This document shows positions 1-50,063 of a stretch of 50,063 nt of DNA, piece by piece (the first letter of the stretch is position 1; each line of letters starts with the position of its first letter). The translations under genes and the position numbers were made by a program. The notes under the pieces are model-generated. The model did not search any database, was not told the origin of the DNA, and saw only the letters and a program-made list of their open reading frames with translations. The stretch lies in the IMG/VR virus record IMGVR_UViG_3300037245_001177, positions 1 through 50,063 of that record, one strand, 5' to 3'. This DNA is from a virus.

Positions 1-159
1 AATACAGTCTTTATTTGATATAAATAGAGGTTCTGTAACTATTGAAAACAATGTTATTACTTTAGGTGTTGGTAATCATTTTTTTATAGACAAAACAAAT
101 ACAACAGTTTCGACTAATGTAGCTATTGAGGAAGTTCATACTTTAGGACATAATGAAAG
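1..159. repeat. End overlap, left copy (circular map)
   Basis: Bases 1-159 are the same as 49905-50063 except at position 33 (C here, A at 49937). The overlap lies inside a single reading frame, so the window is a circularised or circularly permuted genome rather than one with free non-coding ends. The mismatch changes a serine codon to tyrosine. Confidence 0.95.
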
Positions 160-2077
160 TTTAGTATTTGAAAAAAACACAACTTCATTTGTTAAAAAAT
201 CAAATAGTTCTGTTAGTATGGTTGATGATATTCATTTACTTAATTATGATAGTACGGCTGGTCTTGGTGGTGGTTTATGGTATAAATTAATATTAAGTAA
301 TGAAACTGCAAATATTAAAAACAATGCTTTATACAGTATTTGTAGAGCTTCTGTAATTATAAGTGGTGCTAATGTAACTGTTGGCTCACAATTTATTTAC
401 ACAACCTTTAGGGATGGAACGGTTAAAACATTAAATCATAGCGAAACTTTATATGCTATGCCTAGCGGTGGTCGTTTAGTTCATAATTTCACAACCAATA
501 CTTTAGAGATAAGAACATCATCTCAACTTGAATATGATGACGCTGTGGTTTTAGTTTATGATGGTTCAGAGGGTTTTAATAGTGGTTTATGGTATGCAAA
601 AAAAGTATTGAATGAAAAAATAGATTTAAACACTACAAATATATCTTACTTCGGTTTTAAAATATCATCAATAACATACAGGGCTTCGATATTATCAATA
701 AGCGGTAATGTTATAACTATCGGCAGTGGTAATTATTTCTTTTTAAATGGAACTTGGGATGGTGGACAATCACCAAAAATGAGTGCAAATGTAGGAACTA
801 ATTTAACTTTCACCTTAGATGATACTAATGGGAGGTATATTGTTTTTGAAAAAGCGAATGACACATTTGGTTATATTTTACAAAAGAAATTTGATGACTT
901 AGATTTATCCAAACACTGCATCATAGGTTATTATGATTTTGAGTTTGGTGGTTTACTACAATACAGGATTTTTGAAAATGCAAACTCTTTTAATAATGTT
1001 GAGAATTTTAGAATAAAGAGTGGTTTAGAAGTTGTGGCACATCAAGGGGTTACAGTAAATGAAATAGCACCAAAAAACAGTTTAGATAGTTTTAAAATGG
1101 CTTCGAGATGTGGTTTTAAATTTGTTGAAACTGATTTACAAAAAACAAGCGATGGTGAATATGTTGTAATACACGACCCAAGTTTAAATTCAAAATATTA
1201 CAATTACCCTGCTTACACACCGATAGCTGGGATGGTTAACACTATTGATAACACTTTAGCAACTTTAAAAGCTGATTATGTTCAAATAAGTAATACTGTA
1301 AGATTTAGACAGCCAATACCTTCTTTATTAGAGTTTTTAAAAGTATGCAGACGATATAAAATATATCCAATAATTGAAATGAAAGGTTTGATTTTATCAG
1401 ATGTTCCTTTAGTAATTTCTCAATGTAATGAAATATTAGGGGCTTCAAATTATGGTTTAACAAGTTTTGATAATAATATGTTAGATGAAGTAAGAACTAT
1501 TACTAATGATGTTAAATTGTATTATATTTCAGAAAATGACCCAGTAGTTTTAAAAGCTAAAATAAATGCAGTCGGTTATTTAGATTATACAACCTTAAAT
1601 GAAACATTAGTTAAATCATTTAAAAATGAAGGTGTTGGAATTGGTGCTTATACAACCCAAATAGAACAATTTAATAACATGCAAAATTTAGGTGTTGAAT
1701 TTGTTGCTACTGATACAATGGCAAATGATATTGAAGGTTTCCCAATACTCTCAGATTTTTCAGACGGAACATTTGAAAAATATACGCATAACGGAACATT
1801 AACAGATGGTGTTTTAACTCTTACGACTGGACAAGTTGTGTCTTTAACAAATCCAAGCATAACACTTTATTTAGCTGCTTTCTTTTTAGATATTGAAAGT
1901 AAAGGAGATATAACTGTCAATGTAAGTACAAGTGTATTTACGGATACAATTATAAACACTGAAAATAAGAGTGATATTTATCAGGGATTGATTCATGATA
2001 AACAATTTACACTAACAATAACAGCAAACGCAACATCAGAAATAAAAGAGATTAAATTTAATTTAGTTAGATATTAA
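2..2077 (+). CDS. Tail fibre / receptor-binding protein with GDPD domain (3' part)
   Basis: This is the 3' part of a gene cut by the window start. The frame is open from base 2 and joins the gene starting at 49516 across the 159-bp end overlap, giving 821 residues in all. The first third has repeated modules with NVITLGxGN and GLWYK motifs, about 100 residues each. From about 1028 to 1740 lies a glycerophosphodiester phosphodiesterase (GDPD) barrel: VVAHQG, APKNSLDSF, ETDLQKTSDGEYVVIHDP, IIEMK and FVATD. Family members use His, Glu, Asp and His to bind metal and cleave glycerophosphodiesters. Here HQG replaces the usual HRG. The C-terminus is beta-rich. Such domains on fibres probably act on teichoic-acid-like or phosphoglycerol-decorated surface glycans; the substrate is inferred. 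The internal ATG at 218 is not the true start. Confidence 0.85.
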   Translation: MQSLFDINRGSVTIENNVITLGVGNHFFIDKTNTTVSTNVAIEEVHTLGHNESLVFEKNTTSFVKKSNSSVSMVDDIHLLNYDSTAGLGGGLWYKLILSNETANIKNNALYSICRASVIISGANVTVGSQFIYTTFRDGTVKTLNHSETLYAMPSGGRLVHNFTTNTLEIRTSSQLEYDDAVVLVYDGSEGFNSGLWYAKKVLNEKIDLNTTNISYFGFKISSITYRASILSISGNVITIGSGNYFFLNGTWDGGQSPKMSANVGTNLTFTLDDTNGRYIVFEKANDTFGYILQKKFDDLDLSKHCIIGYYDFEFGGLLQYRIFENANSFNNVENFRIKSGLEVVAHQGVTVNEIAPKNSLDSFKMASRCGFKFVETDLQKTSDGEYVVIHDPSLNSKYYNYPAYTPIAGMVNTIDNTLATLKADYVQISNTVRFRQPIPSLLEFLKVCRRYKIYPIIEMKGLILSDVPLVISQCNEILGASNYGLTSFDNNMLDEVRTITNDVKLYYISENDPVVLKAKINAVGYLDYTTLNETLVKSFKNEGVGIGAYTTQIEQFNNMQNLGVEFVATDTMANDIEGFPILSDFSDGTFEKYTHNGTLTDGVLTLTTGQVVSLTNPSITLYLAAFFLDIESKGDITVNVSTSVFTDTIINTENKSDIYQGLIHDKQFTLTITANATSEIKEIKFNLVRY

Positions 2078-2101
2078 TTATGACAAACATTTTATAATAT
2101 T

Positions 2102-2158
2102 ATGGCAATAACATTTAGCAAATCATTAAGCACAACAGCAACAATAGCAATGTATTAA
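2102..2158 (+). CDS. Tiny 18-residue ORF between tail genes, possibly vestigial
   Basis: An ATG preceded by an A/T-rich stretch opens an 18-codon frame beginning MAITFSKSLSTT. It fills the 91-bp gap between the GDPD fibre gene and the next tail gene. The N-terminus looks like the start of a structural protein, but the frame stops at once. It may be a leftover of a truncated gene or may not be translated. Confidence 0.2.
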   Translation: MAITFSKSLSTTATIAMY

Positions 2159-2168
2159 AAAGTAAATT

Positions 2169-4172
2169 ATGGCTAAGAGTAAAATAGTAATAACGTTTAA
2201 TTCTATTCCGGCAATTGGGACTAAATTGTGGATAAATAATGATTTAAGTGCAACTGTTTTAAAAGAAACTTTTGATGATATAAGAACGTTCAATGGAGTT
2301 ACTTTAATTGGAGCAAATGTAGATGAATGTGCATTTAATTATTTAACTGCTTTAAATTTAGATTATAATAGTGGTGGTCTTTATATTATTACGGTATTAA
2401 ACAATGTTGTTACTATTGAAGCTGTTCAGGATGGAGTTACTTTTACAGAAACTAACAATACAACAAGTGGAGCAGTTACAACAGTTGATGAAAATGAACC
2501 AGCTACTCCAGAATTAACAATTGATGATATTACTTTTTCTGAGGCAGATACAAATCCTTGTGATAATATTAAAGTTACGGTTACAACAAGTGAATTAGCA
2601 ACAAAAGTTACTTCACCTTTATTAATTGATCCAAATAACGATAATCCTTTCAGTTTTGATTGGGTACGACAAGTTATAATAGATATAATTTGTAAAACAG
2701 CTACATTAAATGCAAATCAAACAATTGCAACTCCTGAAATACTTTCAGTTGGTACAACACAAATAAATATCGTAAATACACCAACTGGAGGTGATGTTAC
2801 TGTAACACACGACTTAAATGTTCTTTTAGAATTAGAATATTCTTTAGATGGTATTTTGTGGCAATCAGGATTTAATGCAAATAAATTCACAGGATTAGTA
2901 GAAGATTCTTATACGATGTACGTTAGAGATCAATTCGGTTGTGAAATAACCATACCTTTTGAAATAACTGTTTTTACACCAGATATTAGTGTAACTGATG
3001 CCTTCAATTATTTAGCAAAAGAAATGTCAATTAGGTTTAAACGTAATCAAGTTTGGGATTTCTGCAATATTTATAGAATAGAGGAAAATACCTTAAGTTG
3101 TGAAGAAAAAGTTGAAAACGCTTATAAAATTGTTCAAAAGTTTCAAACTTGTGATATTATAACAACTCAATTTTTATCTAATTATGATACTTTAGAGGCA
3201 AATGTAATTAAAGAAGATTTATCAAGAGATGTTTTAACGATATCTAAAAAAAGTAATAATATTGGTACCAAAGATAAACGTGATGCAACTTATTATAATG
3301 CTGAGAATAATCAAACTGGTATTTATTACACAAGTGGAGATACTTATAATTACGATACAGGATTCCCTAATGGTACCTATGCTTTAAATGGAGCTCTACC
3401 TAATTATGGTGCTATTGGAAACTTTATTTTATTAGATGGTGAGGGTTGGTTTGAAATTGTAAATATTATTTATAGCGAAGAATTTAATGCTGATGTTTTA
3501 ATTATTAATTTTGTTTATACAGGAATACCAACTCAAATTATAGTTTCTTCTGAATATAATCAAAAGAATTATGAGGTTTATGAATTTGATATTGATATGT
3601 CATCTTATGAAAATCAAGAAATACAAGTTGAACTTTTATTAAGTGATGCTGTTTTCGATGATTATAACTATCTTAGCGAAAAGATAGAGGTTGCTGAACG
3701 ATGGAATGATACTTTAGAATTTATTTGGTACAATACAACTGATACTTGGGTATTTTACAGTACTGGAATTAAAAACAAAGCAAGAGTTTATTTTCAAACG
3801 TTTGAACCTGGAAATGATAGTGAGTTGGATATTCATAAAACAGATATTACAACAATTATGATTAATAGTGAAAGCTATGAAACAATGAATTTAATTCTAG
3901 GATCTTTTGCCGATATTAGCACTGGTATTAAAAGACAATTAACATTAGCTTCAATACATAAGGAATTTTATATAGATAAAGAACAATTTGTATCAAATTC
4001 TGAACCTGAAACAGAACCTATTAAATTCACAAATCAAAGTGTTTTAACTTTTAGTTTAACAAAAACTGGTAAAGTATTTAATTCTGAATGGAATGGTCAA
4101 GGTAATGCGATTGAAAGCCTTGAATTAGTTGGATTAATAGAATATGACAATACTAATTATTTAAAATATTAA
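2169..4172 (+). CDS. Large tail or adhesin-like structural protein with SprB-like domain
   Basis: A 667-residue protein placed directly after the tail fibre, so a virion tail or fibre component is likely. No signal peptide is visible. The N-terminal ~120 residues are beta-rich. Residues about 130-270 hold a bipartite Ig-like region ending in LEYSLDG, WQSG, FTGLVEDSYTMYVRD and FGCE. This is the signature of the SprB-type repeat in flavobacterial gliding adhesins (YSxDGxxWQ...FxGLxxGxYTxxVxDxxGC). The C-terminal ~400 residues are rich in aromatic and acidic residues, with many short beta strands, and resemble no family I know. The start follows an AAAAAGTAAATT stretch. Confidence 0.6.
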   Translation: MAKSKIVITFNSIPAIGTKLWINNDLSATVLKETFDDIRTFNGVTLIGANVDECAFNYLTALNLDYNSGGLYIITVLNNVVTIEAVQDGVTFTETNNTTSGAVTTVDENEPATPELTIDDITFSEADTNPCDNIKVTVTTSELATKVTSPLLIDPNNDNPFSFDWVRQVIIDIICKTATLNANQTIATPEILSVGTTQINIVNTPTGGDVTVTHDLNVLLELEYSLDGILWQSGFNANKFTGLVEDSYTMYVRDQFGCEITIPFEITVFTPDISVTDAFNYLAKEMSIRFKRNQVWDFCNIYRIEENTLSCEEKVENAYKIVQKFQTCDIITTQFLSNYDTLEANVIKEDLSRDVLTISKKSNNIGTKDKRDATYYNAENNQTGIYYTSGDTYNYDTGFPNGTYALNGALPNYGAIGNFILLDGEGWFEIVNIIYSEEFNADVLIINFVYTGIPTQIIVSSEYNQKNYEVYEFDIDMSSYENQEIQVELLLSDAVFDDYNYLSEKIEVAERWNDTLEFIWYNTTDTWVFYSTGIKNKARVYFQTFEPGNDSELDIHKTDITTIMINSESYETMNLILGSFADISTGIKRQLTLASIHKEFYIDKEQFVSNSEPETEPIKFTNQSVLTFSLTKTGKVFNSEWNGQGNAIESLELVGLIEYDNTNYLKY

Positions 4173-4175
4173 GAT

Positions 4176-4571
4176 ATGGCAACATTAGACGATTTAGCCT
4201 TGCAAGTTAATGCTAATACAGAATGGATAAATGGAGTAATTGCATCTGGTAAAAAAATTAATGAATTAGATACACAGTCTCCGACTACAACAACTGGAGA
4301 AATAGCAGTTGTAGATAGTGGAGTAACTAAAAAAGTATCTATTGCAGAATTGATAATTAAATTTATAGACGCTACATTTGTAACTATTAGTGGTTTAGAA
4401 TTTAGAATTAGTAAAGCATCTGCAAATGTAGATAGAACTATTTTAGAAGTTAACGATGAGATTACAGGTTACATTGATAACGGAGACACTTTCTTAATGG
4501 CAAAATATTTAGGAGGCGATCAAACAGATTTTACAAACGAGGCAGTTTACGAATCATTTAGTGGATTTTAA
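4176..4571 (+). CDS. Small tail/fibre-associated structural protein
   Basis: A 131-residue acidic protein, 3 bp after the previous gene. The N-terminal ~50 residues (TLDDLALQVNANTEWINGV, then KINELDTQSPTT) resemble the short helical linkers and 'xxINELxxxxxxxxxDxxxV' adapters that start phage fibre subunits. The remainder is beta-rich. It probably acts with the neighbouring fibre proteins. No enzymatic motif is visible, so the exact role is unknown. Confidence 0.5.
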   Translation: MATLDDLALQVNANTEWINGVIASGKKINELDTQSPTTTTGEIAVVDSGVTKKVSIAELIIKFIDATFVTISGLEFRISKASANVDRTILEVNDEITGYIDNGDTFLMAKYLGGDQTDFTNEAVYESFSGF

Positions 4572-4582
4572 AAATTAAAACA

Positions 4583-6844
4583 ATGAAAAAAATATTTTTA
4601 TTAGTAGCGTTATTTATAAGTACTTTAACCTTTGGGCAAATAAGTACTAAAATATCAGCTCCAAATACAGCGAGTATAAACGATAGTGTTGTGATGGTTG
4701 GTAGTGATAAAAGGCTTACTCATTTAACTGTAGGAGAATTATCAAAAAGAGTTTTAGCTGATATAGAATCAGTCACTTTAGATACTATTAAATTTAACGA
4801 TGGTGGTTTTATAGAGTGGAATGGTGGTGAATATACAATAGATGTTGAAACTGGATTAGGAGCTACTATACAGGTTGGCCAAGAAACATTAATGCTTTAC
4901 TTTAACGATACAGGTATAACAATACCTAATGGAACAGTATTGCATCCGAAATCAGGCACATCTATAATGGGTGTTATAGTACCAACGCCAGAATTAGCAG
5001 ATGCCTCCCTTCACGAAACAAGCGAAGGTACTTTATCAATAGCAACACACGATATTTTAAACGGGGAATTAGGATTTTCTACTAGATTTGGAAAGGTTAG
5101 AGATTTAGATACGAGCTTATTAATACCCGGTTCAACTATATGGTTATCAGCAACAATACCAGGTACATTTACAAATAGTAAACCTGAATTTCCAAACTAC
5201 TCAATTTCATTAGGAGGGGTTTTAAATGCTGCGACAGCACCAGATGGAGAGATTTTTTGTACCATAACTAGAACCATAGAAGATGTTTTTAATAATTTTT
5301 GGAACGGTATATTTTTAGAAACTTTTAAATTTAATATAACTAGCGATGGAGCTATTATTACTGGTAGTTTATTACCATCTAACGGTCATCCTGATATGAC
5401 GATGAATTTTAGTGATGGCTTTACCACTTTAGATACATCTCCAGCAGTTACCATAGTTTTAACAGCGGGAACAGATATTAATCCACAATTAAATTATATT
5501 TATATTCCAAAATCAACAAAAGTATTAACTGTATCAACCTCTGGATTTCCAACAGAGGAACATATAAAAGTTTCAACATCAGTTTTAAGAAGTGCTACAG
5601 CAACTCAAACAGATGGAGCTTTAAGGAATCAGAATCATAATGACCACTTAGCTAGTACAATAACATTCCAAGGACATTTACCTCATATAACTGAAAGAAT
5701 GAGGCAAGACCCTTCTAAATGGGATTCAGGAGTAGCGACAACTGTAACAATAATTGACGCTTCAACTCCTGATGATGTTTTTGTGTCTACAACAGGTGGT
5801 AAAATATACCAAATTCATAAACAAGATTTTCCAGTTTTAGACACTCAAACAGGAGATGAAATTCACGTTGTAAATAATCTTGCTACACCATATATTGAAA
5901 TTTCTAATCTAAATACTCAAATATTAGATGCTACAGGTACAACATTAAATAATACAAGTTTTAGTTTTGTTCTTTGGGGTGTAATTAATAGTTCAGGAGA
6001 TCCATCTCATTTAATGTTAAATTTACCTACTGATGCTTATGCTTTTGCAAGCCCACAAAATGCCGTTAATGATGCTTTAAATTATTCAGTTTATACAATT
6101 CCAAAAGCATTTGAGGGTGTAGGTTTTTTAATATCAAGATTTACATTTACATATAAAAATGATGAATGGGTTTTATTTGACACAACAGATTTAAGAGGTA
6201 CAATACCAAATACGACTGCTGGAGGTGGTATTGGAGGTGTGGGAGTTACTGAGTTTACAACTTTAACAGATACACCGAATTCATATATTGGAGAAGGTTT
6301 AAAAATGGTTCGTGTTGGTAGTGGAGAAACTGCTTTAGAGTTTTCAGATGATTATGTTACGAATACGACTACTCAAACTATTAGTGGAGAGAAAACATTT
6401 GATAGCCAAACCATATTTGACGCAGATTTAACTATCAATCTGAATAGATTATTCAATTCTGTTGGTGATGAGTTATTGTTACCACAAGGACAAGATGGAA
6501 GGATAGCTTTAACTTCTGATATACCATCAGGGGAATTTGTAGGAGTAGCAGAATTAAAAGACGAACTAAAAGCTGAATTTGAAATTACAGGAACAGATGT
6601 AGATTTTGATTTAGGAATACAAGGATATAAAACATTAGTTGGAAATACAACTTTAACATTTAGTAATTATTTTGTAGGAAAAATAATTAGTTTAGTTATA
6701 GATGGAGATTATACTTTAACTTTGCCAGCAGGAGTTGATGTTGGGGATTTAGCAAATTACGATGGTACTAAAACCAATTATATACAAGTGTATTGTGCCG
6801 ATGCAATAACACCAGTTTTCTTAACATTTTTAACCGCAAAATAA
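4583..6844 (+). CDS. Large exported phage protein, fibre-like, with Sec signal peptide
   Basis: A 753-residue protein with a clear type I signal peptide (MKKIFLLVALFISTLTFGQ, cleavage after FGQ as is common in flavobacteria). The body has fibre features: an adapter-like N-terminus (ISAPNTASINDSVVMVGSDKRLTHLTVGEL), beta-rich middle parts, a glycine-rich hinge near residue 545, and a C-terminal stretch similar to the ends of other phage fibre or decoration subunits (LTFSNYFVGKIISLVIDGDY). A signal peptide is odd on a virion protein, which would normally assemble in the cytoplasm. It may work in the periplasm or at the host surface, or be exported before joining the particle. Confidence 0.55.
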   Translation: MKKIFLLVALFISTLTFGQISTKISAPNTASINDSVVMVGSDKRLTHLTVGELSKRVLADIESVTLDTIKFNDGGFIEWNGGEYTIDVETGLGATIQVGQETLMLYFNDTGITIPNGTVLHPKSGTSIMGVIVPTPELADASLHETSEGTLSIATHDILNGELGFSTRFGKVRDLDTSLLIPGSTIWLSATIPGTFTNSKPEFPNYSISLGGVLNAATAPDGEIFCTITRTIEDVFNNFWNGIFLETFKFNITSDGAIITGSLLPSNGHPDMTMNFSDGFTTLDTSPAVTIVLTAGTDINPQLNYIYIPKSTKVLTVSTSGFPTEEHIKVSTSVLRSATATQTDGALRNQNHNDHLASTITFQGHLPHITERMRQDPSKWDSGVATTVTIIDASTPDDVFVSTTGGKIYQIHKQDFPVLDTQTGDEIHVVNNLATPYIEISNLNTQILDATGTTLNNTSFSFVLWGVINSSGDPSHLMLNLPTDAYAFASPQNAVNDALNYSVYTIPKAFEGVGFLISRFTFTYKNDEWVLFDTTDLRGTIPNTTAGGGIGGVGVTEFTTLTDTPNSYIGEGLKMVRVGSGETALEFSDDYVTNTTTQTISGEKTFDSQTIFDADLTINLNRLFNSVGDELLLPQGQDGRIALTSDIPSGEFVGVAELKDELKAEFEITGTDVDFDLGIQGYKTLVGNTTLTFSNYFVGKIISLVIDGDYTLTLPAGVDVGDLANYDGTKTNYIQVYCADAITPVFLTFLTAK

Positions 6845-6850
6845 TATACT

Positions 6851-7732
6851 ATGAAAAATTTTATAAAATATTTATTCCTTTCAATTTTACTTACAGCTTC
6901 AACTTTACAAAGTGTTGATGCGCAATTGTTGGGGGATGCGAGGGTGAGAGTTGCTTCAGGTAGTGTATGTGATACTGACGCTTTATTATATATTAATAAT
7001 GCAAACATTACAGATAATACCCAACAGGAGGCAATTTGTCAATTAGTAACAGATTTGAAGGATAATTTACTTTGGGATAAAATAGTAGCTATATACCCAA
7101 TGGTGGGAGGAACAGCGTCAACGCATAAATGGAATTTAAAAGACCCAAGAGATTTAGACGTTGCTTTTAGATTGACTTTTACAGGGGGTTGGGTTCATTC
7201 TTCAACAGGTTCGAAACCTGATGGATCAACAGGATATGCAAACACATATTTAAAACCATTAAGTGAATTGCCCACAAATAATATGTCTATTTCTTATTAT
7301 TCAAGAGAAAATATTACCACTGGAACGGATCAATTAGATATGGGGGCTAGAGATGGTAATATTTTATATTTATCAGCGATTTACGGAGCATCTGGATTAG
7401 AGTTTGTAGCAAGAAACTCTCACAGTGGGACTTTGGCTAGTGCCTCTAATTCAGACGCTAGGGGCTTTTACACTGCAAGTAAATTAGGCAACGTTGCTAG
7501 TGGTTTTAAAATCTACAAAAACACAACGCTTGAAGATACAAAAGTCGGAAATGGTGCAAATCCAAATCGTTCAGTTTATCTTGGGTGTTATAACAATGCT
7601 GGAAGTGCTCAATTATTTTCGAACAGAGAATGTGCTATTGCGTCAATAGGCGAAGGGTTAACAGGCTCGGAGGTTAGCGATTTTTACAATGCAGTACAAA
7701 CATTTCAAACAACATTGGGAAGAGAAATTTAA
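6851..7732 (+). CDS. Exported LamG/concanavalin-like lectin domain protein
   Basis: 293 residues with an N-terminal signal peptide (KYLFLSILLTASTLQSVDAQ). From about residue 75 it follows the layout of LamG-like jelly-roll proteins common in Bacteroidota phages: YPMVGGTASTHKWNLKDPRD, LTFTGGW, DGSTGYANTYLKP, then YLGCYNN and ASIGEGLTGSE, ending FQTTLGRE. Such domains bind glycans. It lies between two other exported proteins, so a role in host-surface binding or superinfection control is possible. Virion location is likewise possible; the signal peptide makes either reading uncertain. Confidence 0.6.
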   Translation: MKNFIKYLFLSILLTASTLQSVDAQLLGDARVRVASGSVCDTDALLYINNANITDNTQQEAICQLVTDLKDNLLWDKIVAIYPMVGGTASTHKWNLKDPRDLDVAFRLTFTGGWVHSSTGSKPDGSTGYANTYLKPLSELPTNNMSISYYSRENITTGTDQLDMGARDGNILYLSAIYGASGLEFVARNSHSGTLASASNSDARGFYTASKLGNVASGFKIYKNTTLEDTKVGNGANPNRSVYLGCYNNAGSAQLFSNRECAIASIGEGLTGSEVSDFYNAVQTFQTTLGREI

Positions 7733-7744
7733 AATAAGAATAAA

Positions 7745-8332
7745 ATGAAAAAAATAATTTTAACATTAGCAATACTAATTTCAACAATCACATATTCACA
7801 AAAAGCAATTGAAATTAACGGAACAATAAAAGTTTATAATAGACTTCCTAAAGTTTGGAATAACACTATAAATTTTAGAAATGCAAATGAAACACAATTA
7901 TATAACTTAGGTTTTAGAGATGTTGTACAACCAACACTTTCAATTTATCAAAGGCGAGGTGTAATTTATCTTGATTCAATAAATGATGTTTATACTTATA
8001 CAATTATAGATTTCACACAAGAAGAAATTGATAATTACGACCAATCTCAATTAGATAGTGATACATCGGCACAATTCTTCCAGAATAGAAAATACGAGGG
8101 TCAATTAATAATAGATAGATTTTCAGCATACATATACAGAAAACACGTTATTGATGGTGTACCAATAAGTCAAATAGTTTTTGCATTAGAGTTTTTTTAT
8201 GAAGCAATACAACCGTTAAAAGATGGTTATTTTGAACTATCAATAAAACGATTAACAGCATTAGAAAGTACTAATCAGCAAATTATTGATATGAAAGCGT
8301 TAATAATTAGTGAGATAAATAAACATTTATAA
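7745..8332 (+). CDS. Exported protein of unknown function (third signal-peptide protein)
   Basis: 195 residues with signal peptide MKKIILTLAILISTITYSQ. The mature part starts with a short beta region (IEINGTIKVYNRLP), then an acidic patch (FTQEEIDNYDQSQ), and ends in helices. 'NGxIKVYNxLPKxW' and 'LGFRDVVxP' are similar to small proteins beside tail-fibre genes in other flavobacterial phages, so an accessory role for the two exported proteins upstream is likely. No catalytic motif is seen. Confidence 0.5.
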   Translation: MKKIILTLAILISTITYSQKAIEINGTIKVYNRLPKVWNNTINFRNANETQLYNLGFRDVVQPTLSIYQRRGVIYLDSINDVYTYTIIDFTQEEIDNYDQSQLDSDTSAQFFQNRKYEGQLIIDRFSAYIYRKHVIDGVPISQIVFALEFFYEAIQPLKDGYFELSIKRLTALESTNQQIIDMKALIISEINKHL

Positions 8333-8381
8333 GTAATAAAAAATTAACTATATTTACATTAACAAATAAAATTTTAAGATT

Positions 8382-8648
8382 ATGAACAGCAAATTATTCA
8401 GATTAAACATATTAGATTTTCTAAAAGGTTTATTAATGGCAATTCTAGTACCAGCGTTAATAGTTATACAAACATCTCTTGAAGCTGGTCAATTAACATT
8501 AGATTGGAAAATAATAGCAACAACATCATTAGCTGGTGGTATTGGTTATTTATTGAAAAATCTTTTATCAGGAGAAAAGAAAATAAATATACAATCAGTA
8601 GGGGGAGAATTACCACCAACAGATGATGAAGAAGGAGGGATTGTATAA
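8382..8648 (+). CDS. Putative holin
   Basis: 88 residues. Residues about 13-30 (FLKGLLMAILVPALIVI) and 46-64 (TTSLAGGIGYLLKNLLS) form two hydrophobic segments around a short loop, followed by a charged acidic tail. This size and layout fit class II-type phage holins, which form the inner-membrane lesion at lysis. It opens the lysis cassette and its stop overlaps the next start (TAATG). A single essential motif does not exist for this family, so the call rests on topology and position. Confidence 0.55.
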   Translation: MNSKLFRLNILDFLKGLLMAILVPALIVIQTSLEAGQLTLDWKIIATTSLAGGIGYLLKNLLSGEKKINIQSVGGELPPTDDEEGGIV

Positions 8649-9037
8649 TGAAAAACAAATTACTTCTTTTTACATTTGTAATATCTTATTTGCCAACTAT
8701 CTTTTTTTCTAATACAAGTCAAAGGATAAATTTAGCATTAATAACGATTAAAAGCACAAGATTAGATTTCGCAGCTTTATTCTATACAACTGCAATTAAT
8801 TTTTTTATATTAGCATATTGTTTACATTTTAAAAAAGGAATTGATAGAAGAGTTACAAAGTTTATTTTAATTATAACATCATTAGATTTTATACATTTAT
8901 TATTATTTGCAAAGCAAGGATATGGGGTCGCTAAAATAGGAATTGCATTTTTAATATATTTAATTTTAGAATGGAAAACAACAATTACATACATCAAAAA
9001 AACCCTCACAAAATGGCGAATATTAAACTATTCTTAA
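8648..9037 (+). CDS. Polytopic membrane protein in lysis cassette
   Basis: 129 residues with about four hydrophobic segments (near 4-20, 42-60, 70-88, 95-107) and a basic C-terminus. It overlaps the holin-like gene by one base and the next gene at its 3' end, so the three are probably translated together. It may be a second holin, a pinholin or an antiholin. No known family is recognised. Confidence 0.45.
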   Translation: MKNKLLLFTFVISYLPTIFFSNTSQRINLALITIKSTRLDFAALFYTTAINFFILAYCLHFKKGIDRRVTKFILIITSLDFIHLLLFAKQGYGVAKIGIAFLIYLILEWKTTITYIKKTLTKWRILNYS

Positions 9038-9276
9038 AATTCTTTGACTTCATATTTATTAGTATATGGGGATTAACAGTTATAGACTTATTAAAAATCG
9101 CAACGGAAACCCCGTATGCATCAATAGATAATTGGATAAAAACACTAATGGCTCTAGGTGGGTTGGTATATTTAATATTTTCTATTCCTCACAAAATAAA
9201 AATGCAAAAATTAGAGCGTAAAATGAAGGAAGAACAAATTGAGAAACTAGAACGTGAAAATGAAAAATTAAGATAA
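9013..9276 (+). CDS. Small membrane protein with C-terminal coiled coil
   Basis: 87 residues from the ATG at 9013 (MANIKLFLKFF). A longer frame starts at 8971, but that would overlap the previous gene by 67 bases, against 25. Two hydrophobic segments (about residues 9-27 and 43-57) are followed by a strongly charged helix (KLERKMKEEQIEKLERENEKL) that should form a coiled coil. The position between a holin candidate and DUF5675 suggests a role in lysis, perhaps as a holin partner. The function is not established. Confidence 0.5.
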   Translation: MANIKLFLKFFDFIFISIWGLTVIDLLKIATETPYASIDNWIKTLMALGGLVYLIFSIPHKIKMQKLERKMKEEQIEKLERENEKLR

Positions 9277-9731
9277 TGCTAATTACACATCTAAGATTTC
9301 AAACAAAAGACGATCATACAAAATCATCATTTCATATTGATGGAAATTTTAAATGTTTTGTTTTAGAAGATGGATTTAGAGTTAAAAAAGTTTATGGTGA
9401 AACTAGGATACCCCCTGGAACTCGTAAAATTGAATTACGTACTGAGGGTGGTATGAATAAAAAGTATTTAGAAAAATTTGGTTCTGATTTTCATAAAGGA
9501 ATGTTATGGATAAAAGATGTGAATGGATTTGAGTATATTTACATTCATTATGGAAACTATCCAAAAGACACATTAGGATGCCTATTAACAGGTTTTTCAG
9601 CAGATACGAACAAATCAATGGTAGGTAATTCAATTAACGCTTACAAAAAGATTTACCCTATAATTTCAGATGCTATTCTGAAAGGTGAAAAAGTTATGAT
9701 TGAAACAATAGATTTAGAACAAATATTATAA
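9276..9731 (+). CDS. DUF5675 family protein of the lysis region
   Basis: 151 residues. The pattern CFVLEDGFR, KVYGETRIPPGTRKIELRTEGGMNKKY, HKGMLWIKDVNGFEYIYIHYGN, DTLGCLLTG is characteristic of the DUF5675 family found next to holins in Bacteroidota phages and prophages. The conserved His and Cys in IHYGN and GCLL suggest an enzyme with a cysteine nucleophile, possibly acting on the cell wall, but no activity is proven to my knowledge. No other endolysin is visible in the genome, so this is the best candidate for the missing lytic enzyme. The start overlaps the previous stop (TAATG). Confidence 0.6.
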   Translation: MLITHLRFQTKDDHTKSSFHIDGNFKCFVLEDGFRVKKVYGETRIPPGTRKIELRTEGGMNKKYLEKFGSDFHKGMLWIKDVNGFEYIYIHYGNYPKDTLGCLLTGFSADTNKSMVGNSINAYKKIYPIISDAILKGEKVMIETIDLEQIL

Positions 9732-9734
9732 ATT

Positions 9735-10283
9735 ATGAAGAAACTTATTTACTTACTAATTATTATATCACTTACATCTTGTTTAGCAACTAAGAAGATT
9801 TCTAATAAATCTCATATTGAAAAAGAAAATACTGAGGTAAATAAAGACAGTACTTCTATTAAAGAAACTAATAAAGCTATTGATGACAAAGCTGAAATTA
9901 AGGTTAAAGAAAGTGATACTGGTGATCGTGATTTTGATTTAGCAGTCAATAAAGCAGTAACGGATATTTTAAGTTCTATAAATTTCCAAAAGACTTCTGG
10001 AGATAATTCTTATAAAATGTGGTATGATATGAAAAATCACATGATGAGGTTAGAGGCAAAGATTGGAGAAACTACAAATTCAGATACTTCTACAAATTCA
10101 GATAGTAAGTCCGAAAAAACCTTTGAAGATAGCTTAAATGAATACGTTAAGAAGGTTGTTGTCCCTTGGTGGTTATATGTTATTGGTTTTGTTTTAATAT
10201 GGCCTTACATAAAGCCTATTGCGATGATGTTCTTAGGACCTACTAATATTTTATCTTCAATAAATACTGCATTAAAAAAATAA
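9735..10283 (+). CDS. Putative unimolecular spanin (lipoprotein with C-terminal TM)
   Basis: 182 residues. The N-terminus is a lipoprotein signal (MKKLIYLLIIISLTSC, lipobox LTSC with Cys at residue 16). The middle is a charged, mostly helical periplasmic segment. A membrane segment lies near the C-terminus (about residues 141-167, PWWLYVIGFVLIWPYIKPIAMMF). An outer-membrane lipid anchor joined to an inner-membrane TM is the layout of one-piece spanins such as phage T1 gp11, which fuse the two membranes at the end of lysis. It closes the lysis cassette just before the terminator, which supports the call. Sequence similarity to known spanins is not expected. Confidence 0.5.
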   Translation: MKKLIYLLIIISLTSCLATKKISNKSHIEKENTEVNKDSTSIKETNKAIDDKAEIKVKESDTGDRDFDLAVNKAVTDILSSINFQKTSGDNSYKMWYDMKNHMMRLEAKIGETTNSDTSTNSDSKSEKTFEDSLNEYVKKVVVPWWLYVIGFVLIWPYIKPIAMMFLGPTNILSSINTALKK

Positions 10284-10335
10284 TCATTATATTTGATTAT
10301 CCGAAACATTCCTAATTGGGGTTGGAAATAAATGT

Positions 10336-10366
10336 AAAAAGCCATTGAGTAAGACAATGGCTTTTT
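10336..10366. terminator. Two-way rho-independent terminator
   Basis: A perfect hairpin, AAAAAGCCATTG...CAATGGCTTTTT, with a 7-base loop. It has A runs on one side and T runs on the other, so it can stop transcription from both strands. It sits between the plus-strand lysis genes and the minus-strand replication operon, exactly where convergent transcription would meet. Confidence 0.85.
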
Positions 10367-10386
10367 TATTTTTAATATTTCAAATT

Positions 10387-11808
10387 TTAAAAAGGGCTAT
10401 CACCATCATTCGGATCTTGTTTAAACTCATTTACATCAAAATCGTCTGGGTGAGTATAATGTGAATCAATATCTGAGAATAAAGTATATTTACCTTCAAA
10501 CTTCATTCTAGCTTTTATTAATGCACCATTTCTATTTTTAGCAACAATACATTCGGCCTCTCCAATACAATTAGAATGTTCGTCATCATCCCATTCAGTA
10601 ATACCATAATATTCAGGTCTGTATAAAAACTCTACAACATCAGCATCTTGCTCAATGGCTCCGGATTCTCTTAAATCAGAAAGTAAAGGTCTTTTACTAC
10701 CACCTCTTGTTTCTACACCTCTTGAAAGTTGAGATAGTGCTACAACTGGTATATTTAATTCCTTTGCAACTAATTTTAAACCTCTTGATATTTTAGAAAT
10801 TTCTTGTTCTCTATTTCCACCTTTACCACTAGAAGTCATTAATTGCAAATAATCTACAATAATAAATTTTATGTTATGTTTGCTTTTTAATCTCTTTGCT
10901 TTTACTTGAAATTGCTCAATAGTTAAATTAGCAGTATCATCAATATAGAATGGTAGTTTTGTTAATTCACTTCTTTTATATTCAATTTGCCTTAAATCTT
11001 CTTCACTAAGGCCGTGAACGTTAAATTTCTGATTATCAATTCTACATTCCATTGAAATAATACGAGATGCAAGTTGCTCTTTACTCATTTCAAGACTAAA
11101 AAATGCAGTAGGATATCCTTCTCTTGCAGCAAATAAACCTTTAGAAACAGCAAATGCAGTTTTACCCATTCCTGGCCTTGCAGCTAAAATAATTAATTCA
11201 GAATTTCTCCAACCACCAGTAGCATCAGTTAGTTTTTTAATTGGAGTACTAATACCAGGTTTAATTTCTTTGTTGAATATTTTTTTACCTCTTTCTAAAA
11301 CACCATCAATAATTGAAGAAAAAGTACTTTCCTGTTTTTTAATAGCAGATTCAGAAACATTATTTAATTCACCATGAGCTTTATCAAGTACATCAAAAAC
11401 ATCTGTAGTTTCATCATAACTACTTTCAATAATTTTGGAACCACTTACAATTAAACATCTTTTAATATGTTTTTCGAGTATAATTCTACTATGCCTTTCA
11501 ATATGAGCAGAAGATGCAACTACTTGCGACAATTGCATAATGTAAAAATCACCACCTACAGTTTCTAAATTTCCTTGATCTCTTAATAAATTTGCTACAG
11601 TTAAAATATCTACATCACCAGAAGTTCTATAAATTTCTAAGATGGCACCATAAATTAATTTGTGAGGTTCTTTATAGAACATTTCAGCTTCTAAAAACTC
11701 AATTTCTACTATTGATCTTTTATCAATTAATAAGGCTCCTAAAACAGCCTCTTCTAAATCTGTAGCTTGAGGTGGTATTTTCCCTTTTTCTAAATAGTTT
11801 GTTTTCAT
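10387..11808 (-). CDS. dnaB: Replicative DNA helicase, DnaB family
   Basis: 473 residues, the usual length for DnaB. The N-terminal domain (residues 1-150, PPQATDLEEAVLGALL) is followed by the RecA-like motor. Walker A is RPGMGKTA (211-218), FFSLEMS lies at 236-242, Walker B is IIVDY (316-320), and the arginine-finger region is LSDLRESGAIEQDADVVEFLYRPEYY. It unwinds DNA at the phage fork and works with the primase (here presumably from the host). It is last in the minus-strand operon. Its start overlaps the stop of the replication organiser gene, suggesting coupled production. Confidence 0.95.
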   Translation of the reverse strand: MKTNYLEKGKIPPQATDLEEAVLGALLIDKRSIVEIEFLEAEMFYKEPHKLIYGAILEIYRTSGDVDILTVANLLRDQGNLETVGGDFYIMQLSQVVASSAHIERHSRIILEKHIKRCLIVSGSKIIESSYDETTDVFDVLDKAHGELNNVSESAIKKQESTFSSIIDGVLERGKKIFNKEIKPGISTPIKKLTDATGGWRNSELIILAARPGMGKTAFAVSKGLFAAREGYPTAFFSLEMSKEQLASRIISMECRIDNQKFNVHGLSEEDLRQIEYKRSELTKLPFYIDDTANLTIEQFQVKAKRLKSKHNIKFIIVDYLQLMTSSGKGGNREQEISKISRGLKLVAKELNIPVVALSQLSRGVETRGGSKRPLLSDLRESGAIEQDADVVEFLYRPEYYGITEWDDDEHSNCIGEAECIVAKNRNGALIKARMKFEGKYTLFSDIDSHYTHPDDFDVNEFKQDPNDGDSPF

Positions 11809-12419
11809 TATACTAATCTTATATTATCGGTTGTATTATTTTGTTCTGGTCCTTTAAATTTTGTTTTATTTTTCTTCCAAGTTGCGAGTCTCCTGGAAAT
11901 TCCGAAACTTTTTTCTTTCTCCCATCTCATTTTAATATCTTTTGGTCCGTGTTCGGTCCAATACTGGTAGAATTCATTTAGAATAATTTTTCCAAATTTA
12001 TCTAGGAATGGCACCAACAACTCTTTAAAATCTGATTTCCTTTCTTCGATTGGTTTTTTCTTTTCATCTACAATTGCATCTCCTTGAGATTGGTAATGGT
12101 CGTATTTACAAATAGAAATTATAGTATTTGATTGGTCTGAACTTACTTCAATCATTTTATCATCTTCTAATATTTTTAAAAACCTTCGGACCTTAGATTT
12201 ATTCCAATCCCATTGAAAAGCCAAATCTCCAAGTGTAGTAACTGTTTCACCTCTACCAATTTTTATAACATCGGTTTTCTTTTTCATTTTAGCTTCAACC
12301 GGATTTGATCTTAGAAGAATATCAATCCAAGCCTCAGCTTTAGAATATACTCTGCTTTCGGTCCAAAGCCAATGTTTTTGGAGTTTTCGATGTAAGGATA
12401 TCCACCCTATTCCGTTCAT
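11808..12419 (-). CDS. Replication organiser / helicase loader-like wHTH protein
   Basis: 203 residues. The N-terminus (WISLHRKLQKHWLW, KAEAWIDILLRSNP) and the region GETVTTLGDLAFQWDWNKSKVRRFLKILEDDKMI form a winged helix-turn-helix like those of phage replisome organisers and DnaD-like primosome proteins. The C-terminal part (LLVPFLDKFGK, FYQYWTEHGPKDIKMRWEKEKSFGISRRLATW) is the typical basic tail for binding helicase and single-stranded DNA. Direct pairing with dnaB supports a role in loading it at the origin. The start at 12419 is the only good ATG. Confidence 0.75.
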   Translation of the reverse strand: MNGIGWISLHRKLQKHWLWTESRVYSKAEAWIDILLRSNPVEAKMKKKTDVIKIGRGETVTTLGDLAFQWDWNKSKVRRFLKILEDDKMIEVSSDQSNTIISICKYDHYQSQGDAIVDEKKKPIEERKSDFKELLVPFLDKFGKIILNEFYQYWTEHGPKDIKMRWEKEKSFGISRRLATWKKNKTKFKGPEQNNTTDNIRLV

Positions 12420-12456
12420 TGTAGGTAGTTTAATTAGGTAATTGACTTAATTGTTT

Positions 12457-12834
12457 TCATAATTCTAAAGTATTTTCTAAACTTGTTATTTTAAAATCTA
12501 AAAATTCATCTCCTTTTTTAACAATCCTTTTTTCTACAGCTCCAAAATAAATAACACTATCGTTAAACTTGTATTTAGTTTGAAGAACATCTTGAAGAGG
12601 TTTTATTGGGTTATCCCAATCAGATCCTTTATTTGAAAAACCCCAAATGAAATCTATTCTAAGCCTACCTGTTGGTATTTCTATTTTTTTTGGTAGCAGA
12701 AAACCTAAATCTCTTTCAAATTGCTTATACTTATCAGATTTTGTTCTCTTTACTGTTTTAGCTTGTTTACATCTTGTGCAATATGTATTCCAAGCCTGAT
12801 TTACTGATAATGGTTTAATTTTTATTCGAGTCAT
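12457..12834 (-). CDS. rusA: RusA-family Holliday junction resolvase
   Basis: 125 residues, normal for RusA. SVNQAWNTY near the N-terminus and WDNPIKPLQDVLQTKYKFNDSVIYFGAVEKR are family signatures. The aspartates in SDWDNPIKPLQD and FNDS match the catalytic acidic residues that bind magnesium. RusA dimers resolve branched DNA produced by replication and recombination before packaging. A CTRCKQAK pair near residue 20 is an extra touch not usual in RusA. It lies in the replication operon upstream of the organiser and helicase. Confidence 0.85.
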   Translation of the reverse strand: MTRIKIKPLSVNQAWNTYCTRCKQAKTVKRTKSDKYKQFERDLGFLLPKKIEIPTGRLRIDFIWGFSNKGSDWDNPIKPLQDVLQTKYKFNDSVIYFGAVEKRIVKKGDEFLDFKITSLENTLEL

Positions 12835-12836
12835 AA

Positions 12837-12965
12837 TTATTTATGATATTTACTTTTATGAGTGTATTCTTTTCTTTGTAATTTTCTGAGAGATTCACCT
12901 AATTTAATAACAGATTCAGCAGCTTCAACACAAGCTATCTTTATTTTTTTACCGAAATTTTCCAT
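12837..12965 (-). CDS. Small 42-residue protein, unknown
   Basis: A short frame (MENFGKKIKIACVEAAESVI..., ending KSKYHK) that starts 11 bp after the preceding gene and ends 2 bp before rusA, so it fills the gap neatly. It is one amphipathic helix with a basic end. The tight packing argues that it is real; its role is unknown. Confidence 0.55.
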   Translation of the reverse strand: MENFGKKIKIACVEAAESVIKLGESLRKLQRKEYTHKSKYHK

Positions 12966-12976
12966 AATTTTTGTTT

Positions 12977-13264
12977 TTAAAATTCTAATGAGTTAACATA
13001 AGCCTTTCTAATTTCGATATGAGATTTAAGATCTGTTAAAGTTGCTATTTCAATTGTAAATTCAGGGTTAAATATTTCTAACAAAACAGAAATATCATAA
13101 CTTAAAGCAGATAAACTACTTACTAAATCGTTCTTATGATCTTCATTTAAAGGATGGAGTGCTTCAAACCAATCTTCTGTATCGTCTACAATATCTATTG
13201 TTATTTGATGGTAGTTGTCCGTATTATCTTCAACATCATTAATTATTTCTTCAAAAGTTTTCAT
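12977..13264 (-). CDS. Hypothetical acidic protein
   Basis: 95 residues, strongly acidic (FEEIINDVEDNTDNYHQITID, DDTEDWFEALHPLNEDHK) with a helical C-terminus. It overlaps the small membrane ORF upstream by 14 bases. No family is recognised. Acidic proteins of this size in early operons are often inhibitors or DNA mimics, but nothing here proves that. Confidence 0.6.
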   Translation of the reverse strand: MKTFEEIINDVEDNTDNYHQITIDIVDDTEDWFEALHPLNEDHKNDLVSSLSALSYDISVLLEIFNPEFTIEIATLTDLKSHIEIRKAYVNSLEF

Positions 13265-13352
13265 TTCTGCTTATTTTGTTTAGAATTAATATTCCTCCTA
13301 TAATTGCTATTAAAATTGCATTTGCTATGTAATGTATTAATAATAATTCCAT
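13251..13352 (-). CDS. Tiny single-pass membrane protein (33 aa)
   Basis: The frame MELLLIHYIANAILIAIIGG... is almost wholly hydrophobic and ends in a short polar tail (NKISRNENF). Its start shares one base with the stop of the YopX-like gene (13352), and its end overlaps the next gene by 14 bases, as expected in a compact operon. It is one of several tiny membrane proteins on this strand. Function unknown. Confidence 0.5.
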   Translation of the reverse strand: MELLLIHYIANAILIAIIGGILILNKISRNENF

Positions 13353-13699
13353 TATAATAAATCTTTATTTTCGTGAATGTTTCCTACAACTTCCATAAAA
13401 CTACAATCGTGGTAAGCTAAAGGTTGTTTACAGTTGCAGAATTGAGTATTAGCACTATTTTTAGTTGTAAACATACCATCTTCAAAAATAACGGTACTGT
13501 AAAACGCAAAATGGTCTATAATATCACCCTCGTAAATCTCTTTTCCGTTTTTATCTTTTAAGCCAGTAAATTGCATAGGCTCAGATACTTTTATATTTCT
13601 TTCAAAATAAGAAAGTCCTAAATCTATTCTTGCACCAGGAAAATGCTTAAACATAACTTTTGTTTGGTGGTTATAAACTCTAAATTTTATTGTTTTCAT
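13352..13699 (-). CDS. YopX-domain protein
   Basis: 115 residues. FRVYNHQTKVMF at the start, then MQFTGLKDKNGKEIYEGDII, and VVGNIHENKDLL at the end are the YopX domain signature, a family widespread in phages and named for B. subtilis SPbeta. A CNC...C group (residues about 87-98) may bind metal. The family has no settled function. It lies next to the MBL-fold and RecT genes. Confidence 0.85.
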   Translation of the reverse strand: MKTIKFRVYNHQTKVMFKHFPGARIDLGLSYFERNIKVSEPMQFTGLKDKNGKEIYEGDIIDHFAFYSTVIFEDGMFTTKNSANTQFCNCKQPLAYHDCSFMEVVGNIHENKDLL

Positions 13700-13701
13700 A
13701 A

Positions 13702-14439
13702 TTAAAAAGGATTAATGTTAAAATCTATTTCGAGATTAGGACATGCAACTGTTACTGTTTTTAAAGTCATCGCCTCAATTTCTTTTTGAAATTGTATCTC
13801 ATCACTATTTGCGTCAGATAAATGTATCAGTACAATATTATTTACTTTAGTTAGATCATTTGCCAGGAGTAGTTTCTTACAAGTTTCAATACTTAAGTGA
13901 GATTCCACTACTCTATTGCGAACAAACGTGTTTAAGTTACCATATCCGGCTTTACTATCCATAATTTCTTCACTATAATTTGCCTCAATTATAATATTGT
14001 TGAGGTTTTTAAACTTATAAGGTGAATAATAAGTATCAGTAAGGAAAAGAACATTACCACATTCTTTGTGGTGAATTAAATATCCGAATGGTTCTACAGC
14101 ATCGTGCTTAACATCGAATGGTAGTATCGTAAAACCACCTATTTTTTGTTTTTCAAGTTTCTTAATAAATCTTTGTCTATGATGATTTGAACCTATTGAA
14201 CTTAGCGTACCACTTGAGGCATAAACATCAATTCCTTTGTTCATAACTTCATTAATTGCAACACAATGATCTTTATGTTCGTGAGTTACGATACAACCGA
14301 CAACTTTAGTTAAATCAAAGTCTAATGCTTTTTGGATTTGAGGAAACTTGACACCACATTCGAGCATCAAAGTTTCCTCGTTATTTCCAAGTAAGTAGCA
14401 ATTACCTTTACTGTTGCTATTAATAACTTTAAGTTTCAT
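13702..14439 (-). CDS. Metallo-beta-lactamase-fold hydrolase, likely nuclease
   Basis: 245 residues. The zinc-binding motif THEHKDH is at 52-58, with later metal ligands in TDTYYSPY and in the segments VESHLS and IHLSDANSDE. The start KVINSNSKGNCYLL is typical of the YycJ/WalJ-like branch. These enzymes often cut nucleic acids. It sits between YopX and RecT in the recombination block, and no SbcD/Mre11, lambda Exo or YqaJ exonuclease is present. It is therefore the best candidate to make the single strands that RecT needs. That job is inferred from context. Confidence 0.75.
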   Translation of the reverse strand: MKLKVINSNSKGNCYLLGNNEETLMLECGVKFPQIQKALDFDLTKVVGCIVTHEHKDHCVAINEVMNKGIDVYASSGTLSSIGSNHHRQRFIKKLEKQKIGGFTILPFDVKHDAVEPFGYLIHHKECGNVLFLTDTYYSPYKFKNLNNIIIEANYSEEIMDSKAGYGNLNTFVRNRVVESHLSIETCKKLLLANDLTKVNNIVLIHLSDANSDEIQFQKEIEAMTLKTVTVACPNLEIDFNINPF

Positions 14440-14442
14440 TAC

Positions 14443-15369
14443 TTAAAATCCTGGTTGCTGCATCATATCAACCTGGCCACTTGCATCAACATCTTTTTTC
14501 AAAGGAGTAGTAGTTGTAGGTTTCTTTTTTATTGGAGCCTCAACTTTTTTTGCTTCAATTTCAATTTCTTTTACATCTTCTGCTTCAATTTCAATTACAG
14601 TAGTATTTGCATTTTCTTCAATTTCACTTTTTACATCTTCTGCAACAACATCAATAGTAGTTTCGTTATCATCACCACCAATTCCTAAAACTCTATCATC
14701 GGAACCTCTAATCAATAATTTACAAGCTCTATTAATAACAGTTTTAATACTCATTTGACCAGGAAAGTTTTTATGGGCTGGAGAATTACCTTTCATAGCT
14801 CCTTGGTTCCACGCTTTTCTGATTTGATTCATATTCATTATCTCAGTATCAAAAGTGCCATCCATCAATTCTTTTACAGCATACGCTCCAATAACTTCAC
14901 CACTTAAACTTTCTAAAGTTTGTTTGTGTTTTGTAACTTTTTTTCTTCCAGTTGCAGTATCAACTTCAAATTCAAATTCATCACCTTTTCTTACAGATAC
15001 ACCACTAATATTTTTAAGGCCACCATATCTTCTTGCCAAGGCAATATTACCAGTATATTCAATAGAACATTCAAGTTTTTTTCCGTACATTATCAAATCA
15101 CATTGTTTTTTTAGTGGAGACAATCCCCAAACAACCATTTTCAATAATGCGTTTGCAATAGATTCCTGAGTGCAATGTGTTAAGGCATTTTGGCCTTGTT
15201 TATTGCTAGTTTCTGCTAAGATTAAGTAAGCAGATTTAAGTGCATTTTCTGGAGAATAATCTTTAGGTATTTTTAATTCTCCACTATTCTTGAAAGATTC
15301 AACTTTCGCTAATACGTGAACAGTAATGTCTTTTTTTACTACTGCTACTTTTTTAGATACATCTGTCAT
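14443..15369 (-). CDS. recT: RecT-family single-strand annealing protein
   Basis: 308 residues. ALTHCTQESIANALLKMVVWGLSP, KKQCDLIMYGKKLECSIEYTGNIALARRYGG and the segment HKNFPGQMSIKTVINRACKLL follow the RecT core. RecT coats single-stranded DNA and anneals it to complementary strands in phage recombination. The last ~80 residues are a repetitive acidic stretch (repeats of IEIEAEDVK) followed by a basic linker, a low-complexity tail probably used for partner contact. It is followed by the MBL gene 4 bp downstream. Confidence 0.92.
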   Translation of the reverse strand: MTDVSKKVAVVKKDITVHVLAKVESFKNSGELKIPKDYSPENALKSAYLILAETSNKQGQNALTHCTQESIANALLKMVVWGLSPLKKQCDLIMYGKKLECSIEYTGNIALARRYGGLKNISGVSVRKGDEFEFEVDTATGRKKVTKHKQTLESLSGEVIGAYAVKELMDGTFDTEIMNMNQIRKAWNQGAMKGNSPAHKNFPGQMSIKTVINRACKLLIRGSDDRVLGIGGDDNETTIDVVAEDVKSEIEENANTTVIEIEAEDVKEIEIEAKKVEAPIKKKPTTTTPLKKDVDASGQVDMMQQPGF

Positions 15370-15396
15370 TTTATTTAATTTTAAGTTATTTAATGA

Positions 15397-15519
15397 TTAC
15401 CAAGATTCTCGTTCTTGTCGTTCTTTTTCTGCTTCTATTTCATTGAGATATGTTTCTCTTTTTTCAAAATCTGTCATATCACTATCATCTATTCTGTTGT
15501 ATAAATCGTTTCTTTCCAT
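15397..15519 (-). CDS. Small 40-residue charged protein, unknown
   Basis: The frame MERNDLYNRIDDSDMTDFEK... ends EKERQERESW. It is a single very charged helix, filling the gap between the Rad50-like gene (2 bp away) and recT (27 bp). Packing supports a real gene. It could be a small adapter for its recombination neighbours, but there is no direct evidence. Confidence 0.5.
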   Translation of the reverse strand: MERNDLYNRIDDSDMTDFEKRETYLNEIEAEKERQERESW

Positions 15520-15521
15520 AA

Positions 15522-17471
15522 TTACTTAATTACTAATTTTTTATCCTTAGAAACTACTAAATTAACCAATTGGCTTTCACAAGGTATTAATCTATTAACA
15601 GATTCTCGGTTATCAATGAAAATAGGTGCATTTACTTCATAATAATTTGTAAGTGTATTAATGATGTCAATACCAATATTAATACGAGCTGCATTGTTTA
15701 AATCAGGGAATGGCACACCTTTATATAATGTTTCACAAGATGGAATTCTACCACCATTTATTTGAGTTTCGAACAGTTTAAATTTAGCAAACTTAAATTT
15801 ACTATTTATTTTTGTTTCTAAGGCATTTACTTTTGCTTTTTCGAAGTTTTCCACCTCAAATTCTTGCATTTCAAGTTCAGAAATTTGTTGAGCCAGTTTC
15901 TTTTCTTCTTCTTCTAGTTGGCCAACTCTAATTTTAGCATTTCCAATAGCTGTTTCTTCTGATAATTCAACTTTTAAATTTGATAATTCATTTGATAATG
16001 TATCTCTTCTCATTGGAAGATCCGAATTTTCAAAAGTAGGTTTATCGTTAGTTTTTTCTAAATCAGAAATTTTAGATTCTAAAGAATTATATTCTGAATT
16101 CTTAGATAAAATAAATTCTATAGAAACAGATCCTTTTGGTACATTTAATTTTCCCTCTTCTGCTTCAATTTGTTTTTGTAAAGAGTTAATTTCTTTATTA
16201 CAATTAGTTAATAACACACCTAATTCGTCATGTAGTTTCTCTGCTTTTTCAAGACTACCTTTTAAAGATCCACCTTTAGTGTTAATAGATTTTAATTCAT
16301 TCGACTTATTAAGTTTGAAATTAGTTTCAAATTGTTGTTTCTTAGATTCTAAATCTTCAACTTCTCTTTTACAAGTAGGACAAACACCTTTGCTTTCATC
16401 AAAAACAAAAACTTTTTCATTTTCAGTATTCCATTCTTTTCTTAAATCTAATAAGTCAACATTATAAGATTTAATTAAATCTTCTTGAGATGATAAATCT
16501 CTTTTAATTTGATTGAATACTGAATTATTTACAGTAACTTTACTTCTTAACTCAGTTAATTTAATACCTTTTTCTCTATCAATTTTAGCAAGTTTTTCTT
16601 TTTCATTAAATGAAATCTGTTGCAATTTAGATTTGTAACCAAAAATTTCATCCTGGACCTTAGTGTAATTTTGTTGGGCCTTACTTCTTAAGGTTGACTC
16701 ATCAGAAATAGAATCGTTAATACCTTTCAATTCAAGTTCTGTAACTGCTATATCAGATCTTATTTGAACGAAATTCCTATCAGTTGTAGTATTGCGTGAA
16801 ACTTCATCAATACGAGTAGGAATAACCTTTAAATCATCATTCAACTTCTTTTTTCTAGCTGATAATTCTTTACGGAATTCCTCAATAGTTTTTTGACCTA
16901 ATCCGGTTATTAATTTAAGGAATGTTTCATTTCCTTCTGCAATTTCCATATCAGAAACATCTCCACAAATGTTAATTAAAACACCTCTTCTTTTTTGCCA
17001 ATCCAATTCATTAAAATATAAAGGGTTGGTAATTAGTTTAAAGATACCTTCATCAACCCATTGATTAACTTTAGAAGTATATTCGCTAGATTTCATAGGA
17101 ACATCATTCCAATAGTATAAAGTTTCATGACCTGTAAATTCGGTTTCTAATGATCCTCTTTTTTTAACCCATTTTTCCTTAAAAACTCTTTTTAGGGTAG
17201 TCAATACACCATCAACTTCTAATCCCATAGAAACAAAATGTTCAATCTTAGGAATAGCTACATTATTTTCATCCAAAGTTTTAATATTGAATTGAGTTTT
17301 CCCTAGAGAATTTTTACCAAATAAACAAAATAAAAACCCATCAAATATAGTGGTTTTAAAAGTTGCATTATCTCCACAAATATTAGTGGAAATTTCATCA
17401 AAATCAACTGAAAAATCTCTAAGACCTTTGAAGTTGTAAAATGACATTGTTTTTAGTTTTAATTTTTTCAT
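15522..17471 (-). CDS. Rad50/SbcC-like ATPase with zinc hook
   Basis: 649 residues. The N-terminal ABC-type half has a P-loop at GDNATFKTT (33-41), a Q-loop region and FCLFGKN. A long coiled coil follows, broken by a zinc hook CPTC at 364-367. The C-terminal half carries a signature-like stretch (FPDLNNAARINIGIDII) and Walker B APIFIDNRESV. The P-loop has Phe where Gly-Lys-Thr normally has Gly (usually GDNxTGKTT). Rad50/SbcC proteins hold DNA ends and drive a nuclease partner. No SbcD gene is nearby; the MBL-fold protein is the most plausible partner. Confidence 0.85.
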   Translation of the reverse strand: MKKLKLKTMSFYNFKGLRDFSVDFDEISTNICGDNATFKTTIFDGFLFCLFGKNSLGKTQFNIKTLDENNVAIPKIEHFVSMGLEVDGVLTTLKRVFKEKWVKKRGSLETEFTGHETLYYWNDVPMKSSEYTSKVNQWVDEGIFKLITNPLYFNELDWQKRRGVLINICGDVSDMEIAEGNETFLKLITGLGQKTIEEFRKELSARKKKLNDDLKVIPTRIDEVSRNTTTDRNFVQIRSDIAVTELELKGINDSISDESTLRSKAQQNYTKVQDEIFGYKSKLQQISFNEKEKLAKIDREKGIKLTELRSKVTVNNSVFNQIKRDLSSQEDLIKSYNVDLLDLRKEWNTENEKVFVFDESKGVCPTCKREVEDLESKKQQFETNFKLNKSNELKSINTKGGSLKGSLEKAEKLHDELGVLLTNCNKEINSLQKQIEAEEGKLNVPKGSVSIEFILSKNSEYNSLESKISDLEKTNDKPTFENSDLPMRRDTLSNELSNLKVELSEETAIGNAKIRVGQLEEEEKKLAQQISELEMQEFEVENFEKAKVNALETKINSKFKFAKFKLFETQINGGRIPSCETLYKGVPFPDLNNAARINIGIDIINTLTNYYEVNAPIFIDNRESVNRLIPCESQLVNLVVSKDKKLVIK

Positions 17472-17511
17472 AATATTATAGTTTATTTATTAAAATCTCG
17501 TTTGTAATTAA

Positions 17512-17730
17512 TTAAATACTATTATCTAATTCTTCTAGTTTCTCCAGGAAATCTAAGTTAATAGTCCTTCCATTCAAATAATCCCAATTCTTAGTAGATT
17601 TTTTAATCATATACCTACCAATCATTTCCATAACTGGCTGCTTAACCCCTTTGTGTTGTAAAGAACTTCTTAATTGATACAATCTCAGCTTGTAATCTAC
17701 AACATTGAATTTTTTAGTTTTTGCCATCAT
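17512..17730 (-). CDS. Hypothetical basic protein
   Basis: 72 residues, basic and helical (KKFNVVDYKLRLYQLRSSLQHKGVKQP), 40 bp upstream of the Rad50-like gene. MMAK gives two possible starts one codon apart. No family is recognised. The charge suggests nucleic acid binding. Confidence 0.55.
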   Translation of the reverse strand: MMAKTKKFNVVDYKLRLYQLRSSLQHKGVKQPVMEMIGRYMIKKSTKNWDYLNGRTINLDFLEKLEELDNSI

Positions 17731-17775
17731 TTTGTTTTTTGCTAAGTTATGTATTATTTATTTATTGTACAAGTA

Positions 17776-18051
17776 TTAACTAGCTTTTTGTAAATATTCG
17801 TATAAATTTCTTACTGAGGTTTGATCTGATAAGTCAAAACTTTGACGTTTAATTAAAGATGTTAATACCTCCATTTTAGATAAAATATAAAAATTACCAT
17901 TTAACGTGTAACCAATAGAATATTTTTTAACTCTTTTTTTACTAAATCTATTTGTGCGATAATTGAAAAGTCTTTTATCTACTGTAAAAGCGTAGTCATC
18001 AAAACCTTTTATTTTCCACTTGGCAATATAAATTAAAGAGTAATCTTTCAT
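17776..18051 (-). CDS. Hypothetical basic protein downstream of repeat element E1
   Basis: 91 residues, lysine- and arginine-rich (FSKKRVKKYSIGYTLNGNFYIL). It starts 68 bp after element E1 and is the first gene below the repeat-bearing zone. NGNFYILSKMEVL and RQSFDLSDQTS are not diagnostic of any family known to me. Confidence 0.5.
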   Translation of the reverse strand: MKDYSLIYIAKWKIKGFDDYAFTVDKRLFNYRTNRFSKKRVKKYSIGYTLNGNFYILSKMEVLTSLIKRQSFDLSDQTSVRNLYEYLQKAS

Positions 18052-18118
18052 TTTTGGTTTGGCACTAGTATTAATTGATTATCAGATAGTTAAGTGTTTT
18101 AGTGTTTTGTTTATCAGT

Positions 18119-18229
18119 AGTTGGTAGTGATATTAGCATATTACGTATTGTCCTAAAAAGTCATTAATAACCTCAACTACATAATTTTTGCTAAATGCTA
18201 GGAAAACTTACCTAAAACCTCAACCAACT
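18119..18229 (-). repeat. Intergenic repeat element E1
   Basis: A 111-bp non-coding element between the PAPS-reductase-like gene (stop 40 bp before) and the 91-residue gene. Its ends are complementary (AGTTGGT/ACCAACT). Read on the minus strand it carries TTGAGG just inside the first end, a short hairpin TAGG...CCTA, a second GTTGAGGTTATT, and UAGCAU/AUGCUA pairing. It is identical to E2 at 109 of 111 positions. Confidence 0.85.
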
Positions 18230-18255
18230 CTCAATAAACGGTATTAAAAAATTAT

Positions 18256-18264
18256 CCATCTACA
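18256..18264 (-). promoter_or_regulatory. TGTAGATGG motif after PAPS-like gene
   Basis: Read on the minus strand, TGTAGATGG stands just after the stop codon and is followed by a T tract (ATAATTTTTT). The same nonamer precedes elements E5 (22035-22043) and E7 (23081-23089), and forms half of a hairpin beside E8. Confidence 0.45.
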
Positions 18265-18268
18265 GGTT

Positions 18269-19120
18269 TTAATTTGCCTTACAAAAACAATCAGTTTCGT
18301 AATCCATTTTCGTGTCAAATAAATTACCTTGTGTTTTTTCTAATTCGTGTTTATCTTGAACTGTTCTGAATGGCAGTTTTGCTTTTTCCACTATTTCTTC
18401 AAATGTTATATGGTTTCTTAAATCAAATCTTGGTAATTTTTCAGTACCATATTTATTTTCCATCTTGATCCACCATTCAACACTTTTAGGATTTTCTTTA
18501 ATTAATGTCATTCGTTTACGTAAACTCTTTTTAAAACATAAATCACAATTACCTTGATAATCATTTATCCCTAAATCAAAACTTTGTCTATCCCACCAAT
18601 TTCTTATAAAACTACTATCCACTTGTATATCGTAAATTAATGGATAAATGATGCCTTGATCTAAAGATGTATTACTTTCCCTATGTCTTTCATCAAATCT
18701 AATTCCCATTGCTTTAACAACTTCTTTATAACCTAACGATTTAACAAACTTATCTATTGGCACTTGTTTTAATTCTCTTGTACAGTTAGATGCGTAGCTT
18801 GTTGGTATTGGGTATGCTTGCATCATTGCTTCAAATGGTTCACCATTTCTCGATGCAGTTTCATAATCAACAACTTTAAAATCAGTACCAACACCTTTTT
18901 CTTTATTAATCTTTGCTTCAATCCAAACTACATTTAAATTCCACTCTTTATCACATTTATTAATAAAATCTAATGTTTCTGGCAATTCTTTTCCTGTATT
19001 TGCATATATATATAATTTATCATATTCATCATATTTACAGTAATCTTTTAAAAACAACCCCATAAAAGCTGATGTACGACCTCCACTAAATGTGCAAACT
19101 AATAATTTATCTTTTTTCAT
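18269..19120 (-). CDS. PAPS reductase-like (adenine nucleotide alpha-hydrolase) protein
   Basis: 283 residues from the ATG at 19120, which overlaps the upstream stop as ATGA. A longer frame from 19129 is less likely. The PP-loop SGGRTS is at 12-17, and YIYANTGKELPETLDFI and a CDLCFKKS/CFC cysteine set follow. The fold is that of PAPS reductases and related ATP-pyrophosphate lyases. Phage members are common, and substrates range from sulfate carriers to DNA or tRNA modification. Pairing with a methyltransferase gene nearby hints at nucleic acid modification or counter-defence; the reaction is not predictable. Confidence 0.75.
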   Translation of the reverse strand: MKKDKLLVCTFSGGRTSAFMGLFLKDYCKYDEYDKLYIYANTGKELPETLDFINKCDKEWNLNVVWIEAKINKEKGVGTDFKVVDYETASRNGEPFEAMMQAYPIPTSYASNCTRELKQVPIDKFVKSLGYKEVVKAMGIRFDERHRESNTSLDQGIIYPLIYDIQVDSSFIRNWWDRQSFDLGINDYQGNCDLCFKKSLRKRMTLIKENPKSVEWWIKMENKYGTEKLPRFDLRNHITFEEIVEKAKLPFRTVQDKHELEKTQGNLFDTKMDYETDCFCKAN

Positions 19121-19290
19121 ACTTTCCACATATCAGGGTAATTATTGTTATTTGAAAATTCTATTTCACCGTTACAAATAGGACATTCAAAATCAAGACT
19201 AATTAAATCTCGCCAACAATCATTTATTTTTATAACAGGTTCTGCAACACCATCTGTTGCTATTATATTGTTACATTTACATTTTTTCAT
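19117..19290 (-). CDS. Small zinc-ribbon protein (57 aa)
   Basis: The frame begins MKKCKCNNII and has a second pair CPIC, so CxC plus CxxC may hold one zinc. It overlaps the PAPS-like gene by four bases (ATGA), so the two are probably translated together and may act together. Too short for most gene finders. Role unknown. Confidence 0.6.
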   Translation of the reverse strand: MKKCKCNNIIATDGVAEPVIKINDCWRDLISLDFECPICNGEIEFSNNNNYPDMWKV

Positions 19291-19376
19291 AATATTGTTA
19301 TTTTAATTATTAATATTTGGCTAAAGCCATTTGCATTTCAAATTTTTTAAAATCGTTTATCGTGTTAAGTTCTAAA

Positions 19377-19709
19377 CTATAAAACAATTTTTGTTAATTC
19401 ATTCAATGGTATGCTTATGTAAACATTTTTCGTGAAATTGTTTTGTATGTTTGCAACTTTTTTTTCATAATCTATGAGAAGTATTCTGCATTTTATACTA
19501 TCAAAAATAACTTTATCGTATTTTTTAAAACTATTGTTTAACAGTAGAGAACTCTGGAATAAAACCAATAAATTTTTAACTTCAGTTATTTCTTCCTTCA
19601 CTCGTTTTGCACTCGATAAATTATTACCATCATCATCATCTTCAAAATATCCTAATTCATAATCAAGTGTTTTAAGTCTTTGCTCTAAGTATTCTTTTAT
19701 TTCTTTCAT
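19377..19709 (-). CDS. Hypothetical protein downstream of element E2
   Basis: 110 residues. The N-terminal half is helical and charged (KEYLEQRLKTLDYELGYFEDDDDGNNLSSAKRVKEE-type helix pair). The rest is beta-rich (YDKVIFDSIKCRILLIDYEKKVANIQ). The start lies 26 bp after E2. The EYLEQRLK...AKRVKEEI pattern resembles small phage coiled-coil proteins, but no family is assigned. Confidence 0.5.
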   Translation of the reverse strand: MKEIKEYLEQRLKTLDYELGYFEDDDDGNNLSSAKRVKEEITEVKNLLVLFQSSLLLNNSFKKYDKVIFDSIKCRILLIDYEKKVANIQNNFTKNVYISIPLNELTKIVL

Positions 19710-19734
19710 AATATTTAATTGTTTTATTCGTGCT

Positions 19735-19845
19735 AGTTGGTAGTGATATTAGCATATTACGTATTGTCCTAAAAAGTTATTAATAACCTCAACTACATAA
19801 TTTTTGTTAAATGCTAGGAAAACTTACCTAAAACCTCAACCAACT
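19735..19845 (-). repeat. Intergenic repeat element E2
   Basis: 111 bp, same ends and same internal motifs as E1, two substitutions apart. It starts 40 bp after the methyltransferase stop and ends 26 bp before the next start. In this copy the central block is a perfect 12-bp palindrome (GTTATTAATAAC). Confidence 0.85.
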
Positions 19846-19884
19846 CTGCGTATAAGTGATATAAATTAGCCTTTACGCTTTGTT

Positions 19885-20781
19885 TTAGCACTGCAACCCT
19901 TTAAAAATATGCTTAATAACCTCAACAGTCCAACCATTACCAAGCATTTTAAACCTATGAGAGTTCGCTACTCCACTTGTATAATTGTCTGGTACGGTTT
20001 GTAACCTCTCGCACTCAATAGGTGTGTATTTATGTATTTCCTTTAAGTCATTCACGCAATAGGTAGGTTTTTGTCCTTTAGCCATATTTGCAGTCAAACA
20101 ACTTGCTTTTCCTTTTGCATTAAAAAACGCATCTAATCTTGTTTTATCTCCCCATTTATTAAGCATCCAACCAGCATAGTTTTTATTAAACTCAGCATCT
20201 TCTTCTAATATATCATAAACACATTGCTTATTTTCAACCTCTATTTTATCAATAGGTATATTTGTCCAATACAATCTAGGTCTGTTATGTGCAGATAAAA
20301 CTTTAGAGTTTATTAATATTGGCTCAACGCCGATCGCTTTACTTATAACCTCTTGCCACTTTTTACTCATTTTTACATTCTCTAATAAAAAATATTTTGG
20401 GTTGGTTTCTTTTAGTACTCGTATAAATTCCCAAAACAAATAACTTTCACCTTTAAATTCAAATCCGTTATTTTTTAAGTCAAGGTAATGCTTTAAGGTA
20501 AGTATTTCAACATCGTTTTCACTTTTCATACCTATCATAGTTCCTGCAAAACTAAAATTTTGGCAACTACTACCTCCAATCAATAATCCTATTTTGTGAT
20601 TACCACTGTATTTTATTTTCGTAATATCACCTATTTGCCTTGTGTTTGGGTAGTTTTTCATTGTTACCCTCATTGCATTTTCATCAATCTCGCTTGCGAA
20701 ATAGTTATCTACTTTAATTCCTAATTGGTCGAGTGCTATTTGTCCGCAGCTCATACCATCAAATAAACTTAGTACATTCAT
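19885..20781 (-). CDS. DNA (cytosine-5)-methyltransferase
   Basis: 298 residues, small for the family. Motif I is LFDGMSCGQIAL (6-17), motif IV GGSSCQNFSFAG (69-80), motif VI LLENV (132-136), motif VIII-like NRPRLYW (166-172), and motif X ANSHRFKMLGNGWTVEVI near the end. The DGMSCGQIAL form is that of phage and prophage enzymes. The catalytic dipeptide is SC rather than PC, which is rare; the nucleophile Cys is kept. It likely methylates phage DNA to evade host restriction. It stands alone, without a restriction gene. Confidence 0.88.
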   Translation of the reverse strand: MNVLSLFDGMSCGQIALDQLGIKVDNYFASEIDENAMRVTMKNYPNTRQIGDITKIKYSGNHKIGLLIGGSSCQNFSFAGTMIGMKSENDVEILTLKHYLDLKNNGFEFKGESYLFWEFIRVLKETNPKYFLLENVKMSKKWQEVISKAIGVEPILINSKVLSAHNRPRLYWTNIPIDKIEVENKQCVYDILEEDAEFNKNYAGWMLNKWGDKTRLDAFFNAKGKASCLTANMAKGQKPTYCVNDLKEIHKYTPIECERLQTVPDNYTSGVANSHRFKMLGNGWTVEVIKHIFKGLQC

Positions 20782-20861
20782 TTCCTTATATTTTAAATTT
20801 TCAATTTAATTTCCTTTCTTAAAAAATTTATACCTCTTATGCTCTATAAAGTTCTAAAAAA

Positions 20862-21152
20862 TTACCGTTTAAGTAACCAGTCGTGATATTCCTCGAACCC
20901 TAATCTATAACTTAAAAGTAAATATGTACTTGAACCAATACTAGAAGTTTGTTTTATATCTTCTATTCTACTTTCTAATTCTAAGTTCATTTCTTTTTTT
21001 GTCGGCAACTTTAGAGAACTCTGCGCATAATTGATTTTAGCTTCAAGCCATTCTACATAATCTTCAGTATAAGCTATTTCTTTACCCTCAGACCAAATAA
21101 ATACATCTAATCCTGTTTCTCCTCTAAATTCTTTTTTTAATTTTAAGTCCAT
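20862..21152 (-). CDS. Hypothetical protein downstream of element E3
   Basis: 96 residues. The start DLKLKKEFRGETGLDVF is followed by a helix (YVEWLEAKINYAQSSL), typical of small phage proteins sometimes found with replication or modification genes. It is 80 bp upstream of the methyltransferase. The start is 51 bp after E3. No family assigned. Confidence 0.55.
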   Translation of the reverse strand: MDLKLKKEFRGETGLDVFIWSEGKEIAYTEDYVEWLEAKINYAQSSLKLPTKKEMNLELESRIEDIKQTSSIGSSTYLLLSYRLGFEEYHDWLLKR

Positions 21153-21202
21153 AATTTATTTAATTTATTGTTAATCTATTCTAAAAACAATCATTCACTG
21201 TA

Positions 21203-21315
21203 AGTTGGTAGTGAGTTGGGCAGGCTTTCTATATAAACAGTAACTGTTGTTTAATTCTTTAGTTTACCCTCATTTATTTATCAAGTAATATATCTCCCAA
21301 AGCCCACAACCAACT
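21203..21315 (-). repeat. Intergenic repeat element E3
   Basis: 113 bp, ends AGTTGGT/ACCAACT. The inside has diverged from E1/E2, but pairing is retained by other means: on the minus strand GGCTTT near the first end pairs with AAAGCC near the second. TGAGG is present once (TGAGGGTAAAC). It starts 21 bp after one gene and ends 51 bp before the next. Confidence 0.75.
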
Positions 21316-21335
21316 CTCAATAAAAGTATAACTTA

Positions 21336-21518
21336 CTATCGTTTTTTATAATAATACTCTTTTGCTTCATCTTCTTTATCAAAGTGTAAAACTGTTTCCC
21401 TTCTATAACACATATTTAATTCACCATCAAATACGCCTATATTTTCAATTGTTATTTTTTTTCCTTCTAATTTTAAAGTGGGTTTTTCATTACTCCCACC
21501 CATACAAATTTCTGACAT
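21336..21518 (-). CDS. Small beta-rich protein (60 aa)
   Basis: 60 residues (MSEICMGGSNEKPTLKLEGKKITIENIGVFDGELNMCY...). It looks like two short hairpins followed by a basic tail (DEAKEYYYKKR). It lies between E4 and E3. No family recognised. Confidence 0.5.
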   Translation of the reverse strand: MSEICMGGSNEKPTLKLEGKKITIENIGVFDGELNMCYRRETVLHFDKEDEAKEYYYKKR

Positions 21519-21565
21519 TTTATTAAGTTTTATAATTATTAATTCGTTATTCTTTTATTGTGTTT

Positions 21566-21675
21566 AGTTGTAATTAATGCTTGTTGTCTTTAACCTCAAC
21601 AAAAACGTGTGATAACCTCAGCTATAATAATGTCAATTAAAGTCTTTTAAGACCCTCAATCACGTAATAACAACT
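21566..21675 (-). repeat. Intergenic repeat element E4
   Basis: 110 bp. The ends read AGTTGT/ACAACT, so they differ from E1 but still pair. On the minus strand the inside has TTGAGGG, a perfect hairpin GTCTTAAAAGAC in the place of the E1 TAGG/CCTA hairpin, then CTGAGGTTAT and GTTGAGGTT. It starts 21 bp after one stop and ends 48 bp before the next start. Confidence 0.7.
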
Positions 21676-21695
21676 CTGTATAACTCACAATACTA

Positions 21696-21845
21696 CTAAT
21701 CGCTTATTAATACACCTGTTATAAGCCCTCCAACCATAAAAAATAAATGAGCTGGGTTTGCTTCAATGTTTAAATATCTGTGTGCTATGAAAGTTGCTAT
21801 ACAAAATCCAATCGTTCCTGCTATTATTTTTATTATTTTTTTCAT
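21696..21845 (-). CDS. Small membrane protein (49 aa)
   Basis: The frame MKKIIKIIAGTIGFCIATFIAH... has two hydrophobic segments (residues 4-20 and 33-47) around a short polar loop. It lies between E5 and E4. Too short for many gene finders, but it fits the pattern of one small gene per element. Function unknown. Confidence 0.5.
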   Translation of the reverse strand: MKKIIKIIAGTIGFCIATFIAHRYLNIEANPAHLFFMVGGLITGVLISD

Positions 21846-21893
21846 ATTTATTTAATTTAGTGTTTATTTAACGTTTCGTGTGTTATACTTGTA

Positions 21894-22007
21894 AGTTGGT
21901 AGTGATATTAGCGTATTAGTTTTAATGTCCTAAGTAATCAGCAATAACCTCAACTGTTGTAATGCTTGTTGTAAGCCTTTTTAGACTACCTAAGACCTCT
22001 ACCAACT
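21894..22007 (-). repeat. Intergenic repeat element E5
   Basis: 114 bp, ends AGTTGGT/ACCAACT. On the minus strand: GAGGTCTTAGG, hairpin GTAGTC...GGCTTAC, GTTGAGGTTATT, TTAGGACA, then GCTAATATCACT as in E1. Thus the conserved motifs stay while the stems vary. It starts 32 bp after one stop and ends 49 bp before the next start. Confidence 0.85.
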
Positions 22008-22034
22008 CCCAATATAATTGATAATTTAAAAACT

Positions 22035-22043
22035 CCATCTACA
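22035..22043 (-). promoter_or_regulatory. TGTAGATGG motif overlapping a stop codon
   Basis: On the minus strand TGTAGATGG overlaps the TAG stop of the deoxyribosyltransferase-like gene and is followed by AGTTTTTAAA, then element E5. Same arrangement as at 18256-18264. Confidence 0.45.
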
Positions 22044-22362
22044 ACGGTTCAAGGTATATTATTGGTTTACCAATAGATTCAGCATAATTTAATTCACTTC
22101 TTGTAGATTCACCAATATATCCGCCTACATTCAAAATAACAACTTCGTCCGATATATCTATTTTCCTTTTATGTAATTCGTCAAGTATATCTTTAACACC
22201 TTCCTTTTCTGCACCGTGATGATTTTCTCCTTCAAAATAACCATTAGGTAATATATTTATTCCAAGTGTAATAATTCCTTGTTTTTCTAATAACCAACGT
22301 TCAATCATAAAAGTTTGAGCGAATCTTGTTGAGCCACAAAAGCATACTGTTTTAGTTTTCAT
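22039..22362 (-). CDS. Nucleoside 2-deoxyribosyltransferase-like protein
   Basis: 107 residues. CFCGSTRF at the start, then SDEVVILNVGGYIGESTRSELNYAESIGKPIIYLEP, is the fold and active-site pattern of nucleoside 2-deoxyribosyltransferases and related DUF4406 enzymes; the Glu in GEST(R)SE is the usual catalytic position. They cut or exchange the base of deoxynucleosides. In phages they may recycle nucleotides or counter signalling-based defence. The stop overlaps the TGTAGATGG motif, and E5 follows. Confidence 0.65.
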   Translation of the reverse strand: MKTKTVCFCGSTRFAQTFMIERWLLEKQGIITLGINILPNGYFEGENHHGAEKEGVKDILDELHKRKIDISDEVVILNVGGYIGESTRSELNYAESIGKPIIYLEPL

Positions 22363-22446
22363 CTTTTTATATTTAATTATTAATATTTAATTTTTATCAA
22401 AATTATTTGCTACCACTTTCTTAAATCACCAATCATATAGGTGTTA

Positions 22447-22618
22447 AGTTAATCAAACATTTAAAAGTTTCTTAAACGGTTTTTCTAATTCTCGAAATAA
22501 GTGTCTTAATGCAATGTTAAGTTCTATAAACGCACCCTGGGTAGTTCCTAATCTTACTAATTGTCTTTGCTCTAAATTGAATAATGGTTTTTTCATAATA
22601 TTTAAACGTTAGTTAACT
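22447..22618 (-). repeat. Possible element E6 interrupted by a small gene
   Basis: On the minus strand the left end (ACAGAGTTAACT) is like that of E7, and the right end (GATTAACTTA) is like the end of E7. AGTTAA and TTAACT pair. Between them, in place of the usual element body, lies a 47-codon ORF. It could be an element that gained a gene, or chance similarity of short ends. Confidence 0.35.
22453..22596 (-). CDS. Small 47-residue protein, unknown
   Basis: The frame MKKPLFNLEQRQLVRLGTTQ... ends EKPFKKLLNV. It is helical and basic, with an A-rich ribosome site. It sits within the span of E6. No family recognised. Confidence 0.5.
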   Translation of the reverse strand: MKKPLFNLEQRQLVRLGTTQGAFIELNIALRHLFRELEKPFKKLLNV

Positions 22619-22635
22619 CTGTAAATATTTTATAC

Positions 22636-22890
22636 TTATTTTTTTAATTCTATACTAAACTTTAAAGTGGTTAGGTCATAACCTCTACGCTCAAGTTCAT
22701 CTTTTAAACTTTCAGATCTAAAACAAAACCTCTCTCTTTTTAAAGCCTTTTCTAAATCCCAAAGTAATTGTTCATTAATTATGTTGTGTAAAATCAAAGC
22801 TCCATCACACCTTCTTGGGTATTTGACCACAAAGTCTTTTTGTCTTTTATCGTATATAAGCGATAGTTTGTTTTCGTTATGCTTTGCCAT
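22636..22890 (-). CDS. Hypothetical protein downstream of element E7
   Basis: 84 residues (MAKHNENKLSLIYDKRQKDFVVKYPRRCDGALILHNI...). A basic N-terminus is followed by two helices with RERFCFRSESLKDELERRGYD. This type of short protein occurs in flavobacterial phage early regions. Start 57 bp after E7. No function assigned. Confidence 0.5.
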   Translation of the reverse strand: MAKHNENKLSLIYDKRQKDFVVKYPRRCDGALILHNIINEQLLWDLEKALKRERFCFRSESLKDELERRGYDLTTLKFSIELKK

Positions 22891-22946
22891 TTGTTTTATA
22901 TTTTATAAGTTAATTTTGTGTTTACTCGTACAAATTATTTACTGTA

Positions 22947-23055
22947 AGTTAATCTGTCATTTTTGTTGGTGTAATAACCTCAACGTTTAACGTGTTTAAA
23001 AGGTTATTGTTAATTCTAAAATTAGTGTTTATCCCTCAAAACCGTTCAGTTAACT
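22947..23055 (-). repeat. Intergenic repeat element E7
   Basis: 109 bp. The ends are AGTTAA/TTAACT, a third paired version. On the minus strand it has TTTTGAGGG and CGTTGAGGTTATTACACC. The 3' half is nearly the same as the partial copy E8. It starts 47 bp after one stop and ends 57 bp before the next start. Confidence 0.75.
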
Positions 23056-23080
23056 CTGTATAACCGGTACAATAAAAAAG

Positions 23081-23089
23081 CCATCTACA
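23081..23089 (-). promoter_or_regulatory. TGTAGATGG motif before E7
   Basis: On the minus strand TGTAGATGG is followed directly by CTTTTTTATT, between the stop of the 107-residue gene and E7. The T tract after the motif is shared with the copies near E1 and E5. Confidence 0.45.
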
Positions 23090-23101
23090 CGTGTTATTTC
23101 T

Positions 23102-23425
23102 TTATTTAGTGCTAATTTTTAATTTAAGTCGTAAATTAAGTTCATCTATATCTTCTTTGTAATCGTCATTAAAGAATACGGTGTAATATTTTTTTAAATT
23201 ACCAAGCTCATCTTTTTTAACAAATTTATCTATAATATGAATTACGCTACCTTTTTTAAAATCATCTATTTCTTTATATACTTTAAACTCGTGTTCGATT
23301 GATTCACCAATACTATATATGTATGGGTTCTTTAATATAAAGTTTTCCTCTTTATAATGGTTGTTAATGTGTTCTAAACCTAAAATTTCAGATTCTAATT
23401 CTTCTACTTTTTTTCTATTAAACAT
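23102..23425 (-). CDS. Hypothetical protein with N-terminal coiled coil
   Basis: 107 residues. A helical start (FNRKKVEELESEILGLEHINNHYKEEN) leads to a compact beta domain (GSVIHIIDKFVKKDELGNLKKYYTVFF), a layout of small phage proteins of unknown role. The upstream gap holds only the short membrane ORF at 23450-23608. No family recognised. Confidence 0.5.
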   Translation of the reverse strand: MFNRKKVEELESEILGLEHINNHYKEENFILKNPYIYSIGESIEHEFKVYKEIDDFKKGSVIHIIDKFVKKDELGNLKKYYTVFFNDDYKEDIDELNLRLKLKISTK

Positions 23426-23449
23426 AATTTATTTATTTAGTGTTAAAAT

Positions 23450-23608
23450 TTAATTTTTACGCTTTTTCCAAATCCAATCAATATAATATTCACCATCCAT
23501 AAATCTTTTATCCCATAATAAAAAACCTATTAAAGAACTTATTAATCCAATTGCAGCAGCTAATATAGTTGCTATTATTTTTACTAAAAAATTTAATGCT
23601 TTTATCAT
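23450..23608 (-). CDS. Small membrane protein (52 aa)
   Basis: The frame MIKALNFLVKIIATILAAAI... has one long hydrophobic segment (residues 5-32) and a C-terminal tail WDKRFMDGEYYIDWIWKKRKN with aromatic and basic residues. It starts 54 bp after the partial element E8. One of a set of small membrane proteins in this zone; role unknown. Confidence 0.5.
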   Translation of the reverse strand: MIKALNFLVKIIATILAAAIGLISSLIGFLLWDKRFMDGEYYIDWIWKKRKN

Positions 23609-23661
23609 TTTTATTTTGTTTAATTGTTAATATTTAAAAATATAATGTTATTGTGTTAGTC

Positions 23662-23704
23662 GTTAATCTGTCATTTTTGTTGGCGTAATACCCTCATTGT
23701 TTAA
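23662..23704 (-). repeat. Partial intergenic element E8
   Basis: 43 bp matching the 3' half of E7 (GTTAATCTGTCATTTTTGTT on the plus strand, then GGcGTAATAcCCTCAt). The 5' half is missing and is replaced by the hairpin at 23705-23732, so this copy is truncated. Confidence 0.7.
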
Positions 23705-23732
23705 CCACCTACACCTGTTAAAATGTAGATGG
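23705..23732 (-). other. RNA-level hairpin built from two TGTAGATGG-like arms
   Basis: On the minus strand CCATCTACA and TGTAGGTGG face each other across a 10-base loop. As RNA all nine pairs form (one is a U-G wobble), while the DNA would have a mismatch. It sits between the 84-residue gene and the partial element E8, in the place the motif takes near other elements. Confidence 0.5.
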
Positions 23733-23740
23733 AGTTTTAA

Positions 23741-23995
23741 TTAAATTTTTTCAAATGTTGTCCCGTTTTCAGTCATGATATAACAAGGTGCATCAATTAA
23801 AATTGAATCATCGGTTAATATCACAACAACAACTTTATCAACATATTCATCCCTAATATCAAGGTAATATTTTTGTAATGTTTTTTTCCATTGATCATGT
23901 GTTTGATCGTTCCTTTTAATAAGCTGATAATCTCTTCCCAAAATTGTGTTCATTGGGTTCCCTTCTTTGTTAAATCTTCTTAAAATAAAATTCAT
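23741..23995 (-). CDS. Hypothetical protein below the operator region
   Basis: 84 residues. NFILRRFNKEGNP, then a helix (TLQKYYLDIRDEYVDK) and a strand (VVVVILTDDSILIDAP). It is the first gene downstream of the two AGCAAnnnnTTGCT palindromes, so it is a likely target of the HTH protein. No family recognised. Confidence 0.5.
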   Translation of the reverse strand: MNFILRRFNKEGNPMNTILGRDYQLIKRNDQTHDQWKKTLQKYYLDIRDEYVDKVVVVILTDDSILIDAPCYIMTENGTTFEKI

Positions 23996-24137
23996 AATGT
24001 GTATATATTTATATATTTGCCTACTCTATTAGCTTTTCGGCTTCCGCTTAATATCTTGGTATCACAATTTGTGATGTCATTTTAATTTTTCAAATTAATC
24101 ACCTTCGCTCTTTTTTTATTGCATCGGTTATACTGTT

Positions 24138-24150
24138 AGTTGGTATTGAG
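24138..24150 (-). repeat. 3' end of repeat element (E9)
   Basis: On the minus strand CTCAATACCAACT, followed by AACAG, matches the right end of E3 (CTCACTACCAACTTACAG) and E1. No left half of the usual type is present; the operator region and the end of the HTH gene occupy that place. Confidence 0.5.
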
Positions 24151-24207
24151 TTTTGTTAGCTTTAATTCATCAATGGTCATAACTTTTGGTTATTACGTTC
24201 ACTAAAT

Positions 24208-24261
24208 AGCAATAAGTTGCTAATTATATGAGTATTTTACTATTAAAAGCAATATGTTGCT
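24208..24261. promoter_or_regulatory. Pair of 14-bp palindromic operators
   Basis: AGCAATAAGTTGCT (24208-24221) and AGCAATATGTTGCT (24248-24261) are each perfect inverted repeats of AGCAA with a 4-base centre. They lie exactly 40 bp apart, four helical turns, on one face of DNA. They are just downstream of the HTH gene and upstream of the next minus-strand genes, so they are probable binding sites for that protein. Confidence 0.65.
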
Positions 24262-24274
24262 CCTACTCCAAAAA

Positions 24275-24502
24275 CTAATACTCTAAATAAATTTTTACAC
24301 CTAATTTCTTACAAATAGCCAATAAAATATCTATTGAATATCCTTGGACCTTTAATTCACCACCTACCTGGAGTATCTTATAAATAGATCCTCGGCTTAA
24401 TTCAGTTTTTTTAGAGAGCTCCACTTTACTTATTTTTTCCTTCAATATTTTTTTAGATATGGAATTCGCAATTTGTTTCCGGTTTTTAATTTCTATTAAC
24501 AT
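24275..24502 (-). CDS. Small HTH (XRE-like) transcription regulator
   Basis: 75 residues. The helix-turn-helix is ISKVELSKKTELSRGSIYKIL (about 24-44), with flanking helices (SISKKILKEK, SIDILLAICKKLGVKI) forming a minimal lambda-repressor-like domain without an oligomerisation arm. It may dimerise through its C-terminal strand (VKIYLEY). The paired palindromes 14-67 bp after its stop are its likely sites. There is no integrase or antirepressor, so it may be an early/late switch rather than a lysogeny repressor. Confidence 0.75.
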   Translation of the reverse strand: MLIEIKNRKQIANSISKKILKEKISKVELSKKTELSRGSIYKILQVGGELKVQGYSIDILLAICKKLGVKIYLEY

Positions 24503-24505
24503 AAA

Positions 24506-24646
24506 TTAGGATTTTTTAGAATTATTTTTTTTACCGATAAGATCATTGAAATTATTTTCAAATACTTCATCTGCTTTATTTTGGTTCTCAGCTTCAACAA
24601 CTGTATCGTAACTACTCCCAGGTAGTCTATAATAGTATTTATTCAT
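24506..24646 (-). CDS. Small 46-residue protein, unknown
   Basis: The frame MNKYYYRLPGSSYDTVVEAE... ends NNSKKS. It lies 3 bp from each neighbour, which strongly suggests a real gene in the operon. It has one beta hairpin and one helix; no family recognised. Confidence 0.55.
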   Translation of the reverse strand: MNKYYYRLPGSSYDTVVEAENQNKADEVFENNFNDLIGKKNNSKKS

Positions 24647-24648
24647 TT

Positions 24649-24816
24649 CTAGTTTAAAGTTTCCATTAATGGTTCCAAATATTCAACTACATATTTAGCA
24701 TATCTAGTGAAAAATGTTTCACCCTTAAAATTGAATGATGATCTTTTTTTTGACTTGGCCTTATTATAACATTTCTTAAATGTATGGGCCTCGGATGGTG
24801 TGAAGTTTATTTCCAT
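24649..24816 (-). CDS. Hypothetical protein (55 aa)
   Basis: The start chosen is the ATG at 24816 (MEINFTPSEAHTFKKC), right after the stop of the DUF4031-like gene at 24821. The longer frame from 24900 would overlap that gene by 80 bases. Basic helix (KKCYNKAKSKKRSSFNFKG), then FTRYAKYVVEYLEPLM. Function unknown. Confidence 0.5.
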   Translation of the reverse strand: MEINFTPSEAHTFKKCYNKAKSKKRSSFNFKGETFFTRYAKYVVEYLEPLMETLN

Positions 24817-24820
24817 AATA

Positions 24821-25135
24821 TTAGTTGTTTCCGTTATATTTAATTTGTGTTTGCCAAAAATAATCTTTTGGACTTGCCCCAAAAACAGAAACACTCTCAC
24901 TTATTATTATTTCTGCATACTCAGGACTTTTAATAATTTCAACTATTTCTTTTTGTGAGATAATTTGACATTTCTTTTCTATTTCATTAATCCTTTGTTT
25001 TGGTATGTCATAGTGATTTTTATGGAACCAGCACCTCTTAATATCGAGTTGTTCAGCCATTAAATGTAAATTCTCAATAGAATAAGGAACACATATTAAA
25101 TGGCGTTTTTTATCGGTTATGTATTTTAATTCCAT
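24821..25135 (-). CDS. DUF4031-like protein
   Basis: 104 residues. HLICVPYSIENLHLMAEQLDIKRCWFHKNHYDIPKQR follows the DUF4031 pattern (HLxxxxxxELHxFAxxLGxxRxWFxxxHYDxxxxR). The family occurs in phages and bacteria near nucleic acid enzymes, with no known activity. It lies near the promoter-proximal end of the minus-strand early operon. Confidence 0.6.
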   Translation of the reverse strand: MELKYITDKKRHLICVPYSIENLHLMAEQLDIKRCWFHKNHYDIPKQRINEIEKKCQIISQKEIVEIIKSPEYAEIIISESVSVFGASPKDYFWQTQIKYNGNN

Positions 25136-25137
25136 AA

Positions 25138-25551
25138 TTAAATAGTATTGATATTGATTGCTAAACCTTTTTCAATAAGTCCGAATACATCGAAGTGGTT
25201 TTTAACCAACCTCTCAAATTCCCAATAATTATTAAACATAGGCTTGTATGTTAAGTAATTGAAGTACCTTAAATTTTTACCTAATAATTGTTCAACCCAA
25301 GATGTTCCGTTTTCTTCTGGATTATATTCCAACTCGCATTCTTTTACTAAATCTGATAATGGTCTTAGTATTGGTTTGATTTCAAATATCTGACGTCCTG
25401 ATACTGGATAGGATGGTTTCGTTTGTACTGCAACTTCATCTGCTCCATCATTACATAATCCATACAACTCTTTCGGTTCATCACTATATGAATCCCATAC
25501 CTTCAAAGTGTAAGGCAAATAAGGTGCTAAGTGTTTTAATTCAAGTTTCAT
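25138..25551 (-). CDS. Hypothetical protein, first gene of the minus-strand early operon
   Basis: 137 residues. LKHLAPYLPYTLKVWD and, in the middle, IKPILRPLSDLVKEC are typical of a small phage protein often first in early operons of Bacteroidota phages (APYLPYxLK...KPILRPLSDL). It has no enzymatic motif. The promoter at 25614-25640 stands about 60-90 bp upstream. Confidence 0.65.
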   Translation of the reverse strand: MKLELKHLAPYLPYTLKVWDSYSDEPKELYGLCNDGADEVAVQTKPSYPVSGRQIFEIKPILRPLSDLVKECELEYNPEENGTSWVEQLLGKNLRYFNYLTYKPMFNNYWEFERLVKNHFDVFGLIEKGLAININTI

Positions 25552-25613
25552 AATATTGTTTTAATGGTTTAATTAATAATCTTGTACAATATTAATCATA
25601 AATAATTGATTGT

Positions 25614-25640
25614 GCAAATTTATATACATAATAATTCAAA
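25614..25640 (-). promoter_or_regulatory. Promoter of the minus-strand early operon
   Basis: On the minus strand TTTG (25640-25637), then 14 bases, then TAAATTTGC (25622-25614). The -7 element matches the Bacteroidota consensus TAnnTTTG exactly. The spacing is shorter than the usual 19, so the -33 part is uncertain. It faces the 25551 gene and the whole replication region. Confidence 0.6.
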
Positions 25641-25707
25641 GTATTTTGTAAATCCCTTTGTTTATACACCCTACAGAAGAAAATGAAAATAAATTGAAAT
25701 AAATAGC

Positions 25708-25735
25708 TTGTGTATCATTATAAACACTATCTTAG
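25708..25735 (+). promoter_or_regulatory. Candidate plus-strand promoter
   Basis: TTG (25708-25710), 17 bases, TATCTTAG (25728-25735). It is an imperfect TAnnTTTG with spacing of 17, about 117 bp before the gene at 25852. No better site is seen in this divergent gap. Confidence 0.35.
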
Positions 25736-25851
25736 CAAAGAATTTAAACTATTATACCATTATGACCAACCTACAGAAATACCTTATTGCAGACGCAATT
25801 CTATTTATTACACTATTATTAATCAATTTAATTTAATATTTATATACTATT

Positions 25852-26613
25852 ATGGCACATCGAGAATTATTGGAATTACAGGAAGAAACAAAAAAAATCA
25901 CACAAAGAATTAATCAACTTATTGAAAATTCTAAGAAAATTGAAACACACCCTTTCTATTGCCCTGGATTAGACAATAAGGAACCAAAAGAAACTAAACT
26001 TGAAGTAGGGAAGTGGTATAAAACAAACCACGGTTGCTTATTTAATTATAACGGAAATATAGATAAAGAGAACGACCCTTGTGGTTATGGGTTTAGTATG
26101 AGTGGCAAATGGTTTGAAATAGATAATTCAGACGATGGTGGTTGGGAATCTAATCCAACTCCATCCACCGACCAAGAAGTTGAAGCAGCTTTGATTAAGG
26201 AAGCTAAAAAACGAGGGTTTGAAGAAGCTAAAAATATTAAATCTATTACATTCGAAGGTAAAACTATGGAATTATCTAAGGCTTCTGAATTTCAGTTTAA
26301 AGATGGTGAATTGAGAAGATGGGAACTAAGTGGTGGATATGTTGTTATATTTTACAAAGGCAAATGGGCCACAATCATTGAAGATCAAAAACCTAAGATT
26401 TGTGGGTATGAGATGGAAGAAAAAGAGATGGATGGAATTAAATATGTTAAATTTGGTTGTGAAATTTTTGATACCGGAGATGTAAGAAGATTTTACGATT
26501 CTGCAGTAAAATTAGGAATAAAATCATTTACTATTTTTGGAGCCGGACCATCAGACCAATACGAAATAGGTATTTCAGAATTAAAAGAAGTAGTTGAATA
26601 CTTAATTAAATAA
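25852..26613 (+). CDS. Hypothetical protein, isolated plus-strand gene
   Basis: 253 residues. An N-terminal coiled coil (LELQEETKKITQRINQLIENSKK) precedes a central domain (KLEVGKWYKTNHGCLFNYNG, YGFSMSGKWFE, GGWESNPTPSTDQEVEAALIKEAKKRGF) found in various phage proteins. The WY/WF repeat region looks like a small beta barrel that binds ligands. It stands alone between its own promoter region and a strong terminator, so it is probably expressed separately, perhaps at host takeover. Confidence 0.6.
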   Translation: MAHRELLELQEETKKITQRINQLIENSKKIETHPFYCPGLDNKEPKETKLEVGKWYKTNHGCLFNYNGNIDKENDPCGYGFSMSGKWFEIDNSDDGGWESNPTPSTDQEVEAALIKEAKKRGFEEAKNIKSITFEGKTMELSKASEFQFKDGELRRWELSGGYVVIFYKGKWATIIEDQKPKICGYEMEEKEMDGIKYVKFGCEIFDTGDVRRFYDSAVKLGIKSFTIFGAGPSDQYEIGISELKEVVEYLIK

Positions 26614-26641
26614 ATAGAAAATAACATTTTTACTTTAGACT

Positions 26642-26667
26642 AAAACCATCGCTAATCCGGTGGTTTT
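26642..26667 (+). terminator. Rho-independent terminator
   Basis: AAAACCATC...GGTGGTTTT hairpin followed by further T, 28 bp after the stop of the 253-residue gene. It ends that one-gene unit. Confidence 0.8.
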
Positions 26668-26670
26668 TTT

Positions 26671-27117
26671 ATGAATGATATCTAATACATAAACAATCAA
26701 AATAAGACTCTTTGAATCATTTACCATACATATTGAGCCGAATATTAGGCCTAATCACCTCATAAATACACATATTTAACACTTTGTTAATTATATAACA
26801 TATTTATAGTTTAAATAACACTTTGTTTAAATACATAATTAAATTGATTGTTAAAAATATTTACCCTAACTTTACATAAATTATCCGTAATTACTCTTTT
26901 TCTTATTCGCTTTAGCATTAAAATGGATGTAGCGAATTTTCTTTTTCTGAAAATTAAAGATTATTTACGCAAAGATAAGCACGCAATACGATAGTACTAT
27001 GCTTTTTACTTTCGTAAATCATAAAATACTTCACCCATAAATAATTTCGTACATTTACAATAAATCATAACTTTTTAATATTTTTAATCTCTAAAAAGCG
27101 TAAAAGAACTTTTAATT
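26671..27117 (+). other. 447-bp non-coding region before the small terminase gene
   Basis: No ORF of note. It holds two AACACTTTGTT repeats (near 26789 and 26815), the promoter at 26844-26874, a long hairpin ATTCGCT...AGCGAAT (about 26908-26942), and a TACATTTAC site near 27052 that resembles a -7 box. The leader of the TerS transcript is therefore long and may be regulated. Confidence 0.5.
26844..26874 (+). promoter_or_regulatory. Promoter upstream of the small terminase gene
   Basis: TTG (26844-26846), 20 bases, TAACTTTA (26867-26874). This variant of TAnnTTTG is usual in flavobacteria. The transcript would pass through a hairpin at 26908-26942 before the TerS gene at 27118. Confidence 0.5.
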
Positions 27118-27645
27118 ATGGCAGCTCCTAAAGGAAATGAATACTATAAAATAAGAACCATTGATGGTAAATGTGCAAAGCTAACACCACTAGAACTAAA
27201 GGAAGGTGCAAATAATTATTTTCAATGGTGTATAGATAATCCGCTACAGGAAGAAACAATTGTAAAGTTTAAAGAAACATACGAACGTGTAAACGTCTCA
27301 AAGCTAAGGGTTTATACAATAAGTGGCCTTTGTAACTACCTCGATATATGTGTGAGTACTTTTCAAAACTACGAGCAAAGGAAAGACTATGTACCATTCG
27401 CTACACGTATACGACAAACAATATACAATCAAAAATTTGAGGGTGCCTCTGGTGGATTCTTCAAAGAAAACATTATAATTAGGGACCTGGGGATAAAAGA
27501 CACGCAAGAGATCGCTTATAGCAACCAATTGAAGCAATTGAGCACTCAGGAAGTTAAGCAGCTCAAAGAAGTCTTTAATACGGATTATGGCCAAGTACCT
27601 CAGCAGAAAATAATAGACATTGACTTTGAAGAAATTACAGAATAA
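27118..27645 (+). CDS. terS: Terminase small subunit (gp3-like DNA-packaging protein)
   Basis: 175 residues. AAPKGNEYYKIRTIDGK, ANNYFQWCIDNP, VSKLRVYTISGLCNYLDICVSTFQNYEQRKD and YNQKFEGASGGFFKENIIIRDLGI match the gp3-type small terminase of Bacteroidota and other phages. It recognises the packaging site on concatemeric DNA and hands it to TerL. It is unusual in lying 5.7 kb from terL, across an oppositely directed operon. The repeat-in-palindrome right after its stop could be its binding site. Confidence 0.82.
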   Translation: MAAPKGNEYYKIRTIDGKCAKLTPLELKEGANNYFQWCIDNPLQEETIVKFKETYERVNVSKLRVYTISGLCNYLDICVSTFQNYEQRKDYVPFATRIRQTIYNQKFEGASGGFFKENIIIRDLGIKDTQEIAYSNQLKQLSTQEVKQLKEVFNTDYGQVPQQKIIDIDFEEITE

Positions 27646-27646
27646 A

Positions 27647-27758
27647 AAATGTACATGGATGCAACATTCGACACACCTACCGACACACCTCAAGTCTTGA
27701 TATGAAAGGGCTACAGCGTTTTGCCGACACACCAACCGACACACCTCCATGTACATTT
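27647..27758. repeat. CGACACACC repeats inside a 13-bp perfect inverted repeat
   Basis: AAATGTACATGGA (27647-27659) and TCCATGTACATTT (27746-27758) are perfect inverted copies. Inside lie two 22-bp direct repeats (27669-27690 and 27725-27746), one base apart from each other, each with CGACACACC twice. The order is too regular for chance and does not encode a protein in the plus strand after the TerS stop. A packaging (pac/cos) site or a replication origin is plausible. Confidence 0.75.
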
Positions 27759-27913
27759 CGTTGATTTTAATCATTTTTACATATAGTTTTTTACAATTAT
27801 ACAGTTATGAACAATCATTTAAGAAATTGTTAATAAGTTTATTATAGTATTATTCTACCCTAAAGTAGTACTAAATTACCTTTATTCGATATTGCGATAT
27901 GGAATACAAAAAA

Positions 27914-27937
27914 ACCTCCTAAAACTAATTAGGAGGT
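27914..27937 (-). terminator. Terminator of the small minus-strand operon
   Basis: ACCTCCTAA and TTAGGAGGT form a perfect 9-bp stem with a 6-base loop. On the minus strand it is followed by TTTTTTT, so it ends the operon from 29471 to 27956. Confidence 0.85.
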
Positions 27938-27955
27938 GATGAGGTGTAATTATAA

Positions 27956-28105
27956 TTATTTAACGTTTAAACAACTCTTACATGTCACCTCCTTAGGTAT
28001 TGAAGTAAATTCTTCAACATCTCCCCAATGCCTACCGCATAAAGTTTCAGCAATTATAAAACTTGAATTTTGATTGTTACCGATATAGTGTATTTTGTGT
28101 TTCAT
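27956..28105 (-). CDS. Small zinc-binding-like protein (49 aa)
   Basis: The frame MKHKIHYIGNNQNSSFIIAE... carries C-G-R-H and C-K-S-C, which together could bind one zinc. It is last in the operon, 19 bp before the terminator. Similar short CGxxW...CxxC proteins are common in phage early operons. Function unknown. Confidence 0.6.
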   Translation of the reverse strand: MKHKIHYIGNNQNSSFIIAETLCGRHWGDVEEFTSIPKEVTCKSCLNVK

Positions 28106-28109
28106 AATA

Positions 28110-28211
28110 CTAAAAATTTAAGTCGTTTAAAATAATTGCTATTGATGCTATAATAAGAACCACGATACAAATATATTGGAGTGATGGTTCCGGGTTGTCT
28201 GTTTTTTTCAT
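28110..28211 (-). CDS. Tiny membrane protein (33 aa)
   Basis: The frame MKKTDNPEPSLQYICIVVLI... has one hydrophobic segment (residues 12-28). It is 4 bp from each neighbour, which supports translation. Function unknown. Confidence 0.5.
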   Translation of the reverse strand: MKKTDNPEPSLQYICIVVLIIASIAIILNDLNF

Positions 28212-28215
28212 AAGG

Positions 28216-28773
28216 CTATAAATTTAATACTTCTTTTATTTCTTCTTCGGCCTGTTCTCTTAAGGTGTCTATATCTACATCATCAAAAATATCACCGGTT
28301 TCGTGTTCAGCGTGTATAATCTCATCAAATAACTCTATTTTGTATTGAAGAGTAGCACCGTGTACATTCTCAATTTTATCTAATAATTCCTGTAATGTTT
28401 CAAAAGCTCCCATTCCTTCAAAAGCTTCAACCATTTTATCATATCTACATTTTAAAACAGCCTCTTTAATATCTTCAACATCTATGTGTAAATAATTTGT
28501 AGACGTTGCAAACTGATCTAATACAGAATAGTCATATATTCCATCCTCATTATCCTTAAAGCCTTCATAATCAATTAAACCGTGCTCATTTAGCTTTTGT
28601 TCAATAGGTTCTTTCAGGGCTGCAAAAGCTGCTAAGAATTTAAACTCATTCATTCTGTGAGTCACTGAGTGCATCCAAAAATTTAAGATGATACTTTCAG
28701 TGTCATACTCGCAAAAGTCATCTATTTCGACACCCATTAAAGGAACTGGTTTATGTAGTAGTGTAGTATTCAT
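28216..28773 (-). CDS. Hypothetical acidic helical protein
   Basis: 185 residues. Helical throughout, acidic at the C-terminus (EHETGDIFDDVDIDTLREQAEEEIKEV). LLHKPVPLMGVEIDDFCEYD at the start is not a known motif. It is the longest gene of the minus-strand operon 27.9-29.5 kb. An acidic early protein of this size could be an inhibitor of a host factor; that is only a guess. Confidence 0.55.
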   Translation of the reverse strand: MNTTLLHKPVPLMGVEIDDFCEYDTESIILNFWMHSVTHRMNEFKFLAAFAALKEPIEQKLNEHGLIDYEGFKDNEDGIYDYSVLDQFATSTNYLHIDVEDIKEAVLKCRYDKMVEAFEGMGAFETLQELLDKIENVHGATLQYKIELFDEIIHAEHETGDIFDDVDIDTLREQAEEEIKEVLNL

Positions 28774-28791
28774 AATAATAGTGTTATAGGT

Positions 28792-28932
28792 TTATAATGT
28801 GAAAGGTACCGGATTAATAAAAGAATTCACAACCAGGATAATACCAGCGATGATAATTGCGATGGTTCCAATAGTCTTAATAGTGTTTTCTGTAGTCTTG
28901 AAATTGAAGTTCATTGAGTTTAAAAGTTGCAT
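28792..28932 (-). CDS. Small membrane protein (46 aa)
   Basis: The frame MQLLNSMNFNFKTTENTIKT... has a hydrophobic segment at residues 21-40 (IGTIAIIIAGIILVVNSF). It lies between the 97-residue and 185-residue genes with short gaps. Function unknown. Confidence 0.5.
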   Translation of the reverse strand: MQLLNSMNFNFKTTENTIKTIGTIAIIIAGIILVVNSFINPVPFTL

Positions 28933-28943
28933 AATTGTATGTG

Positions 28944-29237
28944 TTAAGAGTTTATATTTTTATAAGCATTAGTATAGTTCATATTTCCTATTACATTACA
29001 TATATGAGCATTAACAGGAACCAGTACAGAATGTAAAGTATTCATTGTAACAACTTCATAATAAGTAAATCCATTATCAATAAGTCTAAAAGAAGTATCC
29101 TGATTGAAATCAAAGCTATAAGCATCTTGATAAAAACCGTTAACATAACCAGTCCTATATGAGTTAGATTTACAGATATTAGCTGAGTCCATTAATTGTT
29201 GTCTTTCTTCTAGTGTTAATTTTCTTTTGTTTGACAT
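28944..29237 (-). CDS. Hypothetical protein, second gene of the minus-strand operon
   Basis: 97 residues. The start is basic and helical (SNKRKLTLEERQQLMDSANICKSN), then beta strands with YRTGYVNGFYQDAYSFDF. No family is recognised. It follows the first gene by 9 bp. Confidence 0.5.
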   Translation of the reverse strand: MSNKRKLTLEERQQLMDSANICKSNSYRTGYVNGFYQDAYSFDFNQDTSFRLIDNGFTYYEVVTMNTLHSVLVPVNAHICNVIGNMNYTNAYKNINS

Positions 29238-29246
29238 AGTGGTATA

Positions 29247-29471
29247 TTAAAAAGTTAAATTGAATAAGGTTGTAAGCTCACTAAATAAAGGACATTTTGA
29301 GTCATCGGCCCATATATTAGTGCGTTTATCTTTGAATAATCGTAAACCTAGCGTTAAAAATTTAAGGTCCTTATACTTAAGAGTAGCATTTATATAACTG
29401 TATAATGTGCCTGAGTCGTTACGATTAAAGCCTAACTTCATTATTTTGCTGATGTTTTCAATAGATGCCAT
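29247..29471 (-). CDS. Hypothetical protein, first gene of the minus-strand operon
   Basis: 74 residues, basic and mostly helical (ENISKIMKLGFNRNDSGTLYSYI). It directly follows the consensus promoter at 29513-29543, so it is probably made early and in quantity. No family is recognised. Confidence 0.5.
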   Translation of the reverse strand: MASIENISKIMKLGFNRNDSGTLYSYINATLKYKDLKFLTLGLRLFKDKRTNIWADDSKCPLFSELTTLFNLTF

Positions 29472-29512
29472 AATATGTTTTTTAGTGTTGTTAATATCTC
29501 TTATTGTTATAA

Positions 29513-29543
29513 CAAATGTACACCATTATATACAATACACAAA
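29513..29543 (-). promoter_or_regulatory. Strong consensus promoter of the minus-strand operon
   Basis: On the minus strand TTTG (29543-29540), 19 bases, TACATTTG (29520-29513). Both boxes and spacing match the Bacteroidota consensus exactly. It drives 29471 down to the terminator at 27914-27937. Confidence 0.85.
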
Positions 29544-29740
29544 GTAATAACAATAAAATGATGGTATTATATTATCCAAAGATGATACTATGTTAACATT
29601 GGAGTGATGGCCGGTCCCCTTGGTGAGTAGATCAACATCATAGATCAACACCCCCAACCCCCATTAAGATATTGATAGGCTGCTATTCCCCCCACGAAAT
29701 ATTTCCACCATTTTTCTGATTCCAAAACAATTTGGGTTCA

Positions 29741-29770
29741 TTGTCATTTAAAAACTTTTACTTACATTTG
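29741..29770 (+). promoter_or_regulatory. Consensus promoter of a short non-coding unit
   Basis: TTG (29741-29743), 19 bases, TACATTTG (29763-29770). Exact consensus and spacing. A terminator follows only 41 bp later, so it should make a small RNA. Confidence 0.75.
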
Positions 29771-29776
29771 TTTTTC

Positions 29777-29844
29777 AGAGAGTAGTGGATTGCTTTTTGG
29801 TAAAGAACGTAAAAAACGATTCATTCTTGTGGGTCGTTTTTTTA
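29777..29844 (+). ncRNA. Candidate small RNA 1
   Basis: A predicted transcript of about 67 bases from the promoter at 29741-29770 to the T run at 29844. The terminator is AAAAAACGA...TCGTTTTTT with a 14-base loop. It has no start codon with a reading frame of use. Start point inferred from the promoter consensus. Confidence 0.5.
29811..29844 (+). terminator. Terminator of small RNA 1
   Basis: A 9-bp stem, AAAAAACGA/TCGTTTTTT, followed by one more T. It is placed between two promoters on the same strand. Confidence 0.75.
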
Positions 29845-29874
29845 TTTAAAATAAAATGATTACATTTGTAATTA

Positions 29875-29946
29875 TCTGGTGGTTCGGATGATGTTTTCAT
29901 AATAAATAGTTTGGCCTCTTATCTTCTTGGATGGGAGGTTTTTTCT
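29875..29946 (+). ncRNA. Candidate small RNA 2
   Basis: A second -7 box TACATTTG (29861-29868), the same as in unit 1 but without a clear TTG, is followed by about 65 bases and a terminator (CCTC...GAGG then TTTTTTC, 29915-29946). No ORF. The transcript start is inferred. Confidence 0.4.
29915..29945 (+). terminator. Terminator of small RNA 2
   Basis: CCTC pairs with GAGG, inner bases A-C can extend it, and a run of six T follows. A weaker stem than in unit 1. Confidence 0.6.
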
Positions 29947-29970
29947 TTTAAAAAAAATTACAAAAAAATT

Positions 29971-30000
29971 TTGATTTCAATTTAGAATAGTTTAGTTTTG
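29971..30000 (+). promoter_or_regulatory. Consensus promoter of the late/packaging genes
   Basis: TTG (29971-29973), 19 bases, TAGTTTTG (29993-30000). It starts the plus-strand block at 30034 that goes on to terL and portal. Confidence 0.75.
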
Positions 30001-30033
30001 TTGTACAATCAATTAAACTATTAAACCATAACT

Positions 30034-30615
30034 ATGAAAGCGACTAAAAAAGAATGTCCTAACTGCAAGACACTTACTTCAAGTCTTATTGGCACTTTAC
30101 AATACAAAGGGATTACTACGAAGGAGTATGAGTGTAGTGAATGTAAGAGTCATTTTACGAATAATGTTAGTAATAAAAAAATATTAGAATTTTCTAAAAC
30201 AACTCCTTTTACTTATGATGAGATAAAAGATTTTAATAATGAGTTTAATTTACCTTATAAAGAATTAGATTCAATATTAATGTTGGCTTGTAGGTGTAAT
30301 GTTACACTAGAGGGATTAGCTGCTGCATTAAAAGAATTAGATAGTTTCAACAACTTCCAAATAGAAGTAAAGCATTATTGTAATAAAAGTGATTTTGAAG
30401 CAAATAAAGAAAAACTTATTAATTTAAGAATAGGCAGTTATAGTTCATTTATTAACTTTCTAAAACTTGGTGGAGAAATAACAACATCTATAAGAGCTTG
30501 TGATGAAATATTTAAAATGAGTGTTGAAACAAAATTAACTGAGTCTGAATTGGTTGAATTATCAACTAGGTTTAGATTAATTAACGCAATACTTGACGAA
30601 CAAATTTATAAATAG
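30034..30615 (+). CDS. Hypothetical protein with N-terminal zinc ribbon
   Basis: 193 residues. The start CPNCKTLTS...CSECKSHF (residues 8-42) is a zinc ribbon. The rest is helical (FTYDEIKDFNNEFNLPYKELDSIL and so on). It is the first gene after a consensus promoter, at the head of the packaging and structural genes. A role in regulation or DNA binding is possible, but no family is known to me. Confidence 0.6.
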   Translation: MKATKKECPNCKTLTSSLIGTLQYKGITTKEYECSECKSHFTNNVSNKKILEFSKTTPFTYDEIKDFNNEFNLPYKELDSILMLACRCNVTLEGLAAALKELDSFNNFQIEVKHYCNKSDFEANKEKLINLRIGSYSSFINFLKLGGEITTSIRACDEIFKMSVETKLTESELVELSTRFRLINAILDEQIYK

Positions 30616-30618
30616 ATT

Positions 30619-30816
30619 ATGGAATTAATAAAAAAATGTGAAAGTTGTGGATATGAACTCCCAAAAGGAATGAATAGTATGTGTTATGATTGTTATAATG
30701 ATATATGGTTCGGAGGACATAAAATAATGACAACAAAAGAGTGGTTAATCGGAGTTTTAAAAGCTGTTGTTGTATTTGGTATTTTAGGTTTTTCAATGTA
30801 CTTATTATGGAATTAA
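30619..30816 (+). CDS. Small zinc-finger membrane protein (65 aa)
   Basis: CESCGYELPKGMNSMCYDC (residues 7-25) is a four-cysteine zinc finger, and the C-terminus (WLIGVLKAVVVFGILGFSMYLLW) is one membrane segment. It starts 3 bp after the upstream gene. Function unknown. Confidence 0.6.
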   Translation: MELIKKCESCGYELPKGMNSMCYDCYNDIWFGGHKIMTTKEWLIGVLKAVVVFGILGFSMYLLWN

Positions 30817-30920
30817 CAGGAAAATGTAAAGTAGATTTAAAAGATATAATTGGATAAGAAATGGATAATGATACTATGATAGCAATTAAACGGATATTTC
30901 CCGATTATCTGCTACTGTGA
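30807..30920 (+). pseudogene. Two tiny frames, perhaps remains of a gene
   Basis: At 30807-30857 a 16-codon frame MELTGKCKVDLKDIIG stops, and at 30861-30920 a 19-codon frame MDNDTMIAIKRIFPDYLLL follows. The first looks like the start of a phage protein (MELTGKCKxDFxxW is common at phage N-termini). Perhaps a decayed or rebuilt gene. Not confirmed. Confidence 0.25.
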
Positions 30921-31215
30921 TGACATTAATTCGATTAAGTTGTCCCATATTTACCCTTAATTTGGGACGAAAAACATAAAGTAAACGCAAATTTTATAAA
31001 GTTTTGATACAAAGTAAACGCAAAAGTTAACAAATAAATAAAAAAGGCTGATATAACTTTACAAAACTATACTTAACAACGTATAAAAACGCCATATACA
31101 GCTAATTATATTACATAACGTATAACCAATATAATTGTTAAAAATAAACAAAAGTATTATAAATTAAATTAATATTAAAAATTAACCAATATAATGGTTA
31201 AAAATAAACTTAATT
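30921..31215 (+). other. Non-coding gap with two kinds of direct repeat
   Basis: It holds a GTCCCA...TGGGAC inverted repeat (near 30945-30971), two AAAGTAAACGCAAA repeats (30978-30991 and 31011-31024, 33 bp apart), a TAACTTTAC box (31054-31062) without a clear -33, and two 27-bp repeats of the AACCAATATAATGGTT type (31123-31149 and 31183-31209). No ORF seen. Confidence 0.6.
31123..31209 (+). repeat. Two 27-bp repeats 60 bp apart, operator-like
   Basis: Both copies begin TAACCAATATAAT, end GTTAAAAATAAAC and differ by one base. Each has a near-palindrome AACCA...TGGTT (one arm imperfect in the first). The second copy ends 7 bp before the start codon of the gene at 31216, so a bound protein would block translation or transcription there. 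Confidence 0.6.
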
Positions 31216-31503
31216 ATGGCATATAAAACAAAAAGAAGTAGAGATGCGAGAGTTCGCTTAAAAGCACTAGAAAACGGTGATGAATTCGCTAAATTAACAT
31301 TTTTAGCACTTCGAAAAGATGATAGTTGTAAGAATAGGCTTCTGAGATTATTCGGATTTAAAAAACCACAAGATGTTGTTGAAATTGGTAAAAATAACGA
31401 CAAAAAACTACTTAAGGAATACAATGATTGGCTGTTAAGTGTTGATTCTGACTTGAATGAAGATAGCTCCGACAGATTGGTAAATAAATTCCTATCTTTA
31501 TAA
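31216..31503 (+). CDS. Hypothetical basic protein
   Basis: 95 residues, basic at first (KTKRSRDARVRLKALENGDEFAK) and acidic at the end. It may bind DNA and may bind the two palindromic repeats before its own start. It precedes the metallophosphoesterase gene in the late transcript. No family assigned. Confidence 0.5.
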   Translation: MAYKTKRSRDARVRLKALENGDEFAKLTFLALRKDDSCKNRLLRLFGFKKPQDVVEIGKNNDKKLLKEYNDWLLSVDSDLNEDSSDRLVNKFLSL

Positions 31504-31528
31504 AAAATTTAACTAAACCACCTCACAA

Positions 31529-32608
31529 ATGAAAATCTCTAAAAGATTAAGTGAAGAACAAGCAAAACAATTAAATTTAACAGTTAAACCTAAACCAAAA
31601 GGACACGGAAATCCTAGATATTATATTACCTTAGAACAATTCGAATCATTAACTCCATTGCAACTTACCGGAAAATCAACATTAAAAGATGCAGAAGGTA
31701 AAACAATAATGGAATGGACCAAGACTTCTGTAAAGGAAGAAGATAGGTTAAGAATATTAAAAGAGGTTGTTAAATCTTTAAAAACCGATATTACTCCAAC
31801 TGTAGCAATAAAAGCACCAGTTCAATTTAAAGAAAATAAACTTTGTAACCAATACACTTTAACTGATTTCCATTTAGGAATGATGGCTTGGGATGAGGAA
31901 AGTGGTGCTAATTGGGATATAAAAATTGCAGAAGAGAAATTAGTAAGATTCTTTGAAGTTGCAATTAAACAAAGTCCAGATGCAAATATGGCTATTTTTG
32001 CTCAATTAGGAGATTTTCTACATTGGGATGGTTTAGATGCTGTTACTCCACAAAACAAACACGTATTAGATGCTGATACTAGGTTTACTAAGTTAGTGAG
32101 AGTTTCAATTAGAGTAATCAGAAGGGTTATAAAAATGTTGCTTGAGAAGTATCAAAACGTTACTGTTATAATGGCAGAAGGAAATCACGATCCAGCTAGT
32201 TCTATTTGGTTGCGTGAAATGTTAGCTGATTTTTATCAAGAAGAAAAAAGATTGACAATTGATACAAATCCTGACCCTTATTACTGTATTACCTGGGGTA
32301 AAAATTGTTTATTTTATCACCACGGCCATAAACGTAATATAAACAATATTGATGCTGTTATGGTATCTAAATTTAAAAAAGAATTTGGTGTATCAGATTT
32401 TATTTATGCTCACATTGGTCATTTACATAATTTAAAAGTTAAAGAAACGAATTTAATGGTTATTGAACAACACAGAACATTAGCTGCTAAAGATGCTTAT
32501 GCAAGTAGAGGTGGTTGGGTTTCTGATAGAGATAGTAAAGTTATAACCTACCATAAAAACTTCGGAGAGGTAGGAAGGTTAACTATTAATATTAATATGT
32601 TAAAATAA
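31529..32608 (+). CDS. Calcineurin-like metallophosphoesterase
   Basis: 359 residues. The N-terminal ~100 residues form a short wHTH-like and linker part. The metal-binding motifs of the family follow in order: DFHLG (113-117), LGDFLHWDG (about 156), AEGNHD (about 220), FYHHGHKRN and IGHLHNLKV. The usual asparagine-histidine pair is present. Phage members near terminase genes are common in Bacteroidota and may process DNA ends or nucleotides. The substrate cannot be told from sequence. Confidence 0.75.
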   Translation: MKISKRLSEEQAKQLNLTVKPKPKGHGNPRYYITLEQFESLTPLQLTGKSTLKDAEGKTIMEWTKTSVKEEDRLRILKEVVKSLKTDITPTVAIKAPVQFKENKLCNQYTLTDFHLGMMAWDEESGANWDIKIAEEKLVRFFEVAIKQSPDANMAIFAQLGDFLHWDGLDAVTPQNKHVLDADTRFTKLVRVSIRVIRRVIKMLLEKYQNVTVIMAEGNHDPASSIWLREMLADFYQEEKRLTIDTNPDPYYCITWGKNCLFYHHGHKRNINNIDAVMVSKFKKEFGVSDFIYAHIGHLHNLKVKETNLMVIEQHRTLAAKDAYASRGGWVSDRDSKVITYHKNFGEVGRLTININMLK

Positions 32609-32627
32609 TATACATTCAACCAACATT

Positions 32628-32894
32628 ATGATAAGAGAATTGAAAAAACTAATCAAACAAATTAAGAATTATTTTAGAAAAAGCACCACTTTTGGAAAAA
32701 TAGGTACTTATAAAACGAATATGAGTCCTTGTGGTGCATATTTATTTGTTTATAAAAAAGGAGAAACTGATATTTGTCATATTTACAAACTTAGGAATAA
32801 ATTTGAGGTTGATGAATTATTTTACAAGTCAAAAATCAATATTTCTTCGTTGGACCTGGATATATTAATGGAGTTTTTAAGGAATTCGGACTAA
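32628..32894 (+). CDS. Hypothetical small basic protein
   Basis: 88 residues, basic (RELKKLIKQIKNYFRKSTTFGK at the start), with TNMSPCGAYLFVYKKGETDICHIYKL. The stop overlaps the next start (TAATG). No family recognised. Confidence 0.5.
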   Translation: MIRELKKLIKQIKNYFRKSTTFGKIGTYKTNMSPCGAYLFVYKKGETDICHIYKLRNKFEVDELFYKSKINISSLDLDILMEFLRNSD

Positions 32895-33046
32895 TGGCAA
32901 CGGAAAAATGGTTATATTTAGTGAATTTGAAATGTGGTAAGCATAACAAAAAGACGAACATAACTGGTAAAAGTACAAAAGAAATAGATGAAATCAAAAA
33001 GAATTTGGTCTATGATAAGAAAAAATTTATACTAATAATATACTAA
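32894..33046 (+). CDS. Small basic protein (50 aa)
   Basis: The frame MATEKWLYLVNLKCGKHNKK... ends FILIIY. It overlaps the previous stop by one base and ends 3 bp before the next gene, so it is well placed in the operon, although short. Very basic; function unknown. Confidence 0.6.
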   Translation: MATEKWLYLVNLKCGKHNKKTNITGKSTKEIDEIKKNLVYDKKKFILIIY

Positions 33047-33049
33047 ATT

Positions 33050-33313
33050 ATGAAATCAGTAAAATTTGATGAAGTAACAAACACAATTGGAGAAGGCCAA
33101 GAAGAATACCAAACTGTTCATTCTTGTAATCTACAATCCGATTCAAGTATAAATCTTTGTTTTGAATTATCAGATGAAGAGATTGAAACTCTTAAAAGTA
33201 CAAAAAAGATTTGGTATAAGCAAGTAACATTTGGAAAAGGTATGAGTCCGATGTCCCTTTCTGTAGATAAATCAGAAGTGATAATATTAGATGTGGAAAT
33301 AATTAAAGGCTAA
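33050..33313 (+). CDS. Hypothetical protein upstream of terL
   Basis: 87 residues (MKSVKFDEVTNTIGEGQEEYQTVH...). A beta-rich fold with EEIETLKSTKKIWYKQVTFGKGMSPMSLS. The stop overlaps the terL start by one base, so it may be a small packaging-related factor. Many phages have a short conserved ORF here with no known job. Confidence 0.55.
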   Translation: MKSVKFDEVTNTIGEGQEEYQTVHSCNLQSDSSINLCFELSDEEIETLKSTKKIWYKQVTFGKGMSPMSLSVDKSEVIILDVEIIKG

Positions 33314-34761
33314 TGGCTGTTAGACAAAAGAAAATATCAAATACAGAAAAAGTAAAGTTGAGGTATTTAAAACACCAAAGCGAACAATCTTTTATGTTTT
33401 TTGTAATGATGCTTTTCAAAGAACATAATGGTCAAAAATTCATTCCTTATGCTCATATCCAAGAAATTGTAGCAGTACTTGAAGCTGTTGCAATGGGTAA
33501 ATTACTAAGGGTAATTATTAATATTCCTCCGAGATATGGGAAAACAGAGATAGTAGTTAAAATGTTAATAGTTTGGGGGTTAGCATTAAATGCTCGTTCA
33601 AAATTCATACACCTTTCTTATTCTGAGAATTTAGCACTAGATAATTCGGCAATGGCAAAAGAATACATACAATCTGATATGTTTCAGAAACTTTGGCCAA
33701 TGGAATTAAAAGCAGATGCCCAAGGTAAAAAGTCTTGGTTTAACAAACGAGGTGGTGGTTGTTATGCGACCTCAACAGGTGGTGCAATTACAGGTTTTGG
33801 TGCTGGAGATACAATTCTTAGAAATGAAGTTGAGGCAGACAACCCTTTCAAAAAGTTTAGTGGCGCTATTATTATTGATGATCCAAATAAACCAGATGAT
33901 GCGTTTTCTGATGTTAAAAGAAACTTTGTTAACACAAGGTATAATAATACAATTAAATCAAGGGTAAATAGCCGAGAAGTGCCAATTATTGTAATTCAAC
34001 AACGATTACACGAAACAGATTTGAGTGGTTTTTTATTAGATGGTGGTTCAGGTGAAAAATGGTATCACTTAAACCTACCAGCATTAGATAAAGATTTAAA
34101 ACCTTTATGCGAGGCAAAACATACATTTGCAGAATTGGAACAAATGCGACAAGCTGATAGATACACATTTTCAGGACAATATATGCAAAGACCTTCTCCA
34201 GATGAAGGTGGTATTTTCAGAAAAGAATGGTTTAAGAAAGTAGAAAAGTTTGAATTACCAAAAATAGATTCTTGGGAATTATTTATTGATGGTGCCTACA
34301 CTAAAAATACTCAAAATGACCCTACAGGTTTACAAATATCCGCTAAATCAGGAGGTGATTTATTTATTTTAGCAAGTATAGATAAGTATTTGGAAATGCC
34401 AGAACTACTTAAATTTATTCCTCAGTTTATTGCACTTTATGGAGTACATATTAGTATGATTTTAGTAGAACCAAAGGCAAGTGGTAAAAGTATTGCTCAG
34501 TTATTACGGAACCAAACAGATTATAATGTTGCTGAAATACGAGGTAAAATAATCCAGGAAAGTAAGATAGAAAGAGCAACTAAATCTGCTCCATTTGTGG
34601 AAGGTGGCCGAGTTCATTTAGTCAAAGGTCCTTGGGTAGATTCTTACTTGCATCAAATGTGTGTTTTCCCAAACGGTAAGCACGATGAACACATAGATTT
34701 AACATCTTATGCGATAGACAGAAATCTTTTAAGAGATACAAGACCGGCAATTATTTGGTAA
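33313..34761 (+). CDS. terL: Terminase large subunit
   Basis: 482 residues. Walker A PPRYGKTE is at 72-79, Walker B IIIDDP at 186-191, with coupling region VIQQRLHETDLSG. The nuclease domain has WELFIDGAYT (first catalytic Asp), LVEPKASGKS and the last acidic positions near KHDEHIDLTSYAID. This is the ATP-driven motor and nuclease that packages DNA into the capsid. The start overlaps the upstream stop (TAATG). It lies 5.7 kb from terS, but directly before portal. Confidence 0.93.
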   Translation: MAVRQKKISNTEKVKLRYLKHQSEQSFMFFVMMLFKEHNGQKFIPYAHIQEIVAVLEAVAMGKLLRVIINIPPRYGKTEIVVKMLIVWGLALNARSKFIHLSYSENLALDNSAMAKEYIQSDMFQKLWPMELKADAQGKKSWFNKRGGGCYATSTGGAITGFGAGDTILRNEVEADNPFKKFSGAIIIDDPNKPDDAFSDVKRNFVNTRYNNTIKSRVNSREVPIIVIQQRLHETDLSGFLLDGGSGEKWYHLNLPALDKDLKPLCEAKHTFAELEQMRQADRYTFSGQYMQRPSPDEGGIFRKEWFKKVEKFELPKIDSWELFIDGAYTKNTQNDPTGLQISAKSGGDLFILASIDKYLEMPELLKFIPQFIALYGVHISMILVEPKASGKSIAQLLRNQTDYNVAEIRGKIIQESKIERATKSAPFVEGGRVHLVKGPWVDSYLHQMCVFPNGKHDEHIDLTSYAIDRNLLRDTRPAIIW

Positions 34762-34804
34762 TGTGATATTAATAATATAAATTTGTAGATAAACTTCGTC
34801 ATAA

Positions 34805-36469
34805 ATGGTACTAACAGATATAGAGGCTATTCAGATTATCAATGATAATAAAGCCGTAAACCCTAAGATAAATACGATACGAGAAAACTCAAAAACACTA
34901 TATGCACTTATAGATGGAGATAATTTTAAAGAATTATTAATTGATAAAATTGAATTTATTGAAGGCGAAGATAAATCTATAGCAAGAAAAAAGTACTCAA
35001 GAGATATTCAAGACTTCTTTGAAAGATTATTCCAACCACTAGAAAATATTTGGTATGCTACAGGTGGTAATAAAGTTTATGATATTGAAGATGATAAGGT
35101 GAAAATGGAATTTCTTAAAAAAATATCAAATATTAAAAATAGTAATACTTTAGCAAATTGGATTCAAAATACTGCAATAAAACTAAGTCACGTAGACCCA
35201 AATGGTTTAATATTTATCGAATATACAACTACTCCAAAAAAAGATATTTTCCCAACTTACAAAAACATAAAAGATATTCGTTCTTATCGTGAAAACGGTC
35301 AATTATTAGAATGGCTTTTATTTGAACCTTATAAACTTACTGGTGAAGGAAAAGATAGAGGCGAGTATTGGAGAATTGTAGATGATAAACAAGATAGAAC
35401 ATTTTTAAAATTGAATGACGAAACAATTATTAAAGTTCCATCAAAATCATTTCCTCATCCATTTGGTGAGGTACCAGCAATTATTAATTCGAATATTGTA
35501 AAAGTAGATGATGAAAAAATCAGACTTTCTCCAGTAAACACTATTTTAGGATTATCAAAAGAATATGCTCGTGATTTATCAATAAAAACTTTGTATAAAT
35601 TTACGCAAGGTTTCCCTATTCATTGGAGATATGTTGTTACTTGTGAGGCTTGTCACGGAAGAAAGAAAAATGATGATGGTACTAATTGTGGTAGTTGTGA
35701 TGGAAAAGGCTATATGACAAATGGAGATGTTACAGATTTAGTAGTTCTTCCAGTACCAACACAAGATTCTCCGGTTATTGCACCTAATATAGCTGGTCAT
35801 ATTAAGCCTGATAATGAAACTTGGACCCAATATACAACTGAATTAGATGCAGAAGAAAAAGCTGCATTTAGAACGTTTTGGGGTACTCTTTTAGGAACCG
35901 AAGAAACATTTGGTGGAAGAAAAACAACTACAGAAGTAATTTTCAATAAACAACCGATTGAAAATAGACTGAATAAATATGCAGATTGGGGAGAGTTTGT
36001 TGAATGGAAAATAAGTGCTTGGGTATTAAATTTCTTTGATAAAGCCAAAGCAAGAGAAAAAAACGATATAACTATTAGTTACGGTAGAAATTATGTAATT
36101 GAACCTAGTGATACTATTTTAAAAAGATATGAAGAAAGTAAAACTGCCGGAGGAAATGATGTTATTTTAGATGAATTATTTAAGCAATATCTCCAGGCTA
36201 CATACAGAACAAATCCAATAGAACTTCGAGTTAATTTAATTAAAAGTGAGGTTGAACCTTATTTACATTACACATTAACAGAAGTAAGAGATGTGTTTGG
36301 GACACAAGAGGCCCAAAGAAAAGTATTATTCTCAAGATGGTGGGATTCATTAACTACAAAAGATTTAGATAAAACAGTAGAAGTTCTTATAAAAGAATAC
36401 AAAACTTGGTTCGAGAGTAATAAAATTGTGATTAAAATAGAAGAGCCTAAAAAGGTAGAAAATAAATAA
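34805..36469 (+). CDS. Portal protein with an embedded zinc-finger-like insert
   Basis: 554 residues, in the usual place after terL. LSPVNTILGLSKEYARDLSIKTLYKFTQGFP and ETFGGRKTTTEVIFNKQPIENRLNKYADW are typical of portals from Bacteroidota phages. A dodecamer forms the gate for DNA. At about residues 279-306 there is an insert CEACHGRK...CGSCDGKGYM, the CxxCxG pair of DnaJ-type zinc fingers, in the middle of the core. It is probably structural. Confidence 0.8.
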   Translation: MVLTDIEAIQIINDNKAVNPKINTIRENSKTLYALIDGDNFKELLIDKIEFIEGEDKSIARKKYSRDIQDFFERLFQPLENIWYATGGNKVYDIEDDKVKMEFLKKISNIKNSNTLANWIQNTAIKLSHVDPNGLIFIEYTTTPKKDIFPTYKNIKDIRSYRENGQLLEWLLFEPYKLTGEGKDRGEYWRIVDDKQDRTFLKLNDETIIKVPSKSFPHPFGEVPAIINSNIVKVDDEKIRLSPVNTILGLSKEYARDLSIKTLYKFTQGFPIHWRYVVTCEACHGRKKNDDGTNCGSCDGKGYMTNGDVTDLVVLPVPTQDSPVIAPNIAGHIKPDNETWTQYTTELDAEEKAAFRTFWGTLLGTEETFGGRKTTTEVIFNKQPIENRLNKYADWGEFVEWKISAWVLNFFDKAKAREKNDITISYGRNYVIEPSDTILKRYEESKTAGGNDVILDELFKQYLQATYRTNPIELRVNLIKSEVEPYLHYTLTEVRDVFGTQEAQRKVLFSRWWDSLTTKDLDKTVEVLIKEYKTWFESNKIVIKIEEPKKVENK

Positions 36470-36489
36470 TAATTTAAAACAATAATAAA

Positions 36490-37473
36490 ATGAGCAAATT
36501 TGGAGATATTAGAGCGTTTCATTCAGCAGTTAGAAAGTTATCTGAGAATAGTGAAGATAAAGTAAATATAGGGTATAAAGGATGCCATATAATTATTGAT
36601 ATAACGAATGTAACATCAAAAGGATCAGTGAGTTTAAATTCTGGAGAATCTGATAAAGCAGATGGAACAGTAATTTGTGCTACTGTATTAGCTGGAGATA
36701 CTGTTACTGTTAATGGATTATTGTATACAGCAGTAGCCGGAGCCAAAGCAGATGATACTGAATTTAGTGTTGATACAGGAAATAATGAAACAGCAACCGA
36801 CCTTGCAGATTCAATTGATGATGATGTTAGAGTTGGAACAGTTGCAGATGTAGTAGCAACAGCAACAACAGGTACAGTTACTATTGTAGCTGCCTATGGA
36901 GGTACTATAGGAAATACAATAACTTTAGCATCAAGCGATGGAGTTACACTTGCTGTAAGTGCAGCTACGCTTACTGGTGGGGATGATAATGCTTTGATAA
37001 GTTCAATTACTTGTGATAGTATAGAATTAATGTCAGGAACAGAAATATTTGATACTGATTTAGCTACAACTGCAATTAATGTTGCTGCTAATATTACAGC
37101 ACATACTTCTGTACCAAACTACAATGCAGTTGCAGTAGGTGATAATGTGAAAATAGAATCTGAATCTGGTGGTGATACATTTGTAGTAGTTTCAACTGCT
37201 GCAGTTATAACTAAAACAGATGTTGATATGGAGAGTAATACAGTTGCTTTTACTTTGCAAGGAAAAGATATTGCTAGTGGAAAATATTATACAATATTAG
37301 AAAGTGCAGTACTTACAACGGCAGCAACAACAATCTTAAAAGTTTACCCTAACTTTACTGCATCAGCGAATACAATTGCAAAAGATTGTCTACCTCAAGA
37401 TTTTAGAGTAATTGCAGTTAATACTAATGATTCATCTATAACTTATAGCGTGGGTGTTAATTTATTAAAATAG
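36490..37473 (+). CDS. Putative head decoration / structural protein
   Basis: 327 residues. Residues about 70-180 contain TVTVNGLLYTAVAG, FSVDTGNNETATDLADSIDDD, and TIGNTITLASSDGVTL...ATLTGGDD, a domain known from phage sheath, tube and decoration proteins (VTVNGxxFTA...NET A..LA..IN...GxxGNxITL). The C-terminal half is beta-rich. Place between portal and scaffold suggests a capsid decoration protein. No protease or enzyme motif. Confidence 0.55.
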   Translation: MSKFGDIRAFHSAVRKLSENSEDKVNIGYKGCHIIIDITNVTSKGSVSLNSGESDKADGTVICATVLAGDTVTVNGLLYTAVAGAKADDTEFSVDTGNNETATDLADSIDDDVRVGTVADVVATATTGTVTIVAAYGGTIGNTITLASSDGVTLAVSAATLTGGDDNALISSITCDSIELMSGTEIFDTDLATTAINVAANITAHTSVPNYNAVAVGDNVKIESESGGDTFVVVSTAAVITKTDVDMESNTVAFTLQGKDIASGKYYTILESAVLTTAATTILKVYPNFTASANTIAKDCLPQDFRVIAVNTNDSSITYSVGVNLLK

Positions 37474-37493
37474 TAACTTAAAATCAGTAATAT

Positions 37494-37919
37494 ATGGAAT
37501 CAGTAATGGTAGTTTGTAAGGTTTACAAACTCTTCAAAGATGGTGAAAACTTCACCAAGGAAAGTAAAAAAGTTATCAGAAACAGATGTGTAATTCCAAG
37601 ATGGTATGCGGAAGATAAAAATGCCAAATGGAAACAAAATGGTAGATGGCACGAAATTAATGAAGAGGCCACTAAAGAGTATTATGAAGAAGGTCTTAAA
37701 AGACAAGAATTAAAAAGAAAAGCTAAAGAAACTAAAGGAAAGTTAGCTGAAATTTTAACCAATGTAATTGAGGAAGGTGCAAGTAAAGCAACTACAGATG
37801 ACACTCCGAAAGAGGATAAAAACTGTAGTTTAGCAGAACTTAGATTGAGATATCCAGCTATTACTTCAAATAGTAAGGATAAGTTTTTGGTGAAAATTAA
37901 TGAACTTAAATCTAAATAA
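37494..37919 (+). CDS. Hypothetical head-region protein
   Basis: 141 residues. A beta-rich start (VMVVCKVYKLFKDGENF, VIPRWYAEDKNAKWKQNGRWHEINEE) is followed by a charged coil. The start could also be the second ATG at 37506. The C-terminal (LAELRLRYPAITSNSKDKFLVKIN) looks like a short binding domain. It lies 2 bp before the scaffold gene; it may be part of the prohead or a scaffold partner. Confidence 0.5.
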   Translation: MESVMVVCKVYKLFKDGENFTKESKKVIRNRCVIPRWYAEDKNAKWKQNGRWHEINEEATKEYYEEGLKRQELKRKAKETKGKLAEILTNVIEEGASKATTDDTPKEDKNCSLAELRLRYPAITSNSKDKFLVKINELKSK

Positions 37920-37921
37920 TT

Positions 37922-38710
37922 ATGTTAGAAAACATAGGCGAAATCGAAAAATCTTTAGGGATTGAAGATGGGAAGTTATCTGAAATGATAACTAGTGAAG
38001 AAAAGCATACGGTTGATTTAAGTGGTTTTGTTATCAAAACTAGATCAGATCACGATTCTTTGATATCAAATATCAAAAAGGATAGTGGTACTGCTGCATT
38101 AGAAATAGCTATTAAAACTGCTAGAGAAGAAAAAGGTTTAGAATTCCAAGGTAAAACAATGGAAAATTTATTAAATTCTTTTGAAACTAAAGTTGTAGCA
38201 GATGCTAAAATAGAACCTAATCAAAAGTATGATACTCTTAAAACAGATTTTGATGCTAGAGGAATTAAAATTACTGAATGGCAAGATAAATATACTGGAT
38301 TACAATCCGATATGACTCGTAAAAGTAATGAGAGAATTATCAGTAATACATTATTGAAGGAAATTCCTGATAATGTTTCAATTCCAAAAGATGATATCCT
38401 TGCTATTGTAAATTCTCGTAATCAATTTAATATTGGAGAAGATGGGTTTGAAATTATTGGTAAAGATGGGAAAGTCTTGAAAAATGATGCGAATATGAAC
38501 CCAACAACTGCCGAAGAATTTATGAAGGAATTTATAAAACCATACCTTAAAGAACCGGAAGGAGGTGCTGGAGGTGATGGAGGTGATGGTAAAACTAAAC
38601 CAGGTTCATTTGAGGCTTTTGAAAAAGAAATGGAAGAAAAAGGTGTAACTCCTTATGAATTAAATGAGGAACTTAAAAAAAGAATTAAGGATGGTACCTT
38701 AAAAATGTAA
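37922..38710 (+). CDS. Scaffolding protein (putative)
   Basis: 262 residues, acidic and largely helical, with a coiled region at 95-150, a glycine-rich hinge (EGGAGGDGGDGK, about 215-228) and a short basic C-terminus (LKKRIKDGTLKM) that would contact the capsid protein. These features and the place directly before the capsid gene are standard for scaffolds. The terminator and a separate capsid promoter follow it. Confidence 0.65.
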   Translation: MLENIGEIEKSLGIEDGKLSEMITSEEKHTVDLSGFVIKTRSDHDSLISNIKKDSGTAALEIAIKTAREEKGLEFQGKTMENLLNSFETKVVADAKIEPNQKYDTLKTDFDARGIKITEWQDKYTGLQSDMTRKSNERIISNTLLKEIPDNVSIPKDDILAIVNSRNQFNIGEDGFEIIGKDGKVLKNDANMNPTTAEEFMKEFIKPYLKEPEGGAGGDGGDGKTKPGSFEAFEKEMEEKGVTPYELNEELKKRIKDGTLKM

Positions 38711-38730
38711 AATCATTTAAAATAACTTAA

Positions 38731-38760
38731 AAAACACATCGTAATTGGTGTGTTTTTTTT
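38731..38760 (+). terminator. Terminator between scaffold and capsid genes
   Basis: AAAACACA and TGTGTTTT form a stem and T run. It separates scaffold transcription from capsid transcription, so capsid protein can be made in higher amounts from its own promoter. Confidence 0.75.
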
Positions 38761-38787
38761 ATGAAATAAACTTTTTATATTAAATAC

Positions 38788-38818
38788 TTGATTATCTTAA
38801 TAATAATAAGTAAGTTTG
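38788..38818 (+). promoter_or_regulatory. Promoter of the major capsid gene
   Basis: TTG (38788-38790), 20 bases, TAAGTTTG (38811-38818). It gives the capsid gene a leader of about 100 bases with a GC-rich conserved-looking part. Confidence 0.7.
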
Positions 38819-38824
38819 TTAATC

Positions 38825-38926
38825 AGAAAATAGAGTAGACAAACTTTTCTCCGAGGGACTTTTGGGGGGTGTCGAAGGCAGTAGCCAACTTATTAAATCA
38901 ATTATTAATTTTTAAATTTAAGAGAG
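38825..38926 (+). ncRNA. Structured leader of the capsid mRNA (candidate)
   Basis: About 100 untranslated bases between the promoter and the capsid start. The part 38849-38890 (CTCCGAGGGAC, then GGGGGG and GGCAGTAGCC) is far richer in G and C than the genome around it and can form several stems, including GGC-AGTA-GCC and CTCC with the G run. It may control or stabilise the capsid message. Confidence 0.45.
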
Positions 38927-39955
38927 ATGGCTAATAGAACAACTGCCAATTTTGTGAAAGCTCAAGCAATATTGCTTGGATCATTTCAAAAACAAGAATT
39001 ACGATTTAGACATCCAGCGACTTATCTAATGTTTATGTTGAGTGGAGCAATTATGTTCCCTAACTATACAGAACTTAGAAAGCGTGAGGATAGAACAGTA
39101 GAAACGAACTATAGAGCAAGAAGTTCTCGCTCATTAGGTACAGGTGGTAGAATTCATAACCATACAGGATCTAAAGGTGATACAGCATTGCTTACTCCTT
39201 CCTGGACTACTTATGATGATACTTTCAACCTTTCTGCAAAACAAGCTGATAATAGTTTGTATAATTTAGACCAGCAATTAGCATCCGAAATGGAAAATAC
39301 AATTGCTAACTTTGCAGAGGGATTAGAAACAATTGCAACTGCTTATATCTTTGCAGAAAGATCAGGAGTAAATATTGCAACTGCAGAAGGAACATTTGAT
39401 GCGACTGATGATGTATTTAAAATTACTGATTCAAGTCACGGAACTCGTGCAATACAAATTTCAAAATCTGTAATGGATGCGAATAAGTATAATGGAAGAT
39501 ATGTATTCTTCTGTGATACGATAGCATTTAACAAATTTGAATTTGACTTAAATCAAGGTACTGCAAACTCAACAAACCTATCTTTTCAATCAGGAAATGT
39601 TACTTATGTACATTCAGTTGAATTAGGAGCGTTAGGAGCTGCATTAGTTGGTACTTATACAGATGGTTTCTGGATAGCTGCAGAGATGGGTTCTTTTGGT
39701 AGTTTACCTTGGATTCCTAAGCAAAATAAAATGGGATTGAGTACAAAAGTTAACACTTGGACTGCTATGTTAAATCCTGTTGATGGGGACCAATATGCTA
39801 TTCAACATTACGAAACTAGAGCTGATGATTCAGGTAATAATGGATCTGCTCAAGATGTTGTTACTCAGTACGAAGTATCTATTGATATCGCTTTAGAAAA
39901 AGCACCTTTAACAACTGCTGACGAAACAATTTTCCAAGCATTTGCTTTAGTATAA
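38927..39955 (+). CDS. Major capsid protein
   Basis: 342 residues, in the place and size of HK97-fold capsid proteins. RFRHPATYLMFMLSGAIMFP, EDRTVETNYRARSSRSLGTGG and the ending ALEKAPLTTADETIFQAFALV are typical of Bacteroidota phage capsids. No cleaved N-terminal delta domain is visible, so the separate scaffold is used. A ribosome site AAGAGAG and an own promoter suggest high expression. About 415 copies would be used in a T=7 shell; the number is an inference from the family. Confidence 0.8.
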   Translation: MANRTTANFVKAQAILLGSFQKQELRFRHPATYLMFMLSGAIMFPNYTELRKREDRTVETNYRARSSRSLGTGGRIHNHTGSKGDTALLTPSWTTYDDTFNLSAKQADNSLYNLDQQLASEMENTIANFAEGLETIATAYIFAERSGVNIATAEGTFDATDDVFKITDSSHGTRAIQISKSVMDANKYNGRYVFFCDTIAFNKFEFDLNQGTANSTNLSFQSGNVTYVHSVELGALGAALVGTYTDGFWIAAEMGSFGSLPWIPKQNKMGLSTKVNTWTAMLNPVDGDQYAIQHYETRADDSGNNGSAQDVVTQYEVSIDIALEKAPLTTADETIFQAFALV

Positions 39956-39970
39956 TTGAAAATCTAAAAG

Positions 39971-40180
39971 ATGAAACTACAGATATATGTAAAGAAACAA
40001 GCGGGTCTTGTAAATGGTAAATTTGACAAGAAAACCTCTAAAGTACTTAGAAGTAAAATGACAATGACTAAGGAATATGCAAAAGCATTTAACCAAGGTT
40101 ATAAAAATAGCGGTGTCTATGTTGAATTAGATAGTAAAGCAACTGCTAAATTTGAAGAGGCGAAAGCACCTAAAAAATAG
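39971..40180 (+). CDS. Small basic protein after capsid, possible head cement
   Basis: 69 residues, lysine-rich (KLQIYVKKQAGLVNGKFDKK). It lies between capsid and neck genes. Small basic proteins here often bind the capsid surface or the portal, but no motif allows a firm call. Confidence 0.5.
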   Translation: MKLQIYVKKQAGLVNGKFDKKTSKVLRSKMTMTKEYAKAFNQGYKNSGVYVELDSKATAKFEEAKAPKK

Positions 40181-40183
40181 TAG

Positions 40184-41254
40184 ATGTTTCAAGTAGATAA
40201 AATATCGACCAAACTTTATGGCCTAGTGGGGTTAAGACAACCTTTTAACCCTGACTACGCTGTATTAGATGTAGATAATCAAATCAGTAGATCTGGATAT
40301 TATGTAACTGATAATTCATTTGTTAAAATTGAAAATTTAAAAGATACTCAGGATTATAAAGATGCTGATGATGATGAGTTTAATTTATTCCTTAAAAGAT
40401 TACAATTATCAAGTGTATTAAATATTTGTCATAGTGTTTTTAGCAGATTTGATTATTTAGATAGAAATCTACTTTACACAAATGCCCAAAATAAAGTTAA
40501 TCAAGAAACTCTTATTGATGGTTTTGTTGGTTATAGAATTCAAGTATCAAAAGAAAATGATATTGCTTTTTTAATTAAGAGAGTATTATTAGACTTTGCA
40601 ACGGATGGCGATTTTAAGTTGATGTTATTCAATACATCAAAGAGCGAACCTATATTTAAAGAAGATATAACTATTAATAGCCGAAATCAAGAAGTAGTTT
40701 TAGATTGGAGAGTAGATAATTCTGATATAACCTATAAAGGTGATTATTACCTGGGTTATATCAAATCTGCTATAACACCTGTACCTTATGCAAGGGATTA
40801 TGAAAATGCTGATTATATGAATAGCATTTCTCATTTGAATATTCAAAAAGTACAAGTGAAGGACCATTCAACTGAAACATTATTTGATTTAACTTTAGAA
40901 GAGGGTTTAAGTGAAAATTTTGGAATAAATCCTGATATTACTGTTTACGAAGATTATACAGATTTAATCATTCAAAATGAGATGTTGTTCGCAAGAGCAA
41001 TTCAATTAGAAATGACTATTGGAGTATTAAGAGGTCAATTAAACTCACTTAGAAGTAATGCTAATGAGCGTAGGGCCGAACAACAAATAGTAAGAATTTT
41101 GACTGAAATTGAAGGTCAAAGTGGAGATGGAATATTATCTGTTACAGGATTAAGACCTTTATTGTCAACTGAATTAGCAAGTATTGTTAAAGAAATTCAG
41201 AAGATAAAGAAAGGATATTTTGCCGAAGGATTAACAATGATTACGTTAACATAA
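40184..41254 (+). CDS. Head/neck protein (hypothetical)
   Basis: 356 residues. The middle has a beta-rich stretch (GYRIQVSKENDIAFLIKRVLLDFATDGDFKLMLF), and the end a helical part (RAIQLEMTIGVLRGQLNSLRSNANERRAEQQ). It is in the head-completion zone and its stop overlaps the next start. Similar proteins in Bacteroidota siphoviruses have no proven role; a neck or head-tail adapter is likely. Confidence 0.55.
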   Translation: MFQVDKISTKLYGLVGLRQPFNPDYAVLDVDNQISRSGYYVTDNSFVKIENLKDTQDYKDADDDEFNLFLKRLQLSSVLNICHSVFSRFDYLDRNLLYTNAQNKVNQETLIDGFVGYRIQVSKENDIAFLIKRVLLDFATDGDFKLMLFNTSKSEPIFKEDITINSRNQEVVLDWRVDNSDITYKGDYYLGYIKSAITPVPYARDYENADYMNSISHLNIQKVQVKDHSTETLFDLTLEEGLSENFGINPDITVYEDYTDLIIQNEMLFARAIQLEMTIGVLRGQLNSLRSNANERRAEQQIVRILTEIEGQSGDGILSVTGLRPLLSTELASIVKEIQKIKKGYFAEGLTMITLT

Positions 41255-41796
41255 TGTTATATACAAAAACAAATCCAACTGGTATTGATAAGCCAATTCA
41301 AGAGGCTCAGAAAATGTTGCACGATAGATTAAATACTTTATGGAGTATTAATTTGAGTGGCTATGGAAGAGCATACATTTTAAAAAGGAAAGATGGTAAT
41401 ACTGTTCCAGAAGTATTTGTTAGTGATAATGATTATAAAGATATATTGGGATTAGATGATAGTAGATTCTTTTTCGTGCAATCCCCAACTTCTGAGAAAT
41501 TAGATTTTAAAGTTTACGAAACAGATGTTGATATTTATTTCATTATTGATTTATCGAAAGTAAAGAGTACTATAACTCATAGAGCCGATGAAGAAGTACA
41601 TCAAAATGTTGATTACATTCTATCTCAAACATCTTTTGATGTTAATAGTATAGAAATAGGCATTGATAATTTTATAAGCGATTTTAGCATTGAAGATATG
41701 GATAATTTTAAGTTAGCTGATTTCCAACCATATCATATTTTTAAAATGGCTTGTTCGGTGAAATATAATTTAGAAACAACTAAATGTAACATATAA
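41254..41796 (+). CDS. Head-tail joining protein (hypothetical)
   Basis: 180 residues. IQEAQKMLHDRLNTLWSINL, then YKDILGLDDSRFFFVQ and FIIDLSKVK. It overlaps both its neighbours by one base (ATG and TAATG). Size and place fit a head-tail connector or tail completion protein. No defining motif. Confidence 0.5.
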   Translation: MLYTKTNPTGIDKPIQEAQKMLHDRLNTLWSINLSGYGRAYILKRKDGNTVPEVFVSDNDYKDILGLDDSRFFFVQSPTSEKLDFKVYETDVDIYFIIDLSKVKSTITHRADEEVHQNVDYILSQTSFDVNSIEIGIDNFISDFSIEDMDNFKLADFQPYHIFKMACSVKYNLETTKCNI

Positions 41797-41948
41797 TGGG
41801 AAGAAAGAGAAAATATAAAGCTATAGTAGCAGTAGATTTCAAGATACACGAAAACGGTGCTATTATTAAATATAAAAAAGGTTCTGTTTACACCTCCACA
41901 AAAAAGACAAGAATAGATAATTTAAAAGCAATTAATAAAATCAAGTAA
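41796..41948 (+). CDS. Small basic protein (50 aa) before tail tube gene
   Basis: The frame MGRKRKYKAIVAVDFKIHENG... is very basic. It overlaps the previous stop by one base (TAATG) and ends just before the tail tube gene, so it fits the operon. The function is unknown. Confidence 0.6.
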   Translation: MGRKRKYKAIVAVDFKIHENGAIIKYKKGSVYTSTKKTRIDNLKAINKIK

Positions 41949-41949
41949 T

Positions 41950-42885
41950 ATGGCAGTTTTAGATAACATAGGGAACAAAGTAAATAGCTGTTCGGGTGAC
42001 CAAATTTTAACTGGTAAAGTAGGTTGTAATGTTGAGTTTTTTACTCCATTGCACTTAATCGGTTTAAAAAGAGGGACTATAATTCCATTAGGAACAGATT
42101 TCAACCAAGCGTATATTAACAGTTTGGTTCAACTAGGGATAGCAGTACCATTAGTAGGTGCTGACAACTTCGAGCCTTTATCTTCTGAGGATAGTATGTT
42201 TACATACGCATCAGGGATTGAAGTTAAAAATTTAGAAGGTCTACCAAAATATAAATTAACGTACCGTGAAGATCACCAATTCTATAGAGAAATGGCGAAA
42301 CTAGAAGGGTTTAAAAATCTTGATTTCATTATTGGCGACAATAAAGGAAACTGGAAAATGGTAGTGACATCTAGTGGTGATTGGAAAGGATTTACTGCTG
42401 GTATGGTATTACCAGAAATTACCCAAGATAGAATTCAAGGTGGGGACCCTGAAAGTAAATCTCTTCAAGTTCAATTCACTAACCGTAGAGAATGGGATAT
42501 TAATTATGTTATTTTCTTGAGAGAGAATTTAGATAATGATCCGGAAGATTTCCAAGGTGTGAATGGTGTTGATTTAACTTTTGATGTTGTACCAGCCGAT
42601 GCTGCAGTAGAAATAGTAGTGAAAGCTGTAATTTCTTCTGATATGGTAACTCCAGTTGAAGGATTAGATGTTGATGATTTCTTATATACAGCAGCTGGTT
42701 CAACAGAAGTTCCAAGTGGTGTTGTAGAATCTCCAGAAGGTGTTTACACTTTTACTGTTACTGCATTAGTAGCAGTCGAGGAATTAACTATTCAAAACTA
42801 TGATAGTTCAGCAAATAAAAATGTTGTAATTAGCGATAGCGGAGTGACTTACAGAAGTAATGTATTAGCTGCAACAGTAGTTTAA
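41950..42885 (+). CDS. Major tail (tube) protein with C-terminal Ig-like domain (putative)
   Basis: 311 residues. The N-terminal ~220 residues (ILTGKVGCNVEFFTPLHLIGLKRGTII, AVPLVGADNFEPLSSED, LQVQFTNRREWDIN) are tube-like. The C-terminal ~90 residues (FDVVPADAAVEIVVKAVI, VSSDMVTP-type strands) look like an Ig or Big-type domain on the tube surface. Its place upstream of the tape measure protein is standard for the major tail protein. Confidence 0.65.
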   Translation: MAVLDNIGNKVNSCSGDQILTGKVGCNVEFFTPLHLIGLKRGTIIPLGTDFNQAYINSLVQLGIAVPLVGADNFEPLSSEDSMFTYASGIEVKNLEGLPKYKLTYREDHQFYREMAKLEGFKNLDFIIGDNKGNWKMVVTSSGDWKGFTAGMVLPEITQDRIQGGDPESKSLQVQFTNRREWDINYVIFLRENLDNDPEDFQGVNGVDLTFDVVPADAAVEIVVKAVISSDMVTPVEGLDVDDFLYTAAGSTEVPSGVVESPEGVYTFTVTALVAVEELTIQNYDSSANKNVVISDSGVTYRSNVLAATVV

Positions 42886-42897
42886 TAGATATTAATT

Positions 42898-42923
42898 AAA
42901 AGGGTGGTTAACGCTACCCTTTT
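42898..42923 (+). terminator. Terminator-like hairpin after tail tube gene
   Basis: AAAAGGGT and ACCCTTTT pair around a 10-base loop, 13 bp after the tail tube stop. The T run is only four long, so part of the transcription would pass. It could set the high ratio of tube protein to the genes after it. Confidence 0.5.
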
Positions 42924-42934
42924 AAAAAAAAGTT

Positions 42935-43377
42935 ATGGCAATTACAATCTCAGAATTAAAAAAAAAGTTTTACTTGCACGAGATACAACCGAGCAAGAAA
43001 CTGCTCGTATAATATTACAGTTCGAACAACAAATTTTAGATTTAGTTAGAGAACGACAATTACATGATTCAGGTGTTGATGGGAAAAACAGTCCATTAAA
43101 ACCATTATATGCTGCAATTACAATTGACCACAAGGTCAGAAACAGTCAAAGATTCGACCACGTAACATTAAGAGATACTGGTAAATTCTACAAATCTTTT
43201 CAGACTGATTATGGAAGTTTTGAACTCGAAATATTTGCTACAAACGAGAAAACTCCAAAAATTACAGAAGTGTATGGAGATAATATCTTCCTACTTACAA
43301 CAGAAAACGAAAAAGTGTTATCTGAAACAATCATTAGGCCAAATTTACTCAAGTACTTTAAAACAATATTCAAATGA
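42935..43377 (+). CDS. Tail completion/minor tail protein with probable frameshift at A9
   Basis: The well-placed ATG at 42935 encodes MAITISELKKK, then the frame leaves the rest of the gene at the run of nine A (42958-42966) and ends at 43012. One extra A, or a -1 slip on A AAA AAG, joins it to the long frame VLLARDTTEQETARIILQFEQ..., giving about 147 residues. The long frame itself has only a GTG at 42904, which lies in the terminator-like hairpin and has no ribosome site. Helical N-terminus, beta-rich C-terminal half; place between tube and tape measure suggests a tail assembly or completion factor. Confidence 0.55.
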
Positions 43378-44015
43378 TTTCTTTATTAAGAAAAACAAAA
43401 TCCTATAGTTCATGTAAAACAATTCCAATGGAAAGTTTCTATGAAATGATGGAGTCTAACAATGTTAAATGGCTTGTTATAGGATATGACTACGACAACG
43501 ATGTTTCAATTAATACTAGGAAAAGAGAACAGTTAAAAGAGGAATGGAAAGTATTATTTGATGAATATTTACAATTAAAAAACGATCAATCAGTAATAAA
43601 TAATCTTCGAAAAAGAATGAAGATTGCTGAATTAAGAAACAAATTATTTTGGGGAGGAACTTGGTTAAGATTATTTATAAACAACCAAACAAAAGAAAAT
43701 GCAAAAGGATTAGGAGATTGGGGTTTTAAAATTGATTCAACCAAGGATATAAATAAAGAAGTTGAGCGAATTATAAGGAGTTTAAAGTCGTTAAAGACAA
43801 GAATCAATATAGAAGTTTCAAAGTATGAGAAACGCTTAGAAAAGGCATCTAAACAAGAAAAGAACAGTATTGATGACCAAGTTGTGAATGTTGCAAAAGT
43901 TTTAGATTTAAAATTTCCTATTGATCTTAAAGAAACAACAATTTCAAGATGGGTTTCATATACCAAACAAGCTGAATCAATAATTAAGAAGAGAAAAAAT
44001 GGCACAAACAATTAA
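43374..44015 (+). CDS. Tail assembly protein (hypothetical)
   Basis: 213 residues, mostly helical, with a long charged coil (ERIIRSLKSLKTRINIEVSKYEKRLEKASKQEKN). It overlaps the previous gene by four bases (ATGA) and the tape measure gene by 17. The place directly before the tape measure is where tail assembly chaperones lie. No conserved motif. Confidence 0.5.
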   Translation: MISLLRKTKSYSSCKTIPMESFYEMMESNNVKWLVIGYDYDNDVSINTRKREQLKEEWKVLFDEYLQLKNDQSVINNLRKRMKIAELRNKLFWGGTWLRLFINNQTKENAKGLGDWGFKIDSTKDINKEVERIIRSLKSLKTRINIEVSKYEKRLEKASKQEKNSIDDQVVNVAKVLDLKFPIDLKETTISRWVSYTKQAESIIKKRKNGTNN

Positions 44016-46926
44016 AATATTAGACAGTAAAAATGCCGTAGAACAACTTAATGCCTTATCAATTGCTTTAGGAAAAGTTGAAACTAGGATTTCTAAGATA
44101 TCAGCCGATGCTTTAAAGATGAATCAATCGTTATCGAACTTAGATTCTATTTCTAAATTAACAAAGCGTATTAACGCTATGGAAAAGGCTCAGAAAAAAG
44201 CAAATGCAGAAACTACCAAGGCAATAGGGATAAATAAAAAAGCTATTGCAACTCAAAAACAACAAGCTGCTGCTACAACAACACAAGCAACTGCTACTAA
44301 AAAAGTAATTGCTTCAAACAGAGCTGCTACAACTAGCTTTATTACATTAGGGAAATCTATAAGACAAGCATTTTCAAGATTTATTGGATTTACAGTTATA
44401 TCAACTGCATTATTTGGATTATTTGCAGCTATAAAAAATACAACAAAAAGAGTTGTTGAATTTGATAAAGTAATGACTAATTTGTCTGCAATATTAAATG
44501 TAAACAGAAAGGATTTAAAAGCATTAGAAAGACAAATAATACAAGTTGCCGGTGCTAGTATTAAAACATCAACAGAAGTTGCTAAATTAGCAGAAACATT
44601 AGTTGTATTAGGTAAAACAGAAGCTGAGGTTATAAAATTATTAAAACCAGTTAATGATTTATCAATTGGATTAGAGGCTACATCTCAAGAAGCTGGTGAA
44701 TTATTAATAATGACTCTAAATGCTTTTGGTGAAAGTAGTGATGCTGCTCAAGAATATGCAGATATTATTGCTAAAATGAGAACATCATCAGCACTTGATT
44801 TCCAAAGAATAAAAGACGCATTAGCTTTCCTTGCACCAGTTGCGAAAGTTGCCGGAAAATCTTTTGAAGAAACAGCTTCAATGTTAGCTATATTAGTTGA
44901 TAATGGTATAAAAGCATCAAAAGCTGGTAGATTAACTGCTGCATCATTCTTAAGATTATCTAAAGATGGATTAACATTAGAAGATGCAATGGATAAAGTT
45001 AATAAAGCACAAGAAAGAGGTGCAGATGAAACTGAGTTATTGGCATTAGCAACAAAACTATTTGGTGTTAACTCTGCTGCAGTCGGAATCATTTTATCAA
45101 GTAATAGAGATAGAATGGCTGAATTAACAGATGAATTTGAAAGAGCGAATGGAACATTAAAAGAATTAACTGATATACAATTAGAAAGTATAAGTGCAAA
45201 AACAGATTTATTAAATTCTGCTTGGGAAAAACTTGTATTTAGTATTGATAATGGTACTGGTGCTATTTCAAACTTCTTTGACACTTGGATTGTTGGAACC
45301 ACAATTATGCTTAATCAATTAACAAAAGTTAGTACAGCACAAGAAAATGTGCAAAAAGCAACTGGTAGACAAGGTGAAAGTTGGATAGTGCAACAATTAC
45401 CTCTTTTAGATTTATTTAAAACTTCTTATGATGAATTATTGGAAAAACAAATTAATTTCGATAAACAAAATAAAACATTAGATTTAAACAGTTTAAATAT
45501 TTTAGAATTAATTTACAGAAATCTTAATGATGATATTGGATTTAATAATTCTTTATCAGAAGATATGATTGCTTTATATAAACAACAATTAATAGTTATA
45601 GGAAAGGCTATTGAAGCAAAAAAAGAAGAATTAGAAATTGCTGAAAATTTAAGTTCTAAACAGATTTTAGGAATAATAAAAACAGTTGAATGGTATAGAA
45701 CAGAAATTAAAGCACAAAAAGCATTAATTGAATTAGAATCTGAGAGAGAGAATATAATTCCTATTCAGGAAAATATAAATAAATTACAAAAAGAATTAAA
45801 TAGGTTATTAGGAATTACACTTAAGGGAAGAAAACAAGAACTTGTATTTTTAGATGGTTCGATTGGTTGGTTACAGAAAATGATTAAAGAGAATGATTTA
45901 TTAATTAAACAAGCTACTGATAATACAACAAGAACAAAATTAAGAGAAGAAAATGTATTACTTCAAAAACAATTAGATTTATTAGCAAAAGCAAGAAAAT
46001 TTATAGATCCTAAAGATTTACTAAGAGGAACATTAGCAGATGATAGTGCTGATATTTTACCTGGTGGACCAACAATTATTGCTCCAGATACACCAATACC
46101 AACATTAGCAGAAGAAATTGTTGAATTTGCAGATATGTATGGAACTCAAATTGACCAAATGAACGATATATCAAATATGTTTTTTGATAATAGAATTGAA
46201 CGTTTACAACAAGATAGAGATGCTAATGCTGAATATTTCGATAATCTAATTGGTTTAGCAAGAGGTAATGAAGAAGAGCAAGATAAATTACAAGCTGAAA
46301 GAGATATTAAAGATAAAGAATTACGAGAGAAACAAAGAAAAGAGGCAATAAAACAAGCTATCTTTAATAAAGGTTTATCAATAGCGAATATAGCTGTAAA
46401 TACTGCCGAAGCAATAACTAAAGCTGCAGCTCAAGTAGGTACAGGATTCTTATTAACAACTCCAGTTCTTATCGCTTTAGGTGCTGCTCAAGCTGCTGCT
46501 GTAATTGCTGCACCTCTTCCTAGATTTAAAGATGGTATCGAAAATGCTCCTGTAGGTTTAGCAGTAGTTGGTGATGGAGGAAAACACGAATATATTGAAG
46601 ATAGAATGGGTAATATTTTACAAACTCCAAAAACAGATACATTAGTTAATTTAGGTGGTGGAGAAAAAATCCATAAAGATTTAGATAGTTTAATTTCTGC
46701 TAAAGGATTAACGAATGATGATATTTACAAAGCAACTATTTTAACAACATTAGCTAATGAAAAAAGAATGGACTCTGTTAAATTGGAAAAAGTTTTTGAT
46801 AGAACTATGAAAGATTTAGATAAAAAACTAACTAAGGGTATTCGTGATGGATTTAAAAATGTAAATTTACATTCACATACAACTGTTGATACAGAATTTA
46901 TGTTTTACAAAAATGATACTTTATAA
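43999..46926 (+). CDS. Tail tape measure protein
   Basis: 975 residues. A long helical start (residues 1-110, IRTKxISADALKMNQSLSNLDS) is followed by a hydrophobic part (FIGFTVISTALFGLFAAI, about 127-145), the TMP core (VEFDKVMTNLSAILNVNRKDLKALE, EVAKLAETLVVLGKTEAEV), and alanine-rich C-terminal segments (ALGAAQAAAVIAAPLPRFKDGIENAPVGLAVVGDGG). It sets tail length (roughly 1.5 Angstrom per residue gives about 145 nm), and is ejected with DNA. It shows that the phage is a siphovirus. Confidence 0.92.
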   Translation: MAQTIKILDSKNAVEQLNALSIALGKVETRISKISADALKMNQSLSNLDSISKLTKRINAMEKAQKKANAETTKAIGINKKAIATQKQQAAATTTQATATKKVIASNRAATTSFITLGKSIRQAFSRFIGFTVISTALFGLFAAIKNTTKRVVEFDKVMTNLSAILNVNRKDLKALERQIIQVAGASIKTSTEVAKLAETLVVLGKTEAEVIKLLKPVNDLSIGLEATSQEAGELLIMTLNAFGESSDAAQEYADIIAKMRTSSALDFQRIKDALAFLAPVAKVAGKSFEETASMLAILVDNGIKASKAGRLTAASFLRLSKDGLTLEDAMDKVNKAQERGADETELLALATKLFGVNSAAVGIILSSNRDRMAELTDEFERANGTLKELTDIQLESISAKTDLLNSAWEKLVFSIDNGTGAISNFFDTWIVGTTIMLNQLTKVSTAQENVQKATGRQGESWIVQQLPLLDLFKTSYDELLEKQINFDKQNKTLDLNSLNILELIYRNLNDDIGFNNSLSEDMIALYKQQLIVIGKAIEAKKEELEIAENLSSKQILGIIKTVEWYRTEIKAQKALIELESERENIIPIQENINKLQKELNRLLGITLKGRKQELVFLDGSIGWLQKMIKENDLLIKQATDNTTRTKLREENVLLQKQLDLLAKARKFIDPKDLLRGTLADDSADILPGGPTIIAPDTPIPTLAEEIVEFADMYGTQIDQMNDISNMFFDNRIERLQQDRDANAEYFDNLIGLARGNEEEQDKLQAERDIKDKELREKQRKEAIKQAIFNKGLSIANIAVNTAEAITKAAAQVGTGFLLTTPVLIALGAAQAAAVIAAPLPRFKDGIENAPVGLAVVGDGGKHEYIEDRMGNILQTPKTDTLVNLGGGEKIHKDLDSLISAKGLTNDDIYKATILTTLANEKRMDSVKLEKVFDRTMKDLDKKLTKGIRDGFKNVNLHSHTTVDTEFMFYKNDTL

Positions 46927-49250
46927 TGAATAGTATTTCACCAACATATTATAATTTAGTACGATATTTTCTTTTAGGCGATACGATAGGCCGAAAAAAG
47001 ATTAGTGAGCCTATTGGATGGAAAGAAGATGAAAAAGAATTTAAACGTAGTCCTAAAGTACATGGTGTTTTTATAAACTTATCGAATAATTTAGAATTTT
47101 ACAAAGGAGATGAAAAGAATAATGGTGGTTACGATTATTTAGTTGCATCTTATGAAGCAGAAGGAATTAATGCGAATGTAATTTTAATTAAACAAGAGCA
47201 AGTTAATAATGAATGGGTAGAAAGTTATAGAGGTCATTTAGATTTTTCAACATACTCAAAATTAAACAATAAAGCTAAAATTAGATTTAATGAAAGTGGA
47301 TTATATGAAAAGATAAAAGCCAGACAAAGTGAAAAGATTGAATTAGGCCGATTAGATACAATGGATGGTGATGCTATTGAACCTTTAGAAACTGAGACAG
47401 TTGCTTTAGATGGTAGGGAGATATTGATATTGAGTAAATTACAAAGGACTAAAACACCTGAATCTAATACACAAAAAGCTGGTCAAAATTTTGTAATAAA
47501 TCAAGAAACACATTCTCAATTATCATTCGCTCATAATAGTTTAGGGGATTTTGAAGCTATTGCAGTCCCAATAAGTATGATTTCAGAAATTAGTGGTGAT
47601 GTGCAAACAGTTTACGATTATGATATCCCTGAGAACGAATCAAGTTATGGGGATGGTAAAGGAACAGGTAATATGTTTTACGCTATTGCAGATGATGATA
47701 TTCCTTTAACTATTGATTTTAATGTTAGTTTTATGTTTTCAGGATCTTATGTTTCTGATGAAATTAGATTAGATATTGTTAAATATGAAAATGGATTAAA
47801 TTATGATTTTAAAGAATATATTAATTTAAAAACGGTTACAAATCCTGTTGCTGATCTTGTATATAGTTTTGTATCAACAGATGAAGAAATAGAGTTATTA
47901 ATAGGTGAAAGTTTAGCGTTAGTATTCCATTCGACAAGACAATCTAATTCAAGAGTAGGTATGCAAGTATTTGATGCTGATGTTACAATTAAAGATTTCA
48001 CATTCTTCGATAAATCAACTGCTAAATTCGTTTTACCAAAAGAAGGATTAGAAAGAATATTACATATAATTACAGGAGTAGAAAATACATTAAAATCAAA
48101 TATTTTAGGAAGAACAGATTTAGGTGATGCAGTTGATGGTGATGCAAGTTTAACCGGATTAACCAATGGTTTTTGGGTTAGAAAGTTTGATGATGAAGAA
48201 TTAACAACATCATTTAAAGACTTTATAGGTGCTTTTGAAACTATATGGCAGATTGGGTACGGAATTGAGAAATTAGGATTTACAGAGCAAGTTAGGGTGG
48301 AGAAATTAACTCATTTCTACAATGATAATGTTACAATAGTATTAGGCACTCCTAAAAACATAAAACGAACAGTTGCAAAGGAATATTTTTATAGTGGAAT
48401 TGAAATTGGTTACGAAAAACCAAGTGGAGATAATTTGTATGAAGAGTCAATGGGTTTAGATGAATACAATATCAGAAACTCATACACTACAATTATTTCA
48501 AGAGTAGAAAACGCATTTAATAAATTATCTAAATATAGAGCAGATAGTTACGGTAAAGAATTTGCACGTAGAAAACCGATAACTAATTTTCCAGAAGAAG
48601 ATACTCGTTATGATAAAGAGGTGATGGTAATGGACCTAAAACGTAATTCAGAAGGTGGAACAAATTTTGAAGAACGAAAATGGGCTGATGATTTTGAAAT
48701 ACCATTAAATTTTCCCAACTTTGATGTAACCGGAGTATTCTCTGCTGATACAGCTACAAATTTACGATTTAGTCCTTTAAACACTTTATTACGTTGGGGA
48801 TTTTGGATAAAAGGAGGTTTAGATAAGTACTTAACTTCTTATATTAGATACGGAAGTACAGAAGGAAATAGTAGTTTAAAAACTCAATTAATAGGAGGTG
48901 ATACTGAATATGCTGAAAATGGGAATGTTTTAGTTTCTGATTTAGATAAAAATATTTTCATTCCTGAGTACGTTGAATTTGAATTCCCAGTTGATAGTGA
49001 ATTATTACGTACAGTAAATTCAAGTACAGTATTTGATGGTGAAACTATTATGAATTACTACGGATTAGTAGAATTTATAAATGAAGATAATAAGTACGAA
49101 TATGGCTATTTAATGAATTTGAAACCGAACGGAAAAGGAAGTTGGAAATTATTAAGAGCAAATAAAAAAGCGTACAGAAGAGCAGTTCAAAAAGGTGGAG
49201 ATAACACAATAACAGTACCTAGTAATTTAGAAATTGTTGATATAAATTAA
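46926..49250 (+). CDS. Distal tail / tail-tip structural protein
   Basis: 774 residues, directly after the tape measure gene and overlapping it by one base. This is where the distal tail and tail-associated hub proteins lie. The N-terminal ~130 residues (PIGWKEDEKEFKRSPKVHGVFINLSNNLEFYKGD) are typical of Bacteroidota phage tail-tip proteins. The rest is mixed alpha/beta with no catalytic motif. The YLTSYIRYGS part is of unknown role. Confidence 0.65.
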   Translation: MNSISPTYYNLVRYFLLGDTIGRKKISEPIGWKEDEKEFKRSPKVHGVFINLSNNLEFYKGDEKNNGGYDYLVASYEAEGINANVILIKQEQVNNEWVESYRGHLDFSTYSKLNNKAKIRFNESGLYEKIKARQSEKIELGRLDTMDGDAIEPLETETVALDGREILILSKLQRTKTPESNTQKAGQNFVINQETHSQLSFAHNSLGDFEAIAVPISMISEISGDVQTVYDYDIPENESSYGDGKGTGNMFYAIADDDIPLTIDFNVSFMFSGSYVSDEIRLDIVKYENGLNYDFKEYINLKTVTNPVADLVYSFVSTDEEIELLIGESLALVFHSTRQSNSRVGMQVFDADVTIKDFTFFDKSTAKFVLPKEGLERILHIITGVENTLKSNILGRTDLGDAVDGDASLTGLTNGFWVRKFDDEELTTSFKDFIGAFETIWQIGYGIEKLGFTEQVRVEKLTHFYNDNVTIVLGTPKNIKRTVAKEYFYSGIEIGYEKPSGDNLYEESMGLDEYNIRNSYTTIISRVENAFNKLSKYRADSYGKEFARRKPITNFPEEDTRYDKEVMVMDLKRNSEGGTNFEERKWADDFEIPLNFPNFDVTGVFSADTATNLRFSPLNTLLRWGFWIKGGLDKYLTSYIRYGSTEGNSSLKTQLIGGDTEYAENGNVLVSDLDKNIFIPEYVEFEFPVDSELLRTVNSSTVFDGETIMNYYGLVEFINEDNKYEYGYLMNLKPNGKGSWKLLRANKKAYRRAVQKGGDNTITVPSNLEIVDIN

Positions 49251-49252
49251 TT

Positions 49253-49516
49253 ATGGCAAAAGCGTATTTAATATGGGATGATTCTACTGCATTAGAAGGA
49301 ATACATCATTACAGAGTATATCAGGATGATAAATTGGTATCAAATCCGTATATTAGAACTTATACTGTAGATGATTTAGAATTTGATATTGAATATAGTT
49401 TTTACATAGTAGCGGTAACAAATGATGATAGGATTTCTAAAAAAAGTGAAACTGTAAGCGTAACATTGGTAGAAGGGCAAAACAATTTTAATTATAATTT
49501 TAATTTTTATATATAA
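49253..49516 (+). CDS. Fibronectin type III-like tail protein
   Basis: 87 residues, one FN3-like domain: AYLIWDDSTALEGIHHYRVYQDD, YTVDDLEFDIEYSFYIVAV, SETVSVTLVEG. FN3 and Ig domains on phage tails help hold to surface glycans. It joins the tail tip to the next gene, whose start overlaps its stop (TAATG). Confidence 0.7.
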   Translation: MAKAYLIWDDSTALEGIHHYRVYQDDKLVSNPYIRTYTVDDLEFDIEYSFYIVAVTNDDRISKKSETVSVTLVEGQNNFNYNFNFYI

Positions 49517-50063
49517 TGGGATTTTTAACATGGGCAGATAAGGTTGGTATTATACCAAAAAAAATAAGAATTAATCAATGGCAAGATGATGATGCTAATG
49601 AGACAAAAACTGCTGTAAATGATAATGATACTAGGATAGGTGTTTTAGAGCCTAAAGTAACTTCGCTTGAAACTGGTCAAACAGGGGGGTTAATATCGTT
49701 CACTACAAAAGCTATATTAGATGCACATACAGATGCTGGAAATAATGATAGTTATAAAGTAACTAATGATAGTACAAGCTCAAACAATGGTTATTATCAT
49801 TGGAGTGGTTCAGCTTATGTTAAAGATGCAAGTTTAGCAAATGGCGAAGTTGCAGAAGGTGATCCTGATGCTGTTGAGGGTGGTAAAATATTTGATAATA
49901 ATAAAATACAGTCTTTATTTGATATAAATAGAGGTTATGTAACTATTGAAAACAATGTTATTACTTTAGGTGTTGGTAATCATTTTTTTATAGACAAAAC
50001 AAATACAACAGTTTCGACTAATGTAGCTATTGAGGAAGTTCATACTTTAGGACATAATGAAAG
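49516..50063 (+). CDS. Tail fibre / receptor-binding protein with GDPD domain (5' part)
   Basis: The 5' part of the gene that carries on at base 2. The start overlaps the stop of the FN3 gene (TAATG). The first residues MGFLTWADKVGIIPKKIRINQWQDDD and a helical NDNDTRIGVLEPKVTSLETG are a typical fibre adapter. The repeated NVITLGVGN module begins near 49930. Full length 821 residues. The window holds 182 codons of this part, the last 53 of which are repeated at the window start. Confidence 0.85.
   Translation, partial: MGFLTWADKVGIIPKKIRINQWQDDDANETKTAVNDNDTRIGVLEPKVTSLETGQTGGLISFTTKAILDAHTDAGNNDSYKVTNDSTSSNNGYYHWSGSAYVKDASLANGEVAEGDPDAVEGGKIFDNNKIQSLFDINRGYVTIENNVITLGVGNHFFIDKTNTTVSTNVAIEEVHTLGHNE
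49905..50063. repeat. End overlap, right copy (circular map)
   Basis: The second copy of bases 1-159, with A in place of C at position 33 of the repeat (49937). The window therefore covers the whole genome once with 159 bases to spare. Confidence 0.95.

Follow-up and report, generated by a model that had tools for sequence, protein, structure and literature searches.

What does a compact cluster of repeats, framed by a perfect inverted repeat and located directly behind a small terminase gene, do for the phage that carries it? The first-pass annotation of this DNA had offered two answers, a packaging site or an origin of replication. We favor the latter, at a probability of roughly three in four: based on sequence comparisons, the 112-bp element at 27647-27758 and the AT-rich DNA on its right flank probably form a replication origin that, like oriR of Bacillus phage SPP1, is located outside the initiator gene. 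The window, that is, the whole stretch of DNA that was analyzed, is an IMG/VR record of 50,063 bases. Positions 1-159 and 49905-50063 form a 159-nt terminal repeat with one mismatch, and as the two ends share these 159 nt, the contig is read as one assembled as a circle of ~49.9 kb.

The element and its setting

The features needed for the argument are listed below in window coordinates.

27647..27659, + strand: left arm of a perfect 13-bp inverted repeat, AAATGTACATGGA
27669..27677, + strand: iteron 1, CGACACACC
27681..27689, + strand: iteron 2, CGACACACC, at a 12-bp pitch
27690..27724: central spacer of 35 nt, giving a step of 44 bp from iteron 2 to iteron 3
27725..27733, + strand: iteron 3, CGACACACC
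27737..27745, + strand: iteron 4, CGACACACC
27746..27758, - strand: right arm of the 13-bp inverted repeat
27759..27858: AT-rich flank, ~80% AT, a candidate DNA unwinding element
27118..27645, + strand: terS, a P22 gp3-like small terminase that is not thought to use the element
11808..12419, - strand: G38P/DnaD-like winged-helix initiator, the proposed binder, whose gene lacks in-gene iterons
10387..11808, - strand: DnaB-like replicative helicase, adjoining the initiator

The word CGACACACC is present four times in the 50-kb window, always on the + strand and always within the element, versus 0.02 copies expected from shuffles, and the element is the densest noncoding cluster of exact 9-mer repeats in the window. 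The shorter CGACA is found 21 times in the whole phage, with four of these copies in the element. Two direct repeats containing the word twice each had been described previously and are indeed present at 27669-27691 and 27725-27747, but they are 23 nt rather than 22 bp long and differ by one mismatch (96% identity). The repeats also stand out by composition, as had been pointed out, with a GC content of 46% in the element and ~30% in the genome, and the flank at 27759-27858 ranks in the top 1.6% of the window's 100-bp windows by AT content. The perfect 13-bp inverted repeat of the first-pass annotation was likewise confirmed, the two arms being fully complementary. In simulated genomes, a perfect 13-bp inverted repeat with a spacer of 20-120 nt arose by chance 0.65 times per genome on average, whereas the chance of the same class of repeat at one given 400-bp place was 0.0017; the arm pair is hence unlikely at a given place but not unlikely genome-wide. 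The predicted DNA folding of the element was not clearly better than that of shuffled sequences.

The element occupies the gap between two convergent genes, terS (+, ending at 27645) and a gene at 28216-28773 (-), and is located downstream of both. A single base separates the terS stop codon from the left arm, in agreement with the earlier statement that the element directly follows terS. Repeats framed by an inverted repeat between convergent genes could be bound by a phage regulator, in which case the element would be an operator or regulatory site for terS or for the convergent early genes. However, it is found at no gene start, and the relatives described below link the word to initiators and to no regulator, making a regulatory site a very improbable explanation. 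The cumulative GC skew reaches its minimum at ~25-30 kb, a region that includes the element, but this minimum is confounded, since gene orientation alone could produce it. Elsewhere in the window, intergenic repeats (AGTTGGTAGTGATATTAGC...CCTAAAACCTCAACCAACT; 114 nt and 98% identical in the two best copies) are found between early genes (18118-18231, 19734-19847, 21297-21324 and 21879-22016), and positions 24018-24050 (-) match the DUF805b cis-regulatory RNA of Rfam (RF02914, E 5.6e-11).

The repeat word and the initiator family

A scan of 2.9 million viral contigs of IMG/VR with the pattern CGACACACCNNNCGACACACC, which represents two copies of CGACACACC at a 12-bp pitch, yielded eight distinct contigs, with L012 and L023 being the two ends of one of them. 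In half of these (L009, L012/L023, L018 and L031), the word pair is located inside a G38P/DnaD-like initiator gene, the product of which is a winged-helix protein of phrog_2514 or phrog_186 acting as replication initiator or helicase loader; these families are also matched by the initiator of the window. In the remaining four contigs, the pair falls within other open frames (L030, L033 and L034) or is noncoding, as in the viral contig L032, where a CGACACACCAAACGACACACC pair at 2388-2408 follows a terminator-like hairpin. A later scan with the shorter core CGACACA added L167, where the repeats again fall within such an initiator gene. Translation of the word gives DTP in L009 and L012 (frame 2) and THL/TQQ in L031 (frame 1), while the word passes through all three frames in L018 and through two in L167. 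As the reading frame differs between the initiator genes, it is the DNA that is conserved and not the protein. Furthermore, among 19 initiator homologs that had not been fetched by the word, GACAC is enriched 24-fold and CGACA 16-fold in the 200 nt surrounding the point where the winged-helix domain ends, as compared to the rest of the genes.

The spacing of the repeats is shared as well. The steps between CGACACA copies are 12, 44 and 12 bp in the window and 12, 12, 45, 12 and 12 bp in L012, with a 45-bp step again in L023. In L009, all steps are 12 bp except for one of 45 bp, and in L167 they are 12, 12, 44 and 12 bp; the 44-bp step of L167 gives weaker support, as the search pattern that yielded this contig admitted only steps of 35-55 bp. 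The bipartite 44-45 bp step is absent in L018 and L031. The spacers of L009, L012 and L167 contain dyads longer than those in most shuffles, the dyad of the window spacer is no longer than 5 bp and not significant, and an AT-rich flank like that of the window was not seen at L009 or L167. The same iteron, the 12-bp pitch and the 44-45 bp step inside initiator genes of other phages lend support to the origin named in the first-pass annotation.

The word alone does not name its binder, since the core is also found beside plasmid-type Rep genes. Such genes in L015, L016, L019, L022, L024 and L020 are flanked by AAACGACACACC or TTACGACACACC iterons at ~21-bp spacing, with AAACGACACACC beside the first five, which suggests that the same core is apparently used by another type of initiator too. 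The spacer core AAGTCTTGATATGAAAGGGCTACAGCG has counterparts with 22-23 of 27 positions identical in L020 (reverse strand near 11892), where the match (22/27) adjoins CGACACACC copies, and in L158 (507-533), and the spacer has a weak plasmid match in Neisseria lactamica (87% identity across 31 nt, E ~1). We discarded DTP-like repeats in contigs from Streptomyces, Nonomuraea, Pirellulaceae and Dojkabacteria, as these repeats look like ordinary coding repeats. DNA similarity searches with the element brought up no convincing match among records of phages, plasmids or E. coli, the papers retrieved for the word were all unrelated, and a close relative sharing the out-of-gene layout was not found.

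The window encodes one initiator of the G38P/DnaD-like family, 15 kb from the element, and its gene overlaps that of the DnaB helicase by one base. Over its first 116 amino acids, the 203-aa protein shares 35% identity with SPP1 G38P. Its structural model has a confident winged-helix-like domain at approximately residues 20-110 and is poor beyond residue ~110, and a Foldseek search with the model returned ArsR- and CodY-type winged helices with weak E-values. The family to which the C-terminal part belongs is represented in phages of Cellulophaga, Flavobacterium, Riemerella and Bacteroides. No clear iterons were seen in phages LS06-2018-MD05 and 11b, which have this C-terminal part as well, and a search of viral contigs with the window initiator itself revealed no relatives. 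The initiator gene of the window has no repeats at the usual place, and the only iterons recognized in the phage are consequently those behind terS.

We hypothesize that the winged-helix initiator (11808-12419, -) binds all four CGACACACC iterons, arranged as two pairs with a 44-bp step between them, that its binding opens the AT-rich DNA at the right flank, and that it then recruits the phage DnaB helicase. The element would thus be a G38P-type iteron origin, a kind already known, but situated outside the initiator gene, in which no copy was recognized. Short direct repeats at an 11-12 bp pitch with a (C)GACA(C) core, a cognate winged-helix initiator encoded together with a replicative helicase, and an adjacent AT-rich region, which not every in-gene array has, are features of G38P/DnaD-type origins that are found in this phage. 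Repeats inside the initiator gene, which are usual but not strictly defining, SPP1 oriR being an exception, are lacking. The small number of iterons, only four, and the 13-bp arms, which have no counterpart in the in-gene arrays, count against an origin.

A second site bound by the G38P initiator is known from SPP1, where oriR is thought to stall forks and to trigger the switch to concatemer synthesis (PMC3485210). By analogy, the element could be an initiator-bound fork block or a second, late origin, with the main start of replication elsewhere. However, the phage has no other CGACA cluster of similar density, and the place at which a main origin would usually be found, the initiator gene, is free of repeats. 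As the sole such site, the element is more simply read as the origin, and a fork block or late origin seems improbable. A more far-reaching version of the origin proposal is that the origin left the initiator gene as a separate cassette bordered by the 13-bp arms and was placed at the packaging locus, where it would serve as the sole G38P-type origin and link the start of replication with packaging. We infer binding, unwinding and initiation, and equally any role of the 13-bp arms and the direction of such an evolutionary move, and regard the cassette as an unlikely scenario; if true, the locus would be a combined origin and packaging region.

terS and DNA packaging

The assignment of the upstream gene as terS in the first-pass annotation was upheld by matches to PF16677 GP3_package (E 1e-20), phrog_606 (E 1e-34) and the P22 gp3 structure 3p9a (E 1e-24). 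With the element only one base behind this gene and its two repeat pairs flanking a central segment, it could be a pac or cos-type site, with TerS bound to the repeats and TerL cutting either between them or alongside, as in the pacL-pacC-pacR arrangement of SPP1. Moreover, contig L170 has CGACACAAG repeats just upstream of an unrelated terS (phrog_51); this case is ambiguous, since these noncoding repeats (5910-5982, -) are palindromic and are located between a primase-helicase-like gene and terS. Whether relatives keep the repeats near terS had been put forward as a check, and none of eight TerS relatives has such repeats beside terS, although at only 35-47% identity their absence is not strong evidence against packaging. 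In addition, the TerS of the window is P22 gp3-like, and P22-like records annotate pac inside gene 3, whereas the element is located outside terS. That initiator genes of other phages contain this word at this spacing also argues against packaging. Among TerL relatives (80 loci, ~60% identity), neither the TerS of the window nor the iterons were found in the stretches fetched. The pac sites of SPP1 and P22 resemble the element in being near terS. However, P22 pac is contained within terS, that of SPP1 overlaps the gene 1 start (PMC6316719), and neither is known to use the word of the window. Of the two functions proposed initially, the origin is therefore supported, while a packaging site finds no support among relatives and is unlikely.

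Comparison with known initiator systems

The phages in which G38P/DnaD-like initiators were found here have Bacillus, Staphylococcus, Vibrio and Bacteroidetes hosts. In phages with such initiators, the repeats are usually located in the initiator gene and, in the cases studied, so is the origin. The variable Asp-Thr-Pro-like repeats of these proteins would then be accounted for by DNA iterons that run through a coding frame, and the window suggests that the same DNA code may work outside the gene. Origins of uncultured phages could hence be predicted from the 12-bp pitch, the 44-45 bp step and the CGACAC core.

Among the systems closest to the element are the in-gene arrays of L009, L012/L023, L018, L031 and L167, with which it shares the word CGACACA(CC) and the 12-bp pitch and, in three of them, the 44-45 bp step; however, the iterons are coding in these contigs, whereas those of the window are noncoding and 15 kb away from the gene. 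The initiators of Cellulophaga and Riemerella phages (phrog_19415 C-terminal family) share the C-terminal part of the window initiator and have 12-bp in-gene repeats, but differ in their repeat words, GATACAGT and GATACGGT, and in the N-terminal part. The likeness to Staphylococcus phage 80alpha is drawn from its reported in-gene origin: the origin appears to be embedded in its own G38P-like gene, as the mutant could not be complemented in trans (PMC5499656).

In SPP1, gp38 binds the direct repeats of oriL, located inside gene 38, and of oriR, both of which have AT-rich unwinding elements, and the helicase is loaded afterwards (PMC6316719). The in-gene repeats of SPP1 read AAACGACACGAAA, and gene 38 contains AAACGACACGA-type repeats of 11 bp, the frame of which rotates along the gene. 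An oriR-like cluster was not found in the examined stretch of the SPP1-like phage 049ML003. The exact word of SPP1 differs from that of the window, which is also distinguished by its 12-bp pitch, 44-bp step and enclosing 13-bp inverted repeat, and SPP1 keeps oriL with its 11-bp repeats inside gene 38, whereas the initiator gene of the window has none. On the other hand, oriL shares with the element direct repeats with a CGACAC-type core, an AT-rich stretch and a homologous winged-helix initiator. While the repeats were compared here with those of oriL, it is oriR that, like the element, is located outside the initiator gene.
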